From Halonotius aquaticus (lineage in GTDB: Archaea; Halobacteriota; Halobacteria; Halobacteriales; Haloferacaceae), in the NCBI RefSeq assembly GCF_003605575.1, contig NZ_QKNY01000018.1, positions 496,001-560,000 of the forward strand: a stretch of DNA of 64,000 bases. The letters run 5' to 3'. This document shows, piece after piece, positions 1-64,000 of the stretch. The notes under the pieces were generated by a model that was not told where the DNA came from, ran no database searches, and saw nothing but the letters and a program-made list of their open reading frames with translations. Both the position numbers and the translations under genes were made by a program. Each line of letters opens with the position of its first letter. Position 1 is the stretch's first letter.

Positions 1-8
1 CCTCGCTC

Positions 9-25
9 GCGGCACTGCGTGCCGC
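9..25. repeat. Short perfect hairpin downstream of tRNA-Pro
   Basis: GCGGCAC and GTGCCGC pair perfectly across a three-base loop. The hairpin lies about 34 bases past the 3' end of the leftward tRNA-Pro gene. It could help end transcription or be a haloarchaeal palindromic repeat. It lies too close to the window edge to tell. Confidence 0.4.
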
Positions 26-58
26 AGTCGCTCGGCGGTGGTGAACGGTGGGTAGAAA

Positions 59-131
59 TGGGCCGGCACGAATTTGAATCGTGGTTACGGCCACCCGAAG
101 GCCGAAGGATACCAAGCTACCCCACCGGCCC
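59..131 (-). tRNA. tRNA-Pro (anticodon CGG)
   Basis: The reverse strand folds as a 73-nt cloverleaf. The acceptor stem is GGGCCGG with CCGGCCC plus discriminator A. The anticodon stem is CGGCC/GGCCG around a seven-base loop TTCGGGT, which places anticodon CGG at 95-97. The T arm is CACGA/TCGTG around TTCAAAT. CCA is not encoded and no intron is seen. It reads CCG proline codons. Confidence 0.93.
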
Positions 132-155
132 GCACTCATCGGCACGCCGCGGCCG

Positions 156-168
156 AATTTAACCGTTA
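156..168 (-). promoter_or_regulatory. Candidate TATA box for tRNA-Pro
   Basis: The reverse strand reads TTAAATT about 28 bases upstream of the first base of the tRNA, in an otherwise G+C-rich 50-bp gap after trmY. Spacing and composition fit an archaeal box A. This is inferred from position only. Confidence 0.4.
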
Positions 169-181
169 TGATCGGCCCGAC

Positions 182-775
182 TCAGTACTCGGTGTAGCCG
201 GCGGTATCCAGCCAGTTGTGGGCCACGGTGATCGTCTGATCGGCGTGCAGCGTCTCGGGGCCAACCCGAAGGCGCTGCTCGGCCTGGGCGGCCAGCAACT
301 CGGCCTCGCGGTCGGTGAAATCGTTGTGATCAGAGAGCACGAAGACCGGATCGTCCGGGGGTGACGCCTCCGGGAGCGGCGTGCCCTCGGCGTGCAGGTG
401 AACGACCGTTCCGTCGCTGGCAACGTCGTCAAGCGTCGCCTCGAAGCCGAGACGGTAGAGTTCCATTCCAGGGGAGACCTCAGCAGGCAGATGACCGATC
501 GCGTCCGCCCGTTGGTCGAGAGCGTCCCGGATTCGGGCGGCGATGGTTCGCTCGTCGGGGTAGAGTCGCCGGAGGGTATTGCTGTCGAATCGAAGCGTGT
601 ACTCGTCGCTCACGACAAGGTGAATCCGCACATCGTCGCGGATGCCATGAGAGAGAAACACCGCCGCGCCGACGCAGCGACAAAGCACGTCGAGGCGGCC
701 GGCTCCCGAGAGGTTGTCCAGCGAGAAGTCGGCTGTCGTTGGGGCGTCGTGACCGAGCACAATGAACTGACGCAT
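182..775 (-). CDS. trmY: tRNA (pseudouridine(54)-N1)-methyltransferase TrmY
   Basis: This 197-residue SPOUT-class enzyme transfers a methyl group from S-adenosylmethionine to N1 of pseudouridine 54 in the T-loop of archaeal tRNAs, giving m1-pseudouridine. It starts [12 protein letters not shown], as TrmY proteins do. The segment [10 protein letters not shown] (about 144-153) and the C-terminal part (about 170-190) fit the knotted SAM-binding half of the fold. Length is normal for the family. The gene ends about 50 bp from tRNA-Pro, and the pseudouridine it modifies is made by Pus10, encoded 4 kb away. The start is the only ATG before the conserved N terminus. Confidence 0.93.
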
Positions 776-947
776 ACCGGGGCGTCAACAGCGAGGGGTT
801 TAGTGTCGACTACTCACGGTGACCGCGGCAGCACCGACACACAGTAGCCAGTAGCAGGTTTGGCAATATTTACGCTCAGATCCCGACGACAGTATATGAA
901 CTAAATATATTAGCCAGCTTACAGTCATTATTCATCAGTATTTCCGG

Positions 948-953
948 TTTAAA
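948..953 (+). promoter_or_regulatory. Candidate TATA box of the globin-coupled transducer gene
   Basis: The gap 776-1018 becomes A+T-rich from about 890. TTTAAA at 948-953 would place transcription start near 978 and leave a 5' leader of about 40 bases. A second A+T-rich block at 902-912 (TAAATATATTA) is a possible alternative. The rest of the gap shows no gene. Confidence 0.4.
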
Positions 954-1018
954 TCTGCGTTATCAAAATCAACGCCTAGTAACGTAAGTTAAATTGATTG
1001 CGAACAAATGTACGAGAT

Positions 1019-2542
1019 ATGAGCAACTACGCCGATTCCTTTGGGGAAGGCGGGATGAACGATCAGGTTGATGTCGACTCACTCATGCGGGAGATCGGGA
1101 TCGACCGCGGGGAGATCGAATGGCGAAAGGATTTCGTCAACTTCGACGAGGAAGATGTCGCACGACTGACCAACCTTCGACCGCTGTTTGAGGCTCACAC
1201 CGAGGATATCGCCGAACTATTCTACGAGAATCTCACCCAGTACGACCAGACCGTCGAGGTGATCGGTCGCTCGGAGAAAAACGTCGAACAGCTGAAAGAG
1301 ACTCAGCGAGCATACTTCGCCACGCTGGCCGGCGGCGAGTACGACTACGAGTACTTCACAAACCGCGCGCGGATCGGCAAACTCCACGACCTGTTGGAGA
1401 TGCCGATGAAGCAGTACATCGGCCAGTACGGCGTCTACTACGACCTCATCCTCCCGTTGCTCACCGAGCGGACGACCGACCAGCTGACCGATCGGATTCA
1501 GGGGGCCGTCGACGAGACCGCCAGCGACGACGAGATCGAGAGGATCGTCGAATCGGAGATCAATGAGCTCAGAGCCGATATCACCAGCGTCCTCCGGATC
1601 ATCAACCTCGATATGCAGGTCGTCGCCGACACCTACATCCACTCCTACGGCCAGAAGCTAGAGCGGGAGATCGAGCAACGCGAGCAGTTGGCCCAAGAGG
1701 TCGAAAGCGATCTCGAAAAACCACTGACCGATCTCCAGCGATCCTCCACCGAGGTCGCCCAATCCGCACAGGATATCTCCGATCTCACCGGCGAGCAATC
1801 CGAGCGCATTCATTCCATTTCCAGTGAAGTCTCCAATATGAGCGCGACCGTCGAGGAGATCGCCGCCTCCGCCGACGAGGTCGAGAACAACAGCGAACGC
1901 GCCCGCAATCTCGCCGAGCAGGGTGAGGACGCCGCCGACGACGCCATGGGTGTCATGGACGACGTGGGGGAGGCGGTCGATGAGGTCTCAACCGATGTGG
2001 ACGATCTCCAAGCCCGCGTCAGCGAGATCAACTCCGTCGTCGAGGTCATCAACGATATCGCCGAACAGACCAACATCCTCGCGCTCAACGCCTCGATCGA
2101 GGCCGCCCGCGCCGGTGAGGCCGGCGAAGGGTTCGCCGTCGTCGCCGACGAGGTCAAATCGCTGGCGACGGACTCCCAAGACCGCGCCCAGGAGATCGAG
2201 GATCTCGTCACAGCGATCGAGAAGGATACCGAACAGACCGTCGACAGCCTTGAGACGACGACCGAGCAGATCGACCGCGGCGTCGAGCGCGTCGCCGAGG
2301 CGATGGAACTGCTCGGCGATATCACCGAAGCCGTCGAGGAGACCGCCGACGGGATCCGTGAGGTGTCGGATGCAACCGACCAGCAGGCCGCCAGCTCAGA
2401 GGAGGTCGCCAGCATGCTTGACGAGCTTGTCGAACAGGCCGACACCGTCGCCGCGGAGGTCGAAGAGATCGCCGCCGCCAACGAACAGCAGGCCGACACC
2501 ATCGAAGATGTCTCCGACGCCGTGAGTCGGTTGACAGAGTAG
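1019..2542 (+). CDS. hemAT: HemAT-like globin-coupled aerotaxis transducer
   Basis: This 507-residue soluble protein has an N-terminal globin-sensor domain (about 20-190) and a C-terminal methyl-accepting signalling domain (about 220-507). The motif RIGKLHDLL places the likely proximal haem ligand at His123. The highly conserved MCP hairpin tip (EQTNILALNASIEAARAG) lies near residues 347-366, flanked by long acidic coiled-coil helices. No membrane segment is seen, as in HemAT of Halobacterium, where bound oxygen alters CheA signalling. The start at 1019 (MSNYADSF) was preferred to an in-frame TTG at 998; ATG at 1055 is also possible. No other chemotaxis gene is adjacent. Confidence 0.9.
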   Translation: MSNYADSFGEGGMNDQVDVDSLMREIGIDRGEIEWRKDFVNFDEEDVARLTNLRPLFEAHTEDIAELFYENLTQYDQTVEVIGRSEKNVEQLKETQRAYFATLAGGEYDYEYFTNRARIGKLHDLLEMPMKQYIGQYGVYYDLILPLLTERTTDQLTDRIQGAVDETASDDEIERIVESEINELRADITSVLRIINLDMQVVADTYIHSYGQKLEREIEQREQLAQEVESDLEKPLTDLQRSSTEVAQSAQDISDLTGEQSERIHSISSEVSNMSATVEEIAASADEVENNSERARNLAEQGEDAADDAMGVMDDVGEAVDEVSTDVDDLQARVSEINSVVEVINDIAEQTNILALNASIEAARAGEAGEGFAVVADEVKSLATDSQDRAQEIEDLVTAIEKDTEQTVDSLETTTEQIDRGVERVAEAMELLGDITEAVEETADGIREVSDATDQQAASSEEVASMLDELVEQADTVAAEVEEIAAANEQQADTIEDVSDAVSRLTE

Positions 2543-2568
2543 CCGCGCCGCCCGCTTGTTTCTCTGCT

Positions 2569-3378
2569 TCAGTCAGTCAGCCCGTAGCCGCGTTTGAACA
2601 GCCAGACGTTGAGCGCAGCGACGACGGCCGTTCCGCCGGTCAACAGTGCCAGCGAGAGTTGTGGATCGACCTCCGAGACGCCGAGGAAGCCGTACCGCAC
2701 GCCGTTGACCATGTAGACCATCGGGTTTAGCAGCGAGAAATCACGGAGCAGCGGCGTCAGATCCTCAAGTGAGTAGAAGACGGCTCCAAAGAACACCAGC
2801 GGGCGGAGCAGGAACTGGTTCATCATCGTCAGGTCGTCGAAATCCTCCGCCAGCAGGCCGCCGACGATGCCGAGACTCGAAAACAGCATCGTGATCACCA
2901 AGAGGAAGGCGACCAGATAGAGCGGCTGCTCGACAGGAACCGGCTGGTAGAGCCCGCCGATGATGAAGAAGCCGAGCACGCCGATCAGCGTCCCGACCAA
3001 CACGCCCCGCAACGCCGACGACAGCAGGTACGCCCACACCATCTGGGTGTACGACAGCGGCGAGGTCAGCGTCTCGTCGATATACTCGTTCCAGCGGCCG
3101 TGGAAGATCGAAAACGAGGCGTTCTCGAAGGCGTTCGACACCGCACCGAGGACGACGAGGCCAGGGAGGATGAACAGGATGTAGGGAACGCCGATGATCT
3201 CGCCGACGCGACTGCCGAGAACGACGCCGAACACCGAGAAGTACAGGACGTTCGTGATAAACGGGGGGACGAAGGTATTCTTCGGTCGGCGGACGTACCG
3301 GAGGATCTCGCGTTTGACCAGCGTGTAGAAACCCGTTGGAATGCCCGCAGCGGCGGCCGCGCGGTCGACGACGCTCAT
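2569..3378 (-). CDS. ABC-2 type transporter, permease subunit
   Basis: This is a 269-residue integral membrane protein with about six hydrophobic helices and the ABC-2 layout. It has a cytoplasmic N terminus (VKREILRYVRRPKN), a central region with FENASFSIFHGRWNEY, and a late motif LNPMVYMVNGVRYGFLG. With the upstream ATPase it forms a two-gene exporter. Its ATG overlaps the ATPase stop (ATGA at 3375-3378), so the two are translationally coupled. The substrate is unknown; relatives export drugs, polysaccharides or lipids. Stop codons of this gene and hemAT face each other 26 bases apart. Confidence 0.87.
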   Translation of the reverse strand: MSVVDRAAAAAGIPTGFYTLVKREILRYVRRPKNTFVPPFITNVLYFSVFGVVLGSRVGEIIGVPYILFILPGLVVLGAVSNAFENASFSIFHGRWNEYIDETLTSPLSYTQMVWAYLLSSALRGVLVGTLIGVLGFFIIGGLYQPVPVEQPLYLVAFLLVITMLFSSLGIVGGLLAEDFDDLTMMNQFLLRPLVFFGAVFYSLEDLTPLLRDFSLLNPMVYMVNGVRYGFLGVSEVDPQLSLALLTGGTAVVAALNVWLFKRGYGLTD

Positions 3379-4427
3379 CGCTGGCCTCCATCGGGAGCGA
3401 CCTGCTGTTCAGCCCGCGGGGAGTCTGTGTCGCTGTCGTCACCATCGGCGTCAGCATCGCTGTCGCCATCGCCCGCGTCGCCAGCAGCGGTGTCGCCGTC
3501 GTCGTGGCGCGTCATCTCGACGAAGACCTCCTCAAGAGAGGTGCGGGTGATTTCGAGATCGACGATCTCGATCCCTTCGCGGTCGAGTTCACGGACGAGT
3601 TGTGGGGCGACCAGCCCGCCGTTGCGAGCGGTGACGGTGAGTTGGTGGCCGTCGCGGTCGATGGCCTCAACGCGGTCGTCGCCGGCGAGCAGGTCAGGCA
3701 GCGTCGCTGGGGGCTCGCGAAGTTCGACCACGATCTGGTCGGTGCCGCGATCCTTCAGTTCGTCTGGTGTCGCCACCGCCCGCACCTGCCCGGAGTCGAG
3801 GATCGCGACCTCATCACAGAGACGTTCAGCCTCCTCGATGTAGTGGGTCGTCAGCAGGATGGTTTTCCCTTGGTCGTTGAGATCGGTGACCAGTTCCCAG
3901 AGGTCACGCCGGAGTTGCACGTCGACGCCGGCTGTGGGTTCATCGAGAATGAGGAGATCCGGATCGGTTATGAGCGCCCGCGCCAGCAGGAAGCGGCGTT
4001 TCATCCCGCCTGAGAGCCAGTCGAAGCGGGTGTCGCGTTTGTCGTAGATGCCGACCTGTTTGAGCACCTCATCGGCCCGTGCTTTGGCCTCGCTGGCGGG
4101 GATGCCGTGGTAGCCGGCTTTGTGCTCTAGGACTTCGCGGATCGGGAAGAACCGGTCGACGTTGAACTCTTGGGGGGCCAAGCCGATGGCGTTGCGCGTC
4201 TGTTGGTAGTCGGCCTCAACGTCGTGGCCGAAGACGCGGGCGGTGCCGCCGGATTTCCGGACGAGGCCGACGAGAATGTTGATAAACGTCGTTTTCCCCG
4301 CGCCGTTGGGGCCAAGCAGGCCGAAGAAACTCCCCTCAGGGACAGTTAACGAAACGCCGTCAAGGGCAGTTACATCGTCGTACTCCTTGCGGAGGTTTTC
4401 GATATCGAGGGCTGGCTGGCCACTCAT
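3375..4427 (-). CDS. ABC-2 type transporter, ATP-binding subunit
   Basis: This 350-residue CcmA/DrrA-type ATPase powers the downstream permease. It has Walker A GPNGAGKTT (39-47), signature LSGGMKRR, Walker B LLILDEPTAGVD and the switch histidine in LLTTHYIEEAE. The final ~25 residues form an Asp/Gly tail that is not part of the fold. The reading frame stays open upstream, but ATG at 4427 begins the conserved MSGQPALDIENLRK and is preceded by an AAGGAGGG ribosome-binding site, which decides the start. Confidence 0.92.
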   Translation of the reverse strand: MSGQPALDIENLRKEYDDVTALDGVSLTVPEGSFFGLLGPNGAGKTTFINILVGLVRKSGGTARVFGHDVEADYQQTRNAIGLAPQEFNVDRFFPIREVLEHKAGYHGIPASEAKARADEVLKQVGIYDKRDTRFDWLSGGMKRRFLLARALITDPDLLILDEPTAGVDVQLRRDLWELVTDLNDQGKTILLTTHYIEEAERLCDEVAILDSGQVRAVATPDELKDRGTDQIVVELREPPATLPDLLAGDDRVEAIDRDGHQLTVTARNGGLVAPQLVRELDREGIEIVDLEITRTSLEEVFVEMTRHDDGDTAAGDAGDGDSDADADGDDSDTDSPRAEQQVAPDGGQR

Positions 4428-4470
4428 TGTCTGCCCTCCTTGTCGGGTCGCGTTGGCCGTCTCATCGCGG

Positions 4471-4497
4471 CTTGCTGCGGTCGATTGTGACAGCAAG
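4471..4497. promoter_or_regulatory. Interrupted inverted repeat in divergent promoter region
   Basis: CTTGCTG (4471-4477) and CAGCAAG (4491-4497) are perfect inverted arms with a 13-base spacer, in the 214-bp gap between the ABC transporter and pus10. The geometry suits a dimeric regulator. No regulator gene is adjacent. Confidence 0.25.
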
Positions 4498-4641
4498 TAG
4501 AAAGAGGGGTCGTCCGGTTGGCTCCATCCATATCGTGATACTACAATACAGCAGGTAGGCGTAAATGCCCCCCGATCCGTGCGGCGGCGACCCACGGCGA
4601 CGAAGGGCAAGACAATTGTCGCCGCCGCCGTTGCCGACTGT

Positions 4642-5943
4642 ATGGACTTCCTTGCCGAGGCCCGCACGGTCATCGACGCCGGCCCGGTCTGTGATAGCTG
4701 TCTGGGCCGCGTGTTCGCCGACCGGAGCTTCGGGCTCTCGAATGCCGACCGCGGCGAAGGGGTGCGAACCGCCGTCGCGCTCGCCGACGACGAGCCCTAC
4801 GAGGCGGTCGCCCCTGCAGACTGCTGGGTTTGTGATGGCGAATGCGACCGCTTCGAGGAGTGGGCCGATCGGGCGGTCGCCGCCGTCCAGACCGTCGAGT
4901 TCGACACCTATCAGGTCGGCACCCGAACACCGCCGCTGATCGAGGAAAACGACCGCCTGCTGCGCGAGGACGCCGGGCTCGATCCGGACGCCGGCGAACT
5001 GTTCAAATCGAATTTCAACCGGGAGGTTGGCAAGCGAATCGGTCGACAAACCGATACCGAGGTCGACTTCGGCCGCCCCGACATCCAGTTCACCCTCGAT
5101 CTCGCCAATGATCGCGTCGACAGCCAGATCAACTCCGCGTTCGTCTACGGCCGGTATCGCAAGCTCGGACGCGATATCCCCCAGACGGAGTGGCCCTGCC
5201 GGAAGTGTCACGGCAGCGGTCGGCGGCGCGGCGAGCCGTGCGATCACTGCGACGGCGAAGGGTATCTCTACCCCGAAAGCGTCGAGCAGTTGACCGCGCC
5301 CGTCGTCGAGGAGGCGATGGAGGGCACCGACGCAACGTTCCACGGCGCGGGCCGGGAGGATGTCGACGCCAAGATGCTCGGCACGGGTCGACCGTTCGTG
5401 ATCGAGGTCGAAGAACCACACCGCCGCCGGGTCGACACCGACGAACTGGAAGCCGACATCAACGCCTTCGCCGACGGGAAGGTCGAAGTCGAGGGGCTAC
5501 GGCTGGCCGGCTATGAGCTGGTCGAACGCGTCAAGGAACTCGACGCCTCGAAAACCTACCGGGCCGCCGTCGAGTTCGATGCCGACGTGAGCGAATCCGC
5601 GCTCGTAGACGCAATCAGCGAGATCGACGGCGCAACGATCGAACAGGAGACCCCACAGCGCGTCGACCATCGGCGAGCAAGCAAGACCCGAACCCGCGAG
5701 GTGCTGTCGGCGAGCGCGGAACACGAGGACGCCCGCCATGCGACTGTCGACATCCACGGGGAGGGCGGCCTCTACATCAAGGAGCTGATCTCCAGCGACG
5801 ACGGCCGAACCGAGCCAAGTCTCGCCGGTATTCTCGGCGTCGACGCGACGGTGACCGCACTTGATGTGCTCGCCGTCGAGGGCACCGAGGAGCCCTTCGA
5901 GCGCGAGGAATTTTTCATCGATAGCGACGAGGACGACACGTAG
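4642..5943 (+). CDS. pus10: tRNA pseudouridine synthase Pus10
   Basis: This 433-residue archaeal Pus10 converts uridine 54 (and 55) of the tRNA T-loop to pseudouridine. The N-terminal RNA-binding part carries CDSC (17-20) and CWVCDGEC (61-68), likely zinc ligands. A second Cys pair set (CRKC at 186-189, CDHC at 200-203) follows. The catalytic domain has GREDVDAKMLGTGRP (237-251), whose Asp is the expected nucleophile. An open frame runs upstream to 4579, but ATG 4642 matches the usual N terminus. The gene is followed six bases later by rnhB, suggesting co-transcription. Confidence 0.93.
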   Translation: MDFLAEARTVIDAGPVCDSCLGRVFADRSFGLSNADRGEGVRTAVALADDEPYEAVAPADCWVCDGECDRFEEWADRAVAAVQTVEFDTYQVGTRTPPLIEENDRLLREDAGLDPDAGELFKSNFNREVGKRIGRQTDTEVDFGRPDIQFTLDLANDRVDSQINSAFVYGRYRKLGRDIPQTEWPCRKCHGSGRRRGEPCDHCDGEGYLYPESVEQLTAPVVEEAMEGTDATFHGAGREDVDAKMLGTGRPFVIEVEEPHRRRVDTDELEADINAFADGKVEVEGLRLAGYELVERVKELDASKTYRAAVEFDADVSESALVDAISEIDGATIEQETPQRVDHRRASKTRTREVLSASAEHEDARHATVDIHGEGGLYIKELISSDDGRTEPSLAGILGVDATVTALDVLAVEGTEEPFEREEFFIDSDEDDT

Positions 5944-5949
5944 ACAGCG

Positions 5950-6609
5950 ATGTCACCGTATCAGATCGGCGTTGACGAAGCCGGTAAAGGGCCGGTCTTG
6001 GGCCCGATGGTCGCTGCCGCAGTTCGCGTTGATGAGACCGACCTCCCCGGCGGGATCGACGACTCGAAGCGACTCACCGCCGCAAAACGCGAGTCGATAG
6101 CGACCCAGCTCCGAGAGTCGCCGGCGGTCGCCGTCAGCCTCGGCGTCATCACCACCGACGAGATCGACGACCCCGAAACGGATATGAACAGCCTGACGGT
6201 GGCTGCACAGGTGCGAGCACTCAGCGACGTTGCAGCCGATAGTGACCACGCGCTCGTCGACGCCGGCGACGTGTCGGAATCACGGTTCGCGCGTCGTGTT
6301 GTCGACGGTGTCGCCGATAGCGGCGTTGGGATCGATGTAACAGCCGAGCACGGTGCCGACGAAGCCAGTCGGCTGGTGGGCGCTGCCAGCATCGTCGCCA
6401 AAGTTGAACGCGACAGCCGGATCAACGCCCGCAACGAGGAGTACGACGGCGACATCGGCAGCGGCTACCCGAGCGATCCGACCACCCGCGCGTTTCTCGC
6501 CGACTACGTCGACCGCCACGGTGAGCTGCCGGCCTGTGCGCGTGCGTCGTGGGCGACCTGCGAGGACGTGTTGGCCGCCGCCGAGCAGTCCGACCTGGGG
6601 GAGTTTTAG
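5950..6609 (+). CDS. rnhB: Ribonuclease HII
   Basis: This 219-residue protein cleaves the RNA strand of RNA-DNA hybrids and removes ribonucleotides from DNA. The metal-binding carboxylates are visible: DEAGKGP (Asp9, Glu10), VDAGD (Asp104) and the Asp in SIVAKVERD. Length is normal for archaeal RNase HII. It follows pus10 with a six-base gap. Its stop codon overlaps tail-to-tail with the leftward small membrane gene. Confidence 0.95.
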   Translation: MSPYQIGVDEAGKGPVLGPMVAAAVRVDETDLPGGIDDSKRLTAAKRESIATQLRESPAVAVSLGVITTDEIDDPETDMNSLTVAAQVRALSDVAADSDHALVDAGDVSESRFARRVVDGVADSGVGIDVTAEHGADEASRLVGAASIVAKVERDSRINARNEEYDGDIGSGYPSDPTTRAFLADYVDRHGELPACARASWATCEDVLAAAEQSDLGEF

Positions 6610-6887
6610 CGAAACGGCGGCAGCCGCCAGCCGTAGGCGATCAACAACAGGACACCGACAGCACCGACACCAAACGCTGCCGGTGGTGCGTCGATAGCGA
6701 TCAGGATCCCGACAACGGTTGCGATGCCGATGCCACCTATCACAAATCCGCTGCCGAACTGCGAGATCGCTCGCAGCACGCCACCAAGGCCAGTAGCATC
6801 CTGCTGTTGGAGCTCTTCACGAACCACCCGTCTGACCGCGGCTTCGGTCTCGAGATCAAGCGCTGTGTCGTCGTCAGTGGAGGGCAT
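6606..6887 (-). CDS. Small two-helix membrane protein
   Basis: This is a 93-residue protein of unknown function. The first half is acidic and probably helical (ETEAAVRRVVREELQQQ), followed by two hydrophobic segments at about 48-67 and 71-86, ending in a short basic tail. It begins 38 bases after secD and is probably the last gene of the secF-secD transcript. ATG at 6887 is preferred to the upstream in-frame start at 6911. I do not recognise a family. Confidence 0.72.
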   Translation of the reverse strand: MPSTDDDTALDLETEAAVRRVVREELQQQDATGLGGVLRAISQFGSGFVIGGIGIATVVGILIAIDAPPAAFGVGAVGVLLLIAYGWRLPPFR

Positions 6888-6925
6888 GAGCGGGGCTTTG
6901 ACAGCGAACAAAAAGAGCGTAGGGG

Positions 6926-8500
6926 TCAGCGTTCCGTCAGGAGATTCCGCAGGATGTCGCCGTAGGCCGGCCGGGTGACGAAGACACCGACCAGCACGCC
7001 GAGGATCGTGAAGATGGCAAAGCCTTCCAGATCACCCAACGAGAGCACCGCCAGCGGCGACATGGCGATGATCGTGGTGGCGGCGGCGACGCCAATCACC
7101 CAGAAGGCCTTCTTGAACCGCGAGCTGAAGACACGGCGGCTGGAGACATCGCCCTCGGCCATCACCCCATCGGCGATGATCACGAGGTCGTCGACCCCGG
7201 TGCCAAGGACGGCGATAAAGCTCGCAATGACCGACAGATCCAGCGGGTATTGCAGATAGGCGGCAAACCCGAGCAGGATCAACACCTCGGAGAACGCCGT
7301 CAAGATCATCGGTAACGCGACCTGGGGTTCGCGGTAGCGGGCGAAGACGACGCCGGAGACCGTGAGAATAGCGAGAATCCCGATGATCAGCGAGTCGGTG
7401 CGGAAGTTCTCACCCTGGGTCGGTGAGATGAAGGAGGTGGTTCCCTGATCGATGGCGTACTCCGCGGGGATATCACCCGCACGGAGATTGATGGCGATCT
7501 CTTGGGCCTCCTCGAAGGAGGTCGTCGTCAACACGAAGCTTGGACTTCGGGCCCAGTCGCCGGTTCGCATGCTGTTTGCGAGGTCGCCGTTCATCCCGAA
7601 GGAGTTGATGACCTCGCCGTCGACGACGAGTTGGAGACACGGATCAGTGTTCTGTGGGTTCTCCTCGTAGCGACAGGTCGAACCACCCTGTTGGGCGACG
7701 CCGGTCTCAACAACGGTCGACTGGAATGTTTCAGCGATGCCGTTCTCCTGCCGGATCGAGACCGGAACGCGTGGGTTCGGGCTGCGGTCGTCGGGTTGGC
7801 GAGCGTTGCTGATCGAGGCGAAGTCATTCTGCGTCAACACGGCGCGTTCGGTGGTGTACTCGCCGTCGCCGTTGTTATCATGGTAGATGTCGATCCGAAC
7901 GTTCCCGCGTTGCTCGATCAGGTCGATCACATCGCTTCGATCCTGTCCCGGCACCTCGACCAGGATAAAGAAGCCGGTGCCGTCGGTGATCTGCTGGACG
8001 CTCGCTCCCGAGAGCCCGGCCTGATTGACCTTCCCTTCGATGACGTTGATCGCCTCATCGCGGGTCTCTTGCGTGAGGCCATCGCGGATCGTCTCGTAGC
8101 TGTAGCCCGTCGCGTCGAGGGCGTCGGCGAACTGTGATTCCGAGATGTCGGGGTTGACGACCTCAACGGTCGGCCCGTTGATCGTCCCGCGTCTGACTGT
8201 CACATCAGTCGTATCGCTGTCAGGGAGTTCGGCGGCGACGGCGGCCGCGACATTGGTGGTTGATTCGTCGCCGATGTCGACGGCTTCGGCGGTCATCCCG
8301 ATCAACGGCGCGCGGATGCGGGTGCCGCCGGCGAGATCAAGGCCGTACTGCAGGTTTGTGAGCCGATCGCCGGTGGTCGCGTTCTCACCGCCGACGTTTG
8401 TCTGTGGGGCCATCGTCGGCGAAAACACCACAAACAGCGAGATGAGCAGGATGACCGCCAGCAGCGTCAGCCGCCAGTTGGATTTGAGCTTCTCGATCAT
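6926..8500 (-). CDS. secD: Protein-export membrane protein SecD
   Basis: This 524-residue subunit of the SecDF complex assists late steps of Sec-dependent export across the cytoplasmic membrane. It has an N-terminal membrane helix (about 10-28), a large external domain containing the conserved YGLDLAGGTRI, and a C-terminal bundle of five helices (about 370-515) with GTGVDDLVIIADG. The bundle resembles RND transporters. Its ATG overlaps the secF stop by four bases, so both are coupled. The order secF then secD is the usual haloarchaeal one. Confidence 0.95.
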   Translation of the reverse strand: MIEKLKSNWRLTLLAVILLISLFVVFSPTMAPQTNVGGENATTGDRLTNLQYGLDLAGGTRIRAPLIGMTAEAVDIGDESTTNVAAAVAAELPDSDTTDVTVRRGTINGPTVEVVNPDISESQFADALDATGYSYETIRDGLTQETRDEAINVIEGKVNQAGLSGASVQQITDGTGFFILVEVPGQDRSDVIDLIEQRGNVRIDIYHDNNGDGEYTTERAVLTQNDFASISNARQPDDRSPNPRVPVSIRQENGIAETFQSTVVETGVAQQGGSTCRYEENPQNTDPCLQLVVDGEVINSFGMNGDLANSMRTGDWARSPSFVLTTTSFEEAQEIAINLRAGDIPAEYAIDQGTTSFISPTQGENFRTDSLIIGILAILTVSGVVFARYREPQVALPMILTAFSEVLILLGFAAYLQYPLDLSVIASFIAVLGTGVDDLVIIADGVMAEGDVSSRRVFSSRFKKAFWVIGVAAATTIIAMSPLAVLSLGDLEGFAIFTILGVLVGVFVTRPAYGDILRNLLTER

Positions 8501-9387
8501 GCTTTCACCCCGCGGTTGACATACCAGCGCAGCAGACTCACGTTCAACAGATAGGTGTTCATCAGATCGGCAAGCAGGCCGACAACGAGGACGATCCCGA
8601 TGGCGGTCATGATCTGAATCCCGAAGAGATACGCTGCGACGGTCATCACGGCCATCGCCGCGATCGAGGTCAGCGTCATCGTCACCCCGGTTCGCATCGC
8701 CCGGCTGGTCGACTCATAGAAGTCGCCGGACTCCCGGAGAATGCTGTTGTTAAGCAGGATATCCGAGTCGACGCTATACCCGATCAACATCAGCAACGCG
8801 GCGACCGTCCCGAGTGAGAGGTTGATTCCAAGCAGGTTCATCATCGCCAGCGGCAACATGACATCCGAAAACGCCGAGGCAATGACCGCGATTGAGGGCG
8901 CGATGCTGCGGAACATCACGAACACCAGCACGCTCATCCCGAGGAAGGCAACAAGAACGCCGCCGAGAGCGATCGTTTGGGTGTTCGCCCCGAAACTCGG
9001 CGACACCGAGGAGCTGGCCTGGATCGAAAAGCCGGCCGCCTCAGCCTGTTGTTCTAAGACGCTGAGTTGATTGCTGCCGTCAGGCGTCTCGACAGCCCCC
9101 TCGGAGAACGTGAGAATGTAGGTGCCGTCGGCGGCAATCTGCCGGACAGATGAGGGTTCGGCGCTGAACGCCGTTTCAATCTGTTGGGCGGCGTTGCCGC
9201 CGGGGTCATCGATCCGAATCTCCGAGCCGCCGACGAACTCCAAGCCGAGATTCGCCGGCGCGCCGGTAAACAGATACCAGCCACCGATCACGAGCAGCGC
9301 GACCGCGAGCAACGCCAGCGGCACCGCCACCAGTTGGCGGTTCGAATACTGGGTGTAGTCGACGGTCGGTACCGAAAGCTGAGCCAT
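8497..9387 (-). CDS. secF: Protein-export membrane protein SecF
   Basis: This 296-residue partner of SecD has one N-terminal membrane helix (about 19-40), an external domain starting at GLEFVGGSEIRI, and a C-terminal five-helix bundle with the signature GYSVDSDILLNNSI. It is the proximal gene of the secF-secD pair. An A+T-richer stretch of about 80 bases upstream, after the DUF5812-like gene, could carry a promoter, although read-through from upstream is also possible. Confidence 0.95.
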   Translation of the reverse strand: MAQLSVPTVDYTQYSNRQLVAVPLALLAVALLVIGGWYLFTGAPANLGLEFVGGSEIRIDDPGGNAAQQIETAFSAEPSSVRQIAADGTYILTFSEGAVETPDGSNQLSVLEQQAEAAGFSIQASSSVSPSFGANTQTIALGGVLVAFLGMSVLVFVMFRSIAPSIAVIASAFSDVMLPLAMMNLLGINLSLGTVAALLMLIGYSVDSDILLNNSILRESGDFYESTSRAMRTGVTMTLTSIAAMAVMTVAAYLFGIQIMTAIGIVLVVGLLADLMNTYLLNVSLLRWYVNRGVKA

Positions 9388-9468
9388 ATTGTCGGTGGAA
9401 TACAGGCTTGAATAAGCCTTCTCATATTCCGGAAGCCAAACACGGGGGTAGCGACGGTCTGGGGCGGA

Positions 9469-9954
9469 CTACGGCAGGTATCGAACGCTGACGACGCCCG
9501 GTTCCGATCGAACCTCGACGCGATTGACGCCCAGCCGGGCGGCCCGCGACAGGGTCGCCTCCCGATCATCAACCACGTCGGCAACGGCGGTAGCGGTGTC
9601 ATCGTCCGGAACGGTAAGAACGTGCAGCTCGCCGATACCAGCCCGCGGCTCGGTCGTCAACTCGCCAATCGGCTGCTCGGCAGCCAACTCCTGTTCGCGG
9701 GCGGTCGGCGGCTCCGCGCTTTCCTCGATCGACAGCGACCGTCGCTCGTCGATCTCAGTGAGTTGCCACGAGACCGCCATCGGCGGGTCAGGGGCGACCG
9801 TTCCCTCAATAGCATCGTCGACCTCAACGCCGGGGTTCGAGGCGAGCGTGTGTACCTGGCCGTCGTGGACATCCTTCAGCACGGCCGAGTCGTCGTCAGC
9901 ATGGGTGACGAGAAACGTGCTCTCCTTGGGGTCAGTCGTCGACTCGTCGGTCAT
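9469..9954 (-). CDS. DUF5812-like haloarchaeal protein
   Basis: This is a 161-residue acidic soluble protein. I recall the same arrangement (FLVTHADDDSAVLKDVHDGQVHTL near the start, HVLTVPDDDTATAVADVVDD later, ending VVSVRYLP) in haloarchaeal proteins called DUF5812, though I cannot verify the number here. No catalytic motif is apparent. It lies between a membrane protein and secF on the same strand. ATG 9954 (MTDESTTD) is preferred to the weaker upstream frame. Confidence 0.72.
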   Translation of the reverse strand: MTDESTTDPKESTFLVTHADDDSAVLKDVHDGQVHTLASNPGVEVDDAIEGTVAPDPPMAVSWQLTEIDERRSLSIEESAEPPTAREQELAAEQPIGELTTEPRAGIGELHVLTVPDDDTATAVADVVDDREATLSRAARLGVNRVEVRSEPGVVSVRYLP

Positions 9955-10012
9955 ACACACCGGTAGCAACGGGAGCGTGTTGTCGGTTTCGACCCACAGG
10001 AGCACACCTACG

Positions 10013-10549
10013 CTATCGTGAGAGGGCGTAGTGGACGGCAGCCATCACGCCCAACAGCCCGGCCGGCGGCGCGATCGCGCCGGGCTGTGGGATCGCATAC
10101 AGGATAGCAACGATCGGGGCGGTGAGGCCGCTCGGTTGCGGGCGGGTGACTACCTCACCGTCGAGGGTGAACGACTCGGGCATCGAGATGATCGCCGCGA
10201 CGTACAGCGAAATCAAGAAGGCGTAGCCGAGTGCCGCCATGATTGTGTCGTAGCGAGGGTGATACGACAGCCCCTTGCGGTGTTTGCGGGCGACCAGCAG
10301 CGTTGGCGCGAGCAGCGGCCCAGCGGTGAACAGCCCGACGACGGCGATAAACGTCCGCGACAGCGTCAGCGATCCACCCGGCGTTGCTGCGGTCTGGCCG
10401 ATCCAGACGACCAACGCGAGCGTGAACAGGCCACCGATGAACAGCGCGGCCAGCGTGCCAACGATAACGTAGAGCCGGAAAAACAGCGAGTCACCCTGCC
10501 GGAAGGCGTAGGGGAACGCACCGATGACGCCGCGGTAGGCCTCAGCCAT
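10013..10549 (-). CDS. Polytopic membrane protein of unknown function
   Basis: This 178-residue protein has about five hydrophobic helices. After an aromatic N-terminal segment (RGVIGAFPYAFRQGD), helices fall near 25-48, 62-85, 103-123, 142-158 and 162-176. A charged loop (ARKHRKGLSYHPRYD) separates helices two and three. It is the first of five leftward genes ending beyond secD. ATG 10549 was chosen; three further in-frame upstream starts exist. I do not recognise a family. Confidence 0.7.
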   Translation of the reverse strand: MAEAYRGVIGAFPYAFRQGDSLFFRLYVIVGTLAALFIGGLFTLALVVWIGQTAATPGGSLTLSRTFIAVVGLFTAGPLLAPTLLVARKHRKGLSYHPRYDTIMAALGYAFLISLYVAAIISMPESFTLDGEVVTRPQPSGLTAPIVAILYAIPQPGAIAPPAGLLGVMAAVHYALSR

Positions 10550-10654
10550 TGTCGACAGTAGCATCGCCGACGAATTAAACGCCGCGGGATCGACCGCCGG
10601 CCACACGCAGGCGAAGACGGGTGTTTTTCATGTCCCGGCCGCGAAACGCGATCA

Positions 10655-11311
10655 ATGAGTCTCATTGCGTTCGATTTCGATGGCACCCTGTCGGATTCGG
10701 AGATGACCGTGCTACTGGGCGAAAAGCTCGGCGTCGCCGACGAGATGGCCGACATCACCGAGCGAGCGATGAACGACGAACTCAGCTACGCCGAGAGCCT
10801 GCGCAGTCGCGCTGAGCTACTGACCGGGCTGAGCAAGACCGACGCCGATGACGCCTACAGCGAGGTCGTCCTCCGGCCCGGTGCTGCCGACGTAATCGAC
10901 CGCCTGCGAGAGGCTGGCCACACGGTCGCCATCTTCACCGGTGGCTTCGAGCGCGGCGTCGCACACGCCCTCGACGACGCGGGCACCGAGGTCGACCACA
11001 TCGTCGCCAACGCCCTGCCAATCGAAGACGGCGAGTTGACTGGCGAGGTCACCGGCCCGCTCATCGAGGGAACGAAAGACGACCAACTCGAAGCACTCGC
11101 CGGCGATCTCGGCGTCGACATGGACGAGACGGTCGCCGTTGGCGACGGCGCGAACGACCTGCCGATGTTAGAGGTCGCCGGCCTCGCGGTCGGCTTCGAG
11201 CCGAAACCGGCCGTCGAACCCGCCTGCGACGACGTGGTGGCGACGATGGCGGAGTTAGGCGACCTACTCGAATCGCGCGGTGTCCTGTCGGCGGCCGTCG
11301 ACAACAGCTAA
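10655..11311 (+). CDS. serB: Phosphoserine phosphatase-like HAD hydrolase
   Basis: This 218-residue HAD-superfamily phosphatase probably performs the last step of serine synthesis, hydrolysing phosphoserine. Motif I is FDFDGTLSDSE with catalytic Asp7 and Asp9, motif II is FTGGFERG, and motif III/IV is VGDGANDLPML. The small helical cap between motifs I and II matches SerB rather than glycolate phosphatases. It is divergent from the membrane-protein gene and followed 51 bases later by the Brp/Blh gene. Confidence 0.86.
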   Translation: MSLIAFDFDGTLSDSEMTVLLGEKLGVADEMADITERAMNDELSYAESLRSRAELLTGLSKTDADDAYSEVVLRPGAADVIDRLREAGHTVAIFTGGFERGVAHALDDAGTEVDHIVANALPIEDGELTGEVTGPLIEGTKDDQLEALAGDLGVDMDETVAVGDGANDLPMLEVAGLAVGFEPKPAVEPACDDVVATMAELGDLLESRGVLSAAVDNS

Positions 11312-11362
11312 CGAGTCGATCGCACGCCCCGAATTTGTCACCCTTGCCGTTGTCTTACCACT

Positions 11363-12397
11363 ATGGAGTCCACATGGCACCGCGATTCGGCTGTCGGCCG
11401 GCTGACGATGACGCTGCCGATCGCCGTGATCGCACTGATGATCCCGGTTGGGCTGTTTCTTGAGGAGCTCCCGAGAGCCATCCGCTTTGCGCCGTTTGTG
11501 GTGAGCGTCGGGCTGTTCGGCCTCCCGCACGGCGCAGTTGATCATCTGATGCCGGTGCGGCTCAGCGACGCCTCGCTGAAACGGTCGCTGGCGGTCGTCA
11601 GCGTTGTCTACGCCATCTTGGGTGGGCTGTATCTCGCGGTCTGGGCGGTCTCGCCGGCTGTCGCGCTGGTGGCGTTTATCGGGATGACGTGGTTCCACTG
11701 GGGACAGGGCGATGTGTTCGCGTTGCGGGCCTTCGGCGAGGCCGACCACATCCGGACGCGAAGCGACCGCTGGGCGTCGCTGATCGTCCGCGGCGGGCTG
11801 CCGATGTTGGTGCCGCTGCTCGGCCAGCCCGAGGGCTACCAGCGCGTTGTCAACGGCATCATCGAGTTGTTCGATCCGACGGCGACAGCCGCGCTAGCCC
11901 CCTTGTTTCGGCTGGACACGCGCCTGGCGCTGGGGGTCGGATTCGGGGTATTCACCCTCAGTAGCCTGCTGTGGACGGCTCGCCATGTGTGGAAGAGTGA
12001 CATATCCGCGGTCGGGATCACGTGGGACGCAGTGGAAATCGGGGTGCTGTGGGTGTTCTTTTGGCTCGTTCCGCCGGTGTTTGCGGTCGGGCTCTACTTC
12101 GCCGTTTGGCACGCCGTCCGGCATATCGGTCGGCTGGCAATCGTCGATCCCGAATCTCGGGATGCACTCGACGCGGGCGAGTGGCCGACTGCACTCTGGC
12201 GGTTCTATCGGGATGCGACGCCGCTGACGATAGCGTCGCTCGCGCTGTTCGCCGGGCTGTACGTCTGGGTGCCGACCGACGGCTCGCTGAACGCGTTGCT
12301 GGCGATCTATCTCGTCGGCATCGCTGTGTTGACGCTGCCGCACGTCGCCGTGGTGACGTGGATGGATCGCCAGCAGTACGGAGAAGCGTATTACTGA
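11363..12397 (+). CDS. blh: Brp/Blh-type beta-carotene 15,15'-dioxygenase
   Basis: This 344-residue membrane enzyme of the Brp/Blh family cleaves beta-carotene to two retinals, the chromophore of bacteriorhodopsin. The family's histidine motifs are present: GLPHGAVDHLMP, WFHWGQGD, VWHAVRHIGR and LPHVAVVTWMD, on a scaffold of about eight or nine hydrophobic helices. It is not next to the opsin gene, which lies 50 kb to the right. Brp and Blh paralogues cannot be told apart from sequence alone. Confidence 0.88.
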   Translation: MESTWHRDSAVGRLTMTLPIAVIALMIPVGLFLEELPRAIRFAPFVVSVGLFGLPHGAVDHLMPVRLSDASLKRSLAVVSVVYAILGGLYLAVWAVSPAVALVAFIGMTWFHWGQGDVFALRAFGEADHIRTRSDRWASLIVRGGLPMLVPLLGQPEGYQRVVNGIIELFDPTATAALAPLFRLDTRLALGVGFGVFTLSSLLWTARHVWKSDISAVGITWDAVEIGVLWVFFWLVPPVFAVGLYFAVWHAVRHIGRLAIVDPESRDALDAGEWPTALWRFYRDATPLTIASLALFAGLYVWVPTDGSLNALLAIYLVGIAVLTLPHVAVVTWMDRQQYGEAYY

Positions 12398-12435
12398 TCG
12401 ATACGATCAGCCAAGCAAATTAGGTCGATTGACCG

Positions 12436-12570
12436 ACCAGCAGAATTCCTGGCGGACTGAAAGGGCGAGGCGGTTTCGACAAACCCCGGCGATGTAAGCA
12501 CCGCAGTGAGCGAAGCGAACGAGGAGCGCAGCGAGCCGCGGGAGTCGAGACCGCCGAGGGCTTTCTACAC
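12436..12570 (+). repeat. 135-bp dispersed repeat, left copy
   Basis: The stretch matches the reverse complement of 15916-16050. Perfect blocks are the 18-base GGACTGAAAGGGCGAGGC (12454-12471) and the 18-base GCCGAGGGCTTTCTACAC (12553-12570). A central 40-base block (about 12495-12534) has one mismatch. It fills most of the 262-bp gap between the Brp/Blh gene and hef. It has no convincing reading frame. Confidence 0.9.
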
Positions 12571-12659
12571 TTCTCGGCTGCTTCCAAATTTAGACACTAC
12601 TACTTCACTTCCACCCTGCTCGGCGAACGCTTAACCGCGACGCTTCCTAACCGCAACCA

Positions 12660-15173
12660 ATGGCGGCCACTGAGGACGTTGGCTACATCGAGCATCCGCT
12701 GCTCGCCGAGGAGTTCATCGAGCGGCGGCTCTACCAACTCCAGTTGGCCGACGCCGCGAAACAGGGCCACACGCTCGTCTGTCTGCCGACCGGGCTCGGG
12801 AAAACGACGGTCAGCCTGCTGGTGACGGCCGAGCGGCTCCAGGCGGTCGGCGGCACCGCCCTCCTGCTCGCGCCGACGAAACCGCTCGTCTCCCAGCACG
12901 CCGACTTCTACCGCGACGCCCTACAGATTCCCGACGACGAGATCGTCGTCTTCACCGGCGAAGTACGGCCCGAAGACCGTGCCGAACTGTTCGACTCAGC
13001 CAAAATCGTCATCGCCACGCCGCAGGTGGTCGAAAACGACCTCGTCGGCAACCGGATCTCACTGGCCGACGTGACACATCTCACCTTCGACGAGTGCCAC
13101 CGCGGCACCGGCGACTACGCCTACGTCTACATCGCCGAGCGGTACCACGCCGACGCTGACCAGCCGCTCGTGACGGCGATGAGCGCGTCGCCGGGCGGCA
13201 CGAAGGAAGACATCGAGATCATCTGCGAAAACCTCGGCCTCGACGGCGTCGAAGTGATGACCGAAGACGACGCCGACGTTGACGAGTTCACCCACGACAC
13301 CGATGTCGAGTGGAAACGGATCGACCTCCCACAGGAACTGCTCGATATTCGGGACGGCCTCAACGAGGTAATTTCGGATCGACTCGAACAACTGCGCGAA
13401 CTCGGCGTGACGAAGGCGACGAGCCCCGATATCTCCCAGAAACAGCTCAACAAGATCAGTGCAGAGCTGCGAAAACTGATGGACAACGACCAGTCGGAGG
13501 GGTATCAGGGGATGTCAACACACGCCGAGATCATGAAGCTCCGGCGGGCGGTCACGCTGGTCGAAACCCAGAGCGTCGAATCCGTGCGGCGGTATTTCGA
13601 ACGCCAGCGCAACGCCGCCGAGAGTTCGGGTGCCTCGAAGGCCAGCCAGCGACTCGTCGCCGAGCCGAAAGTCCGCGAGGCAATGCGCAAAATCGAGAGC
13701 TTCGATGACCGCCACCCAAAATTCTCCCAGACGCGAATCCTGCTAGCCGAGACGCTGGGCATCAACAACGGCGAGCGCGTGATTGTCTTCACCGAGTCGC
13801 GGGACACCGCCGAAGCCCTGACCGAATTCTTGGGCCAACATTTCGATACCCAACGCTTCGTCGGCCAAGGCGACAAGGAAGGCTCCGACGGGATGACCCA
13901 GACCGAACAGCAGGAGACCTTAGACCGGTTCCGCAACAACGAATTTGATGTCCTGGTCTCGACCTCAGTCGCCGAGGAAGGGCTTGACGTGCCGGAGGTC
14001 GATCTCGTGCTCTTCTACGAACCGGTGCCGACGGCGATTCGGTCGATCCAGCGGAAAGGGCGAACAGGCCGGCAGACGACCGGCCGCGTCGTCGTCCTGC
14101 TGGCCAACGATACCCGCGACGAGGCGTACTTCTGGATCGCCCGCCGCAAGGAGAAACAGATGGAGTCGGAGCTTCGGAAACTGAAGGGCGTCGCCGACGA
14201 GGTCGAAGAGGAGTTAGACGACGACCAGTCCGCGCTCGATCAGTTCGACGACGGCGACGCGAGCAAGGGTGATGGAGAGACGACAGCGACACCGGCCACC
14301 AACGGGAGTGGTAGCAGCGACGCCGAGAGCCAGCCCGGCTTAGCGGATTTCGGCGAAGTCGAGGATGAAGACGAGCCAGACGAGACCGACGAGGAACAGG
14401 CCACCGAGAGCGACGCCAACGCTGTCGACGGGAGCGACGCCGAGAGCGAGGATAGCGATGGCACTGACAGCACCGACGACGACACTGAGGAAATCGTTGC
14501 CAACGCCGGCACCGACACCGACGAGGTCGAAATCGTCGCCGACCAACGCGAGTTGGAATCGACGGTCGCCCGCGACCTCTCGAAGCGCGAGGGGATCACG
14601 ACCCGCCTCGAAACGCTGGCGGTCGGCGACTACGTGCTCTCGGATCGCGTCGCCGTCGAGCGCAAGTCGGTCGCGGACTTCCTCGATACGCTCACCGGCG
14701 GCGACCGCTCGATGTTCGAGCAGGTCGGCGACCTCGTCCGCAACTACAGCCGCCCCATCGTCATCGTCGAGGGTGACGACCTCTACGGCGAGCGCAACGT
14801 CCACCCGAACGCGATCCGCGGCGCGCTGTCGAGTCTCGCCGTCGATTTCAACGCGAGCATCCTCCGGACGGCGGACGAAAGCGAGACCGCTGAACTGCTC
14901 GATACAATCGCCCGACGCGAGCAGGAGACACGCGACCGAGAGGTCTCAGTCCACGGCGAGAAGAGTACGAAAACAACCGCCGAGCAGCAGGAGTACGTCG
15001 TCGCCTCGATCGCCGACATCGGCCCCGTCACAGCCCGGTCGCTGCTGGAACACTTCGGTACCGTCGAGGCCGTGATGACCGCACGGGAAGATGATCTACA
15101 GGAAGTAAGCGGCGTCGGCGAGGTTACTGCGGAGAAAATCCGGGAAGTCGTCGGCGACGAGTACGAGCCTTAG
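12660..15173 (+). CDS. hef: Hef helicase/nuclease (FANCM/XPF family)
   Basis: This 837-residue protein acts on stalled replication forks and branched DNA. It has an N-terminal superfamily 2 helicase with Walker A LPTGLGKTT (42-50), DECH box (144-147), TAMSASPGG and the late motif QRKGRTGRQ. A low-complexity acidic linker (about 520-620) follows. The C-terminal XPF-type nuclease carries VERKSVADFLDTL, and a helix-hairpin-helix pair ends the protein. Length and order match haloarchaeal Hef. It overlaps the convergent zinc-ribbon gene by four bases and is bracketed by inverted repeats. Confidence 0.95.
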   Translation: MAATEDVGYIEHPLLAEEFIERRLYQLQLADAAKQGHTLVCLPTGLGKTTVSLLVTAERLQAVGGTALLLAPTKPLVSQHADFYRDALQIPDDEIVVFTGEVRPEDRAELFDSAKIVIATPQVVENDLVGNRISLADVTHLTFDECHRGTGDYAYVYIAERYHADADQPLVTAMSASPGGTKEDIEIICENLGLDGVEVMTEDDADVDEFTHDTDVEWKRIDLPQELLDIRDGLNEVISDRLEQLRELGVTKATSPDISQKQLNKISAELRKLMDNDQSEGYQGMSTHAEIMKLRRAVTLVETQSVESVRRYFERQRNAAESSGASKASQRLVAEPKVREAMRKIESFDDRHPKFSQTRILLAETLGINNGERVIVFTESRDTAEALTEFLGQHFDTQRFVGQGDKEGSDGMTQTEQQETLDRFRNNEFDVLVSTSVAEEGLDVPEVDLVLFYEPVPTAIRSIQRKGRTGRQTTGRVVVLLANDTRDEAYFWIARRKEKQMESELRKLKGVADEVEEELDDDQSALDQFDDGDASKGDGETTATPATNGSGSSDAESQPGLADFGEVEDEDEPDETDEEQATESDANAVDGSDAESEDSDGTDSTDDDTEEIVANAGTDTDEVEIVADQRELESTVARDLSKREGITTRLETLAVGDYVLSDRVAVERKSVADFLDTLTGGDRSMFEQVGDLVRNYSRPIVIVEGDDLYGERNVHPNAIRGALSSLAVDFNASILRTADESETAELLDTIARREQETRDREVSVHGEKSTKTTAEQQEYVVASIADIGPVTARSLLEHFGTVEAVMTAREDDLQEVSGVGEVTAEKIREVVGDEYEP

Positions 15174-15829
15174 TTGAATTCGAGGGCGCGCAGCGTCTCG
15201 GCGGCCTCGCGAGCGGCCGACAGGAGTTCCTTGGCACGGCGTGGGTCGTCAGTCTCGGCCGCACGCTGGGAGAACCGCGTGACGGTGGCCGCAAGCGACT
15301 GCCGAGCGTCGCTAAGACCGCTATCGCCAGCGGTTGTCGACGATGACGGCTGCGACGGCTGTGGCGTCGATTGCGACGATTGCGTGGCGGTCGGTTGCGA
15401 CGACTGCGTGGCCGGCGACTGTGACATGCTGGTGGGCTGATTGTCGGCTTGTGTCGGCTGGCCGTTCGTCGCGGGCTGGGTTGGTGTCGACTGATTCGGC
15501 TGTGACGTGGTACTGGCGGACTGGTCAGGTGTCGACTCGGCGTTCGCGGGCTGTGGCTGATCAGCGTCGCCCGCCTGGTCAGGAGTGGGCTGCTGTGTTC
15601 CGTCGCTCTGGGCGGCTGGCTGCTGGCTGTCGGCTTGACAGGTCGGACAGAACGTCTGGCCGTTGTGCCGGAACAGGGGATCACCGCAGGCATCGCAGTG
15701 CTGGTTTGTCATCGTCGCCCCCTTCAGCAGTAGCTCGCTCATCCGCTTGGTGTTAGCTCGCTTGTCCTCGTCGTCGGCGTACTTCTTCCGGAGCTTCTCG
15801 CGTTCGGCTTCCTTATCGAAGTCGCTCAT
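15170..15829 (-). CDS. Sssca1/ZNRD2-family zinc-ribbon protein
   Basis: This 219-residue protein has an N-terminal basic helix ([21 protein letters not shown] is the region near 9-30), the segment [11 protein letters not shown], and a zinc ribbon with CDAC and CPTC. This is the arrangement of the Sjogren's syndrome/scleroderma autoantigen 1 family (UPF0148). A long Gln/Pro/Thr/Ser-rich middle (about 65-165) is followed by a predicted C-terminal helix. Molecular function is unknown in archaea. The start at 15829 was chosen because the conserved [12 protein letters not shown] begins there. Confidence 0.82.
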
Positions 15830-15915
15830 AAGCGAGAAAACGGACGGACACCGGAAAAACACAGCGGCTCGGTAGAACGAGAGTGTGCAAAGAAACGGCT
15901 GATTGCCGCGAGTAC

Positions 15916-16050
15916 GTGTAGAAAGCCCTCGGCTCTCTCGGCTCCCGGGACTCGCTGCGCTCCTCGTTCGCTTTGCTCACTGCGGTGCTTGCGTCGTCCG
16001 GGTTCGCCGGGAGAGCCTCGCCCTTTCAGTCCACCAGGGATTCAGCTGGT
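15916..16050 (-). repeat. 135-bp dispersed repeat, right copy (inverted)
   Basis: This is the inverted partner of 12436-12570. GTGTAGAAAGCCCTCGGC at 15916-15933 and GCCTCGCCCTTTCAGTCC at 16015-16032 are perfect matches to the ends of the left copy. It occupies much of the 315-bp gap before mdh; the remaining 16051-16144 should hold the mdh promoter, but no clear TATA box stands out. Confidence 0.9.
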
Positions 16051-16144
16051 TAGCCGGCCGATCCAGCCGCTTGATTGGTCGTCTCAGGACAGTAGAGGTG
16101 AAATCACCGAAACGCTTACTCGAAATCCGGGCGCATACAAAACC

Positions 16145-17059
16145 ATGACAAAAGTGTCAATCGTCGGTGCCGCCGGCACCGTCGGCGCGGCAACAGGCTA
16201 CAACCTCGCACTTCGAGATGTCGTCGACGAACTCGTCTTCGTTGATATCCCCGATATGGAAGACGAGACGGTCGGCCAAGCCGCCGACACGAACCACGGG
16301 ATCGCCTACGACTCCAACACGGTCGTCCAGCAAGGCGAGTACGCCGATACCGCCGGCTCCGATGTGGTCGTCATCACCGCCGGCATCCCGCGCTCACCGG
16401 GAGACACCCGGCTGGATCTCGCCGAGGATAACGCGCCAATCATGGAGGATATCAGCGCGTCGTTGGCCGAACACAACGACGAATTCATCACTGTCACAAC
16501 CTCGAACCCGGTCGATCTGCTGAACCGGCACCTCTACGAGACGGGTGACCGCCCGCGAGGCCACGTCATCGGCTTCGGCGGCCGACTCGACTCGGCGCGG
16601 TTCCGCTACGTCCTCAGCCAGCGATTCGACACCCAAGTGCAAAATGTCGAAGCGACGATCCTCGGCGAACACGGCGACGCGCAGGTACCAGTCTTCTCGA
16701 AGGTGCGCGTCGACGGCCACGATCCCGACTTCGATGACGGCGAAAAAGACGAGATCCTCGCCGACCTCCAGCAGTCGGCGATGGACGTAATCGAGCGAAA
16801 GGGCGCGACCCAGTGGGGGCCGGCAACGGGCGTCGCCCACACCGTCGAAGCGATCCTCAACGATACCGGCGAGGTACTGCCCTGCTCGGTCGTCCTCGAC
16901 GGTGAGTTCGGCCACGACGACACCGCCTTCGGCGTCCCCGCAAAACTCGGCAGCGACGGCGTCGAGGAGGTTGTCGAGTGGGGCCTCGACGACTACGAGA
17001 CGGAACTTATGGATGATGCCGCCGAGAAGTTGCGGGATCAGTACAACCGGATCGCTTGA
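16145..17059 (+). CDS. mdh: Malate dehydrogenase (halophilic, LDH-like)
   Basis: This 304-residue enzyme of the LDH-like malate dehydrogenase group interconverts malate and oxaloacetate with NAD in the citric acid cycle. The Rossmann motif [12 protein letters not shown] is at about 7-18. Substrate-binding regions are visible in [24 protein letters not shown] and [16 protein letters not shown], whose His is catalytic. Length and acidity match the tetrameric enzyme of Haloarcula marismortui. The frame is open to 15989, but that stretch overlaps the dispersed repeat, and ATG 16145 starts the conserved fold. Confidence 0.95.
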
Positions 17060-17101
17060 GCGTGCGGCAGAGAAACTGAAACAGAAGATTGAGACAGCGC
17101 G

Positions 17102-17563
17102 TTAGAACACGCTGTCTGCGGTTGCCGCGCCAACAACGCTAAACACCGCGCCGACGCTGATCGCCCGGAAGGTGACCGTGGCGACCTCAGCGAGTGGAAC
17201 CGCTGGTGGCGACCCTACGAACGTCGCCGGTGCGTCGAAGATGGCCGCAAGGATCGCCACCGAGCCGAAAGCAACGACCATCAGCGAGATAAACCGGATC
17301 GGCACCCCGACGACCTGCTGTTCATCATCGGGGTCACGTTTCGTGTCCGCCTGGTAGAGCGCGCCGTAGCCGATCAGCGACACAAGCAGAACGTTGAGTG
17401 CAGCCTGCAGTTGGCTCATACTCGCCGCTAGCGTCCAGACTTCCTCGGTGACGACAAACGGGCCGGCCAACAGAAAGCCGCCGACAAGCTGCTGGGCGGA
17501 ATCAGCAAGCCGAAACTGGCGTCGGAGCTGCGTCCCGGAGGGAAGCACGGCGCGTGGGCGCAT
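17102..17563 (-). CDS. DUF2391-like integral membrane protein
   Basis: This 153-residue membrane protein contains FLLAGPFVVTEEVWTLA near residues 30-46, a segment I associate with DUF2391 proteins, followed by three further hydrophobic helices. Function is unknown. The upstream in-frame extension to 17734 overlaps the divergent methyltransferase gene and is rejected. ATG 17563 is used. Confidence 0.7.
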   Translation of the reverse strand: MRPRAVLPSGTQLRRQFRLADSAQQLVGGFLLAGPFVVTEEVWTLAASMSQLQAALNVLLVSLIGYGALYQADTKRDPDDEQQVVGVPIRFISLMVVAFGSVAILAAIFDAPATFVGSPPAVPLAEVATVTFRAISVGAVFSVVGAATADSVF

Positions 17564-17651
17564 ACGAGAAGCATGAACGGCGGCGGTATAAAATCGGAGG
17601 CCGTCGACGACAATGACGATGTGTTTAGGGATCGGCGGCCAAGACCCAGCC

Positions 17652-18332
17652 ATGAGCGCACGCGAGGAGTTCGACAGTTGGGCTGCCGAGGGTCGCGATA
17701 AGGGGATGGAGGATCGCCACTGGCATACCGCCAAACACGTCCTCGCGCGAATGCCAGTTGAGGCTGGCGAGACGGTCGTCGACCTTGGAACGGGCAGCGG
17801 CTACGCGCTGCGAGCCCTCCGGGAGACCGCCGATATCGGTCGCGGCTACGGCCTCGACGGCGCCCCAGAGATGGCACGCAACGCCGCCAGCTACACCGAC
17901 GACGACGCCATCGGCTTTCTCGTTGGCGACTTCGACGCCCTGCCGGTTGCCGACAACAGCGTCGACCACGTCTTCTCGATGGAGGCGTTCTACTACGCCC
18001 GCGATCCGAGTCATACGCTTGAAGAAATCCGGCGGATTCTCCGACCGGGCGGGACGTTCTACTGCGCGGTCAACTACTACGAGGAAAATGAGGCGAGCCA
18101 CACCTGGCAGGACAACATCGCCATCGAGATGACGCGCTGGAACAGGGCGGAGTACCGGGAGGCGTTTCGGGACGCCGGCCTCCATGTCGCCGAACAGGAT
18201 ACCATCGCCGACCGCGAGATCGACATCCCACCGGCCGAGGCGTTCCCAACTGATGACTGGGAGACGCGAGCGGCGATGGTCGATCGCTACCGGACGTGGG
18301 GGACGCTGCTAACCGTCGGTGTCACCCCATAG
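17652..18332 (+). CDS. Class I SAM-dependent methyltransferase
   Basis: This 226-residue methyltransferase has the SAM-binding motif VVDLGTGSGYALRAL (about 41-55), the acidic loop GYGLDGAPEM, and motif IV VDHVFSMEAFYYARD, giving a UbiE-like core. The substrate is not evident. It is divergent from the DUF2391-like gene 88 bases away. An in-frame ATG lies further upstream at 17619; ATG 17652 (MSAREEFDSWAAEG) is the conserved-looking start. Confidence 0.83.
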   Translation: MSAREEFDSWAAEGRDKGMEDRHWHTAKHVLARMPVEAGETVVDLGTGSGYALRALRETADIGRGYGLDGAPEMARNAASYTDDDAIGFLVGDFDALPVADNSVDHVFSMEAFYYARDPSHTLEEIRRILRPGGTFYCAVNYYEENEASHTWQDNIAIEMTRWNRAEYREAFRDAGLHVAEQDTIADREIDIPPAEAFPTDDWETRAAMVDRYRTWGTLLTVGVTP

Positions 18333-18458
18333 TGTCGTAGCGCACGGGAAAGCCAGACACTCGGGAAGCGTCGTGGCGATAAGCAGGCACCGCCGTCGAG
18401 TGCCAGTTCACCGGCCACGTCGTTGAAAAGATCGATACGGAGCAAGCAGTCACGTGAC

Positions 18459-20006
18459 TCACAGCACCGCCGCCGCGATCATCGGCGTCAAAAACGCCTC
18501 GATGAGCGCGGCAACAACGAGGACAACCGCCAACCCAAGCAACACCCGGTAGGCCAATCGGAAAGCGCCAACAAATCTTGAGAGGGTGGCCCGGCCGGTG
18601 ACGACATCGAGAGCCACAGCCGCGATATGGAACCCAAGCCCGCCGGCAATGAAGATGGCCGGCAGTTCGATAATCCCATGTGGGGCGACCAAGGCGAGAA
18701 ACGCCGTCGAGTCGATGACGCCGTATAGCCCACCGATGAGCGCGCCGTTGAGCAGCATATCAACGCCTGTTGGTACGCCGAGGGCAACCCCGCCGAAGGC
18801 GGCCGTCGCCGAGACGAGCCAGTTGTTGGCTGCCAGCATGACGAACGTGTCGACGGGGTAGCTGCCAAACACCATGCTCGGCTCGGCTGGCGTCGGAAGC
18901 TCCGCACCGAAGCCGCTCGTCGTCTGGAAGCCGATGATCGCAGCAGCAGTAAAGATAGCTGTCGCAAACACCACCGACAGCGGCGCATGCCGGAGGAAGC
19001 CACCAAGCGCGCCCACCCCATCGCGGAAGGCGGCGACGAAGCGAGTGCGGTGAGGCCGAGTCGGGTCGGCCGCAGGTGAGGGGTCAGTCGCCGGCGAATC
19101 ATCCGCTCCAGCCACGATCGGGAACAGCCGATCAGCATAGATGCCGAACTTCACGATATCGAGAAACGGCAACAACAACAGCGGCCCGACCAGTCCTGAG
19201 AGCTGTGAAACCCCGAGCAGCGAGAACAACGAGCCGAGGATCGACAGCACCGCAAACACGGTGAGTGCGACGAGAACATAGCCGATAAACGCCCAAGGGC
19301 GCGCGAAGGGGAGGCGCACACTCCGGCGAACACCGCCAACCAGCCCAACATCGTCGACAACGATCGACTGACCAACAAAGAGCAACAGTAACGAACTCAC
19401 CACAATGAGGCCGCCGCCGAGGAGAACGCCGACGACGGTAGTGACGGCACCGGCGGCCGGCGAAAGCGAAAACAGACTCACCCCGATCCCGATCGGGACA
19501 AGGCCGAGAACGGTAACCAGCGTCTGGAGGATCGACAGCCCAACGAACGACGACCAGTCAGCGGCAAGCCCCGCAAGGGCTGTTCGAATCCCATCGTCAC
19601 CATTGAGCGCGCCGTAGACGCCATGGAGGGCGACCGCATTCGAGAGGCCGGCAGCGACGACGCCGACGAGCAGTGCGCTCCCGACGCCGACGACCAACAG
19701 GGCGATGATAGCCGGCGAAAACACGTCGATGACGGCTGATTCAAGCCCTGCTGGGATATCCGGCGGCGTTGCTGCCATCGCCTCGGGGTCGAGATCGGTT
19801 GTTTGGAGATATGTTTCGAGTTCGGTCACCAGCGCTTCGAGGCGGCCATCGTTGACGAGGAGGGCGAGGACAGCACCGATTGACACCACCACCGGGACGC
19901 GGACGGTGGCGGTCAGCCCGATCCCGAGCAGATAGACCGGCAGCACCTCAGCCGGGCGGTCAACGAGGAGCCGAAGGCCGGTTTGGAGGGCGGATCCAAC
20001 GGTCAC
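18459..20006 (-). CDS. Stage II sporulation protein M (SpoIIM/DUF95) family membrane protein
   Basis: This 515-residue protein has two membrane parts. The N-terminal half (about 1-300) has roughly six helices and resembles haloarchaeal glycerophosphoryl-type membrane domains. The C-terminal half (about 330-515) carries the SpoIIM hallmark PHGIIELPAIFIAGGLGF. In bacteria SpoIIM belongs to a peptidoglycan-remodelling complex, which archaea lack, so its role here is unknown. It is divergent from uvrB by 165 bp. Confidence 0.8.
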   Translation of the reverse strand: MTVGSALQTGLRLLVDRPAEVLPVYLLGIGLTATVRVPVVVSIGAVLALLVNDGRLEALVTELETYLQTTDLDPEAMAATPPDIPAGLESAVIDVFSPAIIALLVVGVGSALLVGVVAAGLSNAVALHGVYGALNGDDGIRTALAGLAADWSSFVGLSILQTLVTVLGLVPIGIGVSLFSLSPAAGAVTTVVGVLLGGGLIVVSSLLLLFVGQSIVVDDVGLVGGVRRSVRLPFARPWAFIGYVLVALTVFAVLSILGSLFSLLGVSQLSGLVGPLLLLPFLDIVKFGIYADRLFPIVAGADDSPATDPSPAADPTRPHRTRFVAAFRDGVGALGGFLRHAPLSVVFATAIFTAAAIIGFQTTSGFGAELPTPAEPSMVFGSYPVDTFVMLAANNWLVSATAAFGGVALGVPTGVDMLLNGALIGGLYGVIDSTAFLALVAPHGIIELPAIFIAGGLGFHIAAVALDVVTGRATLSRFVGAFRLAYRVLLGLAVVLVVAALIEAFLTPMIAAAVL

Positions 20007-20171
20007 ACAGCGTCGTAGACATCGGGGGCCCCTAATGGCTCCGAATCACCGCGAACGCCGTGGCGACAGCACCCTGTGTCTGCAGTTTGCAGTCGAAACC
20101 GAGGTGGGTGAAACGAGACACACATCGCTGCCACCGGGGTCGTCAAGTGCGTTCGCCACCAACCACCGCCA

Positions 20172-22232
20172 ATGAGTGACGCGGATGCTGCGCCCCTCCA
20201 GCCCGACCGGCCGGGCGAGGATCGCCCCTTCACCGTCGACGCGCCGTTTGAGCCCGCGGGCGACCAGCCAGACGCCATCGAGCAGTTGGTCGCGGGCTAC
20301 GAGTCGGGGATGGACGAACAGACGCTGCTCGGCGTGACCGGATCGGGCAAGACGAACACGGTGTCGTGGGTCGTTGAAGAACTCGATACGCCGACGCTCG
20401 TCTTGGCGCACAACAAGACGCTGGCAGCCCAACTCTACGAGGAATTTCGGGAGCTGTTCCCCGACAATGCCGTCGAATACTTCGTCTCCTACTATGACTA
20501 CTACCAGCCCGAAGCCTACGTCGAGCAGACCGACACCTACATCGACAAGGATATGTCGATCAACGAGGAGATCGAGCGGCTGCGACACTCCGCGACCCGG
20601 TCGCTGTTGACGCGGGATGACGTAATCGTCGTCGCCAGCGTCTCGGCGATCTACGGGCTGGGTGATCCGAACAACTACCGCGAGATGGCCCTCGAACTGA
20701 CGGCGGGCCAGCAGATCGACCGCGACGACCTCCTCGGTCGGCTGGTCGACCTCAACTACGAGCGCAACGACGTTGACTTCCAGCAGGGCTCCTTCCGAGT
20801 GCGCGGCGACACCGTCGAGATCTTCCCGATGTACGGTCGCTACGCCGTCCGTGTGGAGTTTTGGGGCGATGAGATCGACCGCCTGCTGAAGATCGACACG
20901 CTCAACGGCGAAGTCCAGTCAACCGAGCCGGCGGCCCTCATCCACCCCGCCGAACACTACTCGATTCCCGAGGGCACCCTCGAACAGGCGATCAACGAGA
21001 TCGAGGCGTTGATGGAAGACCGTGTCCGGTACTTCGAGCGCGAGGGCGATCTCGTCGCCGCCCAGCGGATCGAGGAGCGGACAACCTTCGATATCGAGAT
21101 GTTGCAGGAGACGGGCTACTGCTCGGGGATCGAAAACTACTCGGTTCACATGTCGGATCGAGAGTCCGGCGAAGCCCCCTACACACTGCTCGATTACTTC
21201 CCCGACGATTTCCTGTGTGTCGTTGATGAGTCACACGTTACCTTGCCACAAATCAAGGGCCAATACGAGGGCGACAAATCCCGCAAGGACTCGCTGGTCG
21301 AAAACGGGTTCCGGCTACCGACGGCCTACGACAACCGCCCGCTGACCTTCGAGGAGTTCGAGGAGAAGACGAACCGGATGCTCTACGTGAGTGCGACGCC
21401 CGGCGACTACGAACTGGAGCACTCCGCACAGGTCGTCGAGCAGATCGTCCGGCCGACCTACCTCGTCGATCCCGCCGTCGAAACCGCGCCCGCGACCGGC
21501 CAGATCGACGACCTGACCGACCGCATCGACGAGCGGATCGACCGCGACGAACGAACGCTCGTCACGACGCTCACCAAGCGGATGGCCGAAGACCTCACCG
21601 AGTATCTCGAAGAAAGCGGCGTCGATGTCGCTTACATGCACGACGAGACCGACACGCTCGAACGCCACGAGCTGATCCGAAGCCTCCGGCTCGGCGAGAT
21701 CGACGTGCTGGTCGGCATCAACCTCCTGCGCGAGGGGCTGGATATTCCGGAGGTCTCGCTGGTGGCGATTCTCGACGCCGATCAAGAGGGCTTCCTCCGC
21801 TCGGAGACGACACTCGTCCAGACAATGGGGCGGGCCGCCCGCAACGTCAACGGCGAAGTCGTTCTCTACGCCGACGAGACGACCGACGCGATGGAGGCCG
21901 CTATCGACGAAACCCAGCGTCGCCGCCGGATTCAACGCGAGTTCAACGAAGAACACGGCCACGAGCCGACAACGATTGACAAAGCCATCGGCGAGACGAA
22001 CCTGCCGGGGTCGAAAACCGACACCGGCGGCGTGGCGACCGACCAACCGACGACCGACGACGAGGCCGCCCGCCAGATCGAGCAGTTGGAAGATCGAATG
22101 CAGGAGGCCGCCAACAATCTCGAATTCGAACTCGCCGCTGACATCCGTGACCGGATTCGGGAGCTACGCCAGGAGTTCGATCTCGACGGCGGTGACGAGG
22201 GCGTTGCACCCGAAACAGAGCCGGAGTTCTGA
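20172..22232 (+). CDS. uvrB: UvrABC system protein B
   Basis: This 686-residue damage-verifying helicase is the central subunit of bacterial-type nucleotide excision repair, which haloarchaea possess. It has Walker A GVTGSGKT (54-61), the beta-hairpin [10 protein letters not shown] that inserts between DNA strands, DESHVTLPQ, helicase motifs [16 protein letters not shown] and TMGRAARN, and a C-terminal UVR domain that binds UvrC. uvrC lies 5 kb to the right; uvrA is not in the window. A partial copy of the last 29 bases occurs at 23062-23090. Confidence 0.97.
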
Positions 22233-22278
22233 AACAGGATCGTCACCCCCGATATCCGGATGGCTGGCTGGCGTACTA

Positions 22279-22944
22279 TCACACACGGTCAGTCGACACA
22301 TCTGTATTCACGATCCCGGTCGTGAGGATGTACTGGACGGCCTGTTCAACAGTCATATCGACATCTTCGATCCTGCTGACCGGGACATGGGTGAGATGAC
22401 CGCCCATCACCGGATTGGGAGCCATCGGGAGGAAGACAGTTTGATACGTTGCCGAATCATCGCCCATGAGACGGTTGGCAGCCGTCTCAACGCTTTCCGG
22501 TGGCGATTCAGACGTGAGAAACGCCAGAGTGTAGGCGTTGTCGGCTGGAAACTCGACCAGTTTCACCTCCCGAAACTGGGCGCCATCTTCGCTGGGATCC
22601 AACACCAGATCGCTCATCTGCCGCGTTGTCTGATAGACCGATCCGATGCCCGGGATCTGTGTCACATAGCTATCCACCGTTTTGATGATGTTCTCGCCGA
22701 CCTGCTGTTGTGCGACCGTTCCGATTACCAACACCAAAATCGCAATGAGCACCACACTCAACGCCTGAATAATAATCACGACGGTCTCCGATTCAACACC
22801 ACTCTCAGACAGTATCTCACTGATCGGTGAGAGTGCCCCGCCGATAAAATTAAACAGAGACAACAGTACCCACGCAGACACAGCGAGTGGGATTACTACG
22901 GCGATACCCGTCAGAAACCTCGTTTTGAGATGTTGCTCTGGCAT
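22279..22944 (-). CDS. DUF502 family membrane protein
   Basis: This 221-residue protein has two N-terminal membrane helices (about 9-35 and 55-78). A domain containing IPGIGSVYQTTRQM and FLPMAPNPVMGGHLTHVP follows. These are the DUF502 hallmarks. Function is not established. It is flanked on both sides by a near-identical 29-base sequence derived from the end of uvrB. Confidence 0.85.
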   Translation of the reverse strand: MPEQHLKTRFLTGIAVVIPLAVSAWVLLSLFNFIGGALSPISEILSESGVESETVVIIIQALSVVLIAILVLVIGTVAQQQVGENIIKTVDSYVTQIPGIGSVYQTTRQMSDLVLDPSEDGAQFREVKLVEFPADNAYTLAFLTSESPPESVETAANRLMGDDSATYQTVFLPMAPNPVMGGHLTHVPVSRIEDVDMTVEQAVQYILTTGIVNTDVSTDRV

Positions 22945-23061
22945 CTAACGCAGGCGTGTCGCCGTAGGATAAAGAAGGTTACAGCGGGGGAGGACGCGAG
23001 TGCGCTGTGTCCGCCACTCAGCCGACGAGAAGGGTATGAAGAGACCGAGTGAAAGACACCC

Positions 23062-23090
23062 TTGCACCCAAAACAGAGCCCGAGTGCTGA
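23062..23090 (+). repeat. Partial duplicate of the uvrB 3' end
   Basis: The 29 bases match 22204-22232, the last codons and stop of uvrB, at 26 of 29 positions and in the same orientation. TTGCACCC, AAACAGAGCC and the stop context CTGA are shared. The two copies bracket the DUF502 gene. Confidence 0.75.
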
Positions 23091-23159
23091 GCGACAGACC
23101 ATCATCACCCACCGGGAACCGCGGAAACGCCTTTGACTGTGCACCGCGAGGAGGTAGAT

Positions 23160-23441
23160 ATGGACTCATCGTCGGCCGACGCCAGCCCGCAGTTCGACGA
23201 GATCGACCCGCCGGCGGTCGACAACTGGCTTGATCTGATCGACCACCTCACCGGCGAACTCGCTGAAAACGAGGAGGCACTCGAATGCGAACTCGACGAC
23301 GTAACCCTCGACATCCCGATGCGGATGAGCCCTGACGCCGAAACCGCCCGCTGGAAGTTCGATGGCGACGTAACCGTCAGCCTCGGGGAAGTGCGCGTCC
23401 CACTCCGAGAGTGGCGCGAATACTGGGACAACGCCGAATAA
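23160..23441 (+). CDS. Small acidic haloarchaeal protein
   Basis: This 93-residue, highly acidic soluble protein ends VRVPLREWREYWDNAE and contains LDLIDHLTGELAENEE and LDIPMRMSPDAETARWKFDGDV. No known domain is recognised. The pattern of hydrophobic residues suggests a compact alpha/beta fold. Its stop abuts the stop of the SPFH gene directly. ATG 23160 was chosen; an upstream GTG-type extension would add nine residues. Confidence 0.72.
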   Translation: MDSSSADASPQFDEIDPPAVDNWLDLIDHLTGELAENEEALECELDDVTLDIPMRMSPDAETARWKFDGDVTVSLGEVRVPLREWREYWDNAE

Positions 23442-24614
23442 CTATTCCATCTCGGCGTCGGGTTCGACATCGGGTTCGAGATCAAGTTCCTCCTCATCGT
23501 CAACCTCAACACCGACATTCGAGTGGTCGGCCTCCGTGAGATTCGTCAGCAGTTCGTCGATATTGTCGAGCCCAAGGATCGACCGCGTTTCCTCGTCGAA
23601 ATCCCGGCTTTCGAGTGCGGAGGCCGCCGACTGGGTGTCACCCCCGCTGAGATGGCCGCCGTAGCGACCGACCAGCGAGGTGAGTTCCTGCGGGATGATG
23701 AACGTCGAGGAGTCGCCCTGGCCGATGCGTTCGAGACTCTCCATGCCGCGTTCGATGATTGCGCGTTCGCCCATCGACTCGGCAGATTTGGCGCGAAGCA
23801 CCGTGGAGATAGCGTCACCTTGCGCTTCGAGGATCTGGCTCTGTTTGTCACCCTGTGATCGGATGATATCGGCCTGTTTGTCACCCTCAGCGGTTTCGAC
23901 GGCCGAGCGGCGTTCACCCTGTGCTTCGAGGATCATCGCCCGGCGACGACGCTCGGCGGAGCTCTGTTCTTCCATCGCGCTTTTGACGCCGGCGGCGGGG
24001 CTGACTTCCCGCACCTCGACGGCTTCAACGCTGATCCCCCACTCGTCGGTCGGCTCGTCGAGATCGCGGCGAATGCGGCTGTTGATCTCATCGCGCCGCG
24101 AGAGCGTATCGTCGAGTTCGAGGTCGCCGATCACGGCTCGGAGCGTCGTCTGCGCGAGATTCGAGATCGCGGTTTCGTAGTTATCAACCTCCAGAAACGC
24201 CTTTTTCGCGTCGACGATCCGGTAGTAGACGACCGCGTCGGCCGTGACCGGCGAGTTGTCACGGGTGATCGCCTCCTGTGGGGCCACGTCGATGACGCGG
24301 GTGCGGACATCGAAGGCGTAGGTACGGGAGACAAACGGCGGGACAAGATGCAGCCCCGGTTCGAGCAGGCTGCGGTACTCGCCGAAGACCGTCAGCGCGC
24401 GCTTTTCGTAGGCGTCGACGATCTCAACGGCGCTGACGAGGGTGACCGCGAGGACAAAGAGGGCAAGCGCGCCGACGGCAACGATCGGATCGAGACTGGC
24501 GAAGACTAACAGCCCGACGACGGCGGCACCAACGGCGGCCACCGTTCGCCAAACGCCATCGGGGATGTCATCGCTGAGGGCGGCGAGTTCATCGAACTCA
24601 GAGCGGGAGGACAT
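23442..24614 (-). CDS. SPFH/stomatin-like membrane protein
   Basis: This 390-residue protein has two N-terminal hydrophobic segments (about 22-65), an SPFH (band 7) domain (about 72-250; FGEYRSLLEPGLHLVPPF, DVAPQEAITRDNSPVTADAVV), and a helical repeat rich in AQGERRSAVE and QGDKQ units. A conserved later segment (FIIPQELTSLVGRYG) precedes a Glu-rich tail. Stomatins form membrane microdomains, often with a protease partner. No NfeD-type gene is adjacent. ATG 24614 begins the conserved N terminus. Confidence 0.88.
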   Translation of the reverse strand: MSSRSEFDELAALSDDIPDGVWRTVAAVGAAVVGLLVFASLDPIVAVGALALFVLAVTLVSAVEIVDAYEKRALTVFGEYRSLLEPGLHLVPPFVSRTYAFDVRTRVIDVAPQEAITRDNSPVTADAVVYYRIVDAKKAFLEVDNYETAISNLAQTTLRAVIGDLELDDTLSRRDEINSRIRRDLDEPTDEWGISVEAVEVREVSPAAGVKSAMEEQSSAERRRRAMILEAQGERRSAVETAEGDKQADIIRSQGDKQSQILEAQGDAISTVLRAKSAESMGERAIIERGMESLERIGQGDSSTFIIPQELTSLVGRYGGHLSGGDTQSAASALESRDFDEETRSILGLDNIDELLTNLTEADHSNVGVEVDDEEELDLEPDVEPDAEME

Positions 24615-24721
24615 AGCGGAACAAGGCGATGGCGACACTTACGCCTATCCCCCGCTGGCGACGATGCCGGTGGGGTCGACACGAAAGGAGCGTTTTTGAG
24701 CTCACGGAACCGAACACTGGT

Positions 24722-25255
24722 GTGTTCAGCCTCAACGTCCCCGTTCCGGGAGCCGTCAAGCGGCTCGCAAACGACCTCCAGCCACAACTCCTCGATTTCG
24801 AGCAGGTTCGGGACGACCACACGCTCGTCGTCAAGCGGTTCCCGGACGACGAGTTGGCAAACGGCCATCCGGAGCATCAGTTAGCGACGCTGCAGGAACG
24901 GCTGCGACCGGTGATCAGCGGGTTGCCTGCAGTCGAAGCAAAGGTTACGGGGATCGACAGCTTCGAGCAGCCGGTACGTGGCGACGGCCCAGTGGTGTAT
25001 CTCACCATCGAGAGCCCCGGACTCAACCGGATTCACCGCACGCTTACCGACTCATTTGGCGTGGTTGATGATCTCGAAGGCGACGACTACACGCCGCACG
25101 TCACGCTGGCTCGCGGCGGGTCGGCTGCGGCAGCAGCGGCCGCAGAGCAGTTGCGAGCGCGGGAGATCGATCCGGTCACCTGGACGGTCTCTGCGCTCGT
25201 AATCTGGGATTCGAGACACCGCACGCCGGCGTCGCGGTTCGGACTGCCAGCCTGA
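24722..25255 (+). CDS. 2H phosphoesterase (RNA 2',3'-cyclic phosphodiesterase / LigT-like)
   Basis: This 177-residue protein has the two histidine motifs of the 2H superfamily: HTLVVKRF near residue 38 and HVTLARGG near residue 124. These enzymes hydrolyse 2',3'-cyclic phosphates or, in vitro, join 2'-5' RNA ends. The GTG start at 24722 (VFSLNVPVPG) matches the expected N terminus. An ATG at 24629 would add 31 atypical, Arg-rich residues and sit almost on the SPFH start. It converges on the P450 gene. Confidence 0.75.
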   Translation: MFSLNVPVPGAVKRLANDLQPQLLDFEQVRDDHTLVVKRFPDDELANGHPEHQLATLQERLRPVISGLPAVEAKVTGIDSFEQPVRGDGPVVYLTIESPGLNRIHRTLTDSFGVVDDLEGDDYTPHVTLARGGSAAAAAAAEQLRAREIDPVTWTVSALVIWDSRHRTPASRFGLPA

Positions 25256-25271
25256 TCGGCGATCGGCGTCG

Positions 25272-26633
25272 CTATCTGGATTCCAGCCGCATCGCCACCG
25301 GCTCCTTCGGGTGCATCGTCAGCGACCCGCGGAGGTCCAAGGCGTCGCCAAGGTAGTCGAGTCGGTACTCCTGAGCGACGGTGGCGAGGATCAGCTTCGC
25401 TTCGAGCATCGAGAACTGCTTGCCGATGCAGTGCCGGGGGCCGCCGCCGAACGGGAAGAACGAAAACCGCGGCCGGTCGGCCGCCCGCTCCGGCGTCCAG
25501 CGATCAGGATCGAACTGGTCGGGATTGTCGTACCACCGCGGCGACCGGTGGACGACCCACTGCGGCAACATCAGGCCGCTGCCGGCCGGAATGCGGTAGC
25601 CGCCGATCTTGACATCGGCTGTCGCCTCACGGAACAGCGTGTACACCGGCGGGTAGAGCCGCATCGCCTCGTTCAGTACCTGCTCGGTGTACTCCAACTG
25701 TCGTGCGTCGGCCGCCGTCGGTGTCGCGCCGCCGAGTACCGAATCGAGTTCGGCATGGAGACGACGCTCGACCGCTGGATGTTGGGAGAGCAGATACCAG
25801 GTATAGGTCAGCATGAGCGCGGTCGTGTCGTGGCCGGCCAACAGCATCGTCATCATCTCATCACGGATCTGTCGGTCAGTCTGCTCGCCGCGATCCTTCG
25901 CGCGGAGCAACAGCGACAGCAGATCCATCGGCTCGTCAGTGTCGGCGTCGACGGGGGTGTCCGCGCCGGCCTCGTAGCCGCGTTGGCGGCGGTCGGCGAC
26001 GATGTCGTCGATCACCGATTCGAGGTCGGCGATCGCCGCCCGGAACTCGCGGTTCTCGGCGGTTGGGGCCCAGTCAGGGATCAGTCGGCGGAACGGATCG
26101 GGCTCGAAGCGCGCACCCAGCGGTTCGAGGTTTTCTTGAACTCGCTGAACCCGCTTTTCGCTGATATCGGTGCCCAACATCGCGGTGACGATGATCCGCA
26201 CCGTGAGCCGGGCCATCTCGATTTGGATGTCGAGGCGGTCGCCGTCGTTCCAGTCGCCGACCGCCGACTCGGTGTGCTCGACCATCATATCGCCGAGCGT
26301 CCGGATCCGACGGCCATGGAAAGCGGGGTTCGCCAGTTGGCGTTGCTGTTGCCACGTCTCGCCCTCGCTCAACAGCAGCCCATCACCCAGCAGTTCATAG
26401 ATCGCGTCGTCGCCGAGATCCAGTTTTGGGAACCGGTCGGGTTCGGTGACGAGGACGCGCTTGATGTCCTGTGGGTTCGTCAGCATATACAGCGGGATCG
26501 GGCCGAGATCGAAGGCGACGACGTCGCCGTAAGCGTCGGCGCAGGCCGTCATGAACTGGAAGGGGTCATCGGCGAACTGCTGGCCGTTACCGAACAGCGG
26601 GACACCCTGCGGACCCGGGGGCCGAATACTCAT
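25272..26633 (-). CDS. Cytochrome P450
   Basis: This 453-residue haem monooxygenase has all core motifs: the I-helix AGHDTT, ExxR in NEAMRLYPP, the meander DPDRWTPERA, and the haem loop FFPFGGGPRHCIGKQF with thiolate ligand Cys402. It lacks a membrane anchor and is probably soluble. Substrate and redox partner are unknown; no ferredoxin gene is adjacent. Similar CYPs are scattered among haloarchaea, some linked to carotenoid or fatty acid oxidation. Confidence 0.94.
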   Translation of the reverse strand: MSIRPPGPQGVPLFGNGQQFADDPFQFMTACADAYGDVVAFDLGPIPLYMLTNPQDIKRVLVTEPDRFPKLDLGDDAIYELLGDGLLLSEGETWQQQRQLANPAFHGRRIRTLGDMMVEHTESAVGDWNDGDRLDIQIEMARLTVRIIVTAMLGTDISEKRVQRVQENLEPLGARFEPDPFRRLIPDWAPTAENREFRAAIADLESVIDDIVADRRQRGYEAGADTPVDADTDEPMDLLSLLLRAKDRGEQTDRQIRDEMMTMLLAGHDTTALMLTYTWYLLSQHPAVERRLHAELDSVLGGATPTAADARQLEYTEQVLNEAMRLYPPVYTLFREATADVKIGGYRIPAGSGLMLPQWVVHRSPRWYDNPDQFDPDRWTPERAADRPRFSFFPFGGGPRHCIGKQFSMLEAKLILATVAQEYRLDYLGDALDLRGSLTMHPKEPVAMRLESR

Positions 26634-26736
26634 AGATTTGGTTGGGGACGAACGAGATTAAGGGTTCGGCCGGGGGCTCCCAAGAGGGAGTATCCCGGAG
26701 TACTACCGCGAAGCAAACCGTCTGCGGCGAGCGGTA

Positions 26737-26949
26737 TTAGAACAGTGCCCCAAGCAGCGCAAACAGCACCACCACCAGCAACGCATACGCGAGGATGCCG
26801 CCCGCGTAAATCTTCGATAAGGGTTCATCCTCGAAGCCGGCACGCGGCGAAAGAAGGAAGAAGAGCATCGCCGGGGTCGACAACACGATCCGACCGATAT
26901 CCGCCCGCCCGTTGGCCAACAGTCGCCGGAGAGTTTGCTCGTATTCCAT
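26737..26949 (-). CDS. Small membrane protein (70 residues)
   Basis: This protein begins MEYEQTLRRLLANGRADIGR and has two hydrophobic segments (about 21-36 and 49-70) separated by a charged loop (SPRAGFEDEPLSK). ATG 26949 is the natural start; the longer open frame upstream runs antisense through other sequence. Function is unknown. It sits between the P450 gene and another small leftward gene. Confidence 0.62.
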   Translation of the reverse strand: MEYEQTLRRLLANGRADIGRIVLSTPAMLFFLLSPRAGFEDEPLSKIYAGGILAYALLVVVLFALLGALF

Positions 26950-27049
26950 CGGTGTTGTGAGAATGTTGCCAGCGACCGACAAAAAGACCGCGAGACAAGA
27001 TGGAGGCTGCCGTGCGACGAGCCCGCTCGTAGCGCCGGTCGCACCAGCC

Positions 27050-27307
27050 TCAGATCGGGTCGTCCGGATCGTGGCTCTCGGCGACCGATTGGGCTTCCGT
27101 CGCATATCGAGATTGCTCATCGGGATCAACCGGAGCAAGATCATCCTCGTCGGCGTCGATGGCAGCGGTAATCGGCTCGCTTCGCTGTTGGAGGAGCGTT
27201 GCCGATAGCTCCTTGCGAAGCTGTTGGGTGCCGTCAGTCGTCGCATACACGAACGAGATCAGGTTGCGGTCGTCGTACTCGCGTTCGACCAGCCAGAGCC
27301 GGGCCAT
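27050..27307 (-). CDS. Small conserved haloarchaeal protein
   Basis: This 85-residue acidic protein starts [26 protein letters not shown] and has a C-terminal [24 protein letters not shown] recall similar short proteins in other haloarchaea but no function. ATG 27307 was chosen; the frame extends 15 residues further without a better start. It is divergent from uvrC by about 100 bp. Confidence 0.68.
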
Positions 27308-27408
27308 ACCAAGAGGTATCGAAGGACCAACATGTGGCTGTCGATCCGACACGACCCCGTCAGTGCTGCTATCGCGTTACGTTCAATTGTCTGCCACCGG
27401 TACTGTCG

Positions 27409-29172
27409 ATGATGGATGGTGGAACGCTCCGGGAACGCGCCGGCAAGTTGCCCACCGAGCCCGGCGTCTACCAGTTTCAGGCCGGCGACCGGGTGTTGTA
27501 CGTCGGCAAAGCTGTCGATCTTCGCTCCCGGGTGCGTTCCTACACCGATCCACGCAGCGACCGCATCGCACAGATGGTCGCCCGCGCCGAGTCGCTTGAG
27601 GTCGCCGTCACCGACACCGAAACCCAGGCCCTCCTGCTGGAAGCCAACCTGATCAAACGCCATCAACCGCGGTACAACGTCCGCTTGAAGGATGACAAAT
27701 CCTACCCGTTGGTGCAGTTCACCGACCACGAAATCCCGCGAATCGAGAGCACCCGCGACCCCAACGACGCCGCGACCGTCTTCGGCCCCTTCACCGACAA
27801 GGGCCGGATCGAAACCGTGATCAAGGCGATCCGATCGGTCTACGGGCTGCGTGGCTGTTCGGAACACAAGTATCAGGGCCGGGATCGCCCCTGTCTCGAT
27901 TACGAGATGGGGCTGTGTACCGCGCCCTGTACCGGCGAGATCGATGCCGAAAGCTACCGTGAGGATGTTGAGGCGGCGATCCGGTTTTTCGAAGGCGAAA
28001 CCGGCGTGCTGGCCGATCCGCTCCGCCGGGAGATGGAGGCCGCCGCCCAAGAGCAGGCCTTCGAGCGCGCCGCGAATCTCCGCGACCAACTCGACACCGT
28101 CGAGACGATCCACGACGACAGCGAGCGGGCGGTCGCCAGCGGCGATGCGGCTGAGGCGGGTGGCGACGAGACGGTCGCGGACGTACTCGGCGTCGCTGTC
28201 GACGGCGACCACGCAACCGTCGCCCGGCTTCGCAGCGAGCGCGGCCAGCTCGTCGATCGCTCCCGGCACAGCCTTGATGCCCCCGACGAAGCCGACGGCG
28301 GCGACCGCGTGGCCGCGTTGCTCTCGGCGTTTTTGCCGCAGTATTACGCTGAACGCCAACTGCCGGATGCGATCCTGCTCTCCGAACGCCCAGATGACGA
28401 TGACGTGATCGAGTGGCTGGAGCGCGAGGGTGTCGCGGTTCGCGTCCCGGGTGCGGGCCGGGAGGCAACCCTTGTCGAACTCGCGCTGAAAAACGCCCGG
28501 CAGGGGCCGGTCGATGGCGACCCACTCGCAGCCCTCGGGGAGGCCCTCGGAATCGACCGCCCGGGCCGGATCGAGGGGTTCGATGTGAGCCACAGTCAGG
28601 GCAAAGCGGTCGTCGGCAGCAACGTCTGTTTCGTCGACGGCAGCGCGGAGACAGGCGACTACCGCCGGAAGCAGCTCACCGACCGCAACGACGACTACGC
28701 CAACATGCGGGAGTTGATCGAGTGGCGGGCGGATCGCGCCTTAGAGGGTCGTGACGACCGCCCCGATCCCGACCTCCTGTTGGTCGACGGCGGCGAGGGC
28801 CAGCTCGGGGCCGCGATGGACGCCCTCGACAAGACGGGGTGGGACGTGCCGGTCGTCGCACTGGCGAAGGACGAGGAGTTGGTGATCACGCCTGACCGCG
28901 TCTTCGACTGGCCGAGCGACGCCGACCACCTCCACGTCTGTCAGCGCGTCCGCGATGAGGCCCACCGGTTCGCCGTCCAGTACCACCAACAGCTTCGGGA
29001 CGACGTGTCGACCGCACTTGATGGGATTCCCGGCGTTGGCCCCGAAACCCGAAAGCGACTACTCCGGCGATTTGGCAGCGTCGACAACGTGCGGGATGCC
29101 TCCCAGACCGACCTGCAGGCTGTCGACGGCGTCGGGGAGAAAACGGCGGCGACGATCGCGGAACGACTGTAA
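27409..29172 (+). CDS. uvrC: UvrABC system protein C
   Basis: This 587-residue dual nuclease cuts on both sides of a lesion bound by UvrB. It has an N-terminal GIY-YIG domain ([20 protein letters not shown]), a UVR motif that contacts UvrB (about 200-235), a C-terminal RNase H-like nuclease ([25 protein letters not shown]) and a terminal helix-hairpin-helix pair ([26 protein letters not shown]). Two adjacent ATGs at 27409 and 27412 are candidate starts; the frame open to 27199 is spurious. Confidence 0.96.
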
Positions 29173-29226
29173 GGTGGGGATTCCGAATCCATACATCATT
29201 AAGGTCGCTGAGGCGATGGGACTGGT

Positions 29227-29805
29227 ATGGACTACACGCTCGCAGTTGAGAACGCGCCGGAGACGATCAGCGGTGGGACAGGCGTCCTCCTACTGCATCC
29301 CTCGATCGGCGAAACCGACCGCATCGACACCGACTTCTTCAAAACCGACACCGACCACTTCCTCGTTGTCTCAACCCGGACGACCGCCCGCGAGGTCGAA
29401 CAGAAGCTCGAACACTACGATGTCGACGAGGACAGCGCGGTCATCCTCGATACGCTGTCGGTCGAACGCGGCTACTCCCGGCGCGGCACCGACGATGTCC
29501 ACTACGTCTCCGCCCCCGACGACCTCGATGGAATCGTCGCCAAGGTCGAGGAGTTCCTCACCAGCCACGACGGAAAGGTGCGGCTCAGCGTCGACTCCCT
29601 TACCGAGATGATCTACTACGCCGACGAGGACGGCGTCGTCGATGCAACTGAAAAGCTGCTTGCGCTACTGGCCGAGCACGACGCAGTCGGTCTCTTCCAC
29701 CTCTCGAAGGAGGTTCACGACGAGGCGACGCTGGATCGCTTCCGCGAGCGCTTCGACGGCGTCATCGATCTCGCCGACGACGGCAGCGTCACCACCGAAT
29801 TTTAA
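29227..29805 (+). CDS. RecA/KaiC-fold-like haloarchaeal protein
   Basis: This 192-residue protein contains GTGVLLLHPSIGETDRID and FLVVSTRTTAREVEQKL near the N terminus, and DGKVRLSVDSLTEMIYYAD in the middle. The strand-helix spacing recalls KaiC/RecA-like HTR-associated proteins, but a proper Walker A lysine is absent, so ATP binding is doubtful. It probably belongs to a haloarchaea-only DUF family. It follows uvrC by 54 bases and may be co-transcribed. Confidence 0.68.
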   Translation: MDYTLAVENAPETISGGTGVLLLHPSIGETDRIDTDFFKTDTDHFLVVSTRTTAREVEQKLEHYDVDEDSAVILDTLSVERGYSRRGTDDVHYVSAPDDLDGIVAKVEEFLTSHDGKVRLSVDSLTEMIYYADEDGVVDATEKLLALLAEHDAVGLFHLSKEVHDEATLDRFRERFDGVIDLADDGSVTTEF

Positions 29806-29816
29806 GCGGTCGTCGA

Positions 29817-30560
29817 TCAGTCGATTCGGTAGGTTGCCTCGACGGATGCACTGACAGTGACATCGTCAGGCTGGAGCTCCGTCGAGCCACCGGCAGCATC
29901 TTCGGCAACGGCGTAGCGTTCGTAGGTCGGCGAGAGCCCACCACCGGCGGCGTTGAGCTGCTGTACCGACACCACCCGTGAGTCGACGCGGGCGGCGAGG
30001 ACATCCGCCTCGTCGCGGGCGGTATCAACAGCCGCTTTGAGGGCATCCTCCCGCAATGATTCGCGGGTCGACTCCGCAAGCGTGTACTCGATGCGGCCAA
30101 TGGAGTCGGCTCCGCCATCGATCGCGGTGTCGATCACGTCGCCGGTCGTATCGACATCGTCGACCTCGATGGTGATGGTGTGGGTGCCTTCGTAGCCGGT
30201 CTGTTCGGGCTCAGTACCCGGTTCGCGGCGTGTGTACTCCGGTCGGATCGCAAACCGCCCAGTCGTGAGTTGGTCGTCGTCAAGACCGGCGTTCCGGAGG
30301 GCCTGCCGGAGGCTATCAGAGCGCGTTGACAGCGCATCGCGGACGGCGGCCGCGTTGTCGCCGGTGGCCTCGACGCTGGCCTCGATGACCGCGCGGTCGG
30401 GAGCGGCCTGCATCTCTGCCGACCCGGTAACGGTGACTGTCCGACCGCTATCGCCGTCGCCAGCGGCGGTGTCGGTTGCTTGCTGTGCGGTGCCGAGACA
30501 GCCGGAGAGGCCGGCCGCGCCGGCTGCTGCCGTGCCGATGAGGAACTCACGTCGCTGCAT
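29817..30560 (-). CDS. SIMPL (DUF541) domain lipoprotein
   Basis: This 247-residue protein has a twin-arginine-type signal (MQRREFLIGTAAAGAAGLS) ending in a lipobox LSGC, so it is probably exported folded and lipid-anchored outside the cell. The mature part carries a SIMPL domain: TVTGSAEMQAAPDRAVIEASVEAT-like start, alternating-sign sums and a C-terminal VTVSASVEATYRI. Its role is unknown in archaea. The stop lies 11 bases from the end of the convergent gene. Confidence 0.85.
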   Translation of the reverse strand: MQRREFLIGTAAAGAAGLSGCLGTAQQATDTAAGDGDSGRTVTVTGSAEMQAAPDRAVIEASVEATGDNAAAVRDALSTRSDSLRQALRNAGLDDDQLTTGRFAIRPEYTRREPGTEPEQTGYEGTHTITIEVDDVDTTGDVIDTAIDGGADSIGRIEYTLAESTRESLREDALKAAVDTARDEADVLAARVDSRVVSVQQLNAAGGGLSPTYERYAVAEDAAGGSTELQPDDVTVSASVEATYRID

Positions 30561-30632
30561 GGTCGCTCACAGGTGGCCTGCGGATGAATAGGTTCCTAAA
30601 GGTGAAACGGCGGTTTGAGTCGGCTGTGGCGG

Positions 30633-31421
30633 CTACTCGCGGAGTTCGGCAAATGTCTTCTCAGCCCACTCGATAGCGTAGGCCGCGCCGTGTTCGCGGT
30701 AGGCCGTCGTCTCGAGCGCGCTGAACGGCGTCGGAAGGTCGAGATCGTGTTTGATCGCCGCACAGGCGTACTCGGTTGCCTCGGGAAACGTCATCTCGTT
30801 GTGGGCGACCGCCCGCGAGAGATCATCGAGCCGGGGTTCGAGTCGCTGGCCGGCATCGATCCACGCGTCGTACAACGGTTCGAACTCATCGTCGTCAGCC
30901 CACGACGCAAACACCTCGCGGGTCTGCAGCCCGACCCAGCCCTCGAAGAGGGCGGCGGCAATCTGGTAGACATCGGTGCCGTTGAGCCCGACCGCCGCAT
31001 CAAGGTCGGGATACTGTTCGCCGAAAAACGGGAGAAAATGCTCGGGGACATCGCAGTCGAGTTGGACGAAGGCTTCGGCGATGAGGAAATTGAGAAAGTC
31101 ATCGGGGGTGTTCTCGGCGCGCTGTTTGACCAGGACGGTCGGCGGCTCGGTCTGGGTCGTCCAGACGACGGTGCCGTCATCGGGGGTGCCGATCGTAAAG
31201 GCCTCGCCAGCGTACTGCTGGAGAACCGTTGGCGCGGTCTCGGGCAGCCAATCGGCGGGGTAGCTGGCCGGATCGAGGCGGTCGGCCAGCAAGCCGAGAT
31301 CCTCGGCGACCGCCGGCGGCAACGTGTCAAAATCGGTCTCGACATCCAGCACGGTCGCCTCGGAGGCGTGTCGCTGACGGACAGTTGACAGCAGCGGCGA
31401 CAGCGATCGCTCGGAGAACAT
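30633..31421 (-). CDS. Conserved haloarchaeal protein (possibly DUF7089)
   Basis: This 262-residue acidic, mostly helical soluble protein shows no catalytic motif I can name. Recognisable segments are LLADRLDPASYPADWLPE, FLNFLIAEAFVQLDCDVPEHFLPFFGE and FSALETTAYREHGAAYAIEWAE. I associate it loosely with a haloarchaea-specific DUF. Its ATG overlaps the stop of the upstream 29-residue ORF (TGATG), which argues for translational coupling. Confidence 0.75.
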   Translation of the reverse strand: MFSERSLSPLLSTVRQRHASEATVLDVETDFDTLPPAVAEDLGLLADRLDPASYPADWLPETAPTVLQQYAGEAFTIGTPDDGTVVWTTQTEPPTVLVKQRAENTPDDFLNFLIAEAFVQLDCDVPEHFLPFFGEQYPDLDAAVGLNGTDVYQIAAALFEGWVGLQTREVFASWADDDEFEPLYDAWIDAGQRLEPRLDDLSRAVAHNEMTFPEATEYACAAIKHDLDLPTPFSALETTAYREHGAAYAIEWAEKTFAELRE

Positions 31422-31510
31422 CAGGCGAAGACGTACGAGAGGATGATTCCGACCGCAAAGACGGCCGACAGAAGCACGGTGCCGAGCACAACCTTGGTGG
31501 CCTGCGACAT
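31421..31510 (-). CDS. 29-residue single-helix membrane microprotein
   Basis: Reading the reverse strand from ATG 31510 gives a 29-residue peptide: a short basic-polar head (MSQATK) followed by one hydrophobic helix ending SYVFA. Its TGA overlaps the ATG of the next gene as TGATG. The codon third positions favour G/C as in neighbouring genes, and the start is preceded by few usable alternatives. Tiny one-helix proteins of this kind are often left unannotated. Function is unknown. Confidence 0.6.
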   Translation of the reverse strand: MSQATKVVLGTVLLSAVFAVGIILSYVFA

Positions 31511-31544
31511 ATCGTCGGCTTCGACGGGGGCGGTAATAAAGCCT

Positions 31545-32198
31545 TCACTGCCGGACGCCGACCGCGCGCACCGGCGCGCCGTCGCCGCCGAGGGCAAGCG
31601 GGTACGCCCGGAGCTCGAACCGCTCGGTCACGCTCCCGAGGTTTGTCAGATTCTCAACGATCAGGCAGTTCTCGCCGAGCAGCGCCTGGTGGGCCGCAAA
31701 ATCAGTCGATTCGTCGTCGCCGGCCTGTGGGCTCGGTGTCGGATCGGGGCTCAACGCGTCGACACCGACCGCCAGATCATGGTCGGCACAGCGGGCCGCC
31801 GTTTCGGGGGCAATGTAGGGGTGATCGAGATAGCGGTCAGTGTTCCAGTGGTCGTCCCAGCCAGTCCAGCAGACGACCATGTCGGCGTCGGCCAAGGCGT
31901 CGTCTGCGGGGAGTCGTTCCGGGGTGATAGCCTCGCGGGCGGTACAGTCCCGGCAGTCGACCCGAACGGCGTCGAAGACGAAGCGGTCGAGCGAGAACGC
32001 CGACAGCGGATCGCCGTCCGGTTCGGTGTGGAGTGGCGCGTCGATGTGGGTGCCGGTGTGACTGCCGCATGAGAGCGATTCAACATGGTAGCCGTCGGCG
32101 GCGTGGGTCGCATGGTCGGTCACGCTGACCGCCGGATCACCAGGATAGGTCTGCATCCCATCCTCGATGGGGTGGGTAAGATCGACATGGTCGGGCAT
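31545..32198 (-). CDS. Cyclase family protein (kynurenine formamidase-like)
   Basis: This 217-residue metal-dependent hydrolase belongs to the cyclase/KynB-like family. The signature HTGTHIDAP at 47-55 holds the expected metal-binding and catalytic residues, and MQTYPGDPAV near the start is typical. Substrate is uncertain: relatives act on N-formylkynurenine, on isatin or in polyketide pathways. No tryptophan-degradation gene lies beside it. It is divergent from pgi. Confidence 0.84.
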   Translation of the reverse strand: MPDHVDLTHPIEDGMQTYPGDPAVSVTDHATHAADGYHVESLSCGSHTGTHIDAPLHTEPDGDPLSAFSLDRFVFDAVRVDCRDCTAREAITPERLPADDALADADMVVCWTGWDDHWNTDRYLDHPYIAPETAARCADHDLAVGVDALSPDPTPSPQAGDDESTDFAAHQALLGENCLIVENLTNLGSVTERFELRAYPLALGGDGAPVRAVGVRQ

Positions 32199-32276
32199 AG
32201 TCGGTAATGGCGTAGGCCGGCCAAAGAGGCTGTGACGACAACAACGATTTTACCGCCGCCGGACGCGACCATAGGT

Positions 32277-33569
32277 ATGTATCTGGATATCGGCAACGCA
32301 CTCGGCGGCAGTCCCGGTCTTACCGAAGACACCCTCGATCACCTCGATGAGCGAGTCGGGATCGCCCACGAGCGCATCGAGCAGGGCCGCGCGGACAACG
32401 AACACGGCTACGCCGCGCTCAACCTCCCTGAGACGGTCGACACCGACGCGATCCGCGCGGCGGTTGAGCCGTTCGGCACCCCCGAGGCCGTGCTGACGGT
32501 CGGCATCGGCGGCAGCGCGCTCGGCGCGGCAACCATCTCCGCTGCCCTCGCGGATCAGACCGACGTGGAGGCGCACTTCCTCGACAACGTCGACCCCGAG
32601 GACACCGCCGAACTCCTCGACTCGCTGCCGCTCGACGACACTGTCGTCAACGTCGTCTCCCGGTCGGGCACCACGGCGGAAACCCTCTCGAACTTCCTCG
32701 TCGTCCGCGAGGCGATGGACGACGCCGGCGTCGACTGGACCGAGCAGACCTTCGTGACCACGGGCGACGAGGGCAACCTCCGAAATCTCGCGGATAAACA
32801 CGACCTGCCGTCGCTCAAAGTCCCCGAAGGCGTGCCGGGTCGCTTCTCGGCGGTCTCAACAGTCGGACTGGCCTGTGCCGCACTCCAGGGCCTCGACATC
32901 GAGGATGTCGTCGCCGGTGCCCAAACCGCGATGGACGATCTCTCGGGGTCGCTGTATGAGTCGCCGGCCTACGCCTACGGCGCGGTCTGTTACGGCCTCG
33001 CCGAGCGCGGCGCGCTGACCAACGCGATGATGCCCTATGCGGAGTCGCTGGAATACTTCGCTGAGTGGTTCGCCCAACTGTGGGCCGAGAGCTTGGGCAA
33101 GGAACAGGTCGGCCAGACACCGGCGCGCGCCCTCGGTGCGACCGATCAACACTCCCAACTCCAACTCTACCGGGCCGGTCCCCGCGATAAGCTCGTCACG
33201 CTCGTCCGCCCGCGCGAACGCGAGGATATCGGCATCCCGGAAACCGATCTTGAGGGGCTGTCGTATCTTGGCGGTTCCGGCCTCGGCGACCTACTGGATG
33301 CGGAGTTCGAGGCGACCGAAGCCAGCCTCGCCGCCGAGGGGCGGCCCAACGTCCGCATCGAGATCGACGCCGTCGACGCCGAAAATATCGGCGAGTTGCT
33401 GTACGCGATGGAGGCCGCGACCGTGATGTACGGCGAACTCGCCGGGCTGTCGACGTTTACCCAGCCCGCTGTCGAATGGGGGAAGAAGGCCGCTCGCGGG
33501 CTGCTCGGCGGGGGCGACTTCGCGGAAGCCGACGCTGTCGCCGACAAGCGCACCTTCGAGATCGAGTAG
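32277..33569 (+). CDS. pgi: Glucose-6-phosphate isomerase
   Basis: This 430-residue enzyme of the PGI superfamily interconverts glucose-6-phosphate and fructose-6-phosphate. The sugar-isomerase phosphate-binding segments are IGGSALGA and VVSRSGTTAETLSNF. The late conserved segment is TDQHSQLQLYRAGP. ATG 32277 (MYLDIGNAL) is used, since the 15 upstream residues lie in the promoter region shared with the divergent cyclase gene. It complements the phosphohexomutases at 39-42.7 kb and Azf at 60.6 kb in hexose phosphate metabolism. Confidence 0.93.
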   Translation: MYLDIGNALGGSPGLTEDTLDHLDERVGIAHERIEQGRADNEHGYAALNLPETVDTDAIRAAVEPFGTPEAVLTVGIGGSALGAATISAALADQTDVEAHFLDNVDPEDTAELLDSLPLDDTVVNVVSRSGTTAETLSNFLVVREAMDDAGVDWTEQTFVTTGDEGNLRNLADKHDLPSLKVPEGVPGRFSAVSTVGLACAALQGLDIEDVVAGAQTAMDDLSGSLYESPAYAYGAVCYGLAERGALTNAMMPYAESLEYFAEWFAQLWAESLGKEQVGQTPARALGATDQHSQLQLYRAGPRDKLVTLVRPREREDIGIPETDLEGLSYLGGSGLGDLLDAEFEATEASLAAEGRPNVRIEIDAVDAENIGELLYAMEAATVMYGELAGLSTFTQPAVEWGKKAARGLLGGGDFAEADAVADKRTFEIE

Positions 33570-33623
33570 CCAGATCGATCGAATCGGTGTCCCTAACAGG
33601 GGCGGCGGCGTAGCCGGCCGATA

Positions 33624-34358
33624 ATGGCGACCGATACCGCTGGCTGGGAGCCACACGCGAAGGCCCTCGGGGAAGCCCTCCTAGTCGTGTTCGGGGCCTA
33701 CCTCGTCGCCAGCGTCGTGCTTGCGGCGGTAAATCCACCCCTGGTCGACGCTGGGATCGTCTCCCCCGGCGGCACCGACGAATACCTCGCACAGTTCGCC
33801 CTCCAGTACGCCGGCTTTCTGTTGGTCACCGGCTGGTACGCCCTCGCTGTCAGAGACGAGCCGCTGATCCCGTGGGCGACGCCCGGCCGCCGGGAACTCG
33901 GACTCATCGTCGCCGGGATCGTCATCCTCGTCGGCGCGAACAATGGGATCACCCGGCTGTTTGCCGCCGTCGACGTGAGCCTCGGCGACAACGCTGCCGT
34001 GACCATCGGCACCGGTGAGCCAGCCTACCTGTTGACGATGGTGGCCTTTTCCCTACTCGTTGTCGGGCCAGCCGAGGAACTGCTGTTTCGCGGTGTTGTC
34101 CAGGGACGGCTGCGGGAAACGTGGGGGGTCTGGCCGGCGATTCTTGCGGCAACCGTGCTCTTTGGGTTGAGTCACGCCTCCGTCGCCGGCGGGGTCGCCG
34201 GGATCGCTGCCTACATTGTCACCGCAACGCTGCTCGGCGTGCTGTTGGGCTATCTCTATGAGCGCACCAACAACATCGTCGTGCCGGCGGTCATCCACGG
34301 CGTCAACAATGCCGTCATCTTTGCGTGGCTCTATCTGGGCGAGATCGGTGTTGTCTGA
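33624..34358 (+). CDS. CPBP family intramembrane metalloprotease
   Basis: This 244-residue membrane protein has about seven hydrophobic helices. The CPBP/ABI motifs are present: EELLFRGVVQGRL (EExxxR), the His of LSHASVAGG, and HGVNNA. This family includes CAAX prenyl proteases, but most archaeal members have no assigned substrate. It follows pgi in the same direction after 54 bases and converges on nob1. Confidence 0.86.
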   Translation: MATDTAGWEPHAKALGEALLVVFGAYLVASVVLAAVNPPLVDAGIVSPGGTDEYLAQFALQYAGFLLVTGWYALAVRDEPLIPWATPGRRELGLIVAGIVILVGANNGITRLFAAVDVSLGDNAAVTIGTGEPAYLLTMVAFSLLVVGPAEELLFRGVVQGRLRETWGVWPAILAATVLFGLSHASVAGGVAGIAAYIVTATLLGVLLGYLYERTNNIVVPAVIHGVNNAVIFAWLYLGEIGVV

Positions 34359-34378
34359 AAACAGCCGGCGAAACGGGC

Positions 34379-34837
34379 TTAGCTCGGATTCTTCCGGGCA
34401 AGGTCGCTGCCGCAGATCCGACAGCGATCGAGATTGTCGTCGTAGGTGCGGCCACAGCCCTGACACTGGAACTGCCACTCCCGCTGTTCGGTGATCCCCT
34501 CCTGGGCGATCACGTTGACGGCAACGTTGAGCCGGTCGGCGACGTTCTGCATCGCGTAGTCGTCGGTGACCAAGGTGCCGTCAAGTTCGAAGGCGGCGGC
34601 GATGAGAATGATGTCAGTCTCACTGAGTTCGTCGGCATCGCCGGTCTCTGTTGCCGCGCGGTTGATCTTCTCAACCGTCTCCTCGGAGGGGATGTGGATA
34701 TGCATCCCCGCGCCCTCCTCGGCGTCGAAGCGGAAGGCGTGTTCGCCCTCCAACTCCTCGTGGACTTGCGGAACCGAGGCGGTGTCCTCGTCAGTGTGAT
34801 ACTCGTTGATAAACGCCGACGTGTCGAGAATCTGCAT
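34379..34837 (-). CDS. nob1: Nob1 family endonuclease (18S/16S rRNA 3'-end maturation)
   Basis: This 152-residue protein joins an N-terminal PIN nuclease (ILDTSAFINEY with Asp5, SETDIILIAAAFELDG, LVTDDYAMQNVA) to a C-terminal zinc ribbon (CQGCG and CRICG). Nob1 cleaves the precursor of small-subunit rRNA at its 3' end. ATG 34837 matches the PIN start; the longer frame would overlap the PRC-barrel gene. It is four bases downstream of the PRC gene and divergent from aIF5B. Confidence 0.91.
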   Translation of the reverse strand: MQILDTSAFINEYHTDEDTASVPQVHEELEGEHAFRFDAEEGAGMHIHIPSEETVEKINRAATETGDADELSETDIILIAAAFELDGTLVTDDYAMQNVADRLNVAVNVIAQEGITEQREWQFQCQGCGRTYDDNLDRCRICGSDLARKNPS

Positions 34838-34841
34838 ATAA

Positions 34842-35087
34842 TTACCGAGAAACAACGATGTAGTCTTTGACCGCATCAACGGCACCGGCTGGGATTTCGA
34901 GGCGGCCATCCTCGTTGGCCGGGAAATCGGCGGACGCCGCCGAGATCCCCTCGTTGGGGGTTACAAGCAGGTCGTGGAGGCGACCGGTTTTGAGATCCAT
35001 TGTGATGTTGTAGAGGTCGCCGAGTTCCGTCCCGTCGGCGCCCATCACGGCTTTGCCCGAGAGGTTTTCCGCGAGTATGTCAACCAT
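34842..35087 (-). CDS. PRC-barrel domain protein
   Basis: This 81-residue protein is a single PRC-barrel: LSGKAVMGADGTELGDLYNI, then DLKTGRLHDLLVTP, ending VDAVKDYIVVSR. PRC-barrels occur in RimM, the rRNA-processing factor, and in photosynthetic reaction centres. Stand-alone archaeal copies are thought to take part in RNA metabolism, which fits its place immediately before nob1. Divergent promoter space with aIF5B is about 130 bp. Confidence 0.88.
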   Translation of the reverse strand: MVDILAENLSGKAVMGADGTELGDLYNITMDLKTGRLHDLLVTPNEGISAASADFPANEDGRLEIPAGAVDAVKDYIVVSR

Positions 35088-35218
35088 GCCTGAGGTAGAC
35101 GGGCGAACTCATATAAACGCCACGGGCGCGTCCGACGGCCGGCAGACAGCCGGTAAGTTGAAAGGCTTAACTCCGAGGGCCCGGTTCCACCGGTAACGCG
35201 GTTGCCGGAGTTCTATGC

Positions 35219-37006
35219 ATGTCAGATCACGATACCTCACTGCGAACCCCGATCGTTGCTGTCCTCGGCCACGTCGACCACGGCAAAACCAGCCTGCTGG
35301 ATAAGATCCGCGGCTCGGCGGTCAGCGAGGGCGAGGCCGGCGCGATCACCCAGCATATCGGCGCGACGGCCGTCCCACTCGAAACGATCGCCGACATGGC
35401 TGGCGACCTTGTCAAGGTCGAAGACTTCGACCTCCCGGGGCTGCTCTTCATCGATACGCCCGGCCACCACTCATTTTCGACGCTGCGCTCACGGGGTGGC
35501 GCACTCGCCGATATCGCGATCCTCGTTGTCGACGTCAACGACGGCTTCCAGCCGCAAACTGAGGAAGCCCTCGACATCCTCCAGCGCACCGGCACGCCCT
35601 TCGTCGTCGCCGCCAACAAGGCCGACACGACGCCAGGCTGGAATCCAAATGAGAACTCCCCGATCAAGCCAAGTTACGACGCCCAAAGCGACACCGCCCG
35701 CCAGCGACTCGACGAAAACCTCTATGAGATCATCGGCCAGCTATCGGACGACGGCTTTTCGGCGGATCTCTACTGGCGCGTCCAGAACTTCCAGAAGAAC
35801 ATCGGCGTCGTCCCCTGTTCCGCGCTGACCGGCGAGGGCGTCCCCGACATCCTCGCGGTGTTGATGGGGCTTTCCCAGCGGTTCATGAAAGCCGAGATGG
35901 AGATCGACGTGGCTGGCCCCGGCGAGGGGACAGTCTTAGAGGTCAAAGATCAACAGGGCTTCGGCGCGACGCTGGATGTTGTTGTCTACGACGGGACGAT
36001 CCACGAGGGCGATCAGATCGTCGTCGGTGGGGTCAACGAGCCGATCGTCACCGAGATCCGGGCGTTGCTCCAGCCGCAGCCCAACGCCGAGATCCGGGTC
36101 GAAAACCGCTTTGAGCGCGTTGACGCGGTTGCGGCCGCCGCCGGTGTCAAGATCGCCGCCCCCGACCTCGATGATGCGATGGCCGGCGCGCCGGTGCGGG
36201 TCGTCCGCGACCGCGATGTTGACGACGTAATCAAGGAGGTCAAAGCCGAACTGGCCGAAATCGAGGTCGACACCGAGGAGGAAGGCGTCGTCGTCAAGGC
36301 CGACACCCTCGGCAGTCTCGAAGCGATGGCCAACGCCTTACAGGAGGCCGAGGTGCCGATCCTCCGGGCGGAGGTCGGCGACGTGGCACCCCGTGATATC
36401 GCGGTCGCCGGCACGGCCAGAGAGCCCGAACATACGGTAATCCTTGGGTTCAACGTCGAGGTGTTGCCGGATGCCGAGCGCGAACTCGAACAAAGCGAGG
36501 TGACGCTATTCCACGACGACGTGATCTACCAACTCGTCGAGGACTACGAGGAACACGTCGCAGAGATGCAGCGGGCCCAACAGGAGACGATCCTCGATAA
36601 GATCGTCCGGCCCGCACGGTTCCAGATCCTCGACGACCACACCTTCCGACAATCCGATCCTGCGGTCGTCGGCGTCGAGATCATGTCAGGGACGATTAAG
36701 AACAACACGAATGTTGCCAAATTCGACAACAACGAGCCCGACCGCGTCGGTGAGCTGTCGGGGATTCAGGCCCAAGGCGACGATGTCGAAGAGGCCCGCG
36801 CCGGCGAGCGTGTCAGCGTCGCCATCGACGGGCCGACGGTGGGTCGACAGATCGAGGAGGGCGACGAGCTCTGGATCGAACTACCGGAGAAACACGCCAA
36901 GATCCTCGAACAGGAGCTCAACGAGGAGATCCCAGCCGACGAACTGGAGGCGTTGTCGGGGTATCTGAATAAGCGACGAAAGCGCGATCCGTTCTGGGGC
37001 AAGTAA
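35219..37006 (+). CDS. infB: Translation initiation factor aIF5B (IF-2 homologue)
   Basis: This 595-residue GTPase promotes ribosomal subunit joining. G1 is GHVDHGKT (17-24), G3 is DTPGHH, and G4 is NKAD. A domain II barrel, the alpha/beta domain III and a C-terminal barrel with [18 protein letters not shown] follow. Length is normal for archaea and no intein is present. A second in-frame-out ATG just upstream (35215) is in another frame. The gene sits opposite PRC-nob1. Confidence 0.96.
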
Positions 37007-37139
37007 TTCGTCGGACGCAGAAAGAGGGTATAGTACGCATCTGTAGAGATAGGATGACAGCCTGCAACGCGATAACTGGAGAGACCAAGCTGTGATGGAG
37101 ATGAACGCGCGAAAGAAACCGCTGAAAACAGCCGGCAGC

Positions 37140-37727
37140 TTAGAGGATGTACGCGCTGTTGTTCTCGATCTGGCGAGGGGCCTGTAGCTGCTTGTAGGTG
37201 CTTCCACCCGCCGGGGCTTGTGAGATGAACGTGATCGATTCTGACTCGTTGAGCGGTGTGATACCACTAATATCCGTCAACGAGAACTCAACGACCATCA
37301 GGTCGTTTTGATCGGATAATGTATTGGCGCCGTCCTCAAGGCCTTGTTTTGGATAAAACTCGATGCCATCGCTAGCGGTGCCGGCACTCGTATTTTCACC
37401 GTTGACCACAGTCGCGTCGCCCTCGGTTTCAATCGTATACGAGACCTTGCTGAGGTTGATCGGATCAGAGCCGGACGCGAGTCGAACGCTCGCATTGAGC
37501 GTGTCGATCGTTTTGTTTGAGTTTGTCTCAAGCCCGATCACTTTACCGACCTGAACGACATCGCTAACTTCAGCCGTTGTTTCTTCACCGGTTGCCTGTG
37601 CTTGTGATTGCAGGAGGCCTGCAGTGTTGATCAACACGCCCGCGGCGATCGCCGCGACCAGCACCATCGCAATGAACACGATGAGCGTGCCGATCCCCAC
37701 CTGACCTCGGTTCTCTGGTTCGAACAT
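37140..37727 (-). CDS. Archaellin (archaeal flagellin)
   Basis: This 195-residue filament protein starts with a class III signal MFEPENRG, expected to be cut by the prepilin peptidase before [20 protein letters not shown], which forms the N-terminal assembly helix. The mature domain has several Asn-X-Ser/Thr sequons (NKT, NAS, NLS, NTS, NES), as expected for N-glycosylated archaellins. No other archaellum or chemotaxis gene is near. The mature domain is short but within range for haloarchaea. Confidence 0.9.
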
Positions 37728-38247
37728 AGTGTGACGTCGCCCACCCGGAACAGGGTCGGCGATATCAGAACGGACTCCGAAGAGGGATATAAAATTGTGG
37801 CAGCAGTTTTCAAAATAGATAATTGTGTTAGAAATTCAGAAGGAATAAATTCAATAGACGAGCCTCGATTGATTCTCAATAGAGGAGCCATTTTTCTCTA
37901 ATTCTCTTTTTTGATATCTCGTCGATACTTATTTTACCCTCTCGCTCCAACCAACTGGTAGTCGCCTTTCGTGACTGAAGGTGACTGTGTGACTACTACC
38001 CGGAACAGGTAGGGGAAGTTACCCAACGCTTCCCGTTCGAGATCCGGGGTGGTCGCGGATTGGTATTTTCTGCGGGCGCAGGTCATCCCAGTCGATCACC
38101 CGTCGAAAGAAGACTGTAGGTTTATTTCCGCCAGCATTGTTGCCATAGATGGCCGCAATACGGCGGCCACCGACACCGAAACCCCACTGCACCGGGAGCG
38201 TCCCACCGCGCTCCCACTTAAGAAACGATGTCGAACGAACGCGGTGG
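37728..38247. other. 520-bp non-coding gap between archaellin and nitroreductase
   Basis: The left part holds the archaellin promoter and an A+T-rich block to about 37940. A hairpin at 37960-37986 pairs AGTCGCCTT with AAGGTGACT (one G-T pair, nine-base loop). The right part (38000-38247) has fragments of open frame on both strands, including a leftward one overlapping the nitroreductase end, but no start or motif that supports a gene. It could be a decayed gene or house a small RNA. Confidence 0.5.
37787..37794 (-). promoter_or_regulatory. TATA box of the archaellin gene
   Basis: The reverse strand reads TTTTATAT about 60-67 bases upstream of the archaellin ATG, predicting transcription start near 37764 and a leader of about 35-40 bases. 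The region 37780-37930 is strikingly A+T-rich compared with the rest of the window. Confidence 0.55.
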
Positions 38248-38922
38248 TTAGTCTCCGAAAGCAGGTGTTTCCAGCGTCGTCTCCTCGCTTGGGTCGAAAG
38301 CCTCGTAGTGGACAACCTCCTCGATCGGGCGGCGACCTTTTCGCTCGTTGTCGATGTCGGCGGCCGGCGTAGCCGGATAGCCGAGCGTGATGAGCATCAC
38401 CGGTTCGTACCCGTCCGGGATGTCGAACGCTTCAACGAGCCCATCAGCGTCGAAGCCTTCCATCGGGCAACTGGCGACGCCGTGTGTCCACGCCGCATAC
38501 ATGAGCGTCATCGCCGCCAACGACGTTGATCGCGTTGTCCACGTTTGGCGGTCAGCCGCCGACATCCCAGCCATCGCCTCGACGTTGTCCAACAACGCGT
38601 TTCGGACGTCGTCGTTCGGGATGTACTCCTTGGCGAGCCAGTCGTCAAACACCGCCTCGGCGTGGGCCATCGGATCGGTGTTCCCGAGGACGACGACAGT
38701 CGTGTCAGCGTCAACAACGTGGTCTTGGCCGTTGGCGACGGCTTTGAGTCGCTCCTTGGTCTCCGTGTCGCGCAGCGCAAGCAGCTCCCAGGGCTGGAGA
38801 TTGTAGCCGGAGGGCGCAAGCGTCGTCGCCTGGAAGATGGCATCGAGGGTCGACTGTGCGATCGACTCGTCACTGTAGTCGTGTACTGATCGTCGGGTCG
38901 CAACGGCGTCTGTGAAATCCAC
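38248..38922 (-). CDS. Nitroreductase family protein
   Basis: This 224-residue flavoenzyme of the NADPH-dependent nitroreductase family binds FMN and reduces nitro compounds, quinones or flavins. The FMN-binding N terminus ATRRSVHDYSD, the segment LAPSGYNLQPWELL, and the late VMLITLGYPA are diagnostic. The physiological substrate is unknown. It is divergent from the phosphohexomutase gene by about 115 bp. Confidence 0.9.
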   Translation of the reverse strand: MDFTDAVATRRSVHDYSDESIAQSTLDAIFQATTLAPSGYNLQPWELLALRDTETKERLKAVANGQDHVVDADTTVVVLGNTDPMAHAEAVFDDWLAKEYIPNDDVRNALLDNVEAMAGMSAADRQTWTTRSTSLAAMTLMYAAWTHGVASCPMEGFDADGLVEAFDIPDGYEPVMLITLGYPATPAADIDNERKGRRPIEEVVHYEAFDPSEETTLETPAFGD

Positions 38923-39037
38923 ACCAACGAGAGGGGCCGAACAGGGATAACGACGAGGCTCCCGGCAGCCGTCGATGGAAGGGCCCCCGGAGGCTGTGAC
39001 CTCCTATCTTTTTGACGATCCACACAGCAGGTAGGGT

Positions 39038-40411
39038 ATGGACAAGATTGCCTTCGGCACTGATGGGTGGCGTGCCACCCTCGATGTCTTCACCGACGAA
39101 CGCGTTCGAATCGTTGGCGAAGCGGTCGCAACCTATCTTGAGGAGGAGGGATACACCGATCCCGTCATCATCGGCTATGACGCCCGCGAAACCTCACCCG
39201 GCTTTGCGGAAAGCCTCGCTGAGATCATGGCTGGCCACGGCTTCGACGTGCTCCTGCCGGAACGTGATTGCCCGACACCCGTGATCGCCTACGCGATCGT
39301 CAACCGCGGACTCTCCTGTGCGCTGATGGTCACGGCCTCGCACAATCCGCCGGAGTACAACGGCGTCAAGTTCATTCCCGAAGACGGCGCACCCGCCCTC
39401 CCCGAACGCACCGAGAAGATCGTCGACAACCTCGCCGAACCCGACCTCCTCCCCGAGGAGGAGTGGGGTGAGATCACCGAGATCGACCCGATCCCGGATC
39501 ACGCCGACCATGCAACCGATCTCGTCGGCGCAGATCTCTCGGATCTCACCATCGTCTACGACGCCCTCCACGGCAGCGGCCGCGGCGTCACCGACGCCCT
39601 GCTTGAGTCGGCGGGCGCGGAGGTCATCACCCGCCGTTGCACCCAAGATCCCGACTTCGGCGGCGGCGAACCCGAACCGAGCCCGAGCAATCTCCAACCG
39701 CTGGCTGACGCGGTCGAAGAACACGACGCCGACCTCGGGATCGCCAACGACGGCGACGCCGACCGCATTGCGATCACGACGCCCGACCGCGGCTATCTCG
39801 ACGAGAACCTGTTTTTCGCCGCCGTCTACGACTACCTGCTCGAAACTGATTCGGGCCCAGCCGTCCGCTCGGTGTCGACGACGTTCCTCATCGACCGCAT
39901 CGCCGAGGCCAACGGCGAGGAGGTCGTCGAGGTGCCGGTCGGCTTCAAGTGGGTCGGCAAAGCGATGGGTGACTCCGACGCGCTGATCGGCGGCGAAGAG
40001 TCGGGCGGCTTCTCAATCCGGGGTCACATCCGCGAGAAAGACGGCGTCCTGATGGCCCTGCTGGCCGGCGCGGTCACCGCCGCCAAACCGCTCGACGACC
40101 GAGTTGACGCCCTGCTTGAGGAGCACGGTGAGATCCACGCCAGCAAACGCAGCGTCGACTGCCCCGACAGCGAGAAGGAGCGCGTCCTTGAGGACCTCGA
40201 AGACCACATCCCGGAGTCGGTCGCTGGCTCAGCCGTTGCCAACACCGTCACCCTCGACGGCTTCAAACTCCTCCTTGAGGACGGCTCGTGGCTACTGATT
40301 CGACCGAGCGGCACCGAGCCGAAACTGCGGGTCTACGGCGAGGCCGGCAGCGACGAACGGCTCCAGACACTCCTGGACGAGGGCGTCGACCTCGTCGAAC
40401 CGCTGGTGTAG
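39038..40411 (+). CDS. Phosphoglucomutase/phosphomannomutase family protein
   Basis: This 457-residue alpha-D-phosphohexomutase has the catalytic phosphoserine loop TASHNPPEYNGVKF with Ser101, the metal loop NDGDADRIA, the sugar-binding loop GGEESGGFS and the phosphate-binding RPSGTEPKLRVYG. These residues do not settle whether it prefers glucose, mannose or glucosamine phosphates. The GEESGG loop is more like glucose/mannose enzymes than the GEGNGG of the paralogue at 41317. PCNA lies between the two. Confidence 0.9.
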   Translation: MDKIAFGTDGWRATLDVFTDERVRIVGEAVATYLEEEGYTDPVIIGYDARETSPGFAESLAEIMAGHGFDVLLPERDCPTPVIAYAIVNRGLSCALMVTASHNPPEYNGVKFIPEDGAPALPERTEKIVDNLAEPDLLPEEEWGEITEIDPIPDHADHATDLVGADLSDLTIVYDALHGSGRGVTDALLESAGAEVITRRCTQDPDFGGGEPEPSPSNLQPLADAVEEHDADLGIANDGDADRIAITTPDRGYLDENLFFAAVYDYLLETDSGPAVRSVSTTFLIDRIAEANGEEVVEVPVGFKWVGKAMGDSDALIGGEESGGFSIRGHIREKDGVLMALLAGAVTAAKPLDDRVDALLEEHGEIHASKRSVDCPDSEKERVLEDLEDHIPESVAGSAVANTVTLDGFKLLLEDGSWLLIRPSGTEPKLRVYGEAGSDERLQTLLDEGVDLVEPLV

Positions 40412-40489
40412 GCTCTCACCGCCTGTCGACTGCGGTGGCCCGGTGTGTAAACCGGGTGTCTTTTTATCCGGGCTTTCGTATCCCGCAGC

Positions 40490-41233
40490 ATGTTCAAGGC
40501 CATCGTGAGTGCTGACACGCTCAAGGACGCGCTTGACTCGGTGAGCGTGTTGGTAGACGAGTGTAAGATCCGGCTGAACGAGGAAGAGTTCGCCATCCGC
40601 GCCGTCGACCCCGCCAACGTCGGGATGGTCGACCTCTCGCTGGCCGCCGCGGCCTTTGAGTCCTACGAGGCCGACGGCGGCGTCATCGGCGTCAACCTCG
40701 GTCGACTCGAAGATATCGCCGGGATGGCAAACAGCGGCGATCTCATTCATCTCGAACTCAACGAGGAAACCCGTAAGCTCCACATCCAGATCGATGGGCT
40801 CTCGTATACGCTCGCGTTGATTGACCCTGATTCGATCCGCCAGGAACCCGACATCCCGGATCTCGATCTCTCGGCGGAGATCGTCTTGGAGGGCAGCCAA
40901 CTCAGCCGCGGGATCACCGCCGCCGACATGGTCAGCGACCACATCGCCCTCCGTGTCGACCCCGACGAGGAAGCCTTCTATATCGAAGCCGAGGGCGACA
41001 CCGACGACGTGGATCTCAAACTCGACAGCGACGATCTGATCGATCTCACCGCCGGCGCGGCCGACTCCCTGTTTTCACTCGACTATCTCAAGGATATGAA
41101 CAAGGCGATCCCGAAGGCAGCCGAGGTCACGACCGAACTCGGCGAGGAGTTCCCCGTCAAACTCCACTATGAGTTTGCCGAGGGCCTCGGCCAGGTCACC
41201 TACATGCTCGCCCCGCGGATTCAAAGCGAATAA
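40490..41233 (+). CDS. pcn: DNA polymerase sliding clamp PCNA
   Basis: This 247-residue clamp forms a homotrimeric ring that tethers polymerases, ligase and FEN1 to DNA. It starts [18 protein letters not shown]. The interdomain connecting region carries [17 protein letters not shown]. The C-terminal segment [23 protein letters not shown] is typical. High acidity matches haloarchaeal PCNA. It is a single-gene unit between two phosphohexomutase genes, with about 80 bases on each side for promoters. Confidence 0.97.
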
Positions 41234-41316
41234 CGACGGCAGCACGCATCGACTGGCGTGGCAGGCTGACAGCGGCAGGCCGCAACCGATTTTACGCACC
41301 CGCTTGAGGCGTAGGT

Positions 41317-42675
41317 ATGGAAGTGTTCGGCTCCAGTGGAGCCCGCGGGATCGCCGGCACCGAACTCACCCCTGAGTTCGTGCTGCAGGTCGCCCAAGCC
41401 GCTGGGACGGTCTGGGAGGCCGACCGCGCCGCCGTCGCCACCGACACCCGCCTGACCGGGCAGATGTTCGCCGATGCCACCGCCTCGGGGCTGGCTGGGG
41501 TCGGGCTCGATGTCGACCGCCTCGGACTGACGCCAACGCCGGCGATCGGCCGGTACTGCGAACAGGAAGCGATCCCGGGGGTGATGCTGACGGCCTCGCA
41601 CAATCCACCGGAGTACAACGGCGTCAAGCTCATCGGCGCCGACGGGATCGAGCTCTCAATCGACCGCTTAGAGCGGATCGAAGCCCACGCCCTCGGCGAG
41701 GAGTTCGACCTCGTCCCGTGGGAACTCGTCGGCGAGAGCCGCGAGGTCGACACCGCCAACGCCACCTATCAACAATCGCTGCTCGACGCCATCGACACCA
41801 AGCGCATCGCCGACGCCGACCTCACAGTCGCGCTCGATCCTGGCCACGGTGCCGGCGGCCTAGTCAGCCCAGAGTTCTACCGCGAGTTAGGCTGTGAGGT
41901 TGTCACCGTCAACGCCCAACTCGACGGCCGGTTCCCCGGCCGGCTGCCCGAACCCGTCCCCGAAAATCTCGATGACCTCGGTCGGCTTGTCGAGGCCGCC
42001 GACGCCGACGTTGGGATCGCCCACGACGGGGATGCCGACCGCTCGGTGTTTTTCGACGAACAGGGCCGCTTCATCGACGGCGACGCCTCGCTGGCCGCCT
42101 TGGCTGCACGCGAGTTGTCAGCCGGCGATCACACTGTCGCCGCGGTCAACGTCTCCCAGCGGTTGGTCGATGTCTGTGAGCGCGTCGACGCCGAGTTGGC
42201 GCTCACACCGATCGGCGCGACACACATCATCACCCGGATCAAGGAGCTGTGGACGGCCGGTGAGACCGTTCCCATCGCCGGCGAGGGCAACGGCGGCGTC
42301 TTCTTCCCGAATCACCGCCTCGTCCGGGATGGCCCGTATATCGGCGCGAAGTTCCTCGAACTGATCGCCGACCAACCGGCCAGCGAGGTCGTCGCCCCGT
42401 ATCAGGACTACCACAGCACACGGGTTAATCTCGCCTACGGCAGCGAGGCCGAACGCCGGACGATGCTGTCGGCCGCCGAGGAGTACGTCCACGCTGCCGA
42501 CGCCGAGATCTCGACGCTCGACGGCTACCGCCTCGATTACGGCGACTCGTGGGTGTTGGTACGACCCAGCGGCACCGAGCCGAAGATCCGGATCGTCGCC
42601 GAGGGGACGACCGCCGACCGCGCCGAGGAACTGGCGACCGATCTCGCCGACGTGGTGCGGGCGGCCGTGGAATAA
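41317..42675 (+). CDS. glmM: Phosphoglucosamine mutase-like protein
   Basis: This 452-residue phosphohexomutase has the phosphoserine loop TASHNPPEYNGVKLIGADGI with Ser94, the metal loop HDGDADRS, the sugar loop GEGNGGVFF and the phosphate loop RPSGTEPKIRIV. The GEGNGG loop and the short N terminus EVFGSSGARG are typical of archaeal GlmM-type enzymes, which feed glucosamine-1-phosphate to UDP-GlcNAc synthesis. Assignment over a general phosphoglucomutase is moderately supported. Confidence 0.85.
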   Translation: MEVFGSSGARGIAGTELTPEFVLQVAQAAGTVWEADRAAVATDTRLTGQMFADATASGLAGVGLDVDRLGLTPTPAIGRYCEQEAIPGVMLTASHNPPEYNGVKLIGADGIELSIDRLERIEAHALGEEFDLVPWELVGESREVDTANATYQQSLLDAIDTKRIADADLTVALDPGHGAGGLVSPEFYRELGCEVVTVNAQLDGRFPGRLPEPVPENLDDLGRLVEAADADVGIAHDGDADRSVFFDEQGRFIDGDASLAALAARELSAGDHTVAAVNVSQRLVDVCERVDAELALTPIGATHIITRIKELWTAGETVPIAGEGNGGVFFPNHRLVRDGPYIGAKFLELIADQPASEVVAPYQDYHSTRVNLAYGSEAERRTMLSAAEEYVHAADAEISTLDGYRLDYGDSWVLVRPSGTEPKIRIVAEGTTADRAEELATDLADVVRAAVE

Positions 42676-42747
42676 CACCGCGCCGACGGGAAACCTGTCA
42701 CCACGGCGGCAAACATGGTAATAGCCCACCCACCCAAACAGGAAGCC

Positions 42748-43032
42748 ATGGAACGAATCGTCAAAGTGGTTCCGGACGCTGGCTTGCACGCACGACCGGC
42801 CTCACAGTTTGTCCAGACGGCAAATCGATTCGACAGTGAGATCACAGTCGGGCGGGCCGACGGCGACGACGCCGTGGGTGCCAACAGCATGCTCGCGGTG
42901 ACCGGGCTGAACATCGAACACGGCGAGTCGGTGCGGATCACCGCCGAGGGCGACGACGCCGAGGCTGCGCTTGATGAACTCGAAGCCCTGTTGACAACGC
43001 CGGTCGAAGACGAGGAGGAAGACAGCGAATGA
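42748..43032 (+). CDS. ptsH: Phosphocarrier protein HPr
   Basis: This 94-residue HPr passes phosphate from enzyme I to sugar-specific EIIA proteins or to DhaM-type acceptors. The phosphorylated residue is His14 in AGLHARPAS. The rest (FDSEITVGRADGDDAVGANSMLAVTGL) is a typical HPr fold with a short acidic C terminus. ATG 42748 (MERIVKVVPD) is the natural start. Its stop overlaps the ATG of ptsI by four bases. Confidence 0.93.
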   Translation: MERIVKVVPDAGLHARPASQFVQTANRFDSEITVGRADGDDAVGANSMLAVTGLNIEHGESVRITAEGDDAEAALDELEALLTTPVEDEEEDSE

Positions 43033-44714
43033 AGCGCAGCGGCATCGGGAGCACACCGCTGTCCGGTGTCGGCACCGCCCGCTGGTACCGACCCAGTGAT
43101 CTGACGCTGCCTGAGCAACCCGACCCAAGCGCGGTCGACAGCGACGCCGAACAGGCCCGCTTCGAGGACGCCCAAGCGACCGCCCGCCAGCAGATCGAAC
43201 AGGCCCGCCAGCAGGCCGCCGAGCGCGTCGGTGAAGATGAGGCCGCCGTCTTCGAGGCCCATCTCCAGTTTCTCGATGACCCCCAACTCGTCGACGATAT
43301 CGAAAGCGCGATCGGCGAGGGCACACCGGCCGAACACGCCGTCGACGATCGGTTTGGGGAAGCAATCGCCCAGTTCGAGGGGATGGACGGCCGGATGGCC
43401 GAACGCGCCGACGATCTGCGTGATATCCGGGATCGACTCCTCCGGTCGCTGTTGGCTGTCGAAACCGTCGATCTCTCGGCGTTGCCAGCCGGCACGATCC
43501 TCCTGGCCGAACGCCTCACCCCGAGTGATACCGCAGAGCTCGATCCCGATTCGGTCGCCGGCATCGCCACCGTCACCGGCGGGCGCACCTCTCATGCTGC
43601 GATCATCGCCCGCTCGTTGGCGATCCCAGCGGTCGTCGGCGTCGGCGAGGAGTTGACCGAGATCGAGGAGGGGGCGGACGTACTCGTCGACGGCGAGGCC
43701 GGCACCGTGGTTGTCGATCCCGACGAGGACGAGCGGGCGGCCGCCGGCGGCGTTGACGCACCGGTCGTCGAGGAAACGGTGTCGACAGCGGATGGAGTAG
43801 AAATCGAGGTCGCAGCCAACATCGGCGGCGAGGCAGAACTTGATCCGGCCGTCGCCCGCGGTGCCGACGGGATCGGCCTCTTCCGCAGCGAGTTCCTGTT
43901 TTTGGATCGGGAATCCCCGCCGGATGAGGCCGAGCAGTACGACGCGATCACGACCGCGCTGGCGGCGTTTCCGGACGACCGGGTCGTCGTCCGAACGCTC
44001 GATATCGGCGGCGACAAAGCCGTGCCGTATCTCGACCTTCCAGAGGAAACAAACCCCTTCCTCGGCCAGCGCGGGATTCGGCTTTCGCTGGGGGCCCACA
44101 GCGACCTCTTCGAGACACAGTTGCGTGCGTTGCTGCGGGCGGCGGCCAGCGAGCACGGCGACGACCTCGCCGTGATGTTTCCGATGGCGACACAGATCGA
44201 GGAAGTTGCGGCCGCCATCGAGCGCGTCGAATCGGTCGCCGCCGATCTTGACGGCGAGGGCGTCGACTACGCGATGCCGGAACTCGGCGTGATGATCGAA
44301 ACGCCCGCAGCCGCGTTTCTTGCCGACAGCTTGGCTGAGCGACTCGACTTCCTCAGTATCGGCACCAACGACCTCACGCAGTACGTGATGGCCGTCGACC
44401 GCGAGAATGACGCCGTCGCCGACTACCACGACCCGCTGCATCCGGCGGTGTTGCGCGCCATCGACCGAACGGTCTCAGCGGCCGACGGCAACGACGCCTG
44501 GGTCGGCATGTGCGGCGAGATGGCCGGCGATCCCGATCTAACGGCGTTGCTCGTTGGCCTCGGCCTCGATGAACTCAGTATGAGCGCAGTGACGGTGCCG
44601 GCGGTGAAACAGCAGGTGCAGGAAACCGCGACCAGCGCTGCCCGCGACCTCGCAGATGACGCGCTGGCCTGTGAGACACGGGCCGAGGTGCTGGACGTGC
44701 TCGACGAGAGCTAA
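43029..44714 (+). CDS. ptsI: Phosphoenolpyruvate-protein phosphotransferase (enzyme I)
   Basis: This 561-residue enzyme I takes phosphate from phosphoenolpyruvate and gives it to HPr. The phospho-histidine is His189 in TVTGGRTSHAAIIARSL. The C-terminal PEP-binding barrel shows GIGLFRSEFLF, ETNPFLGQRGIRLSL and SIGTNDLTQYVMAVDR, plus MCGEMAGDP. Neither EII components nor a dihydroxyacetone kinase are in the window. The start overlaps ptsH, so both are coupled. Confidence 0.95.
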   Translation: MKRSGIGSTPLSGVGTARWYRPSDLTLPEQPDPSAVDSDAEQARFEDAQATARQQIEQARQQAAERVGEDEAAVFEAHLQFLDDPQLVDDIESAIGEGTPAEHAVDDRFGEAIAQFEGMDGRMAERADDLRDIRDRLLRSLLAVETVDLSALPAGTILLAERLTPSDTAELDPDSVAGIATVTGGRTSHAAIIARSLAIPAVVGVGEELTEIEEGADVLVDGEAGTVVVDPDEDERAAAGGVDAPVVEETVSTADGVEIEVAANIGGEAELDPAVARGADGIGLFRSEFLFLDRESPPDEAEQYDAITTALAAFPDDRVVVRTLDIGGDKAVPYLDLPEETNPFLGQRGIRLSLGAHSDLFETQLRALLRAAASEHGDDLAVMFPMATQIEEVAAAIERVESVAADLDGEGVDYAMPELGVMIETPAAAFLADSLAERLDFLSIGTNDLTQYVMAVDRENDAVADYHDPLHPAVLRAIDRTVSAADGNDAWVGMCGEMAGDPDLTALLVGLGLDELSMSAVTVPAVKQQVQETATSAARDLADDALACETRAEVLDVLDES

Positions 44715-44732
44715 GACAGTTGTTTGCGTACA

Positions 44733-44756
44733 AAACGCCAGGACAGAGAGTTGAAC
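44733..44756 (-). repeat. Partial copy of the tRNA-Ser 3' end
   Basis: The 24 bases match 44919-44942 at 22 of 24 positions in direct orientation. The matching segment is the 3' acceptor strand, T stem and start of the T loop of tRNA-Ser(GGA). Such copies mark integrase attachment sites or decayed tRNA genes. The 160 bases between the copies hold no recognisable gene. Confidence 0.75.
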
Positions 44757-44921
44757 GCAGTCGTTTCGCTCACGTCGGTCGCGTCACTCGCTGTTCAAAT
44801 CCTGTCAGTCAGCGGTTCCGGAGCAGCAGTGATCGCGGCGCGATACTCACGGCTTCGCCGTTCGTTTTCGTGGCGCTACGCGCCACATCCGCGCCGCTGG
44901 TGTATGCTGATCCGTCAGAAA

Positions 44922-45002
44922 CGCCAGGACAGGGATTTGAACCCCGGATCCCAAAGGGAACACGCTTTCCAGGCGTGCGCCTTACCACTCGGCCATCCTG
45001 GC
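44922..45002 (-). tRNA. tRNA-Ser (anticodon GGA)
   Basis: The reverse strand is an 81-nt tRNA with acceptor stem GCCAGGA/TCCTGGC and discriminator G. The anticodon stem is CACGC/GCGTG with loop CTGGAAA, so the anticodon is at 44968-44970. A long variable arm (TTCCCTTTGGGATC region) identifies it as class II tRNA-Ser. The T loop is TTCAAAT. CCA is not encoded. It reads UCC/UCU codons. Confidence 0.94.
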
Positions 45003-45177
45003 TCGTCCCCTTCTACCCCGCTGCCGATTTTAAACGTGTTGGTCGGCTATTCCGACCGCCGGCCAGCAACTACTTTCGCCCGGAACCAGTAGCCGTCGTA
45101 TCTCTGACCAATCTTCCACTACGCGACCCCGACTCACGAAACGCAATCTCCTGCTCGGTGCCGGCGGTGTACTCACC

Positions 45178-45963
45178 GTGCTGACCGGCGGCGTGGCCTA
45201 CGTCCTCAGCGAACTGGACGCCGAACACGCCGACTACACCGCACCCGAGGACTACCCGATGCTCACCACTCGCGGGCGACTGGGCGACGACGGTAGCACA
45301 CCAACAGTCGCCACCGAGGGAGGGTGGTCGTTCGACGACGCCGACGAACTATTCCTGTTTGTCCACGGCTTCGATACCGACCCGCAGGCCGCCCGCGATC
45401 AGACCTACACGCTGGATGTCGGCCTTGAGGAGTACCGCTCGTCGCCGGTCGCCGGCTACAGTTGGGACTCTGATGGCGAATGGGCCGACGCCAAGCGCGT
45501 TGCCGACGCGAACGCCGAACCGCTCGCTGACTGGCTTGCGGAGTGGGCCGCCGAGGACGGTCGCCCCGTCCACCTGGTCGGCTACTCGCTGGGCGCGCGC
45601 GTCGTCTGTGAGGCACTGACCGAATTGGAGACGAGCGAGATGGCCACCTCGCTTGCGTCGATGTCACTGCTCGGCGGTGCAATCCCAAGCGACAGCGTCG
45701 AACGCGATGGGGAGTATGGCGACGCCATCGCCGCGGTCGACGCACCCATGACCAACTTCCACAGCGGGCGCGACCGCGTGCTCGGCTGGGTCTACCGCCT
45801 CTCGGATCGCACCACGGCGGTCGGCAGCGTCGGCATCGACGACCCGGCAGCCGAGCCCGATGGCTACCGCGATGTCGACGTGACCGACCTCGTCGCCGAT
45901 CACTACTCGTATTTCGAACCCGAGGAGGGCAGTCTGTCCCGGGTGGTCGAGAGCCTCGATTAA
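45178..45963 (+). CDS. Alpha/beta hydrolase, probably exported
   Basis: This protein of at least 261 residues has a lipase-like core: LFVHGFDTDPQAARDQ (oxyanion region) and the nucleophile elbow LVGYSLGARVVCEAL with a central Ser. GTG 45178 is the first allowed start, but in frame immediately upstream (about 45121-45177) the sequence encodes PRLTKRNLLLGAGGVLTV, which looks like the front of an export signal. No ATG, GTG or TTG begins that longer form. The true start may be unusual, or a base may be wrong or mutated. Confidence 0.75.
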   Translation: MLTGGVAYVLSELDAEHADYTAPEDYPMLTTRGRLGDDGSTPTVATEGGWSFDDADELFLFVHGFDTDPQAARDQTYTLDVGLEEYRSSPVAGYSWDSDGEWADAKRVADANAEPLADWLAEWAAEDGRPVHLVGYSLGARVVCEALTELETSEMATSLASMSLLGGAIPSDSVERDGEYGDAIAAVDAPMTNFHSGRDRVLGWVYRLSDRTTAVGSVGIDDPAAEPDGYRDVDVTDLVADHYSYFEPEEGSLSRVVESLD

Positions 45964-46154
45964 CGGCGTAGACGTGCCGCAACGGCGGGCGCGGACGCGG
46001 TGACGACGACACCGACGCCAAGTGCGATCACAGCGAGACCGCCGAACCCGACCGGCAGCGTGCCACCCGCGAGGCGATACCCCAGCGCAAGCACGAGAAA
46101 CAGCAGCGCGCCGACGAGCCCCCACAAGAGGCTCGATTTACGACGCGGGCTCAC
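45960..46154 (-). CDS. Small two-helix membrane protein
   Basis: This 64-residue protein has a basic head (MSPRRKSS), two hydrophobic helices (about 8-28 and 36-56) and a basic tail (ARLRR). The ATG overlaps the ridA stop by four bases, so it is coupled to ridA. Its stop overlaps the hydrolase stop. Function is unknown. Confidence 0.72.
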   Translation of the reverse strand: MSPRRKSSLLWGLVGALLFLVLALGYRLAGGTLPVGFGGLAVIALGVGVVVTASAPAVAARLRR

Positions 46155-46537
46155 GCCTCCGGATATGTCGCCACCGCCTCGATTTCGACGCCGACACCCT
46201 TCGGGAGCGCGCCTGTCTCGACTGCGCTGCGAGCCGGCGGGGCGGCAGCGAAGTACGTCTCGTATGTCTCGTTCATTGCGCCGAAGTCGTCGATATCGGC
46301 CAGAAAGACCGTCGTTTTGAGGATATGCTCGGCGGCGAGATCCTCAGCCGCGAGGATCGCCATGACGTTATCGAGTGCGAGTTCGGTCTGGGTGGCGATG
46401 TCGGCGTCGGCGTGGAGGTCGCCGTCGGGCGTGAGGGGGATCTGACCAGCGGTGTAGAGCGTCGAGCCGTCGGTCGTCGCTTGGCTGTAGGCACCCACGG
46501 CTTCGGGGGCGTTGTCGGTACTGATGGTGCGTTTCAT
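46151..46537 (-). CDS. ridA: RidA family deaminase
   Basis: This 128-residue Rid protein hydrolyses reactive enamine/imine intermediates such as 2-aminoacrylate and 2-aminocrotonate released by PLP enzymes. It has GAYSQATTDGSTLYTAGQIP, the catalytic Arg of PPARSAVETGALPKG, and the terminal VEIEAVATYPE. The gene lies 38 bases downstream of threonine deaminase, the source of those intermediates, and is probably co-transcribed with it. Confidence 0.94.
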   Translation of the reverse strand: MKRTISTDNAPEAVGAYSQATTDGSTLYTAGQIPLTPDGDLHADADIATQTELALDNVMAILAAEDLAAEHILKTTVFLADIDDFGAMNETYETYFAAAPPARSAVETGALPKGVGVEIEAVATYPEA

Positions 46538-46575
46538 AGCGTCGGGTGGGCGGTCGAGCCGAATAAATCCGCCCC

Positions 46576-47787
46576 TTACTTCCGCACGTCAACGGTGTAG
46601 CCCGCGTCCCGAAGTGTCGCCAGCAGGTCGGCGGCGTGGTCGGGGCCGTGGGTTTCGAGTTCGAGTTCGACGGAGGTGTCGCTCATGCCGACCTCCCGGG
46701 AGGTGCGTTCGTGGTGGATCTCGTAGATATTAGCGCCTTTATCGGCGATGATCTCGATCAACGACTCCAACGCGCCGGGGCGATCCGGCAGGACGGTGCG
46801 GATCTTCAGATACCGCCCCATTTGGATCATCCCCCGCAGGATCACCGTTGTCAACACGTTCATGTCGATGTTGCCGCCACACAGTGCGGGGACGATTACC
46901 TCGCCTTCCTCGTAGTCGAAGCGACCTTCCAGCAGCGCCGACAGCGCGACCGCACCCGCGCCCTCAACGACGGTTTTGCTCCGTTCAAGCAGCAGCGTCA
47001 GCGCGAGGGCGATCTCCTCGTCGGAGACGGTGACAACTTCGTCGACGCGTTCTGTGATGATCTCGAAGGGTTGCTCGCCGACCGAGCGGGTGGCGATCCC
47101 GTCGGCGACGGTGTCGACGCTGTCTCGGGATCGGATCTCACCAGCCTCAAGGGAATCGATGACGCTGGAGGCACCTTCTGCTTGGACGCCGATGATCCGC
47201 ACGTCCGGTTGCTGGCTTGTGATCGCGGTGGCGATCCCGGAGATGAGGCCGCCCCCGCCGATGGGGACGACAACGGTCTCTACGTCGGGTTGCTGTTCGA
47301 GGATTTCGAGGCCGATCGTGCCCTGGCCGGCCATCACCATCTCGTCATCGAAGGCGTGAACGTAGGTGCGGCCCTCCTCGCGTTCGATCTCGTGGGCGCG
47401 GGCTTGGGCCTCCGCGTAGTCGACGCCGTCGAGGACGACACGGGCGCCATACCCACGGGTCGCTTTGACCTTCGAGATCGGCGCGTGTTCCGGCATGACG
47501 ATCGTCGCATCGACGCCGGCCCGGGTCGCTGCCAAGGCGACGCCCTGGGCGTGATTGCCCGCGCTGGCGGTGACGACGCCGGCGGCCTGTTCAGCATCGG
47601 AAAGCGTCGCAATCCGGTTGAGCGCGCCCCGAATCTTGAACGCGCCCGTCCGCTGGACGTTTTCTAGCTTGAGATGTACCGACGCGCCGGTTCGCTCCGA
47701 GAAGGTGTGTGAGTAGCGAACCGGCGTCACGCGGGCCACATCGGCGATGCGATCGCGGGCCGCACGTATCGCCGCAAGCGAGAGCAT
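46576..47787 (-). CDS. ilvA: Threonine ammonia-lyase
   Basis: This 403-residue PLP enzyme converts threonine to 2-oxobutyrate and ammonia, for isoleucine synthesis or catabolism. The PLP lysine is Lys51 in TGAFKIRGALNR. The phosphate-binding loop is PIGGGGLISGIA and SAGNHAQGVA is conserved. A C-terminal ACT domain (about 325-403) suggests regulation by amino acids. ridA follows. The long leader region upstream contains strong TATA-like sequences. Confidence 0.94.
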   Translation of the reverse strand: MLSLAAIRAARDRIADVARVTPVRYSHTFSERTGASVHLKLENVQRTGAFKIRGALNRIATLSDAEQAAGVVTASAGNHAQGVALAATRAGVDATIVMPEHAPISKVKATRGYGARVVLDGVDYAEAQARAHEIEREEGRTYVHAFDDEMVMAGQGTIGLEILEQQPDVETVVVPIGGGGLISGIATAITSQQPDVRIIGVQAEGASSVIDSLEAGEIRSRDSVDTVADGIATRSVGEQPFEIITERVDEVVTVSDEEIALALTLLLERSKTVVEGAGAVALSALLEGRFDYEEGEVIVPALCGGNIDMNVLTTVILRGMIQMGRYLKIRTVLPDRPGALESLIEIIADKGANIYEIHHERTSREVGMSDTSVELELETHGPDHAADLLATLRDAGYTVDVRK

Positions 47788-48058
47788 ATCTCCCGTTGGT
47801 GGGGACGTGCGCTAATCGGTTTCGGTGTTGGTGATAGCGTCGCCAGGAGAAGGAACCAGATGGATCGTCGTCGCCACCAGCAGGTCGTTGTGACTCACGA
47901 GTGTAAAAACGGGATGGGGAATGCACGCGTGTGACGCGCAACTGAGCGTTTGGCCCGGAGGTATATAAACATCCGGCATGCGTGGTGAAAGTGAAAACCG
48001 CACGCAGGCGGCGACTGCTGACGTCTGTCAGACGGCTGTCGGCCGCAGTTCGGGATTG
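47788..48058. promoter_or_regulatory. Promoter and possible leader region upstream of ilvA
   Basis: Two TATA-like elements face ilvA: TTTATATA on the reverse strand at 47962-47969 and TTTTTACA near 47905-47912. The first also reads as TATATAAA on the + strand, so it could fire either way. If the distal one is used, the ilvA leader would be about 150 bases. A short palindrome GTCTGTCAGAC lies at about 48025-48035. No gene is supported; weak short frames exist on both strands. Confidence 0.4.
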
Positions 48059-48478
48059 TTATTCTGTATTGATAGGTTCAATCTGAGTCGCTGGGAGATA
48101 GCGTTCGACCCGCGCTGAAAACGCGCCGGTGCCGGGCCAGTACTGGTCGAGTGAGCCGAGGCCAAGCGCGGCCGGCTCGCCGAGATAGACGCTGGCCGTC
48201 GGGGTCGACACTGTCGCCGCAAGCGACGGCGCAAGTGAGACTGACACCCGGTGGTAGAGCCCGCTGTCGACGCCCTCGTACCGATCGAGTCGCTCGATGT
48301 CGTCAGTTTCGAGCAGCCGACCGGTGACCGAGTCGCCTGGGACAAGTGTCGGATATCGGCCGTCGACACGGCGGAGCCCAACGCAGGTGGCGGCGCCGAC
48401 AAACCGGTAGCTGTCGAGCAGCGACGCAACCTGCTCGTCGTCGGTGAGCGTGCCGTAGACGAAGACCAACGCGACCAT
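48059..48478 (-). CDS. Gamma-glutamylcyclotransferase-like protein
   Basis: This 139-residue protein starts MVALVFVYGTLTDDEQV, the substrate-loop motif of the GGCT/AIG2-like fold, and contains the expected acidic region RLDRYEGVDSGLYHR. Members act on gamma-glutamyl amines or peptides. Haloarchaea use gamma-glutamylcysteine as their main thiol, so a role in its turnover is conceivable but not shown. The gene is eight bases downstream of a Nudix gene. Confidence 0.83.
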   Translation of the reverse strand: MVALVFVYGTLTDDEQVASLLDSYRFVGAATCVGLRRVDGRYPTLVPGDSVTGRLLETDDIERLDRYEGVDSGLYHRVSVSLAPSLAATVSTPTASVYLGEPAALGLGSLDQYWPGTGAFSARVERYLPATQIEPINTE

Positions 48479-48486
48479 TGTGGCGG

Positions 48487-48960
48487 CTACACGGCGTTGT
48501 CGATGGTCTCGATGGCTTCACAGCCGATGGCGACCGTGTCGGGGTCGAGATCGCTGTTGCGGAGCGCTGTCGGCGTATACCACGCCCAGCGGTCTGCGGG
48601 GGCTTCGCCGTCTCGGGGCTCGATCTCACGATGCTCAACGGCTGCAAAATAGATGTGATCGATATGCTGGTGGCCGACCGTCCCGTCAGGGTGGGTGTTG
48701 ATATCGTACAGCAGCATATGAGCCGGCTGTGGCAACACCTCGCCGGCCGGTGGGTTCAGTTCGGCGGTCTCGCGGTGGAGGGTCGGATCGAGGCCGGTTT
48801 CCTCGCGGACTTCGCGGCGACCCGCCTCGTGGGGCAGTTCGTCGCGGTCGACATGACCACCGGGTGGGATGCGGATCCCAAGGCCGGCATGCCGATGCAG
48901 TGCGGTCGCGCCGTCGTTGACGATGTAGACGGTCGAGGTGAAATGGCGTGTCGTCTCCAT
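48487..48960 (-). CDS. Nudix hydrolase
   Basis: This 157-residue protein has a complete Nudix box at 35-57 (G35, E41, R49, E50, E53, E54, G56), which binds the metal and cleaves nucleoside diphosphate-X substrates. Histidine-rich patches occur at HRHAG and VGHQHIDHIYF. Substrate is unknown. It lies between tfb and the gamma-glutamylcyclotransferase-like gene, all leftward. Confidence 0.92.
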   Translation of the reverse strand: METTRHFTSTVYIVNDGATALHRHAGLGIRIPPGGHVDRDELPHEAGRREVREETGLDPTLHRETAELNPPAGEVLPQPAHMLLYDINTHPDGTVGHQHIDHIYFAAVEHREIEPRDGEAPADRWAWYTPTALRNSDLDPDTVAIGCEAIETIDNAV

Positions 48961-49019
48961 GGCTGTCGCTTGCGGGCCGGCGGCTTTGCGGTTGCGAAAG
49001 CGATCAAAAACGGGCGTCG

Positions 49020-50009
49020 TCAGGCGACGGACTGCTGTTCGTCGGCTTCGAGCAGTTCGTGGTAGCGGTTGCGGATCGTGACCTCGGAGATGTTGGCGAC
49101 CTCGCTGACCTGGTTTTGGGTAACCTTCTGGTTGGTCAGCAGCGAGGCGGCGTAGATCGCCGCCGCGGCGAGGCCGACCGGGGATTTCCCGCTGTGAACG
49201 CCCTGTGCTTTCGCCGTCGACAACAGTTCGCGGGCCCGACGCTCGGCCTCATCGGAGAGCGTCAGATCCGAGGCAAAGCGCGGGACGTACTGTTCAGGGT
49301 CAGCCGGCTTGATTTCGAGGTTGAGCTCGCGGGCGACGTAGCGGTAGGTGCGGGCGATCTCGTCTTTGTCGACTCTGGAGACAGCCGTGAGCTCATCAAG
49401 GCTGCGCGGGGTGCCAGCCTGTCGAGCCGCCGCATAGAGGGCCGCCGTCGAAACGCCCTCGATCGAGCGACCGGGCAAGAGATCCTCGTCGAGGGCCCGG
49501 CGATAGATGACCGAAGCGGTCTCTCGAACAGCATCGGGCAGCCCGAGGGCGCTTGCCATGCGGTCGATCTCGCCGAGGGCCTGTTTGAGGTTCCGCTCTT
49601 TGCTGTCGCGGGTGCGGAACCGCTCGTTCCAGGTGCGGAGCCGCTGCATCTTCTGGCGTTGCCGCGAGGACAGCGACTTGCCGTAGGCGTCTTTATCCTG
49701 CCAGCCGATGTTGGTTGACAGCCCCTTGTCGTGCATCATGTTCGTCGTCGGCGCGCCGACGCGGGATTTCTGATCCTTCTCGTTGCTGTCGAAGGCGCGC
49801 CACTCGGGGCCGTGGTCGATCTCGTCTTCCTCGACGACGAGTCCGCAGTCACGACAGACCGTTTCGCCGTGTTCGGTGTCGGTTGCCAGTTGGCCGTCGC
49901 ACTCCGGACAGCGGAGGGTCTCGTCGGTGTCGGTCGACTCCGTCTGCTGGGGTGACCGGTTGTGGCTCCGGGTGTGCTCGTCGGTAAACGTACGAACGTT
50001 GTCGCTCAT
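49020..50009 (-). CDS. tfb: Transcription initiation factor TFB
   Basis: This 329-residue archaeal TFIIB recruits RNA polymerase to TBP-bound promoters. It has an acidic N-terminal tail, a zinc ribbon with Cys34, Cys37, Cys52 and Cys55, the B-finger region GPEWRAFDSNEKDQKSRVG, and two cyclin-like repeats (about 140-230 and 235-325) with FASDLTLSDEAERRA and LTNQKVTQNQVSEVANISEVTIRNRY as landmarks of the second. Haloarchaea carry several TFBs; which paralogue this is cannot be judged here. Confidence 0.96.
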   Translation of the reverse strand: MSDNVRTFTDEHTRSHNRSPQQTESTDTDETLRCPECDGQLATDTEHGETVCRDCGLVVEEDEIDHGPEWRAFDSNEKDQKSRVGAPTTNMMHDKGLSTNIGWQDKDAYGKSLSSRQRQKMQRLRTWNERFRTRDSKERNLKQALGEIDRMASALGLPDAVRETASVIYRRALDEDLLPGRSIEGVSTAALYAAARQAGTPRSLDELTAVSRVDKDEIARTYRYVARELNLEIKPADPEQYVPRFASDLTLSDEAERRARELLSTAKAQGVHSGKSPVGLAAAAIYAASLLTNQKVTQNQVSEVANISEVTIRNRYHELLEADEQQSVA

Positions 50010-50321
50010 GATATGGATGAAACGGTGTGAGAGATCGCGGTATCACACCCGTTTTGTGCATCAATAGACACGGGCTGAAACAACTTAATAATACCCTATA
50101 ATTGCAGCCAAATTTGCTATGAAAACTGTTAGACGAGAGCGGGTGAAGAATCGTTATGGATGTGCTTCTCACAGGCGCGTCAATTCGCCCGATAGCCCGG
50201 CTATTCGTGAGGGGTGAAAACGACAACCCAATGAGACGAGACGGGGATCCCCAACTGGCAGCGACACCGGGGTGACCTGGGAAACGAAACCCTTACTCTC
50301 AGGCCGTGATTCGGGGCGCGT
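50010..50321. other. 312-bp divergent promoter region between tfb and gatC
   Basis: The left half is A+T-rich. TTATTAAGTTG on the reverse strand near 50082-50092 is the best TATA candidate for tfb, giving a leader of about 50 bases. The right half is G+C-rich and should contain the gatCA promoter, but no clear box is seen. No gene is supported. Confidence 0.45.
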
Positions 50322-50600
50322 ATGAGCGATTCGCCCGTCGACGCCGACGAGGTACAACACGTCGCCGACCTCGCGCGGGTCGATCTCGACGACGCCGACG
50401 CCGACGAGTTCGCCGCGCAGTTCGCCGACATCCTCGATTACTTCGCGGCCCTCGATGAGGTGCCCGAGGTCGACAGCGACCCCGAGTTGGTCAACGTGAT
50501 GCGAGCCGACGAGGTCGAGGAGGGGCTCTCACAGGACGAAGCCCTTCAGAACGCCCCCGAAACCGAGGACGGCTTCTTCAAGGGGCCGAGCGTCTCATGA
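50322..50600 (+). CDS. gatC: Asp/Glu-tRNA amidotransferase subunit C
   Basis: This 92-residue subunit stabilises the GatCAB complex, which converts Asp-tRNA(Asn) or Glu-tRNA(Gln) to the amide forms. The N-terminal helices (VQHVADLARVDLDD, FAAQFADILDYFAAL) and the trailing segment with DEVEEGLSQDEAL are typical. Its stop overlaps the gatA start by four bases. gatB is not in the window. Confidence 0.94.
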   Translation: MSDSPVDADEVQHVADLARVDLDDADADEFAAQFADILDYFAALDEVPEVDSDPELVNVMRADEVEEGLSQDEALQNAPETEDGFFKGPSVS

Positions 50601-51898
50601 GCAGCGATCACACCGACGCCGGCGACGACGCCCACAACGCCTTCATCACCGAGGCGACCATCGAGGGCGACGACGACGGCCCGCTGGCCGGCCGCACCAT
50701 CGCCATCAAGGACAACATGTCGACCGACGGCGTGCGGACGACCTGCGGGTCGGCCATGCTCGACGAGTACGTCCCGCCGTACAACGCGACCGTCGTCGAC
50801 CGCGTGCTGGAGGCGGGAGCCACGATGGTCGGCAAGGCCAACATGGATGAGTTTGCGATGGGTGGTACCACCGAAACCTCGGCGTTCGGCGCGACCGAGA
50901 ACCCCGCCGCGCCGGATCGCGTCCCCGGCGGCTCTTCCGGTGGCTCGGCCGCAGCCGTCGCCGCTGGCGCAGCCGACCTCGCGCTCGGCAGCGACACCGG
51001 CGGCTCAGTGCGCAACCCCGCCTCCTTCTGCGGTGTCGTCGGCATCAAACCGACCTACGGGCTCGTCTCCCGGTACGGTATCGTCGCCTACGCCAACAGC
51101 CTCGAACAGGTCGGCCCGCTGGCGAACACGGTCGAGGACGCCGCCCTCCTGCTCGACGTGATTTCGGGCCCCGATCCAAACGACGCGACGACCAACGACG
51201 GCGGTGCCGACTCCGGCTATGCGGCCGCCGCTGACGGCGACGTCGAGGGCCTCACGGTCGGCGTCATCACCGACCTGATCGAGGGCGCGGACGACGACGT
51301 GGTCGAGACCTTCCAGGCCTCGTTGGACGATCTCGAAGCCCAGGGCGCGGAAATCACCGAGGTCTCGCTGGACTCGCTGGAACACGCCGTCCAGGCCTAC
51401 TACGTGATCGCCATGTCGGAGGCCTCCTCGAACCTCGCGCGCTTCGACGGCGTTCGCTACGGTCCCGACACCGACGCTGAGGGCAACTGGAACGAGCAGT
51501 TCGCCGCCGTCCGTGAGGCGGGCTTCGGGCCGGAGGTCAAACGCCGGATCCTGCTCGGCACCTACGCGCTCTCAGCGGGCTATCACGACAAGTACTACAA
51601 GAAGGCCCAGGACGCCCGAGCGTGGGTGAAACAGGACTTCGACGACGCCTTCGAGGACGTGGACGTGCTGGCGTCGCCGACGATGCCCGTGGTGCCGCCG
51701 AAACTCGGTGAGAGCCTCGACGACCCGCTCCAACTCTACCTGATGGATGCCAACACCGTCCCCGTCAATCTCGCCAATCTGCCGGCGATCTCGGTGCCCG
51801 CCGGCGACGTGGACGGCCTACCGGTCGGCTGCCAGCTCATCGGCCCGAAGTTCAGCGAGGAGACGATCATCCGGGCGGCGAGTGCGGTTGAGGACTGA
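50597..51898 (+). CDS. gatA: Asp/Glu-tRNA amidotransferase subunit A
   Basis: This 433-residue amidase releases ammonia from glutamine or asparagine for the GatB active site. The Ser-cisSer-Lys triad is visible as Lys38 (AIKDNM), Ser113 (PGGSSGGSAAAV) and Ser137 (GSDTGGSVRNPASF). Length is slightly short but within the haloarchaeal range. The stop at 51898 is followed by an apparently gene-free 150-bp stretch. Confidence 0.95.
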   Translation: MSSDHTDAGDDAHNAFITEATIEGDDDGPLAGRTIAIKDNMSTDGVRTTCGSAMLDEYVPPYNATVVDRVLEAGATMVGKANMDEFAMGGTTETSAFGATENPAAPDRVPGGSSGGSAAAVAAGAADLALGSDTGGSVRNPASFCGVVGIKPTYGLVSRYGIVAYANSLEQVGPLANTVEDAALLLDVISGPDPNDATTNDGGADSGYAAAADGDVEGLTVGVITDLIEGADDDVVETFQASLDDLEAQGAEITEVSLDSLEHAVQAYYVIAMSEASSNLARFDGVRYGPDTDAEGNWNEQFAAVREAGFGPEVKRRILLGTYALSAGYHDKYYKKAQDARAWVKQDFDDAFEDVDVLASPTMPVVPPKLGESLDDPLQLYLMDANTVPVNLANLPAISVPAGDVDGLPVGCQLIGPKFSEETIIRAASAVED

Positions 51899-52075
51899 GT
51901 AGCAGGCACAGATGCAAGTCGGGCATTTTGCGTGAGAGTTGTTAGGTAGATCGACCTGTATAGCTGCGCGCGCTGTTTCGCAATGAGTGTGTGTCGCTTC
52001 CTCGCCCCGAATTGCGGTCATGTCCCGCTCTGAAACATAGACACATTTTTCGTGAACGATTCCAGATATCGTGGT

Positions 52076-52399
52076 ATGGCAGTCCGTAACAACCGGAGCG
52101 GAAGTCAGGGCGCTACCACATTACCTGATGTGGTCCCATTCGACTTGTCTCATCTAACCCGACAGAGTTGGGAGTTGGGCAAAGCCACCGTTCGGGACGA
52201 ACACGCGTCTACCCTTGGTAGATGGACGCATCAGAAAGAGCAGTGGCAGCTGTCGATTTTCGAGGTGACGAGTGAAACAGTCATTATCTGTGTCCGGACT
52301 CCTGTGGGTCGAGAACGATTTTACGGAGCGATACGGTCGGAACTCAACTCCGCTCTGGAAAAACTCGAAGCGAATCCGTCGTGGCAGCAAGTGCAGTAA
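52076..52399 (+). CDS. Hypothetical protein, accessory region
   Basis: This 107-residue protein starts MAVRNNRSGSQG (a GTG start at 52052 would add eight residues). It lacks the acidic bias of its neighbours. The middle (LGRWTHQKEQWQLSIFEVTSE) and the basic VRTPVGRERFYGAIR look like a small nucleic-acid- or protein-binding fold, but no family is recognised. The following 52400-52547 has a weak frame on the + strand and nothing I can support as a gene. Confidence 0.5.
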   Translation: MAVRNNRSGSQGATTLPDVVPFDLSHLTRQSWELGKATVRDEHASTLGRWTHQKEQWQLSIFEVTSETVIICVRTPVGRERFYGAIRSELNSALEKLEANPSWQQVQ

Positions 52400-52547
52400 G
52401 CACACGGCGGTAACCCATATGCGTCGCCACAAACAGAAAGCCGTGTCTAACGCGTTCAATCGCTACAGGGAGGAAATGGACAACCGCCAATTGCTGAATG
52501 GAGCCTCTGTCTCTCGCACCTCGGTACTGTCAGCTTGTGTAACTGCG

Positions 52548-53048
52548 TTACCGGTTCGCTCCTGTGTTGTCGTCCTGTGACGCCTCCCGATCTGCTTGGG
52601 TTCCAGGATAGCCGAGCGTGCGTTTGGCGAAGGCGTCCAACGCTTTGAGCGTCGTGCTGACGTAGATGCCGGCGACGAACACCAGCCCGCCGACGAGCCG
52701 CTCGGTCGAACGCAGCCCTGACTCGCCGAGCGTCGCCGCCGAACCAGGCGGATCGACGAACACGCCGGCCAGCAGAAAGACACCGGCCGACAGCGGCAAC
52801 ACGGCGACCGTCCGGCTCAGGATTTTCAGTCGATAGCGACCCGCGCGCTCGAACTGTTTGGCGAAATTGGCACAGGCATAGACGGCGGCCCCGAGAAAGC
52901 CAAACAGGTAGACGGTCGCCGGAATCTGCATGGCGATGCCGACCTGCGTTGCCGAGATGACGACCGCCAGCAGCGTCGCTGCGAACACCGTCCAGTAGAA
53001 GATCTGTCCCCAGCGCGTGTCGTACCAGTCGTCGGTATCAGATCTCAT
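52548..53048 (-). CDS. Membrane protein of unknown function
   Basis: This 166-residue protein has four hydrophobic helices (about 16-35, 42-60, 82-100 and 118-138) between a short aromatic N-terminal segment (DDWYDTRWGQIFYW) and a polar acidic tail. ATG 53048 (MRSDTDDW) is preferred over 53063. Composition is ordinary haloarchaeal. Function is unknown. Confidence 0.72.
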   Translation of the reverse strand: MRSDTDDWYDTRWGQIFYWTVFAATLLAVVISATQVGIAMQIPATVYLFGFLGAAVYACANFAKQFERAGRYRLKILSRTVAVLPLSAGVFLLAGVFVDPPGSAATLGESGLRSTERLVGGLVFVAGIYVSTTLKALDAFAKRTLGYPGTQADREASQDDNTGANR

Positions 53049-53154
53049 GCCAGCAGCTCTCACAACGAGGTGATAAAAATGACATCCACACAGAACATCG
53101 CACCCGCTAAAACAGCCGATATCGTTTTACCGGCCTCGCTGTCAACAAGCCGGT

Positions 53155-53481
53155 ATGGTCGTTCTTGCCATCCTCAACCTCGCGGTGGGACTGGTGGCGA
53201 CGACGGTTGTCGCCGTCGACACACATCGCCGCGGGCTGTCGACACGCATGCAGGCTGGCTGGATCGGGTTCGTTGCTGTCAGCAGCATCGGCGGCTCGGT
53301 TGCCGTCGCTGCCGGCGATGCGGGTTTGCTCCGGCTGTTGCAGTTCGGGCGCGACCCCATGCTCGTGGTGACCCCGGTGCAGCTTCTTGCCACGGTGCTC
53401 ATCGCCGGGGTCACGCTGAGCGCGCTGGCGGTGCTCGCATATGGGTTCGGCAGCCGGTACGGGCCGCTTGCGGCGGCCTGA
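53155..53481 (+). CDS. Small membrane protein (108 residues)
   Basis: This protein has three hydrophobic helices: about 2-20, 35-53 and 72-97. A conserved-looking basic loop THRRGLSTRMQAGWIG connects the first two. No family is recognised. It is separated by 58 bases from the DUF1648-like gene in the same direction and may be co-transcribed. Confidence 0.68.
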   Translation: MVVLAILNLAVGLVATTVVAVDTHRRGLSTRMQAGWIGFVAVSSIGGSVAVAAGDAGLLRLLQFGRDPMLVVTPVQLLATVLIAGVTLSALAVLAYGFGSRYGPLAAA

Positions 53482-53539
53482 TCGCCGCCGCGCCGTCGAA
53501 TCCAGCACCAATAAGATGGATCTGGCGTACCCCTCAAAC

Positions 53540-53947
53540 ATGAACCCCGCCCGCCGATTCGACCTGCTGGCTGTCGGCCTGATGGCGATCCCGGCAGTCG
53601 CCGCGTTGGTCGTCTGGAATAGCCTCTCCGCCGAGATGGCGATCCACTGGAACGCCGCCGGCACGCCGGACAACACGGTTTCGAAACCGCTGGCGACGCT
53701 GGGGCTGCCGCTGTTCGGCATCGCCACGGTTGTCGCCGTTCGCCTGCTGCCCGACTCGCTGACGAGCACACCGGGCGGCGAAACCCCCGCGATCCTCTTT
53801 GTCGGCGTCGTCTTCGCGTGGGTCGAGACGCTAGTGCTCGTCTGGAATCTCGGCTATCGGTTCAACGTTGCACTGGCAACGGTACCCGTGTTGGTGCTGG
53901 CTGCGGGATTGGTCTGGTATTCGCTTGATAACAAGGCGACAAGATAG
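53540..53947 (+). CDS. DUF1648-like membrane protein
   Basis: This 135-residue membrane protein has four helices and, after the first, the segment EMAIHWNAAGTPDNTVSK, which matches the DUF1648 motif (HWN...G.PD). Related domains sit at the N terminus of SdpI-like immunity proteins, but no toxin gene is near. ATG 53540 (MNPARRFDLL) is chosen over the Arg-rich upstream extension. Confidence 0.74.
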   Translation: MNPARRFDLLAVGLMAIPAVAALVVWNSLSAEMAIHWNAAGTPDNTVSKPLATLGLPLFGIATVVAVRLLPDSLTSTPGGETPAILFVGVVFAWVETLVLVWNLGYRFNVALATVPVLVLAAGLVWYSLDNKATR

Positions 53948-54056
53948 CTATGATTGTGGACTGTTGTGTTCGATCTTCTCACGTCACACATGGAAACATT
54001 AACTCGTCAATTGATATTTGATATGAATTATCTTGTTAGAGTTATATTGTCTCGAT

Positions 54057-54689
54057 ATGAGCGAGGATGCAGCATCTGGCGGATGTTATGACTGGTTTCA
54101 TCATCGAAAGCAACTATTTAAAAAGGCTCTTGATCACCGTGGATCAATCTATTATACTTACCAACGTAACTATTTTGCAGCTAAATATGTGGGATGGCTC
54201 GGCTGGGGCTTGGATTTATTAACCGCGATTGTAGGTGGTGTCTTGATTTATGTACTTCGGAGTGGTGGATCACCACAGGCCGCAGTTTATCTTGCAGTAA
54301 CAATACTGATAAGCTCATTAATCAGTTCTTTTTACGGTCCGAAACTCCGCTCACGTGATTATTATAATGCAGGTCAAGAACACCAAGAGTTGCATGACGA
54401 ATTTGACCATTTTATTCATTCAAAAATTTCCAACCCAAATAGACCAAATGCTAATTTAGAAGAAACGCTTGAGGATCTAAACAGCAAAAGACATGATCTT
54501 AACCAATCTACGCCGCAATTAGGCGGTATATGGTATTATTTAATGAATATTGTCGAGAAAATAAAAAGTATTTACCAATGGATTGTACCCTGGAAAAAGC
54601 AAGAAACATGGTCTAAAGAGAAGTTCGAGGAAATCATGCCCGAAAATTGCTCTCCAGAATCAAGTCCTGATTGGTTGGAAAATGAGTAA
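54057..54689 (+). CDS. SLATT-like two-helix membrane protein
   Basis: This 210-residue protein is encoded by DNA much richer in A+T than anything around it. It has an N-terminal region with a possible amphipathic helix (about 12-45), two membrane helices (about 47-67 and 74-94) and a C-terminal helical part (about 100-195) with AGQEHQELHDEFDHF. This matches the layout of SLATT domains, predicted membrane effectors of nucleotide-signalling defence systems. No partner nucleotidyltransferase or SLOG gene is adjacent. ATG 54057 fits a leaderless start after ATGAATTATC. Confidence 0.62.
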   Translation: MSEDAASGGCYDWFHHRKQLFKKALDHRGSIYYTYQRNYFAAKYVGWLGWGLDLLTAIVGGVLIYVLRSGGSPQAAVYLAVTILISSLISSFYGPKLRSRDYYNAGQEHQELHDEFDHFIHSKISNPNRPNANLEETLEDLNSKRHDLNQSTPQLGGIWYYLMNIVEKIKSIYQWIVPWKKQETWSKEKFEEIMPENCSPESSPDWLENE

Positions 54690-54792
54690 TAATATATTCG
54701 GTTAATTTCACCCGATATTTATTCAAGTAGAAAAATATTTGAATAAAATAATTTTTATTAGAACAATTATTATTTTGATAGTTATATATTTT

Positions 54793-56208
54793 TTACGCCT
54801 CGCCTGGACGGTAATCACGACTCACCGCCCGCCACTTCCCAGTCCGGAACCGCCACAGCGTCACCGCCGCCGGCACCCCAGTTTCAAGCACCAACGCGAC
54901 GTACAGCGCGGTCTCACCGAGTGCCGTCACCGTCCCGAGATACGCTACCGGCAGTGTGAACACGTAGAGCCCGACCAACGAGGCATAAAACGGGATTCGG
55001 GTGTCGCCAGCCCCACGGAGCGCACCCGTCGCCGAGCCGTCGACGCCCATGGCGACGAGGCTCACCGCCGACACGGCGATAAACGTCGCCGACAACGCGA
55101 CCGCCGTCGGGTCGTCGACAAAGAGGGTCGCTATCGGCTCGGCAAGCAGGATCACACCCGCGGCGACGAACAGGTGGACGACGGCGGCAAGCGTAATGAT
55201 CTGGGTGCCGTAGGCCGTCGCCTCGCCTTCCTCGCCCGCACCCAGTTCCTGCCCGACGAGTGTGCTGGAGGCAATCGACAGCCCCCAGCTGGTGCTGTTG
55301 GCGATGTTTCGCACCCGGCGACCAACCTCAAGCGCGGCCACCGTCGCCGAGCCGAAACTGGCGGTGATCGCCAACAGCGGAAAGGTGGCGAGCCCCTGTG
55401 AGACCCGCCGGGCGATCAGCGGCGTCGACACCCGGAGCAACTGCCCCAGAAGCTCGCGGTCGAACTGCGGGCCGGCCACCGACAGGGCAACTGGGCTGGC
55501 ACCGCGACCGAAGTACTCGCGGCCGAACATGCCCCACGAAAAGATCAGTGTCACCACCCCTGTCGCCACCGCGGTACCGACCGCCGCGCCGGCGACGCCC
55601 CAGCCGAACCCGAAGATCAGCGTACCGCTGAGGGCGACGTTCAGCACCGCGCCGCCGGCCCGCACCACCATCGGAGTAAAGGTGTCGCTGACGCCGGCGT
55701 AGGTGCGGCTGGCGATCATGTTCAGAAACTCGAAGGCGAGTGCGGGCGCGACGATCCCGAGATACGTCGTACCGTAGCCAACCGCCGCAGCGTCGTTGCT
55801 CAGGAGGGCGATGAGTGGGTCGGCAAAGAGGACGAAGCCCGCGACCACAGGCACCGCCAACGCGAGGGCGACCCAGACGCTCTGTTTGACCAGCAGCGCG
55901 GCGCGGGCGGACTCACCGCCGCCGTAGTTCTGGGAGACCAGCCCGACCGTCCCGCCGGCAAGGCCGATGGCGACGAACTTCCCGACCGTCCAGTACGCGC
56001 CGGCGAAGGCCAGCCCGGCGACCGCTGGCGCGCCCAGCACCGAGCCGACCATCGCAAGGTCGGCGGTCTGTTTCGACATGATGGCGAAGCCGGTGATCAC
56101 CCGCGGCCAGGCGAGGTCGACCGTCGCCGTCAAGCGGTCGCGCTCGATGACCCCCAACCGCGCGAGCAACGCGGCGAGAACGGCAACCGGGCGGGCAGGA
56201 TCGACCAT
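54793..56208 (-). CDS. MATE family efflux transporter
   Basis: This 471-residue membrane protein has about twelve helices in two homologous halves, typical of MATE (DinF/NorM) exporters that move cationic or polyaromatic compounds using a sodium or proton gradient. Segments such as ADLAMVGSVLGAPAVAGLAFAG in the first half and LAVVGSATGALRGAGDTR-like VDGSATGALRGAGDTRIPFY in the second are characteristic. Its stop codon marks the right edge of the A+T-rich patch. It is divergent from thiE. Confidence 0.9.
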   Translation of the reverse strand: MVDPARPVAVLAALLARLGVIERDRLTATVDLAWPRVITGFAIMSKQTADLAMVGSVLGAPAVAGLAFAGAYWTVGKFVAIGLAGGTVGLVSQNYGGGESARAALLVKQSVWVALALAVPVVAGFVLFADPLIALLSNDAAAVGYGTTYLGIVAPALAFEFLNMIASRTYAGVSDTFTPMVVRAGGAVLNVALSGTLIFGFGWGVAGAAVGTAVATGVVTLIFSWGMFGREYFGRGASPVALSVAGPQFDRELLGQLLRVSTPLIARRVSQGLATFPLLAITASFGSATVAALEVGRRVRNIANSTSWGLSIASSTLVGQELGAGEEGEATAYGTQIITLAAVVHLFVAAGVILLAEPIATLFVDDPTAVALSATFIAVSAVSLVAMGVDGSATGALRGAGDTRIPFYASLVGLYVFTLPVAYLGTVTALGETALYVALVLETGVPAAVTLWRFRTGKWRAVSRDYRPGEA

Positions 56209-56311
56209 TCGGTCGGGCTTGGTGAGCGGCGGGTTTGCGTCTATTGCTTTGGCGGCGATGGGGCGGTCGAGTAATCGTAAGTCGCTTACCGATCACACGG
56301 TAATCACACCC

Positions 56312-56980
56312 ATGACTCCCGATCAGTGGCGCACCTACCTCGTCACACAGCAGTCCCTTTCTGCGGGCCGGTCGACGGAAACCATCGTCGAGGCAGCCAT
56401 CGAGGGCGGCATCGACGCCGTCCAGCTCCGCGAGAAAGACACCTCGGCGCAACACCGGATCGAACTCGGCGAGCGACTCCGCGAGCTGACAAGCGACGCT
56501 GGCGTCGATCTCATCGTCAACGACCGGATCGATATCGCCTACGCGATCGGGGCCGACGGCGTCCACCTCGGCCAATCCGACCCCTCGGTGTCGACAGCCC
56601 GCGAGATCCTTGGCCCGGAGGCGACGATCGGCGTCTCGGTGTCGACGGTCTCGGAGGCCCGGCTGGCGGCGATCAGCGGCGCGGACTATCTCGGTGTCGG
56701 CGCAGTCTACGGCACCGACTCGAAACCCGACGCTGAAACGGCCGACGACGGCCTCGGTGTTGACCAACTCGCCAAGATCGTTGAGGCGGTGACGATCCCG
56801 GTCGTTGCCATCGGCGGAATTACCTCCGAAAACGCCAGCGGGCCGATCCAAGCCGGCGCGAGCGGCGTAGCGGTCATCAGCGCAATCACCGCCGCCGACG
56901 ATCCGGCGGCCGCCACCCGCGCGCTGCGCGAGGCGGTCGGCACCACGGCCGAGAAAGCGGAGGTAGCCGCCGATGACTGA
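56312..56980 (+). CDS. thiE: Thiamine-phosphate synthase
   Basis: This 222-residue TIM barrel joins HMP-pyrophosphate and hydroxyethylthiazole phosphate. It has VQLREKDTSA, LIVNDRIDIAYAIGADGVHLGQSD and VAIGGITSENA, which hold the pyrophosphate- and thiazole-binding residues. The open frame upstream to 55967 runs antisense into the MATE gene; ATG 56312 is used. It overlaps thiM by eight bases. Confidence 0.94.
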   Translation: MTPDQWRTYLVTQQSLSAGRSTETIVEAAIEGGIDAVQLREKDTSAQHRIELGERLRELTSDAGVDLIVNDRIDIAYAIGADGVHLGQSDPSVSTAREILGPEATIGVSVSTVSEARLAAISGADYLGVGAVYGTDSKPDAETADDGLGVDQLAKIVEAVTIPVVAIGGITSENASGPIQAGASGVAVISAITAADDPAAATRALREAVGTTAEKAEVAADD

Positions 56981-57809
56981 GGTGTCCGTGTCGCCGGCCG
57001 CGCTCGCCGAGTCGCTGACGAGTCTGCGGGCAACCGAGCCGCTGATCCAGCATCTCACCAACCGGGTGACGATCAACGATGTGGCCAACAGCACCCTCCA
57101 CTGGGGCGCGCTGCCGGTGATGGCCGACGGGCCAAACGATGGCCCGGAGATGGCCCACGGCGCGAGCGCGGTGTTGCTCAACACGGGCCAGGTCAACGAC
57201 TCGCTGAGCGAAGCAATCTACGAGACCGGACTCGCGGCCAACGAACTCGGCGTGCCGGTCATCCTCGACCCGGTTGGGATGGGGTCGACGCCGACCCGCA
57301 ACGAACTCGTTGAGCGACTGCTCGCGGATGTCGATTTCGCGGCGATCAAAGGCAACTACGGCGAGATCAGCGCTCTCGCTGGCGCGGAAGCCGAGGTCAA
57401 AGGTGTCGAATCCGTCGGCGAGTACGACGAGATCGCCGACACCGCTCAGGCGGTCGCCGACTCCGCCGACACTGTTGTCGTCGCCTCCGGCGAAACCGAC
57501 ATCGTCGCCACCGCCGACGCGGCCTACCGCGTTGCGGCCGGCGATGAGATGATGGGCGAGGTCGTCGGTACGGGCTGTATCCTCGGCGGGACGGTCGCCA
57601 CCTTCTGTGGCGGGCTCGACGACACCCTGACGGCAGCACTCCACGCGACACTGGCCTTCGGGCTCGTCGGCGAGCGCGCTGCCGGCGACGAGTACAGCGG
57701 GCCGGCAAGCTACCACACGAACCTGCTCGACGGGATCTGGAATCTCACACCCGAGGCCGCCAGCGACCTCTATGTCGACCTCGACGACCGCGTTGAGCGG
57801 ATTGCGTAA
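56973..57809 (+). CDS. thiM: Hydroxyethylthiazole kinase
   Basis: This 278-residue kinase phosphorylates the thiazole alcohol, supplying the substrate of ThiE from salvage. It shows LIQHLTNRVTINDVANSTL, MAHGASAVLLNTGQV, DPVGMGSTPTRN and the anion hole GTGCILGGTVATF with catalytic Cys. It is translationally coupled to thiE by overlap. Confidence 0.94.
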   Translation: MTEVSVSPAALAESLTSLRATEPLIQHLTNRVTINDVANSTLHWGALPVMADGPNDGPEMAHGASAVLLNTGQVNDSLSEAIYETGLAANELGVPVILDPVGMGSTPTRNELVERLLADVDFAAIKGNYGEISALAGAEAEVKGVESVGEYDEIADTAQAVADSADTVVVASGETDIVATADAAYRVAAGDEMMGEVVGTGCILGGTVATFCGGLDDTLTAALHATLAFGLVGERAAGDEYSGPASYHTNLLDGIWNLTPEAASDLYVDLDDRVERIA

Positions 57810-57868
57810 GCCAAGGATCACACGCCAGCCAGAGTAAGGGCTAACCCCCGGCAGCAGCAAGCCACTGT

Positions 57869-58852
57869 ATGCCCACCGCCGACGCCACAGGCGACACCGA
57901 ACCGAGCGACAGCGATCTTCGGGACGCCGCCGAGACCGCCCTCACCCAATGTCTCAATCTCGGGAGCGAGGAGACCTGTCTGATCGTCACCGACGACAAA
58001 CGCGAACGGATCGGCGAAACCCTCTATATGGAAGCCAGCGCGATCACCGACGACCCGGTGATCGTTCGCTACCCGCCCGGGCCCCAACACGGCGCGGAGC
58101 CACCCGAACCAGTCGCCGCCGCCCTCAACGCAGCCGACGTGTTTCTCGCGCCAACGACAAAAAGCATCAGCCACACCCGCGCCCGCGGTGACGCCTGCGA
58201 GAACGGTGCCCGCGGTGCGACCCTCCCAGGGATCACGGAATCGGTCTTTGTCACCGGCCTCGATGCCGACTACGAGGCCATCGAAGAACACAGCGAGACC
58301 CTCCACGAACAGGTCAAAGATGCCGACGAGATCCGGGTGACCAGCCCGCAAGGCACCGACATCACCGTCGATATCGGCGACCGCGAGTGGCTGCTCGATA
58401 CGGGCATCGTCCACGACGATGGCGGCTTCTCGAACCTCCCAGCCGGCGAGATCTTCGTCAGCCCCGAGAGCGCGACCGGCACCTACGTTGTCGACGGCAC
58501 GATGCGACCCCACGGCCTGCTCGACGATGACCAGCAACTCACCTTCGAAGTCGACGACGGCTATGTGACCGAGATCAGCGACGACGCGATCCGGAGCCAG
58601 ATCGAAACCGCCGCCGAGGCGGTCGGCCGCGATGCCTACAATCTCGCCGAACTCGGGATCGGCACCAACGTCGGCGTCGACGAGCTCGTCGGCTCGGTAC
58701 TGCTCGACGAGAAAGCCGCCGGTACTGTCCATCTCGCGATCGGCGACAACGCAGCCATCGGCGGCGAGACCAACGCGCCGCTGCATCTCGACGGCATTCT
58801 TCGAGAACCCACCGTCTACGCCGACGGCGAGGAGATCGAGTTGCCGGCCTGA
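57869..58852 (+). CDS. M29-like aminopeptidase
   Basis: This 327-residue protein belongs to the thermophilic-type aminopeptidase family (M29; leucyl aminopeptidase-like). It has NLPAGEIFVSPESATG (metal-ligand Glu), LAELGIGTNVGVD and HLAIGDNAAIGGETNAPLHLD. It lies 59 bases after thiM on the same strand, without obvious functional connection. Confidence 0.86.
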   Translation: MPTADATGDTEPSDSDLRDAAETALTQCLNLGSEETCLIVTDDKRERIGETLYMEASAITDDPVIVRYPPGPQHGAEPPEPVAAALNAADVFLAPTTKSISHTRARGDACENGARGATLPGITESVFVTGLDADYEAIEEHSETLHEQVKDADEIRVTSPQGTDITVDIGDREWLLDTGIVHDDGGFSNLPAGEIFVSPESATGTYVVDGTMRPHGLLDDDQQLTFEVDDGYVTEISDDAIRSQIETAAEAVGRDAYNLAELGIGTNVGVDELVGSVLLDEKAAGTVHLAIGDNAAIGGETNAPLHLDGILREPTVYADGEEIELPA

Positions 58853-58896
58853 GAACCGAGCGGGGCGTTCAAGAACCACCAGGCCACACACCCGGT

Positions 58897-59625
58897 ATGC
58901 AGCTTTCGGAGGCAACGTGGCCCGAGATAGAGGATTGCGAGAGCGACCTTGCAGTCCTGCCGGTCGGGAGTACCGAACAACACGGCCCCCACGCCCCGCT
59001 CGGCACCGACGCCAAAACTGCCGCCGCCGTCGCCGAGGCTGGTGTTGAGACCTACCGCGAGCGAACCGGCGAGGACGTGCCGGTCGCGCCAACGATCCCG
59101 GTCGGGATCGCCGCCGAACACCGCGCCTTCGACGGGACGCTGTGGGTCAGCCCCGAGACATTTCGGGCATACGTCCGGGAAACCGTCGCCAGCCTCGCGC
59201 ATCACGGCTTCGATCGGGTCGTCATCGTCAACGGCCACGGCGGCAACACCGATGCACTCCGAGAGGTGACGGGGACGATCTCACGCGAGGACGACGCCTA
59301 CGCGGTCGCCTTCACGTGGTTCGACAGCATCGATACCGACGAAGCGATGGGCCACGCTGGCCCCGTCGAAACAAGCCTCCTCTCTCACATCGACGACGAG
59401 GCGATCCACGAAGACAAAATAGCTGCCGCCCGCGAGGGTGCCAGCGAGGGGTGGGGCGAGTGGGTCGCCGGCGTCAACCTCGCCCACGACAGCGACGAGT
59501 TCACCGACAACGGTGTCGTCGGCGATCCAACCACGGCGACAGCCGAGCTCGGCGAGCAACTCCTTGCTCGCAGCGGCGAGGCACTTGCCGACCTGCTTGA
59601 CGCTGTTGACAACAGAGAAAACTAA
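58897..59625 (+). CDS. Creatininase family protein (candidate ArfB deformylase)
   Basis: This 242-residue metal-dependent amidohydrolase has GSTEQHGPHAPLGTDA with likely ligands Glu27, His29 and Asp38, then VNGHGGN and the late HAGPVETSLL. In methanogens the creatininase-family ArfB deformylates the pyrimidine intermediate of riboflavin and F420 synthesis. Haloarchaeal members are candidates for the same step. The pterin gene mptD 0.5 kb away and thiE/thiM upstream support a cofactor role. The exact reaction is inferred. Confidence 0.8.
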   Translation: MQLSEATWPEIEDCESDLAVLPVGSTEQHGPHAPLGTDAKTAAAVAEAGVETYRERTGEDVPVAPTIPVGIAAEHRAFDGTLWVSPETFRAYVRETVASLAHHGFDRVVIVNGHGGNTDALREVTGTISREDDAYAVAFTWFDSIDTDEAMGHAGPVETSLLSHIDDEAIHEDKIAAAREGASEGWGEWVAGVNLAHDSDEFTDNGVVGDPTTATAELGEQLLARSGEALADLLDAVDNREN

Positions 59626-59655
59626 CGATGCAGACCAACAACGTTCGATGCCGGC

Positions 59656-60078
59656 TTAGTCGTCGTCGCTGGCATCGCCGTCCGCATCGTCGTGGGCGTC
59701 CTGCAGGGAGCTCCGGAGCTGCGGGACGGTGCCGGTGAGCTCACCCACGTCGTCGTGGGCGGCCTCAATTGTTTCCAACAGTTCCTCGACGGCCTCGATG
59801 TCGGCCTCCAGATCCTCGGCGTCCTCGAAGGCGTCGGCGCGTTCCCCGAGGGTGTACCACTTTTTCGCTTGGCGGAGGTGCTCCGGTGCCTCGCCGACAT
59901 CGAGGGCGGATTTTAACCCGTTGAGCACGCCGAGGACGTTGTCGGCGTCGGTCTCCCAGATATCGTCGGCCGTCGGCAGGGCCCCGCGGGCCGCCGACAG
60001 ATGCTGTTCGACATCTTCGCGGGTCTCCGCGGCGGCCTCGCCGAACAGCTCGTCGTCATCGAAGGTAGCTTGACTCAT
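59656..60078 (-). CDS. DUF5790-like acidic helical protein
   Basis: This 140-residue, extremely acidic protein is predicted almost wholly helical (AFEDAEDLEADIEAVEELLETIEAAHDD). I recall it as a haloarchaeal DUF5790-type protein, with function unknown. It contains a conserved-looking core QAKKWYTLGERADAF. It is convergent with the creatininase-family gene. Confidence 0.72.
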   Translation of the reverse strand: MSQATFDDDELFGEAAAETREDVEQHLSAARGALPTADDIWETDADNVLGVLNGLKSALDVGEAPEHLRQAKKWYTLGERADAFEDAEDLEADIEAVEELLETIEAAHDDVGELTGTVPQLRSSLQDAHDDADGDASDDD

Positions 60079-60149
60079 AGTTGATGATAGGCGCGGGGGC
60101 GGTTAAAAACGAGCCCGAAAGTGAAAGTGAAATCAGCAGTGCTGTCGGC

Positions 60150-60500
60150 TCACTCGCCGGCTTCGGCGACGGCGACCAACTTCATCAGTGGGTAGCCATC
60201 TTCCATCTCCATACGCGTCCGAGCGGTCACACCCTCGTACGCGATTCGCATCTCAACGGTCATCAGGCTCCCGGTCAGTTCGGTGTAGCCGTTGTCGTGA
60301 TCGATAGCGTCGGCCACGCGGTCGTCATCGATAGCGACGGCCACCGACTCGCAGAACGGTTGGTTTTCGATGGCCTCAGCCATCGCGGTCTCTAAGCTTC
60401 GGGTGCTGTCGGGGCTAACCGGCGTGCCGGCAAACTGGTGGTACAGCGAGCCAAATTTGATACCGGCCTCAAAACAGGCCTGTTCGGTGGTGGGCGGCAT
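60150..60500 (-). CDS. mptD: Archaeal dihydroneopterin aldolase
   Basis: This 116-residue protein carries FEAGIKFGSLYHQFAGTPVS, the signature of the archaeal MptD family (COG2098), which cleaves 7,8-dihydroneopterin to 6-hydroxymethyldihydropterin for tetrahydrofolate or methanopterin synthesis. The late region IAYEGVTARTRMEMEDGYPLMKL is also typical. It is unrelated to bacterial FolB. It is divergent from azf. Confidence 0.85.
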   Translation of the reverse strand: MPPTTEQACFEAGIKFGSLYHQFAGTPVSPDSTRSLETAMAEAIENQPFCESVAVAIDDDRVADAIDHDNGYTELTGSLMTVEMRIAYEGVTARTRMEMEDGYPLMKLVAVAEAGE

Positions 60501-60644
60501 ACAGCAACCACGGTTGGCGGCGGCTAAGGCGTGTCGACTTGGTGAGGGGCGACACCACCGACCGGGGCGTAAACGCTAACAACTACCATGAAATCGGCAC
60601 GGAACCGCGCGTTACTTACGCGTCGTCCTCCCTTTGCCGAATGA

Positions 60645-61439
60645 ATGGCGCGATCTGTGCTGCTGACTGGGGCCGGCGGTCGTGTCGGGCAGGCCATCCT
60701 CCGGCATATCGGCGCCGACTACGACTGGCGGCTGTTGGATCGTGAGCCGCTTCCGGCGGCGAAACTCCCCGATGGGGTGGACAACAGCGACGTCTATGTC
60801 GCCGACGTGACCAACCGGGAGGCGGTGCGCAACGCCGCCGAGGGCTGTGAGGTCATCATCCACCTCGCCGGCGACCCGCGACCGAACGCCCCGTGGGAAA
60901 GCGTCCTCCACAACAACATCGACGGCACACAGTCGGTACTCCAGGCCGCCGTCGATCTCGGCGTCGAAAAGGTCGCCTTCGCCTCCTCGAATCACGCGGT
61001 CGGCAACTACGAAACCGAAGCAAAGAAACCCGATCTCTACCGCACCCACGACGATTTCACGCTTGACGGAACCGAACTCCAGCGACCCAGCAACCTCTAT
61101 GGCGTCTCAAAGGCTGCCGGCGAAACCCTGGGACAGTACTACCACGACGAACACGATCTTTCGGTGGTCTGTGTTCGGATCGGCAACCTCACCGAGGGCC
61201 ATCCGCCGCGCAACTACGAGCGCGGCCAGGCGATGTGGCTGTCCTACCGAGATTGTGCCCACCTCTTCGAACGCAGTATCATCGCCGACTACGGCTTCGA
61301 GATCGTGTACGGCATCTCCGATAACGACCGCAAATACTATTCTATCGAGAACACCCGACGCGTGCTCGACTATGAGCCGACAGACAACTCCGCGGAGTAC
61401 CACCTCGACGGCACGCCGAAAGAAGAATCCGAAGCCTAA
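60645..61439 (+). CDS. azf: NAD-dependent glucose-6-phosphate dehydrogenase (Azf type)
   Basis: This 264-residue extended short-chain dehydrogenase has the NAD motif TGAGGRVG (8-15), active-site Tyr152 and Lys156 in LYGVSKAAGE, and GNLTEGHPPRNYERGQAMWLS-type substrate loops. It closely resembles the archaeal zwischenferment of Haloferax volcanii, which oxidises glucose-6-phosphate with NAD in the oxidative pentose phosphate pathway. The shared C-terminal GISDNDRKYYSIE is strong support. Uronate dehydrogenases are the nearest alternative family. Confidence 0.88.
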   Translation: MARSVLLTGAGGRVGQAILRHIGADYDWRLLDREPLPAAKLPDGVDNSDVYVADVTNREAVRNAAEGCEVIIHLAGDPRPNAPWESVLHNNIDGTQSVLQAAVDLGVEKVAFASSNHAVGNYETEAKKPDLYRTHDDFTLDGTELQRPSNLYGVSKAAGETLGQYYHDEHDLSVVCVRIGNLTEGHPPRNYERGQAMWLSYRDCAHLFERSIIADYGFEIVYGISDNDRKYYSIENTRRVLDYEPTDNSAEYHLDGTPKEESEA

Positions 61440-61519
61440 CCTACCACGTCGAGGGCAGACAGGCACAGGCGAACCCGCCACACCGAAGCAGGAGTGATGA
61501 TGTAATCTAAAATCGGTAG

Positions 61520-61531
61520 CCAGCCGGCTGG
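61520..61531. repeat. Perfect 12-bp palindrome CCAGCCGGCTGG
   Basis: CCAGCCGGCTGG reads the same on both strands and lies about 80 bases after the azf stop, at the left edge of the repeat-rich non-coding stretch 61440-62088. It may be an operator or a stem of a transcript end. Confidence 0.45.
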
Positions 61532-61615
61532 AAACCAGCAGTACACCGACTAGCCACGCGAACTGTTCGTTGCCACACCTGTCGCTGGCACGTGCTGTGT
61601 CAGCGTTCGAATAAT

Positions 61616-61635
61616 GGGTAGGGGGGTTAGGGGGG
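61616..61635 (+). other. G-tract with quadruplex potential
   Basis: GGG, GGGGGG and GGGGGG separated by TA and TTA give enough guanines for four stacked runs (a six-G run can supply two). It lies in the gap between azf and atpD, just left of the long inverted repeat. Confidence 0.55.
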
Positions 61636-61655
61636 TCAGCGAATCAAGGCTGAGT

Positions 61656-61687
61656 GGTGCCTCGATTCTCAGTGTTGAACATGGTAC
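61656..61687 (+). repeat. 32-bp inverted repeat, left arm
   Basis: The 32 bases, centred on TTCTCAGTGTTGAACATGGT, match the reverse complement of 61994-62025 at 30 positions. Just inside, CCGTCTG (61688-61694) pairs with CAGACGG (61713-61719) in a separate hairpin. The arms frame about 306 bases with no supported gene. Confidence 0.85.
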
Positions 61688-61970
61688 CCGTCTGCAGTGA
61701 TACCACCATTCACAGACGGTATCTGTACATAATCGGGAGATAGCTAATAAAAATACTGGCCTTAGAATCAACTCTGATAATTCAATCAGCCGATCCGGTC
61801 ATCTCATCGAGGGTGAACGGCGCTTGCGGTTCGACACACGCCCACCTGTCCAAGCAGTCGGTCAGTATCGACACGGAACACCCAGAAGTGACTACTAGGG
61901 CGGTGACTGCCAGCGCAAATCAAAAAGCCCGGAAAGAAATCGGTCAGGTAGGGTGTGCAGGCAAGAGTAG

Positions 61971-62031
61971 CCGTCTGGTGTCAACAGTCAGGCGTACCAT
62001 GTTCAACACTGAGAACCGAGACACCAGACGG
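61971..62031. repeat. Nested 12-bp inverted repeat around the right arm
   Basis: CCGTCTGGTGTC (61971-61982) and GACACCAGACGG (62020-62031) are perfect inverted arms that overlap the 32-bp right arm. A transcript could therefore fold into either of two mutually exclusive stems, long-range or local. The CCGTCTG heptamer recurs in the left hairpin. Confidence 0.8.
61994..62025 (-). repeat. 32-bp inverted repeat, right arm
   Basis: This is the inverted partner of 61656-61687 (30 of 32 identical). Together they could be the ends of a 370-bp miniature element or form a long stem in RNA. No clear target-site duplication is visible outside the arms. Confidence 0.85.
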
Positions 62032-62088
62032 TACCAGATAGTTGTGGGTTGGATGTAATAAAGATATCGGCTGAGGAGGTCGATCGCC

Positions 62089-62796
62089 CTACTCGTCGAC
62101 GGCGACAGCGTCGGCGTCGGCGTCGGCTGCTTCTGCGGCGGCTTCCGCGGCCGCTGCTTCCTCGGCTTCGGCTTCTTCCTTCTTTTCTTTGATTTTCTTC
62201 ATCCGGAAGATCTCCTCGCGCTCCTGTTCTTCGAGCTTCTGTTCGATGTACTCCTGGTTGGTGTAGAGATCCGGGAGGAGTTTGAACTCAAGGGCGTTGA
62301 CGCGGCGTTTTGTCGTTTCGATCTCCGTCAGCATCTTTTTCATCGCCGTTTCGACCTCCGCGGCGAGGATAATCGTCTCCAGCAGTTCCTCGTAGGCGTC
62401 GGCGGCCTCGTCGATACGGGCCGAGGAGCCGAGCAGCCCGTAGCCGCGCTCATCGAGGGATTTCTTCACCTTCGAGGATTCGATCTGTGGAACGACGACC
62501 CCCATGATATTCTTCGATTGGATCGTGATCTCAGGGTGTTCCTTGAGTGCGGCCGCCGCGCCGCGAACCGCCACGTCGCCTTCCATCGCCCGCGCCATGT
62601 TGAGCTTCCGCTGGGCGGTCTCGTAATCCTCGTTGAGGTCGTTGCGTACGTCTTGGGCCTGATCGAGGATATCCATGAACTCCATGATCAGCCCGTCGCG
62701 CTTCTGTTCGAGCGTATCGTGGCCACGCTCGGAGAGCTCGATGCGATCTTCGATCGCCATCAGGTTCTTCCGTGTCGGTTTAACGTCCTCAGCCAT
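62089..62796 (-). CDS. atpD: A-type ATP synthase subunit D
   Basis: This 235-residue central-stalk subunit transmits rotation in the archaeal ATP synthase. The N-terminal ([30 protein letters not shown]) and C-terminal ([16 protein letters not shown]) helices form the expected long antiparallel coiled coil. It ends in a Glu/Lys and then Ala/Glu/Asp-rich tail. No other atp gene is in the window, although subunit D usually closes the main atp cluster. It lies 86 bases downstream of the opsin gene on the same strand. Confidence 0.93.
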
Positions 62797-62882
62797 CGCT
62801 TACCGGACTGTTGGCGGCCACGGTCTTAATCTTTTCAGTTCGGTCGAAAAAATGAGCCGCGGGTGGGTGTCGACAGTCCCGA

Positions 62883-63623
62883 TCAGTCGGCAGGCTGAGC
62901 GCTTGCGCCGCCACCGACGGATTTCAGGATGTCGTGGTTCTGCAGGAGGTACGCGCCGTAGCCGACCTTCGCGGTGAGGTCAAGCACCATGAAGGCGGCC
63001 GTCTCGGTGTACAGCGGGATGAAGCCGAGCGTCCCTTCGGTGCCGAGGATCCAGACAACCGGGTAGGCCAACCACAGCACGATCAGGAGGTTCTTCAACG
63101 TGTTCGTCAGGCTGCGGGCCGCATCGGACTGGTTTGCCGCGGCGGCGCTGAGTGTGCCGACGAGCACGTACAGGAGGACGAGCAGGGCACCGGTGCTGAT
63201 ACCCCACCAGACGATCCGCCAGATCGCTTCCTGTGCGAAGGCGCCAATGAGACCGGTGGCGATCATGAACACGTCAAGGCCGATCAACGTGTAGATCGTC
63301 TCTCGGTCAGCATTGGCGAGCAACGCAAGGTCTAACAAGAGCAACGGTGTGGTAAACAGCCAGTCAGCGTACCGTGCCCAGTAGATGTCAAGCACGGTGC
63401 CGTCTACCAGTTCGACCTCGGTCAACCCGAAGCCGGTTGCCATCGCGAAGTACATGCTGAATGCGATGGTCGTAACGAAGATGTTGATCGCATAGAACTG
63501 TTTGAGCTTCGTGTCTTTCACGCCCCACCCCCGGCCAAGGAAGTACAGGAGTCCGAGGGCCATCCCTATTGTGCCGATCCACAGCCAAATCTGCTCGCTG
63601 CCTGGTGTTACTGGTGCTGCCAT
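62883..63623 (-). CDS. bop: Bacteriorhodopsin (light-driven proton pump)
   Basis: This 246-residue seven-helix opsin binds retinal at Lys219 (LDLTAKVGYG). The proton-pump residues are all present: counterions Asp87 and Asp215, proton donor Asp98 in RYADWLFTTPLLLLDLA, and release-group Glu196 and Glu207. This set excludes halorhodopsin and sensory rhodopsin. No separate transducer or bat regulator gene is adjacent. It resembles cruxrhodopsin-type pumps. Confidence 0.95.
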   Translation of the reverse strand: MAAPVTPGSEQIWLWIGTIGMALGLLYFLGRGWGVKDTKLKQFYAINIFVTTIAFSMYFAMATGFGLTEVELVDGTVLDIYWARYADWLFTTPLLLLDLALLANADRETIYTLIGLDVFMIATGLIGAFAQEAIWRIVWWGISTGALLVLLYVLVGTLSAAAANQSDAARSLTNTLKNLLIVLWLAYPVVWILGTEGTLGFIPLYTETAAFMVLDLTAKVGYGAYLLQNHDILKSVGGGASAQPAD

Positions 63624-63724
63624 AATCCATACGTGGTTAGGGGCGGAAATGGTAAAAACTGCTTACCAGACTAGTTAGGGAACCTCGGATCACCGACCTC
63701 GAAACCGCCACCAGCAACCGGTGA

Positions 63725-64000
63725 TCAGCTATCTCCCGAAACAACATGTGGTGACTCAGCGATGAGGCCGTCGACACCGGCCTGAGCGAGCGCGTGGGCC
63801 TCCTGTTGGGTCGTCACCGTCCAAGCGTTGATTCGACGGTCGGCAGTGTGCGCACGGTCGAGCAACTGGTCGCCAGCGGCGGTCGTCGTACCCGATTCGT
63901 CGAGGAGCGCATCCAGCGGCGGGTGGATCGCTGCGGCATCGTAGCGGTCAGCGAGATCGATCCCGCTCTCTACGTCGTCGGCGACGAGCGGCGCGACGGG
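63725..64000 (-). CDS. Glycerophosphodiester phosphodiesterase (partial, 5' end outside window)
   Basis: The reverse strand is open from the window edge to TGA at 63725-63727, encoding the last 91 residues of a GDPD-family barrel. The terminal motifs AIHPPLDALLDES and INAWTVTTQQEAHALAQAGVDGLIAESP match the family, which hydrolyses glycerophosphodiesters. The catalytic N-terminal half lies outside. The opsin promoter must lie in the 63624-63724 gap. Confidence 0.78.
   Translation of the reverse strand, partial: PVAPLVADDVESGIDLADRYDAAAIHPPLDALLDESGTTTAAGDQLLDRAHTADRRINAWTVTTQQEAHALAQAGVDGLIAESPHVVSGDS

Follow-up and report, generated by a model that had tools for sequence, protein, structure and literature searches.

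A candidate antisense small RNA family of Halonotius predicted to pair with archaellin-type start regions, and its putative sense RNA partner

Introduction

Trans-acting small RNAs that mask translation starts have been described in archaea, the closest cases in the available text of the respective reports being sRNA162 (PMC3510493) and sRNA154 (PMC5867862) of Methanosarcina mazei. Haloarchaea such as Haloferax have short or absent 5' untranslated regions, which the accessible part of the latter report suspects of holding little information for initiation or decay (PMC5867862). Two RNAs of Haloferax volcanii bear on motility, as excerpts of their reports describe: deletion of sRNA63 raises flagellin transcripts and swarming (PMC3956466), and hvo_1211s, which is cis-antisense to cirA, lowers motility (PMC13286277). 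The available portion of the same report describes a CsmR box, TATCA-N4-TGATA, that adjoins the TATA box of the H. volcanii archaellum genes, and a rise of the CsmR-bound genes upon deletion of csmR (PMC13286277).

Few archaeal small RNAs have a known pairing site. In bacteria, trans-encoded type I toxin-antitoxin loci consist of a small sense RNA and an adjacent antisense small RNA, with long complementarity at the start codon. Sponge or target-mimic RNAs are known in bacteria and plants.

Here we describe a locus of Halonotius aquaticus downstream of atpD. By comparing sequences, we resolve two units there, a putative antisense RNA (A) and a putative sense RNA (S), and establish the strand of A, covariation of its stem, conservation of its antisense segment, the promoter type of each unit and their retention in the genus. 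Like sRNA162 and sRNA154 as the available text portrays them, the putative RNA A is intergenic, has a predicted accessible stretch antisense to a ribosome-binding or start region, and has several proposed targets. It differs from them in that its sequence is unrelated, its loop nearly duplicates, in antisense, the leaders of its candidate targets, and it forms a multicopy family mostly paired with a sense RNA (S). sRNA63 and hvo_1211s are haloarchaeal motility-lowering RNAs to which A may relate in role; the available parts of their reports describe no pairing to archaellin starts. Within the open-licence literature, as far as the text of the listed matches extends, no such family appears among the matches listed for archaellin antisense or small RNAs, flagellin small RNAs and small RNAs from inverted duplications, nor among those listed for archaeal sponge or mimic RNAs and archaeal type I toxin-antitoxin systems. 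No archaeal target-mimic RNA appears among the listed matches either, and an open-licence search for Halonotius together with archaellins found nothing.

Results

The window is the whole 64-kb stretch of H. aquaticus DNA that was analyzed. The gap of interest lies between a plus-strand NAD-dependent epimerase gene and the minus-strand genes atpD and bop (assigned by Pfam), and is therefore downstream of bop-atpD. An initial annotation of this gap had claimed a 32-bp near-perfect inverted repeat with arms 306 bases apart and a perfect 12-bp inverted repeat overlapping its right arm. Both are borne out (Table 1); the arms are 33 nt long and 94% complementary, with a spacing of 306 nt. A claimed CCGTCTG hairpin on the left is present as well (CCGTCTG/CAGACGG at 61688-61694 and 61713-61719), as is a 12-bp palindrome, which is probably incidental. 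A pattern search of the genome with the arm gave seven matches, and a control with the reversed pattern gave none; the further arm copies that the annotation had suggested looking for lie on two other contigs. In four other Halonotius genomes, the corresponding site retains both arms together with the 12-bp stem and a left hairpin. Since copies exist elsewhere and the arms persist at this site rather than eroding freely, we conclude that the repeats exceed chance.

Table 1. Features of the A and S units and of the gap that holds them (positions in the window)
Feature	Position	Strand	Basis or remark
12-bp palindrome CCAGCCGGCTGG	61520..61531	none	Seen in sequence; not conserved in relatives
S RNA (predicted), conserved part	61641..61725	-	5' hairpin, start region with short ORF, 3' hairpin
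S 3' hairpin	61641-61650 with 61659-61668	-	Folding, alignment
S short ORF MFNTENRGTTQP	61644-61682	-	Within start region
Left arm, sense copy of archaellin start region in S	61655..61687	-	Repeat comparison
S 5' hairpin	61688-61719	-	Folding, five-genome alignment
S TATA box	61745..61755	-	Alignment, direct-repeat search
CsmR-like box TATCA-GAGT-TGATT	61766..61779	-	Upstream of S TATA box; 9/10 positions of the PMC13286277 consensus
A RNA stem-loop (predicted)	61971..62031	-	12-bp stem 61971-61982 with 62020-62031; antisense segment in loop
Antisense core of A loop	61997..62020	-	Complementary to archaellin start region; within right arm 61994-62026
A TATA box TTTATTAC (minus strand)	62055..62062	-	24 nt upstream of stem

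The arm is the start region of Halonotius archaellin genes (CATGTTCAACACTGAGAACCGAG, MFNTENRG). Copies were gathered from the H. aquaticus genome and from four other Halonotius genomes: H. pteroides (G001), H. roseus (G003), H. terrestris (G004), and G002. Many copies extend the arm, written as CATGTTCAACACTGAGAACCGAG, into GGTCAGGTGGGGATCGG, which is an archaellin start (PF01917). The five genomes hold 12, 14, 11, 14, and 5 archaellin-family matches, some of them FlaF/FlaG-like or partial. The family of H. aquaticus itself is large and dispersed (12 matches), with one member inside the window at about 37200-37727 on the minus strand, and many of its members (among L114-L119, L078, and L155) have a leader with a GC-rich hairpin.

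Other sense copies form a separate class (T), in which a 12-codon leader ORF overlaps the start of the next gene by ATGA (L011, L062). The T gene at L011:1277-2161 (minus strand) has this archaellin-like leader ORF upstream, and the arrangement recurs in L062. The downstream gene carries an apparent Tat signal; the L011 protein has no Pfam or NCBIfam match. The starts at L054 and L076 are similar to the T copies and are candidate members of the class.

Alignment of the atpD gap from the five genomes delimits an A island consisting of a TATA box, a non-conserved spacer, and a stem-loop, with transcription predicted to start at about 62031-62035. Fifteen A copies were compared, which come from about five loci (six at atpD, four in a YncE-like neighborhood, three in an HTH-repeat neighborhood, and two singles) and are thus not independent. 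On the minus strand 177 of the 179 stem cells are paired, and 160 of the 179 would pair on the plus strand. Read on the minus strand, every one of the 17 wobble cells is G.U and none is A.C. Both sides are changed in 10 cells; the exchanges are A-U for G-C at one pair (7 copies) and C-G for U-A at another (3 copies). None of 500 shuffles reached the observed percentage paired, the number of cells changed on both sides, or the covariation score; two other measures did not discriminate, namely pairs changed on both sides (reached in 251/500) and further pair types (500/500).

Conservation among the A copies is concentrated in the antisense core, with a column identity of 0.95, compared with 0.55 for the rest of the loop and 0.47 for the spacer between TATA box and stem. 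In 14 of the 15 copies a TATA-like box occupies a fixed column, whereas the base frequency is 0.0006 per position; the exception is L057. Four A copies have folding z-scores of -2.2 to -5.9. At the other two H. aquaticus loci, the copies have weak U-tracts, or none, downstream of the stem. The selectively kept antisense core argues for use, and A is, on these comparisons, a well-supported RNA gene.

A sense-strand attenuator at the right arm, in which the 12-bp stem would enclose the ATG on the plus strand, was rejected on two grounds: the stem exchanges that give G.U in 17 minus-strand cells would give A.C if the plus strand were the transcribed RNA, and the TATA box lies on the minus side. 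The initial annotation had suggested a structured RNA at the end of the bop-atpD transcript. Its structured RNA survives in the form of two RNA genes with their own promoters, a status that A and S very probably have, and its placement at the end of that transcript does not. The A stem-loop does follow the atpD stop codon by ~58 bp and shares its strand, as a structured 3' end or terminator would, but the same units are found near unrelated genes, A has its own TATA box, and the loop matches archaellin starts, which leaves a terminator highly improbable.

In the five-genome alignment, the S island runs from a CsmR-like box through the TATA box, 5' hairpin, start region, and 3' hairpin to a C-rich stretch. 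Nine S copies (the atpD sites and G002) fold into two hairpins that flank a largely unpaired start region, and the window copy has a folding z-score of -3.8. The five outer pairs of the 3' hairpin are formed in 93.3% of 45 cells, and one of these pairs covaries; this count covers 9 of the 15 S copies, the six without a 3' hairpin being omitted. The 5' hairpin shifts its register between copies and was kept out of the covariation count. Past the S start region, the window holds a G-rich tract at 61590-61640, GGGTAGGGGGGTTAGGGGGG, which is C-rich in the S RNA and partly kept in relatives. The short ORF of S is hydrophilic, its end is not conserved, and it lacks a start codon in 2 of the 15 copies (L010 and L060). 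A coding reading of the S ORFs was rejected on the last two grounds.

Boxes with at least 8 of 10 positions of the Haloferax volcanii consensus, as given in the available text of PMC13286277, were scored as CsmR-like. Such a box lies upstream of all 15 S copies, all four T copies, and two doubtful S/T copies. It is also found upstream of 12 of 20 tallied archaellins (8 of 13 that match the arm and 4 of 7 others from H. aquaticus), plus the archaellin in the window, and upstream of 1 of the 14 A copies in the tally, which did not include that of L067. At the same threshold, the background is 1.0% in random windows and 15.6% in AT-rich windows. The S promoter appears archaellin-like, with a putative CsmR box. 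The putative boxes at S, T, and many archaellins of Halonotius resemble the CsmR regulon of H. volcanii, to the extent that the available text describes it; unlike that regulon, most A copies have no box. The TATA regions of A and S and the 9-mer CAGACGGTA form direct repeats within the window, spaced 311 and 312 nt apart, and the start regions are inverted. In sequence, A resembles an archaellin promoter and the 5' end of a leader joined to what would be an inverted start region.

Each of the five Halonotius genomes carries the A and S pair downstream of atpD, and the ~200 nt between the two islands are not conserved. In G002, a second A copy lies nearer to atpD. A covariance model built from the 15 A copies matches 5 of 119 family genomes, which are the five Halonotius, and none of the 114 others; this search, run with stricter filters, gave no further full-length match. 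The numbers of A genes are 3 (G000), 4 (G001), 3 (G003), 3 (G002), and 2 (G004). Rfam gave no match to window positions 61300-62250 at E up to 1. Among genomes of other genera, one archaellin-start query per genome found only itself in G013 at E up to 1 and a best second match at E 0.25 in G006, and the third genome, G015, has no archaellin-family match. One exact 23-mer of the A core has no match in viral contigs. A Clostridia-labelled match (L049) was judged to be due to chance, as it has no A-model match and its surroundings are unrelated. Among the genomes searched, A and S are thus found only in Halonotius, where they are, judging from their conservation, selectively kept.

The units are also separable. 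A occurs without S at L055 and L057 of H. pteroides, with no sense copy of up to 6 mismatches in the surrounding 4.5-5 kb, and S occurs without A at L065, L066, and L068 of G002, with no full A match nearby. This separability suggests action in trans and speaks against a single hairpin RNA, or an element with terminal repeats, being the unit. The miniature mobile element proposed in the annotation was indeed not borne out. Several intergenic copies with inverted arms would suit a miniature inverted-repeat transposable element, but the same site is filled in five congeners, the arms enclose DNA that is not conserved, and the arm is an archaellin gene start. Further, conservation does not stop at the arms but reaches two hairpins and two TATA boxes outside them, so that functional-looking stems lie beyond the arm ends; one copy (G002 C32), with A flipped relative to S, has direct instead of inverted arms; and no direct repeat of at least 8 nt, the length to which the search was limited, abuts the outer arm ends at the window site. 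We regard such an element as hardly conceivable.

Near-identical inverted arms and many archaellin paralogues might also point to cassettes for archaellin switching by recombination or gene conversion, that is, to an invertible segment. This seems very improbable to us, as the arms hold just ~7-8 archaellin codons, no archaellin body flanks the window site, and all five genomes agree in the orientation of the atpD site. Functionless, decayed archaellin starts left by duplication would explain why the arm is an archaellin start in genomes with 5 to 14 archaellin-family matches each. They would not explain a covarying stem, nor a core, TATA boxes, and hairpins kept over five genomes in which the neighboring DNA is not, and we consider decay alone improbable.

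Folding predicts an accessible stretch in the A loop, and this stretch is complementary to the start regions of mRNAs encoded elsewhere. For each of the three H. aquaticus A loops, pairing with 3 of 3 S copies, the one T gene, and 4 of 10 archaellins is stronger than with every member of a background of 115 start windows drawn from the 64-kb window. Four archaellins are intermediate, and the H. aquaticus archaellins L114 and L115 are not above background. Pairing of the whole A RNA is predicted at -76.8 kcal/mol for the archaellin leader at C10:318.6k and at -81.8 kcal/mol for S, and the A loop of the window site reaches -65.2 kcal/mol with S. Within the genome, the 23-nt core of A fits S (mean 20.8/23) better than the archaellins (18.2/23).

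At non-complementary core positions, whose cells are not independent, the ratio of G.U to A.C is 72:12 for S, 73:22 for archaellins with the arm pattern, and 20:4 for T; by core column, G.U beats A.C in 13 and loses in 5. We saw no signal of co-adaptation of A with the archaellins of its own genome, the match being no better than to archaellins of other genomes, so complementarity by descent may be the source of the archaellin match. On balance, archaellins are probable targets of A.

The pairing also bears on a different possibility, that A and S together make up an autonomous module built like a trans-encoded type I toxin-antitoxin locus, in which S would be a tiny mRNA and A its blocker, the archaellins being merely the source of the sequence. 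A and S resemble such loci in their adjacency, which holds at most sites, and in their complementarity. Their mutual pairing, by both the loop and the whole-RNA energies given above, is the best in the genome, and the modules are repeated and intergenic. Unlike such loci, S has no hydrophobic toxin (no small hydrophobic protein was found in the 15 S copies, the ORFs of which are hydrophilic), its ORF is short and variable as described above, and A persists without S. We consider a toxin-antitoxin module unlikely.

Discussion

Our preferred reading, to which we assign a probability of about 0.6, is that A is a trans-acting antisense small RNA that blocks translation of archaellin-type leaders and that S is a co-regulated decoy or target. 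A would be a minus-strand transcript driven by its own TATA box immediately past atpD, and its 12-bp stem would display ~24 nt antisense to a start-codon region common to the archaellins, the leader ORF of the predicted secreted protein (T), and the S RNA. Pairing of A with these 5' leaders would block translation initiation or destabilize the message. S would be a second minus-strand RNA, with an archaellin-type promoter and CsmR-like box and no conserved protein. Switched on with the archaellin regulon, it may titrate A as a target-mimic decoy, or may itself be the target of A. The decoy role is put forward tentatively, at somewhat less than even odds. We infer that the RNAs are made, that A represses, and that archaellins are its main targets.

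S is like sponge RNAs in having a copy of the target site and the promoter type of the targets, as befits a putative decoy; it is unlike them in being encoded beside the small RNA that it would bind, and in an archaeon. Because CsmR-bound genes rise when csmR is deleted, S and the archaellins would be derepressed together, with A staying on. More speculatively still, an RNA circuit in Halonotius may set how many or which archaellins are in play, through a constitutive A family and a CsmR-controlled decoy S that absorbs A. If true, such a circuit would amount to an archaeal double-negative threshold switch built on a target-mimic RNA.

A would have arisen by inverted duplication of an archaellin leader, and S from a sense duplicate. 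Plant microRNA genes are born from inverted duplications of their targets, a parallel to the origin proposed for A. The analysis points to RNA control over a large archaellin family, and to an antisense RNA born from its own target. Comparison alone yields a strand, a structure, a pairing segment, and candidate targets, and does so in cultured species; the proposal is directly testable.

Two further observations concern the archaellin genes. At L070 (1980 and 2661) and L064 (2345 and 2784), G002 has tandem near-identical archaellin starts and a doubled A unit adjoining atpD, which are signs of local duplication. Beside archaellin genes in L155 lie a KaiC-type ATPase gene (6527-7270, plus strand) and a gene for a 110-amino-acid helix-turn-helix protein (7280-7612, minus strand); the latter is of CsmR size, and the neighborhood resembles cirA/csmR of Haloferax.
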